In this document: one piece after another, positions 1-10,076 of the stretch
How the letters are laid out: every line of letters begins with the position of its first letter
Numbering within the stretch: position 1 is the first letter of the stretch
Origin: Dehalococcoidales bacterium
GTDB lineage: Bacteria > Chloroflexota > Dehalococcoidia > Dehalococcoidales > UBA5627
DNA length: 10,076 nt
Direction: 5' to 3'
NCBI GenBank assembly: GCA_012719115.1
Contig: JAAYAZ010000232.1
Span: 1-10,076, forward strand
Made by a program: the position numbers and the translations under genes
The notes under the pieces: generated by a model
What the model was told of the DNA's origin: nothing
Database searches by the model: none
What the model saw: the letters and a program-made list of their open reading frames with translations, nothing else

Positions 1-1046
1 AATCCGGGTCTGGGGTCACCATTACCATCCGCCAGATACCAATAGTGATTGAGAATGCTTTCGGGACTAACCTGTATATGTAAGGAAAACTGGAATGGTA
101 CATTTTGATACGGCCTGGTGCCGTCATATACCGGAACGGCAGAACTGAATGTTTCAAAATCAAGGAAATATAACGGATACTCCAAGGTTTCCAGAAAATT
201 CTTTATACCTTCTTTATCTATATGTATATTATTTTCGGTAAGGCAAGCCTTTTGTATTCTCTGCCTATCGTTAAGTTTAAATCCAATGGGAATGTCGGAA
301 ATATCAACAATACCGTTGTCATATAGTTCGCAGGATTTCTTGCCGCCGTAATAAAGTGTAAAAACATTATTATCCGGAAGGTCTGCATGGCAAATATCCT
401 TCAGTGCACAGTCATACGGGTCACTGCAGATTGCCCCGATATTCACTTTAGGACAATTCGCCGAGGTCATGACTTGAAGCAGTTCGGTAATCCTGTTTCT
501 GGTATCATCGTATATTCCCTCTACACGTTCCGAAATGTCTTCTGTAATAAATAGCTCCTGTGGATTAATTTCTCCGTGTTTAACATACTTGTTATTTATA
601 TAAACCAGGAAGCTATTTCTAATCTTAAACCCGCTTTCTTCCCAACAAACCTTCTGAAAAGCTACATCATGAATATGGATATCCTTCACTTCGGTAGAAC
701 TTTTGACCTCTATAATATGCCATTCGTTCTCATTTACCGGATATAATATGTCTGTGCGTGAGAAGAGCCTGCCGGATAAAACGCCCGCTTCGAATAGTGG
801 TTTCCTTAATGGAAGCAGTTCTTTTGTACAGTTAATGTTACCCATAAAATTGTCCTGTGGAACATCTACTCCGTCAGGATATAGCTTTTTTGCCAGCTCG
901 CCTACCTGAAGCCCTTGTTCGAATATGTACTGTGTGGCAGCATCCGCCTCCGGTATATCTGCGGGCCGATTAACAGCTATCCACAGCAGCTTTGGGCATT
1001 GAATACCATATAAATATTTGCTTTTAGTCAACAGTTTAGATGCCAT
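1..1046 (-). CDS. DUF2779 protein: Cas4/RecB-like PD-(D/E)XK nuclease joined to RNase H-like domain (partial, C-terminus off window)
   Basis: I translated the minus strand from ATG at 1046 to the window edge: 348 codons, no stop, so the 3' end lies outside. The N-terminus has a 'KSKYLYGIQCPKLLW' motif typical of DUF2779 proteins. Residues ~85-135 look like a RecB/Cas4-type nuclease core: D99 in RTDIL, E113 and K115 in IEVKSS, and Q131. Cys207, Cys213 and Cys219 (CX5CX5C) together with Cys17 could bind an Fe-S cluster as in Cas4/AddB-type nucleases; that is inference. From ~290 an RNase H-like DUF2779 domain starts (D296 and E298 in FLDFETF), followed by 'YLADGNGDPRPG', a family signature. A good ribosome-binding site (GAGG, centred about 8 bases before the ATG) overlaps the stop region of the upstream exonuclease gene, only 9 bp away, so the two are probably cotranscribed. 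Family function is not established; nuclease activity on DNA is the likely role. Confidence 0.9.
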   Translation of the reverse strand, partial: MASKLLTKSKYLYGIQCPKLLWIAVNRPADIPEADAATQYIFEQGLQVGELAKKLYPDGVDVPQDNFMGNINCTKELLPLRKPLFEAGVLSGRLFSRTDILYPVNENEWHIIEVKSSTEVKDIHIHDVAFQKVCWEESGFKIRNSFLVYINNKYVKHGEINPQELFITEDISERVEGIYDDTRNRITELLQVMTSANCPKVNIGAICSDPYDCALKDICHADLPDNNVFTLYYGGKKSCELYDNGIVDISDIPIGFKLNDRQRIQKACLTENNIHIDKEGIKNFLETLEYPLYFLDFETFSSAVPVYDGTRPYQNVPFQFSLHIQVSPESILNHYWYLADGNGDPRPG

Positions 1047-1055
1047 TATTCCTCT

Positions 1056-1553
1056 TCAATCAAGAAACGGGAAATCCTCCAATTTCTCTCTCAATGTTTT
1101 AAGGTTCACCACGTCTTCCTCATTGTATTTCAGTAAAGTATGCAACGCCTTTGCATCGCCGTATCTTATATACCTGTCCCATAAAAGCACCGCATCCCAC
1201 CCTGTAATTCCGGCAGACTTTCTTGCGATACATAGTTTTTGTTCTACCACCTTTAACCCACCTTTTAGATTGAATCTCCAGCAATCATACATCAGGTCAC
1301 GATGTGCGGTAATAGCTTCCAAGTTTATTCCTAACGAACTATGTATAAAAGGAAGGTCAAAACGACTGCCATTGTAGGTATAAAGGTTTTTTATCCCATT
1401 TACAGATTTAAGCAGGTTGTCCCCCGTTATATCATCTCCAACAATTTGTACCAAATCGCTGCTATAATCATTAACCAGATAAATGCCAATAACCGTTATA
1501 TACGACGATTGATAAGACAAACCGGTTGTTTCTATGTCCAGATAAGCGTCCAA
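1056..1553 (-). CDS. YprB-like RNase H-fold DEDDy exonuclease domain protein
   Basis: A 165-residue stand-alone exonuclease domain of the YprB/ribonuclease H-like group (DEDD superfamily). All four metal-binding acids can be placed: D6 and E8 in LDIETTGL (ExoI), D66 in YNGSRFDLPF (ExoII), and D147 in YNEEDVVNL (ExoIII). Y143 precedes D147 by four residues, the YX3D arrangement of the DEDDy subclass. The segment 'GWDAVLLWDRYIRYGD' before ExoIII is characteristic of YprB-type proteins. Translation starts at TTG (1553): AAGGA ends 6 bases upstream and no in-frame ATG is available before a stop. It precedes the DUF2779 gene by 9 bp in the same direction, giving a nuclease pair. The expected activity is 3'-5' exonuclease on DNA or RNA; the substrate cannot be told from sequence. 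Confidence 0.9.
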   Translation of the reverse strand: MDAYLDIETTGLSYQSSYITVIGIYLVNDYSSDLVQIVGDDITGDNLLKSVNGIKNLYTYNGSRFDLPFIHSSLGINLEAITAHRDLMYDCWRFNLKGGLKVVEQKLCIARKSAGITGWDAVLLWDRYIRYGDAKALHTLLKYNEEDVVNLKTLREKLEDFPFLD

Positions 1554-1562
1554 ATTATATCC

Positions 1563-1580
1563 TTACAATGTATTACAATG
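1563..1580. repeat. 8-bp direct repeat with 10-bp period upstream of the exonuclease gene
   Basis: TTACAATG occurs at 1563-1570 and again at 1573-1580, separated by TA, so the copies lie about one helical turn apart. They sit between a possible minus-strand -10 hexamer (TATAAT, 1588-1583, with no convincing -35) and the ribosome-binding site of the TTG-started exonuclease gene. This could be a regulator site or chance in AT-rich DNA. Confidence 0.4.
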
Positions 1581-1621
1581 ACATTATAAACGGATAAAGA
1601 AATAAATGGAATAAATTAGCG

Positions 1622-3034
1622 CTATTTATTGAGAGATTTTAGAGCCGCCAAGGCAGCACGATAACCGCACATACCATGAACACCGGCGCTTGGAGGTGTA
1701 GAACTGGAGCATAAAAATACGTTATCAAGTGGGGTTTTATATGATATGGATGGCAAAATAAGTTTCTTAAAGGACTGACTGCCACCGGAGATATCTCCCC
1801 CCACCAGATTTGGGTTATCCTTTTCTAAATCCACCGGACTCATAATATGCCTTGCTATGATGCTTTCTTTAAATCCCGGCGCAAATCGTTCAATCTGTGA
1901 TTCTATTCGCTCTGTCATGTCAATATTTGAATTGGACGGGACATGGCAATATCCCCAGACTACATGTTGATTCCCATCTGTACGGGTAGGATCGAAAAGA
2001 CTGGGTTGTGCAATGAATACAAATGGTTTTGCAGGTTCCTTTCCGCTATGAACTTCATTTTCAGCCATAACAATTTCTTCCATAGATCCACCGATGTGCA
2101 CTGTAATAGCATTACAGCATTCTCCGGCTGTCCATGGAACGGGATTATTAACCAGCCAATCAATTTTAAAGACACCCGGCCCGTATTTGTATTTTTTAAC
2201 CTTGCTGATGTAATTGTCCGGCAATTCAGACGCTGCCATTTTTAACAATTGCACAGGGGTGACATCAGCTAAAAGCACATCGTTATCAGGTAAATCCGCA
2301 AGGTTTGCGATTTCAGTTCCGGTGATTATCTTTCCGCCCAGTGTCTTAAAATACGCTATCAATGCATTGCTAATCTTTTGAGCGCCGCCTTCAGGTATTG
2401 GCCATCCGTTAGCATGAGCCGACGCAGCTAACATCAACCCTGATGCCGAACTTGCCGCCTTATTCATATTCATTATTGAGTGTGCGCCCATACCTGCAAA
2501 TAATGCCCTGGCTCTATTGCCTTTGAACTTCATTTCAGCCAGTCCCCTGGCGGAAAACAAGGCATTAAGCCCGAAATTCATCATTATAAACGGGTGACGC
2601 CACGGAATACTTGGAACTTGCATTATTTCTTCGATAAGTATCTGAAAGTTATTCGCCAGAGGTTCCATCAATTTTTGATAAGATTTGTTATCGATAACGT
2701 CAAGATTAGATGCGGTTTCTTCTATCGATTTATAGATTGCAACTGCCGTGCCGTCATCAAGAGGGTGAGCCACAACAACCGGTGAATGTATCCACTTCAG
2801 CCCATAATCAGATAACGGCAGACTCTTAAAAAAAGGGGAAGCCGCCACCATAGGGTGTACGGCTGAACCCACGTCGTTTATGATTCCTTTTTTAATTAGT
2901 TCTTCGGAACGGCATGCGCCACCGATAACTGCATTTTTTTCATATATACTAACCTCAAGCCCGGCTTTGGCCAAACAAATAGCTGCCGCCAGTCCGTTAG
3001 GTCCGGAACCTATAACTATTGCTGTTTGAGACAT
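1622..3034 (-). CDS. FAD-dependent oxidoreductase, phytoene desaturase / PYROXD2-like amine-oxidase superfamily
   Basis: A 470-residue flavoprotein. The N-terminal Rossmann fold shows the dinucleotide motif GSGPNG (residues 9-14), the acidic E32 that would contact the FAD ribose at the end of strand 2, and the following GG at 38-39 (VIGGAC). Near the C-terminus, 'SSSTPPSAGVHGMCGYRAA' matches the second FAD-contacting motif of CrtI-like, carotenoid isomerase and PYROXD2 proteins. Length is slightly below the usual 490-550 for CrtI-like enzymes, with both ends present. Substrate is unknown. There are no adjacent carotenoid genes (no crtB or crtE), so a carotenoid role should not be assumed. ATG at 3034 begins 5 bp after the stop of the STAS-domain gene and has only a weak ribosome-binding site, which suggests translational coupling. 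The product carries no signal peptide or obvious membrane span. Confidence 0.88.
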   Translation of the reverse strand: MSQTAIVIGSGPNGLAAAICLAKAGLEVSIYEKNAVIGGACRSEELIKKGIINDVGSAVHPMVAASPFFKSLPLSDYGLKWIHSPVVVAHPLDDGTAVAIYKSIEETASNLDVIDNKSYQKLMEPLANNFQILIEEIMQVPSIPWRHPFIMMNFGLNALFSARGLAEMKFKGNRARALFAGMGAHSIMNMNKAASSASGLMLAASAHANGWPIPEGGAQKISNALIAYFKTLGGKIITGTEIANLADLPDNDVLLADVTPVQLLKMAASELPDNYISKVKKYKYGPGVFKIDWLVNNPVPWTAGECCNAITVHIGGSMEEIVMAENEVHSGKEPAKPFVFIAQPSLFDPTRTDGNQHVVWGYCHVPSNSNIDMTERIESQIERFAPGFKESIIARHIMSPVDLEKDNPNLVGGDISGGSQSFKKLILPSISYKTPLDNVFLCSSSTPPSAGVHGMCGYRAALAALKSLNK

Positions 3035-3039
3035 ATCGA

Positions 3040-4143
3040 TTATCGATAACCGCCGCTGATTCTCTTTTCCTTTACCTTTTTAGACATAGGCAATAACTTG
3101 GTGAAATTCAGCGGAAGCGACCTTAATTGGGCGTTATACCAGATATTCCCGCATTTACCCCACTGGCAATAATTGGCTGGTTTATATTTAACCATTTGCC
3201 CGTTATCTTCGATTTCCAGATGTTTCGCCATTTGTGTCAATACATTCAACCAGATCTTCTCCTGGAAAGCCTGACCGGCGATAGCATATGCTATTTCAAA
3301 GAACGGGTCGGATGCCCTGACTAATCCCTGTATTTGAAGCCTTATCTTACCTTCTTCTTCCTTGGCACTGAATGTAATCCAACCGGCTTCCGGATGGCCT
3401 TGAGGAGTGACATAGGTAAAGCTGGTATCGTCCATATAGAGAACGTAAATCCCGGTACTTACAACGCCGCCCGGAGTGGCTGAATCGATAAACACCAGCG
3501 CACCGGGGGTCAAACCTTTACTGGTAGGGAAAAAGAAGTTTTCAGGAACCTGAAAAGCAACAAAATTCTTTTTTAATTTATTTATGATATCCTCAGGACT
3601 AAACTCGGGTTTATCTATCATCAACCGGAAGGTTTTCTGCCACATCTTGCCAAAGCCCTTAATTTGGGCTTGCAATCGTCTGTTATCCATATTCTTTACA
3701 AGAGCGCCTTCAGGTTTTTCGGTGACTTTAATTTTCTCTATAAAAGGTGCCCAGCCTTCATCAGATTGTTTACCTGCCGTAACTTCCAACTTATTCAGTT
3801 TATCAATTTCATCTTTAGTTAATAAGTCAGAGTTTTCCTTTCCGCCAACTGCAATGATGGCATTATCGAGACAAGTCATGTTAAATATCTCGCGGTAGCG
3901 ATCGCTTAATCCATAGGCAAACAATTTAATTTTCTTTTTCTTGGCAATAGAAGTTAATTTAACCAGATTACTTACACCAAGACTCGTCATATGATCAACA
4001 GGCCTGAAGTCAAGAACTACCTTGCTTAACCTCTTCTGCGCTGCCTCTTCTATTGATTTATTAAGAATCTCCTCGCTTTCAGCATTCAATATGCCATTCA
4101 TAACAATCACTCCGGTTGAATCAGTCAGATTAGATAACTCCAT
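3040..4143 (-). CDS. STAS-domain protein fused to a DUF1990-like C-terminal domain
   Basis: A 367-residue protein. Residues ~1-100 look like a STAS fold (the anti-sigma-factor-antagonist / SpoIIAA domain). A short strand-rich start is followed by KVVLDFRPVDHMTSLG, which aligns with the usual phosphorylation loop DS(S/T)G. Here the Asp is Thr53, the acceptor Ser is kept (S54) and the next residue is Leu, so regulation by phosphorylation is uncertain. A charged linker (~100-155) leads to a second region (~160-310). Its core, with GHPEAG at 249-254, then acidic strands and a final helix, resembles DUF1990, a SRPBCC-like fold of unknown role. A CX4C pair (C326, C331) lies near a basic C-terminal tail. 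The ATG at 4143 follows AGGGAG by 9 bases. It directly precedes the FAD oxidoreductase gene. The STAS assignment is firmer than the DUF1990 one. No partner kinase or sigma factor is visible here. Confidence 0.75.
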   Translation of the reverse strand: MELSNLTDSTGVIVMNGILNAESEEILNKSIEEAAQKRLSKVVLDFRPVDHMTSLGVSNLVKLTSIAKKKKIKLFAYGLSDRYREIFNMTCLDNAIIAVGGKENSDLLTKDEIDKLNKLEVTAGKQSDEGWAPFIEKIKVTEKPEGALVKNMDNRRLQAQIKGFGKMWQKTFRLMIDKPEFSPEDIINKLKKNFVAFQVPENFFFPTSKGLTPGALVFIDSATPGGVVSTGIYVLYMDDTSFTYVTPQGHPEAGWITFSAKEEEGKIRLQIQGLVRASDPFFEIAYAIAGQAFQEKIWLNVLTQMAKHLEIEDNGQMVKYKPANYCQWGKCGNIWYNAQLRSLPLNFTKLLPMSKKVKEKRISGGYR

Positions 4144-4293
4144 TTCCTCTGTCTCCCTTACTAAAATATTTTTCCCCGGGTAAGCATAAATAAACGACCT
4201 ATTAATATTACCAATGTTTTAGCCGTAATTGAATATAACTTTTATCACAATCTTAAAAATGCAAAAATATTTTAAGAATAGTAATATATTATG
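4144..4293. other. AT-rich spacer between DUF72 and STAS genes, no clear promoter
   Basis: 150 bp between two minus-strand genes. It contains an AT-only dyad (CTTAAAA 4252-4258 and TTTTAAG 4270-4276) just after the DUF72 stop, too AT-rich to be a convincing intrinsic terminator. I find no -35/-10 pair close to consensus for the STAS gene, though a promoter is likely somewhere here given the size of the gap. Confidence 0.4.
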
Positions 4294-5163
4294 TCAAGCA
4301 TTGTCATACGGTAGCCTATTTTGAACCGGTATTACTCTAAATGGTAACTGTAATTTATTAATCATCGATACTGCATTGCGCGGGGCATATCCCTGCCAGT
4401 GATTATTAAAGAAAGCAAACAATAGCTTTGTGCCAACGGCAGCAGCGCTTACTCTGTTCGTAAGCTCCTCTACTTCATTATCTGAATAAAGATACTTATA
4501 GCGTGTTTCATTATTTCCGGTCCACCAGTTCTCCCTGTTCCTGCCGTGAAAGCGAAAATAAGCCATATCGGATGTAACAGGAGTATCCGAAGCCACGGAC
4601 GATTCGAATTTTGGCTCGTCGATATTCACCCACGCTACATTATTGTTTTTAAGCATTTGAGATATATTGCTGTCATCGCTCCAGCTGCGATGGCGTAATT
4701 CTACTGCCAGACGGTATTCCGAAAATGTATTAATTATTGCATTAAGAATTTGCTTGCCGTATTCATCGTTTTTAAAAGCGGGAGGAAACTGAGCCAGCAA
4801 AGCGCCCAGCTTTCCGCTTTGCGAAAGGGGCTCGATGCTTCGTTTAAAAATATCGACATCATCGCGGGAAATGGTAGCTTCCCTACCGGTTGATTCGGTA
4901 AACATTTTCGGATGTGTAAACTTCTGCCACAGCTTGACAGTAAAAAGAAAACCATCCGGAACACGTTTTGCCCAGTTATAAACATAACCCGGATTGGGAG
5001 GCCTGTAAAAAGAGCTGTTGATTTCCACCGTATTGAAAAAACGGCTGTAGTATTCAAGCTCGTTTATCTTGCCGGAAGGATAGAAATAACCTTTCCACGT
5101 TCCTTCGCCGGACGGATACGACCATCCCGATGTCCCGATATATATGTTGCCCTGCTTGCTCAT
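4294..5163 (-). CDS. DUF72 / YecE-family TIM-barrel protein
   Basis: 289 residues, normal length for DUF72 (240-300). Family hallmarks in order: 'YIGTSGWSYPSGEGTWKGYF' near the N-terminus, 'FNTVEINSSFYRPP' (~43-56), 'GFLFTVKLWQKFTHPK', 'LLAQFPPAF', 'LAVELRHRSW', 'AYFRFHGRN', and the terminal 'FAFFNNHWQGYAPRNA'. The structural family is a TIM barrel; its biochemical activity is not established and YecE remains a name only. ATG at 5163 is preceded by AAGGGA with 8 bases of spacing. The gene diverges from the DUF6504-dnaE2 operon and shares its 105 bp intergenic region. That placement is suggestive of a DNA-damage role, but the LexA-like box lies upstream of the DUF72 promoter, so SOS control of this gene is uncertain. 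Confidence 0.93.
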   Translation of the reverse strand: MSKQGNIYIGTSGWSYPSGEGTWKGYFYPSGKINELEYYSRFFNTVEINSSFYRPPNPGYVYNWAKRVPDGFLFTVKLWQKFTHPKMFTESTGREATISRDDVDIFKRSIEPLSQSGKLGALLAQFPPAFKNDEYGKQILNAIINTFSEYRLAVELRHRSWSDDSNISQMLKNNNVAWVNIDEPKFESSVASDTPVTSDMAYFRFHGRNRENWWTGNNETRYKYLYSDNEVEELTNRVSAAAVGTKLLFAFFNNHWQGYAPRNAVSMINKLQLPFRVIPVQNRLPYDNA

Positions 5164-5182
5164 TTAAGCTTTCCCTTATCTA

Positions 5183-5213
5183 ATTATACGACACCTTTGC
5201 AAATTGTCGTCAA
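5183..5213 (-). promoter_or_regulatory. Probable minus-strand promoter of the DUF72 gene
   Basis: On the minus strand TTGACG (5213-5208) precedes a perfect TATAAT (5188-5183) with a 19 bp spacer, slightly long for a sigma-70-type promoter. The -10 lies about 20 bp before the start codon. The call is based on hexamer match and position only. Confidence 0.5.
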
Positions 5214-5219
5214 AAACGC

Positions 5220-5248
5220 TTGATTTAGAACTATTGTTCTATTATAAT
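5220..5248 (+). promoter_or_regulatory. Sigma-70-type promoter of the DUF6504-dnaE2 operon
   Basis: TTGATT (5220-5225) and perfect TATAAT (5243-5248) are separated by the ideal 17 bp. The -10 lies 20 bp before the GTG start and is followed by a strong ribosome-binding site, AAGGAGG at 5258-5264. The spacer contains the GAAC-N4-GTTC operator, so repressor binding would directly block RNA polymerase. Confidence 0.75.
5227..5240. promoter_or_regulatory. LexA (SOS) box, Gram-positive type
   Basis: AGAACTATTGTTCT has perfect GAAC (5228-5231) and GTTC (5236-5239) half-sites with a 4-bp spacer, extended by a flanking A/T pair. It matches the core of the Bacillus DinR/LexA consensus CGAACRNRYGTTYC, though the inner bases fit it only partly. 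It sits between the -35 and -10 of the promoter for a DnaE2-like polymerase, a typical SOS target. No lexA gene is in the window. Confidence 0.75.
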
Positions 5249-5268
5249 TATAATCTCAAGGAGGAAAT

Positions 5269-5526
5269 GTGGCAAAACTTATCGGTGAACCGGTAAAAGT
5301 ACATCAAAAACAGGTTGATGAAGACACCTCAATCACCGCTTTTATCTGGAGAAAACGGCTCTACCGGGTTAACGAGGTTATCAACTGGTGGCGTGAACCT
5401 GCCGACTGGTGGGCAGGAAATACCCTGCGCTTCTTTGTGCAGGTGGATGCCACTAATTCCTCTACCTGTACATATGAACTTTATAAAATGGGAAAGTCAT
5501 GGTTTTTGTCACGTGTTCTCGATTAG
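5269..5526 (+). CDS. DUF6504 family protein, mutasome-associated small protein
   Basis: 85 residues starting at GTG; AAGGAGG ends 4 bases upstream, which supports this start over the overlapping ATG at 5267 in another frame. The sequence shows the DUF6504 pattern: LIGEPVKV at the start, AFIWRKRLYRVNEV in the middle, two tryptophan pairs (NWW and DWW), then YELYKMGKSWFLSRVLD at the end. In Actinobacteria, DUF6504 genes commonly sit beside translesion polymerase genes (imuB / dinB and dnaE2). Here the gene lies 9 bp before a dnaE2-like gene and its stop codon overlaps the ribosome-binding site of that gene. A small accessory role in SOS translesion synthesis is inferred; no activity is known. 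It is the first gene after a promoter with a LexA-like operator. Confidence 0.85.
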   Translation: MAKLIGEPVKVHQKQVDEDTSITAFIWRKRLYRVNEVINWWREPADWWAGNTLRFFVQVDATNSSTCTYELYKMGKSWFLSRVLD

Positions 5527-5535
5527 GATACCTAA

Positions 5536-8500
5536 ATGAACTTCATTCATCTTCACGTACATTCACAATACAGCTTTCTCGACGGAGCTTCCACCATTGA
5601 CGACCTGTTGCAGAAGGCAGAACAGCTTAAAATGCCCGCTATTGCTTTAACAGACCACAACCGATTGACCGGTGCTATCCGTTTCTACGAAAAAGCGAAA
5701 GCATTGGATATAAAACCTATAATCGGCGTAGAACTATCCTTAGAAGGCGGGCATCACCTCACGCTTTTGTGTAAAAACAAGCAGGGTTATTCCAATCTTT
5801 GCAGTTTGATTACAGAGGCACACCTGTCAAACAGGGGGAAAGCTCCGCTTGCCTCAAAAGAAATGCTTTCTAAATATAACGAGGGGTTGATAGCTCTTTC
5901 CGGCTGTGATAAAGGGGAATTGCCTGTCCTTCTGAATAACGGCAAAATTGATGATGTAAACGCCGCCTCTGATTTCTATCGCGAAGTCTATGGCAATGAT
6001 TTCTTTATAGAACTTATCCGTTACCCTCAAAAAGAGTATATGGCAAACAGCTATCGGTTAATCGAATTTGCCAATGAAAAAGGATTGCCCGTTGTTGCCA
6101 CCAACAATGTCCACTACGCCGATATGGACAGATATAGGATAAAAGAACTGTTGAATGCCATCGACCAAAACATTCCTGTATCAAAGTTAAACGACTTTCG
6201 CACCGTGGAGCAATACCTCAAATCTGCTAAAGAAATGGAAGGGTTGTTTTCGGATATTCCGGAGGCTATCGAAATGACTGCAGAAATTGCCGGCAGGTGC
6301 AATTTCGAGCCGGAACTGGGGAAGTTGCATTTCCCGGGATTTGGCGTTCCCAAAGGGGAAACCGAATCCTCTTATCTTTCGAAAATAGCTTTAAAAGGCG
6401 TCCGAAAAAGATATGAGATATTATCCCCATCGGTTATGGAAAGATTGCAATACGAACTGGCAACAATTGAAAAGCTCGGTTTTTGCGGCTACTTCCTGGT
6501 TGTCTGGGATATAGTCAGGTGGGCAAGAGCTTGCAATATCAGGTGCCAGGCGAGGGGTAGCGCCGTAGACAGTCTGGTGGTATATGCTCTTGGGATAAGC
6601 ACCATAGACCCTGTAAAGCATAACCTGCTCTTCGAACGCTTTATGCATGAATTAAGGCGGGAACCACCCGATATCGACCTGGATATGGACCGCAGGCGTC
6701 GTGACGAGGTCAGGAATTATATATACGACAGGTACGGTGCCGAAAATGTTTCCTGCATCGGAACAATTAACACATATATGGCAAGGGGGGCAATCAGGGA
6801 TGTCGGAAAGGCGCTCGCACTTCCTAAAGAAATAATTGAAGAGGCTTGCGCAGGAATCCACTGGCTATCGGCGGCACAACTTTTACAAAAGATGGATACC
6901 CGTCCCGAACTGAAGAACAGCGATATCTATCACCGTCCCGAAATGGAGGATTTTTTCAAGATGTGCGCTTCGATTGACGGCTTTCCCAAACACCTTTCGG
7001 TGCACCTGGGCGGTTTATTAATCGGAGATGAAAAGCTGTCAGGTATGGTCCCGCTGGAATATTCGAGCGGCGGGGATATCATCAGTCAATACGACAAGGA
7101 CGATATCGAGAAACTGGGTATCGTCAAGATGGACCTGCTGGCATTGCCTACTCTTACTGTGATTGAAGATACCATTACAAATATCAAAAAAAACCGCAAT
7201 ATAGATATAGACCTTGATAATATAGACCGCAACGACACCCAAGCGTTTGCCATACTAAGGGAAGGTAAAGCTATCGGCGCCTTTCAACTGGAATCCCCTG
7301 CCCAGCGTGAAATGGCGGGAAGATTATTACCGGACCGATACGAGGATATCATTATCTCGATATCGCTGGTAAGGCCGGGGCCGCTCAAATCCAATATGGA
7401 TAAGGACTATCTGCCGCGCCGCCACGGTAAAAAAGCGGTGACATATCTTCATCCGAAGCTGAAAAATGCCTTAGACGAAACGCTGGGTGTCATCCTGTAT
7501 CAGGAGCAGGTTTTGAAAGTGGCACACGACCTTGCCGGTATGAGCTATGCCGAAGCGGATGGGTTCAGAAGGGCGATGACCCATGACCGTTCCGGGGAGG
7601 AAATGGAAAAGATGAGAAAGTCTTTTATCTTGTCCGCTGCCAAAAACGGAGTGAGCCGGAAAATATCCGAAAAGGTATTTGAACAACTGGCAGCCTTTGC
7701 CGCCTATGGATTCTGCAAAGCACACGCCGCCGCCTATGCCGAACTGGCTTACCAGACCTTGTGGCTGAAATGCCATTATCCGGCAGAGTTTTTTGCCGCT
7801 ATATTATCTAACCAGCCGATGGGTTATTACCCGCCTCGTGTGCTGCTGGCTGAGGCTAAAAGAAGCGGTGTGAAAATATTGCCGCTTGATATCAATCGTT
7901 CACTTAGAGATTATTCTGTTGAAGGGAATGCTATCAGAATCGGCTTTATGCAGCTTAAAGGCCTCTCATCCGAAGCTATCGAATCGATATTAAGTGAAAG
8001 GGATAAATCGAATTTTAATTCATTCAGAGATTTTATATTAAGGGTTGGTATAAATCGTAACTCGGCAGAGAATCTTATTAAAACCGGCGCCTGCTCGGCT
8101 TTCGGTACGGCAGACGGGTTATTATCTGAAATTCCAAAGCTTTTCAATCTAAAGCACAAGTATTTAAAAGGCAGCTTACCGATGTTTGCGGATATTGACA
8201 TATTTGAGGCTGCCACGCCGGAAAAATCAAAAGGCAGCCGGGGAGCAGATATATTTATCGAGCGCAAGTTGCTTTCGCTGGATATCTCTTCACATCCGCT
8301 CAACTTCTTCAACATCAATGCCGGCATTACACATATGAAAGACCTGAAGGATAAAAGTACCGGAAATACAGTCAGCATTGCCGGCTCGGTAATCCGCTAC
8401 CAGACACCGCCTACCAGAAACGGAAAGCGGGTTATGTATATCATAATGGAGGACGGCACCGGTATTGCCGATATCACTGTTTTTAATGACGTTCAGGAAA

Positions 8501-8619
8501 AATACGGGAACATTTTATTCAGAGAGGGCTGGTTGCTGGTAAGGGGCAAAATACAAAGAAGGGGACCGAAAGCCTTATCCATCATTGCGGAAGAATTGTC
8601 GCCGCTAACGTTAAGTTAA
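5536..8619 (+). CDS. dnaE2: Error-prone DNA polymerase III alpha subunit, DnaE2/ImuC type
   Basis: 1027 residues, matching DnaE2 (about 1000-1100) rather than replicative DnaE1 (about 1160). The N-terminal PHP domain (~1-210) keeps most metal ligands: H7 and H9 in HLHVHS, D40-H41 in LTDHN, E66 in GVELS, and H193 in TNNVHYA, where DnaE1-like proteins have TNDVHY. The palm carries PDIDLD with D381 and D383, and KMDLLAL with D533, together the probable catalytic triad. The fingers contain LVRPGP and LYQEQVLKVAHDLAGMSYAEAD. QPMGYYPP at 760-767 is a DnaE2 hallmark, followed by a helix-hairpin-helix region (~800-855) and a C-terminal OB fold (~945-1020). Start ATG 5536 has AGGA 7 bases upstream. 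I see no long tau-binding C-terminal domain, and only a poor candidate clamp motif near LPMF (881-884). Expected role: damage-induced translesion synthesis, normally with ImuA/ImuB. Confidence 0.93.
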   Translation: MNFIHLHVHSQYSFLDGASTIDDLLQKAEQLKMPAIALTDHNRLTGAIRFYEKAKALDIKPIIGVELSLEGGHHLTLLCKNKQGYSNLCSLITEAHLSNRGKAPLASKEMLSKYNEGLIALSGCDKGELPVLLNNGKIDDVNAASDFYREVYGNDFFIELIRYPQKEYMANSYRLIEFANEKGLPVVATNNVHYADMDRYRIKELLNAIDQNIPVSKLNDFRTVEQYLKSAKEMEGLFSDIPEAIEMTAEIAGRCNFEPELGKLHFPGFGVPKGETESSYLSKIALKGVRKRYEILSPSVMERLQYELATIEKLGFCGYFLVVWDIVRWARACNIRCQARGSAVDSLVVYALGISTIDPVKHNLLFERFMHELRREPPDIDLDMDRRRRDEVRNYIYDRYGAENVSCIGTINTYMARGAIRDVGKALALPKEIIEEACAGIHWLSAAQLLQKMDTRPELKNSDIYHRPEMEDFFKMCASIDGFPKHLSVHLGGLLIGDEKLSGMVPLEYSSGGDIISQYDKDDIEKLGIVKMDLLALPTLTVIEDTITNIKKNRNIDIDLDNIDRNDTQAFAILREGKAIGAFQLESPAQREMAGRLLPDRYEDIIISISLVRPGPLKSNMDKDYLPRRHGKKAVTYLHPKLKNALDETLGVILYQEQVLKVAHDLAGMSYAEADGFRRAMTHDRSGEEMEKMRKSFILSAAKNGVSRKISEKVFEQLAAFAAYGFCKAHAAAYAELAYQTLWLKCHYPAEFFAAILSNQPMGYYPPRVLLAEAKRSGVKILPLDINRSLRDYSVEGNAIRIGFMQLKGLSSEAIESILSERDKSNFNSFRDFILRVGINRNSAENLIKTGACSAFGTADGLLSEIPKLFNLKHKYLKGSLPMFADIDIFEAATPEKSKGSRGADIFIERKLLSLDISSHPLNFFNINAGITHMKDLKDKSTGNTVSIAGSVIRYQTPPTRNGKRVMYIIMEDGTGIADITVFNDVQEKYGNILFREGWLLVRGKIQRRGPKALSIIAEELSPLTLS

Positions 8620-8714
8620 TTTAAGATTGAGTGGGGGAATATAGTTGTACTTGTGCCTTGCCACTCGGAAAGTATAAATCTTCCTTACAATACAACAGAT
8701 TAAATAGAATAAGA

Positions 8715-8747
8715 TAACAGAGCCACCTTTTTGGGATGGCTCTGTTA
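8715..8747. terminator. Bidirectional hairpin terminator between convergent genes
   Basis: TAACAGAGCCA (8715-8725) and TGGCTCTGTTA (8737-8747) form a perfect 11-bp stem with an 11-base loop. It lies between the 3' ends of dnaE2 and the symporter. On the minus strand it is followed by a fairly T-rich tail (TCTTATTCTATTT); on the plus strand the tail is poor. It therefore fits the symporter best and could also stop dnaE2 transcripts. Confidence 0.75.
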
Positions 8748-8790
8748 ATAATCGGTGATATTTACTTTAGCTGGTTACCAGCATTGTCCT

Positions 8791-10076
8791 TTATTTCTCA
8801 TCCGCAACCATTTGAAACTCTTCCATAATTTCCTGCTCGGGTTCTTTTGTAAGCCTTGATACAATAAAAATTGCCAGACATGATAATAGGAATGCAGGTA
8901 ATAATTCGTAAATGCCGAATACTCCGCCGATAGGTTTAAGCAATAGTTTCCATATAAATACCATTCCGCCGCCGGTTAACATACCGGCGATTGCTCCGGC
9001 TCTTGTTGTTTTTTTCCAGAACAATGAAAACAGTACTATAGGCCCGAATGTTGCCCCGAATCCGGCCCAGGCAAATGAAACCACTTTAAATATGACGCTG
9101 TTTTCGTCCAAAGCGATAATAACACCGACAATTGCGACTACCAGTAATGTTATTCTGGTAATCATCATTATCTGCTTATCGGTAGCATCCTTTTTCATAA
9201 TTCCATGATATACATTCTTTGCAAATGCCGAAGACGCAATCAGTAAATATGAATCCGAAGAACTCATTGTAGCCGCTAATATTCCGGTTAGAAATATTCC
9301 TCCTACAAATGCCGGCAGCAATCCGGTCGACATTATAATAAATATACTTTCAGAAGCGCTCTGGGTCAGCAATTCCGTAGGATACAGTGCCCTACCTATA
9401 ATTCCAATAGCAACAGCGGCAAAAAGTGAAATTACACACCAAATAACTGCTATTCTTCTGGACTTTTTCAATTCGGCAGGTTTATTTATAGCCATGAATC
9501 TAAGTAATACCTGAGGCATACCGAAATATCCTAGCCCCCACGAAAGAGTGGAAATAATAGTGAGAAATCCGTATGTCCCCGCGGCTCCGAACAAGGCTTC
9601 CCCTGTTCCGGATACCTGTTGAACTCCGTCTACAACCTGAGGGGAAGCAATTCCAAAGAAGTCAAAAAATCCGGGGATACTCTTTGCGTTTTGGATAACT
9701 TCCGAAATACCGCCTGCAGCGGAAACACCGGCTATTGTAACAACAGTTAATGCCAGTATCATTACAATACCCTGAACAAAATCAGATACGCTTTCAGCAA
9801 GGAAACCACCGATTAGTGTATAAAGTATTACGATAAAAGCGCCAAATATCATAATCGGCTGATAACTTACATCGAACAATGTGCTGAAAAGTTTTCCGAA
9901 TGTTACAAAACAACTGGCAGCATATACAGAGAAAAACACCAAAATAAATACCGCTGCAATACCCAGTATGACTTTTTTATTCTCTCTATACCTGTTACTT
10001 AGAAACTCCGGTATTGTTATTGCGTTACCTGCAACAACAGAATACCGTCTGAGGCGTTTAGCAACCAACAGCCAGT
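8791..10076 (-). CDS. putP: Sodium:solute symporter, PutP (sodium/proline) type, N-terminus cut by window edge
   Basis: An SSF-family secondary transporter in the inner membrane, coupling Na+ entry to solute uptake. The reading frame is open to the window end; upstream codons read W-L-L, continuing the TM3 motif, so the TTG at 10068 is not a real start. About 75 residues, including the first transmembrane helices, are missing. PutP-like markers are LRRYSVVAGNAITIPEFLS, GYFGMPQVLLRFMAI, and LAATMSSSDSYLLIA. In the last, the two serines occupy the place of PutP S340/T341 in the Na2 site. Around ten hydrophobic spans remain, ending in an acidic tail. PutP D55 cannot be checked. Proline is the best substrate guess, but pantothenate or another organic solute is possible. 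It ends in a strong terminator hairpin, so it is the last gene of its unit. Confidence 0.92.
   Translation of the reverse strand, partial: WLLVAKRLRRYSVVAGNAITIPEFLSNRYRENKKVILGIAAVFILVFFSVYAASCFVTFGKLFSTLFDVSYQPIMIFGAFIVILYTLIGGFLAESVSDFVQGIVMILALTVVTIAGVSAAGGISEVIQNAKSIPGFFDFFGIASPQVVDGVQQVSGTGEALFGAAGTYGFLTIISTLSWGLGYFGMPQVLLRFMAINKPAELKKSRRIAVIWCVISLFAAVAIGIIGRALYPTELLTQSASESIFIIMSTGLLPAFVGGIFLTGILAATMSSSDSYLLIASSAFAKNVYHGIMKKDATDKQIMMITRITLLVVAIVGVIIALDENSVIFKVVSFAWAGFGATFGPIVLFSLFWKKTTRAGAIAGMLTGGGMVFIWKLLLKPIGGVFGIYELLPAFLLSCLAIFIVSRLTKEPEQEIMEEFQMVADEK

Follow-up and report, generated by a model that had tools for sequence, protein, structure and literature searches.

The locus and its promoter

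The window (the whole 10,076-nt stretch of contig JAAYAZ010000232.1 that was analyzed) carries a plus-strand operon of a small DUF6504 gene (5269–5526, 85 aa) and a DnaE-type polymerase gene (5536–8619, 1027 aa). The DUF6504 gene starts with GTG at 5269, with AGGAGG ahead of it, and the polymerase gene begins with ATG at 5536, 9 nt past the DUF6504 stop. Divergent from the operon, and sharing its intergenic region, is a minus-strand DUF72 gene (4294–5163; PF01904 match). A DUF72 match lies in the same divergent arrangement at 8 of the 23 related loci described below, and frames that by eye resemble DUF72 genes diverge from imuB cassettes at three further loci (L086, L087, L090).

Upstream of the operon, a −35 hexamer TTGATT (5220–5225, plus strand) and a −10 hexamer TATAAT (5243–5248, plus strand) are separated by the 17-nt spacer TAGAACTATTGTTCTAT. 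This spacer contains the predicted LexA-type operator, a dyad of two six-nucleotide arms (TAGAAC-TATT-GTTCTA, 5226–5241, plus strand); the −10 hexamer follows 2 nt past its 14-bp box, AGAAC-N4-GTTCT. Direct reading confirms the perfect GAAC-N4-GTTC dyad of the original prediction within the spacer and extends it, both arms of the longer TAGAAC-N4-GTTCTA dyad being perfect. The core occurs once in the whole window, as had also been noted. Both hexamers recur in relatives, all 23 named loci having TTGACA, or a sequence close to it, at the equivalent place.

DUF6504 corresponds to ImuB-C

The 85-residue protein scores 32.1 bits on Pfam DUF6504 (PF20114), for which the cut-off is 24.2. The same profile matches the C-terminus of the Chelativorans ImuB (residues 429–502, 27.8 bits, above cut-off), a protein that also has a Y-family domain, is flanked by ImuA and an error-prone polymerase, and is named "DUF6504 family protein" in its record. 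It also passes the cut-off for an 80-aa Deinococcus deserti protein, encoded between imuY and dnaE2 and annotated as DUF6504, which has been published as a standalone ImuB-C (PMC8072749). From these two profile matches, DUF6504 is ImuB-C, the domain described by Aravind et al. in 2013 (PMC3765255) and by Timinskas and Venclovas in 2019 (PMC6511836), and the window protein is a standalone copy of it. Three other alphaproteobacterial ImuB proteins gave weaker PF20114 matches, below cut-off, and those of Burkholderia and Thermomicrobium gave none at E ≤ 0.1. A literature search on DUF6504, with most subscription literature outside its coverage, returned no paper.

The small proteins encoded between imuB and dnaE2 in cassettes of order relatives are less clearly related. 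Profile comparison with DUF6504 gave a weak match (probability 23.4%, E 0.00087); in Pfam, one of six matched DUF6504 at E 0.02 and five matched nothing. The small cassette protein of G008 matches PF20114 above cut-off, and the G006 cassette contains no separate small gene.

A DnaE2-like polymerase of separate lineage

The polymerase has PHP, polymerase, fingers, HhH and OB-fold (residues 946–1024) domains and no C-terminal tau domain in Pfam, which is the DnaE2 layout. The original prediction placed the dyad before DUF6504 and a DnaE2-like polymerase; the gene order is as described, while the DnaE2 assignment is left unclear by both the family scan and the trees. On the NCBIfam error-prone model the protein scores 858.2 bits, below the cut-off of 939, and on the Pol III alpha model 927.7 bits, higher but likewise below cut-off. 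DnaE2 proteins from imuB-linked cassettes also straddle the error-prone cut-off, with two below (860.3 and 837.2) and that of G008 above (1158.4). In three trees (unrooted, with DnaE2B barely sampled) DnaE proteins of the window type group together in a single clade (100/100 support). Two of the trees place this clade outside the sampled replicative DnaE proteins of Escherichia coli, a Clostridium relative, Fusobacterium and order relatives, outside DnaE3 of Anoxybacillus and outside the sampled DnaE2. In the third tree, which has more references, the DnaE2 group loses firmness and the window-type clade joins the Nonomuraea gerenzanensis DnaE (86/97), a single long-branched row that is its one link to DnaE2B. 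Since none of the sampled DnaE1, DnaE2 and DnaE3 clades includes the protein, DnaE2 serves as a working label only and the enzyme is called DnaE2-like here.

The catalytic aspartates are retained, as are most PHP ligand positions; one PHP position is Asn in the window-type rows and Asp in the relatives' DnaE1. The clamp motif is weak, and among the 120 homologs listed 82 have Pro as its third residue, of the kind described for DnaE2 (PMC3919608). The C-terminal SRDF[H/R] motif is absent from the window-type rows, and most of the DnaE2 rows aligned with them have variants of it; it is reported in about 77% of DnaE2 and is not universal (PMC3919608). PF07733 matches two proteins of the source genome, the window DnaE and a second DnaE of 1227 aa.

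The strongest competitor to an error-prone role is that this is an SOS-induced accessory or back-up DnaE that is not error-prone, with ImuB-C serving as a processivity or DNA-binding aid, a reading compatible with LexA control. It would account for the position outside the sampled DnaE2 clade, for the higher score on the Pol III alpha model and for the mostly retained PHP ligands. The lack of a tau domain, the Asn for Asp replacement, the DnaE2-like clamp motif, the pairing with ImuB-C and the presence of a separate 1227-aa DnaE in the genome argue against it. On balance we consider it unlikely, though to be taken seriously, and favor an error-prone DnaE acting with ImuB-C.

LexA and its predicted sites

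The source genome (G000) is a draft of 1.25 Mb in 268 contigs, 84.7% complete. It encodes one RecA above cut-off and one LexA domain protein of 217 aa, supplying the lexA gene on which the original prediction depended. This protein passes the NCBIfam lexA cut-off (154.4 vs 110.95 bits), aligns over its full length with solved LexA proteins and has the Ala-Gly, Ser and Lys positions of LexA self-cleavage. Exact AGAAC-N4-GTTCT sites number three in the draft, upstream of lexA (contig C52, within its own promoter), of an AAA ATPase gene taken from its sequence for rarA, and of the DUF6504-dnaE operon. A further 11 sites carry one mismatch, seven of them within open reading frames.

The original prediction named recA, lexA, uvrA and dinB as genes before which the dyad might be sought. 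The lexA box is exact; dinB was not found, and recA and uvrA have no box within 300–320 nt upstream, the best match being 7/10 for both, so that these two are rejected as targets and the predicted LexA regulon is small. A one-mismatch site near recA falls within a 224-aa frame 3′ of it, which we take to be recX. As regards regulon membership of the DUF6504-dnaE operon, its predicted operator overlaps the promoter, lying between −35 and −10.

Exact sites total 71 across 61 genomes, and 30 of them lie within 250 nt upstream of four target families (lexA 17, Y-family/imuB 5, DUF6504 4, rarA 4), against 0.04 expected under uniform placement. The target set is partly post hoc, rarA having been added after the own-genome result; without it the count is 26 of 71. 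Enrichment of the dyad at other SOS genes is thereby borne out, with uvrA checked for a box at the source genome's own promoter only. The six genomes of the genus contain 18 exact sites, 13 of them before lexA (all six genomes), rarA (four) and DUF6504 (three); the remaining five belong to G001 (three) and G002 (two). Seven imuB-dnaE2 cassettes were found in order relatives; upstream of imuB, those of G006, G013, G032 and G045 have an exact box, those of G021 and G051 one of 9/10, and that of G008 none. Because these cassettes mostly have the box before imuB, the operator is tied to the cassette whichever gene leads it.

Two further groups of exact boxes were seen. Those at L102 770, L104 2263 and L117 1821 (G001, G002 and G044) precede similar-looking genes whose proteins start MTNKYHSDTQ or MADRYHSDTQ. 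Those of L113 and L114 (G046) stand beside genes of phage-like appearance on visual inspection, an arrangement suggestive of SOS-controlled prophage genes.

A different repressor with a GAAC-type half-site could in principle bind the dyad, in which case the operon would answer another signal. The DUF72 gene in the shared intergenic region, which may itself be under control of the box, lends this some substance. The same motif, however, stands before lexA in six of six genus genomes, and the remaining box targets are repair genes. It is also reportedly the LexA motif of Dehalococcoides. We therefore regard control by another repressor as improbable. That the dyad is the core of a known LexA box had been part of the original prediction, and GAAC-N4-GTTC is indeed a published motif of both Bacillus subtilis and Mycobacterium tuberculosis LexA (PMC3323433), which likewise favors LexA over another repressor.

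Conservation of the operator

Two DUF6504 peptide patterns, scanned against the contigs of 84,980 species, matched at 24 loci; 23 of these, in Dehalococcoidia/Chloroflexota, were kept, and L148, a proteobacterial match of short length, was dropped. At least five of the 23 named loci (L125, L126, L127, L129 and L144) are, judged by length, contigs also found among the genomes of the relatives, and L138 and L142 come from one genome. Together with the window these loci give 24 promoters, all of window-type genes as selected by the peptide patterns, and as the promoters are related by descent they do not count as independent. The box scores at least 8/10 in 24 of 24 promoters and at least 9/10 in 23, and is exact in 11; among 2014 control windows of 100 bp taken at these loci, 52 reach 8 and four reach 9. 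Its setting is equally constant, with the −35 hexamer ending 1–2 nt before the box and the −10 hexamer beginning 2 nt after it, while the DUF6504 proteins behind these boxes are 45–99% identical. The dyad was thus retained in every operon-bearing relative with a readable promoter (24/24 of the window type). In G011 the contig ends at the window-type dnaE, placing its promoter outside the readable sequence. Within the genus, the closest relatives of the window DnaE in G003 and G004 are dnaE fragments with stop codons, in stretches that contain no box, and in G002 (98% complete) nothing matched the window DnaE, not even a replicative DnaE.

That the dyad is a chance palindrome in the AT-rich promoter of a constitutive operon is scarcely credible: the window alone, in which three matches with at most one mismatch compare with 2.85 expected from shuffles, would allow it, and the evidence for the operator therefore comes from the genome and the relatives, where the retention of place and sequence in 24 of 24 promoters and the rarity of exact sites in the genome (only three, all before plausible targets) reject it.

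The left half-site is changed in 13 of the 24 operators (L127–L134, L137, L143 and L145–L147), all outside the genus, with one mismatch in 12 and two in one; the changed forms are mostly AGCAC or AGTAC and might tune LexA affinity.

The association does not extend to DUF6504 at large. PF20114 matches 27 proteins in the 61 genomes, six of which are window-type with a box in place (exact in four, 9/10 in one and 8/10 in one). The remaining 21, all more distant, have no box at a promoter-like place; two reach 8/10, but at 165 and 252 nt. For one of the 21 (L023) the position is possibly wrong, and some lie inside operons, as in G008 behind imuB, so that a box directly upstream is not expected for these. 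Given the 21 matches without a box, the operator belongs with the window-type ImuB-C gene. In G037:C14 and G058:C34 a more distant DUF6504 gene follows closely behind lexA in the same orientation, an arrangement resembling a lexA-imuB-C operon.

Downstream of DUF6504, 19 of the 23 loci have a window-type dnaE directly following, some of these genes ending at contig ends; L141 has a truncated DUF6504 and no dnaE. No match to ImuB or DinB at E ≤ 1e-5 was found in the stretches of the 23 named loci (flanks up to 6 kb).

A probable SOS mutasome without ImuB

Y-family polymerases (PF00817) were detected in 42 of the 61 genomes and in none of the six of the genus (80–98% complete), the source draft included. 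The three genus genomes that carry the operon (G000, G001 and G005) are 85, 80 and 91% complete, and the chance that a Y-family gene was lost to draft gaps in all three is by simple arithmetic about 0.3%, if gaps are independent. A RecA-family search of the source genome, in which no ImuA-specific model was applied, gave recA and one weak match (19.1 bits, a 459-aa frame).

Taking together the box, the pairing with ImuB-C and the lack of a detected Y-family gene in six genus genomes, the unit is most likely a LexA-repressed mutasome of polymerase and ImuB-C that lacks ImuB. Judged from sequence, we are confident that the dyad is a LexA operator and that DUF6504-dnaE is repressed by LexA and induced by damage, its two products probably giving error-prone synthesis. 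The sequence evidence fits the standard LexA mechanism, in which the repressor covers its operator until damage-driven cleavage removes it. In the undamaged cell, a LexA dimer seated between −35 and −10 would block RNA polymerase at the DUF6504-dnaE promoter. Upon DNA damage, RecA filaments would promote self-cleavage of LexA, leaving the operator free and allowing ImuB-C and DnaE to be co-expressed. ImuB-C would then probably dock on the PHP domain of DnaE and help bring the polymerase to the damaged template, with error-prone synthesis as the expected outcome.

The composition of such a unit, polymerase plus ImuB-C, and LexA-type control are known already; what is new is Chloroflexota as a phylum, the conserved operator, the place of the polymerase in the trees and a genus in which no Y-family gene was detected. 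In the actinobacterial DnaE2-[ImuB-C] modules described in 2026 (PMC12926913) a DnaE2-type polymerase is linked only to a standalone ImuB-C, with neither ImuA nor ImuB, and a contact between the DnaE2 PHP domain and ImuB-C has been modeled for them; the window operon resembles them in pairing its polymerase with a standalone ImuB-C and in lacking ImuB. As far as that account goes, the modules are confined to Actinobacteria, whereas the present unit lies in Dehalococcoidia and has a conserved predicted LexA operator. Solo ImuB-C with DnaE2, with or without an inactive DinB, was already mentioned by Aravind et al. (PMC3765255), in what appears to be an account without the analysis of operator and Dehalococcoidia given here. 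The Deinococcus operon, which is under LexA control, as is predicted for the window operon, resembles the latter in having ImuB-C, annotated as DUF6504, directly before dnaE; in contrast to the window operon, it includes lexA and the inactive Y-family protein ImuY. In D. deserti the GAAC-N4-GTTC core was found only inside imuY, with none before the operon.

Closer to the source organism, a LexA study of Dehalococcoides ethenogenes (J. Bacteriol. 2002) is said to have described a GAAC-N4-GTTC operator, a self-regulated lexA, an unbound recA and a bound uvrA. The source genome is alike in motif, lexA box and lack of a recA box, and differs in that its uvrA has no box. Literature searches on the Dehalococcoides LexA SOS box and on error-prone DNA polymerases of Dehalococcoidia returned no paper, most subscription literature lying outside their coverage, and in the parts of the sources seen, a search on Chloroflexi LexA with a GAAC motif gave nothing on Dehalococcoidia.

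With this unit, a class that is mostly uncultured would have LexA-controlled repair that is inducible and probably mutagenic, in genomes where no Y-family polymerase was detected. For the ImuB-C domain, which is poorly understood, it also provides a naturally ImuB-free system, in which the sufficiency of polymerase and ImuB-C for translesion synthesis can be asked directly. It is tempting to go further, and to speculate that small-genome Dehalococcoidia possess a minimal two-protein SOS mutasome with no Y-family protein in the cell, that its DnaE lineage stands apart from classical DnaE2, and that the LexA-controlled window-type ImuB-C is a portable adaptor, used with DnaE, with a UvrD-type helicase or alone; we put this forward tentatively, as a possibility that may well prove too broad.

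Some window-type DUF6504 genes have other neighbors. In one contig (L144 and, judged by length, also L099, 1900–2950) the gene behind DUF6504 of the window type, which has an exact box before it, encodes a UvrD-type helicase, and L128 encodes a helicase 84% identical to it near a DUF6504-dnaE operon. At L138 and L139 (around 5950–6250) a lone DUF6504 gene with an exact box is followed by frames resembling ABC transporter genes, and by neither dnaE nor helicase. Outside Chloroflexota, the Nonomuraea (Actinomycetota) DnaE gene has a DUF6504 gene in front of it that scores 62.4 bits, and GAACATATGTTC lies 67 nt upstream of that match, containing the sole GAAC-N4-GTTC core of the 10-kb stretch.
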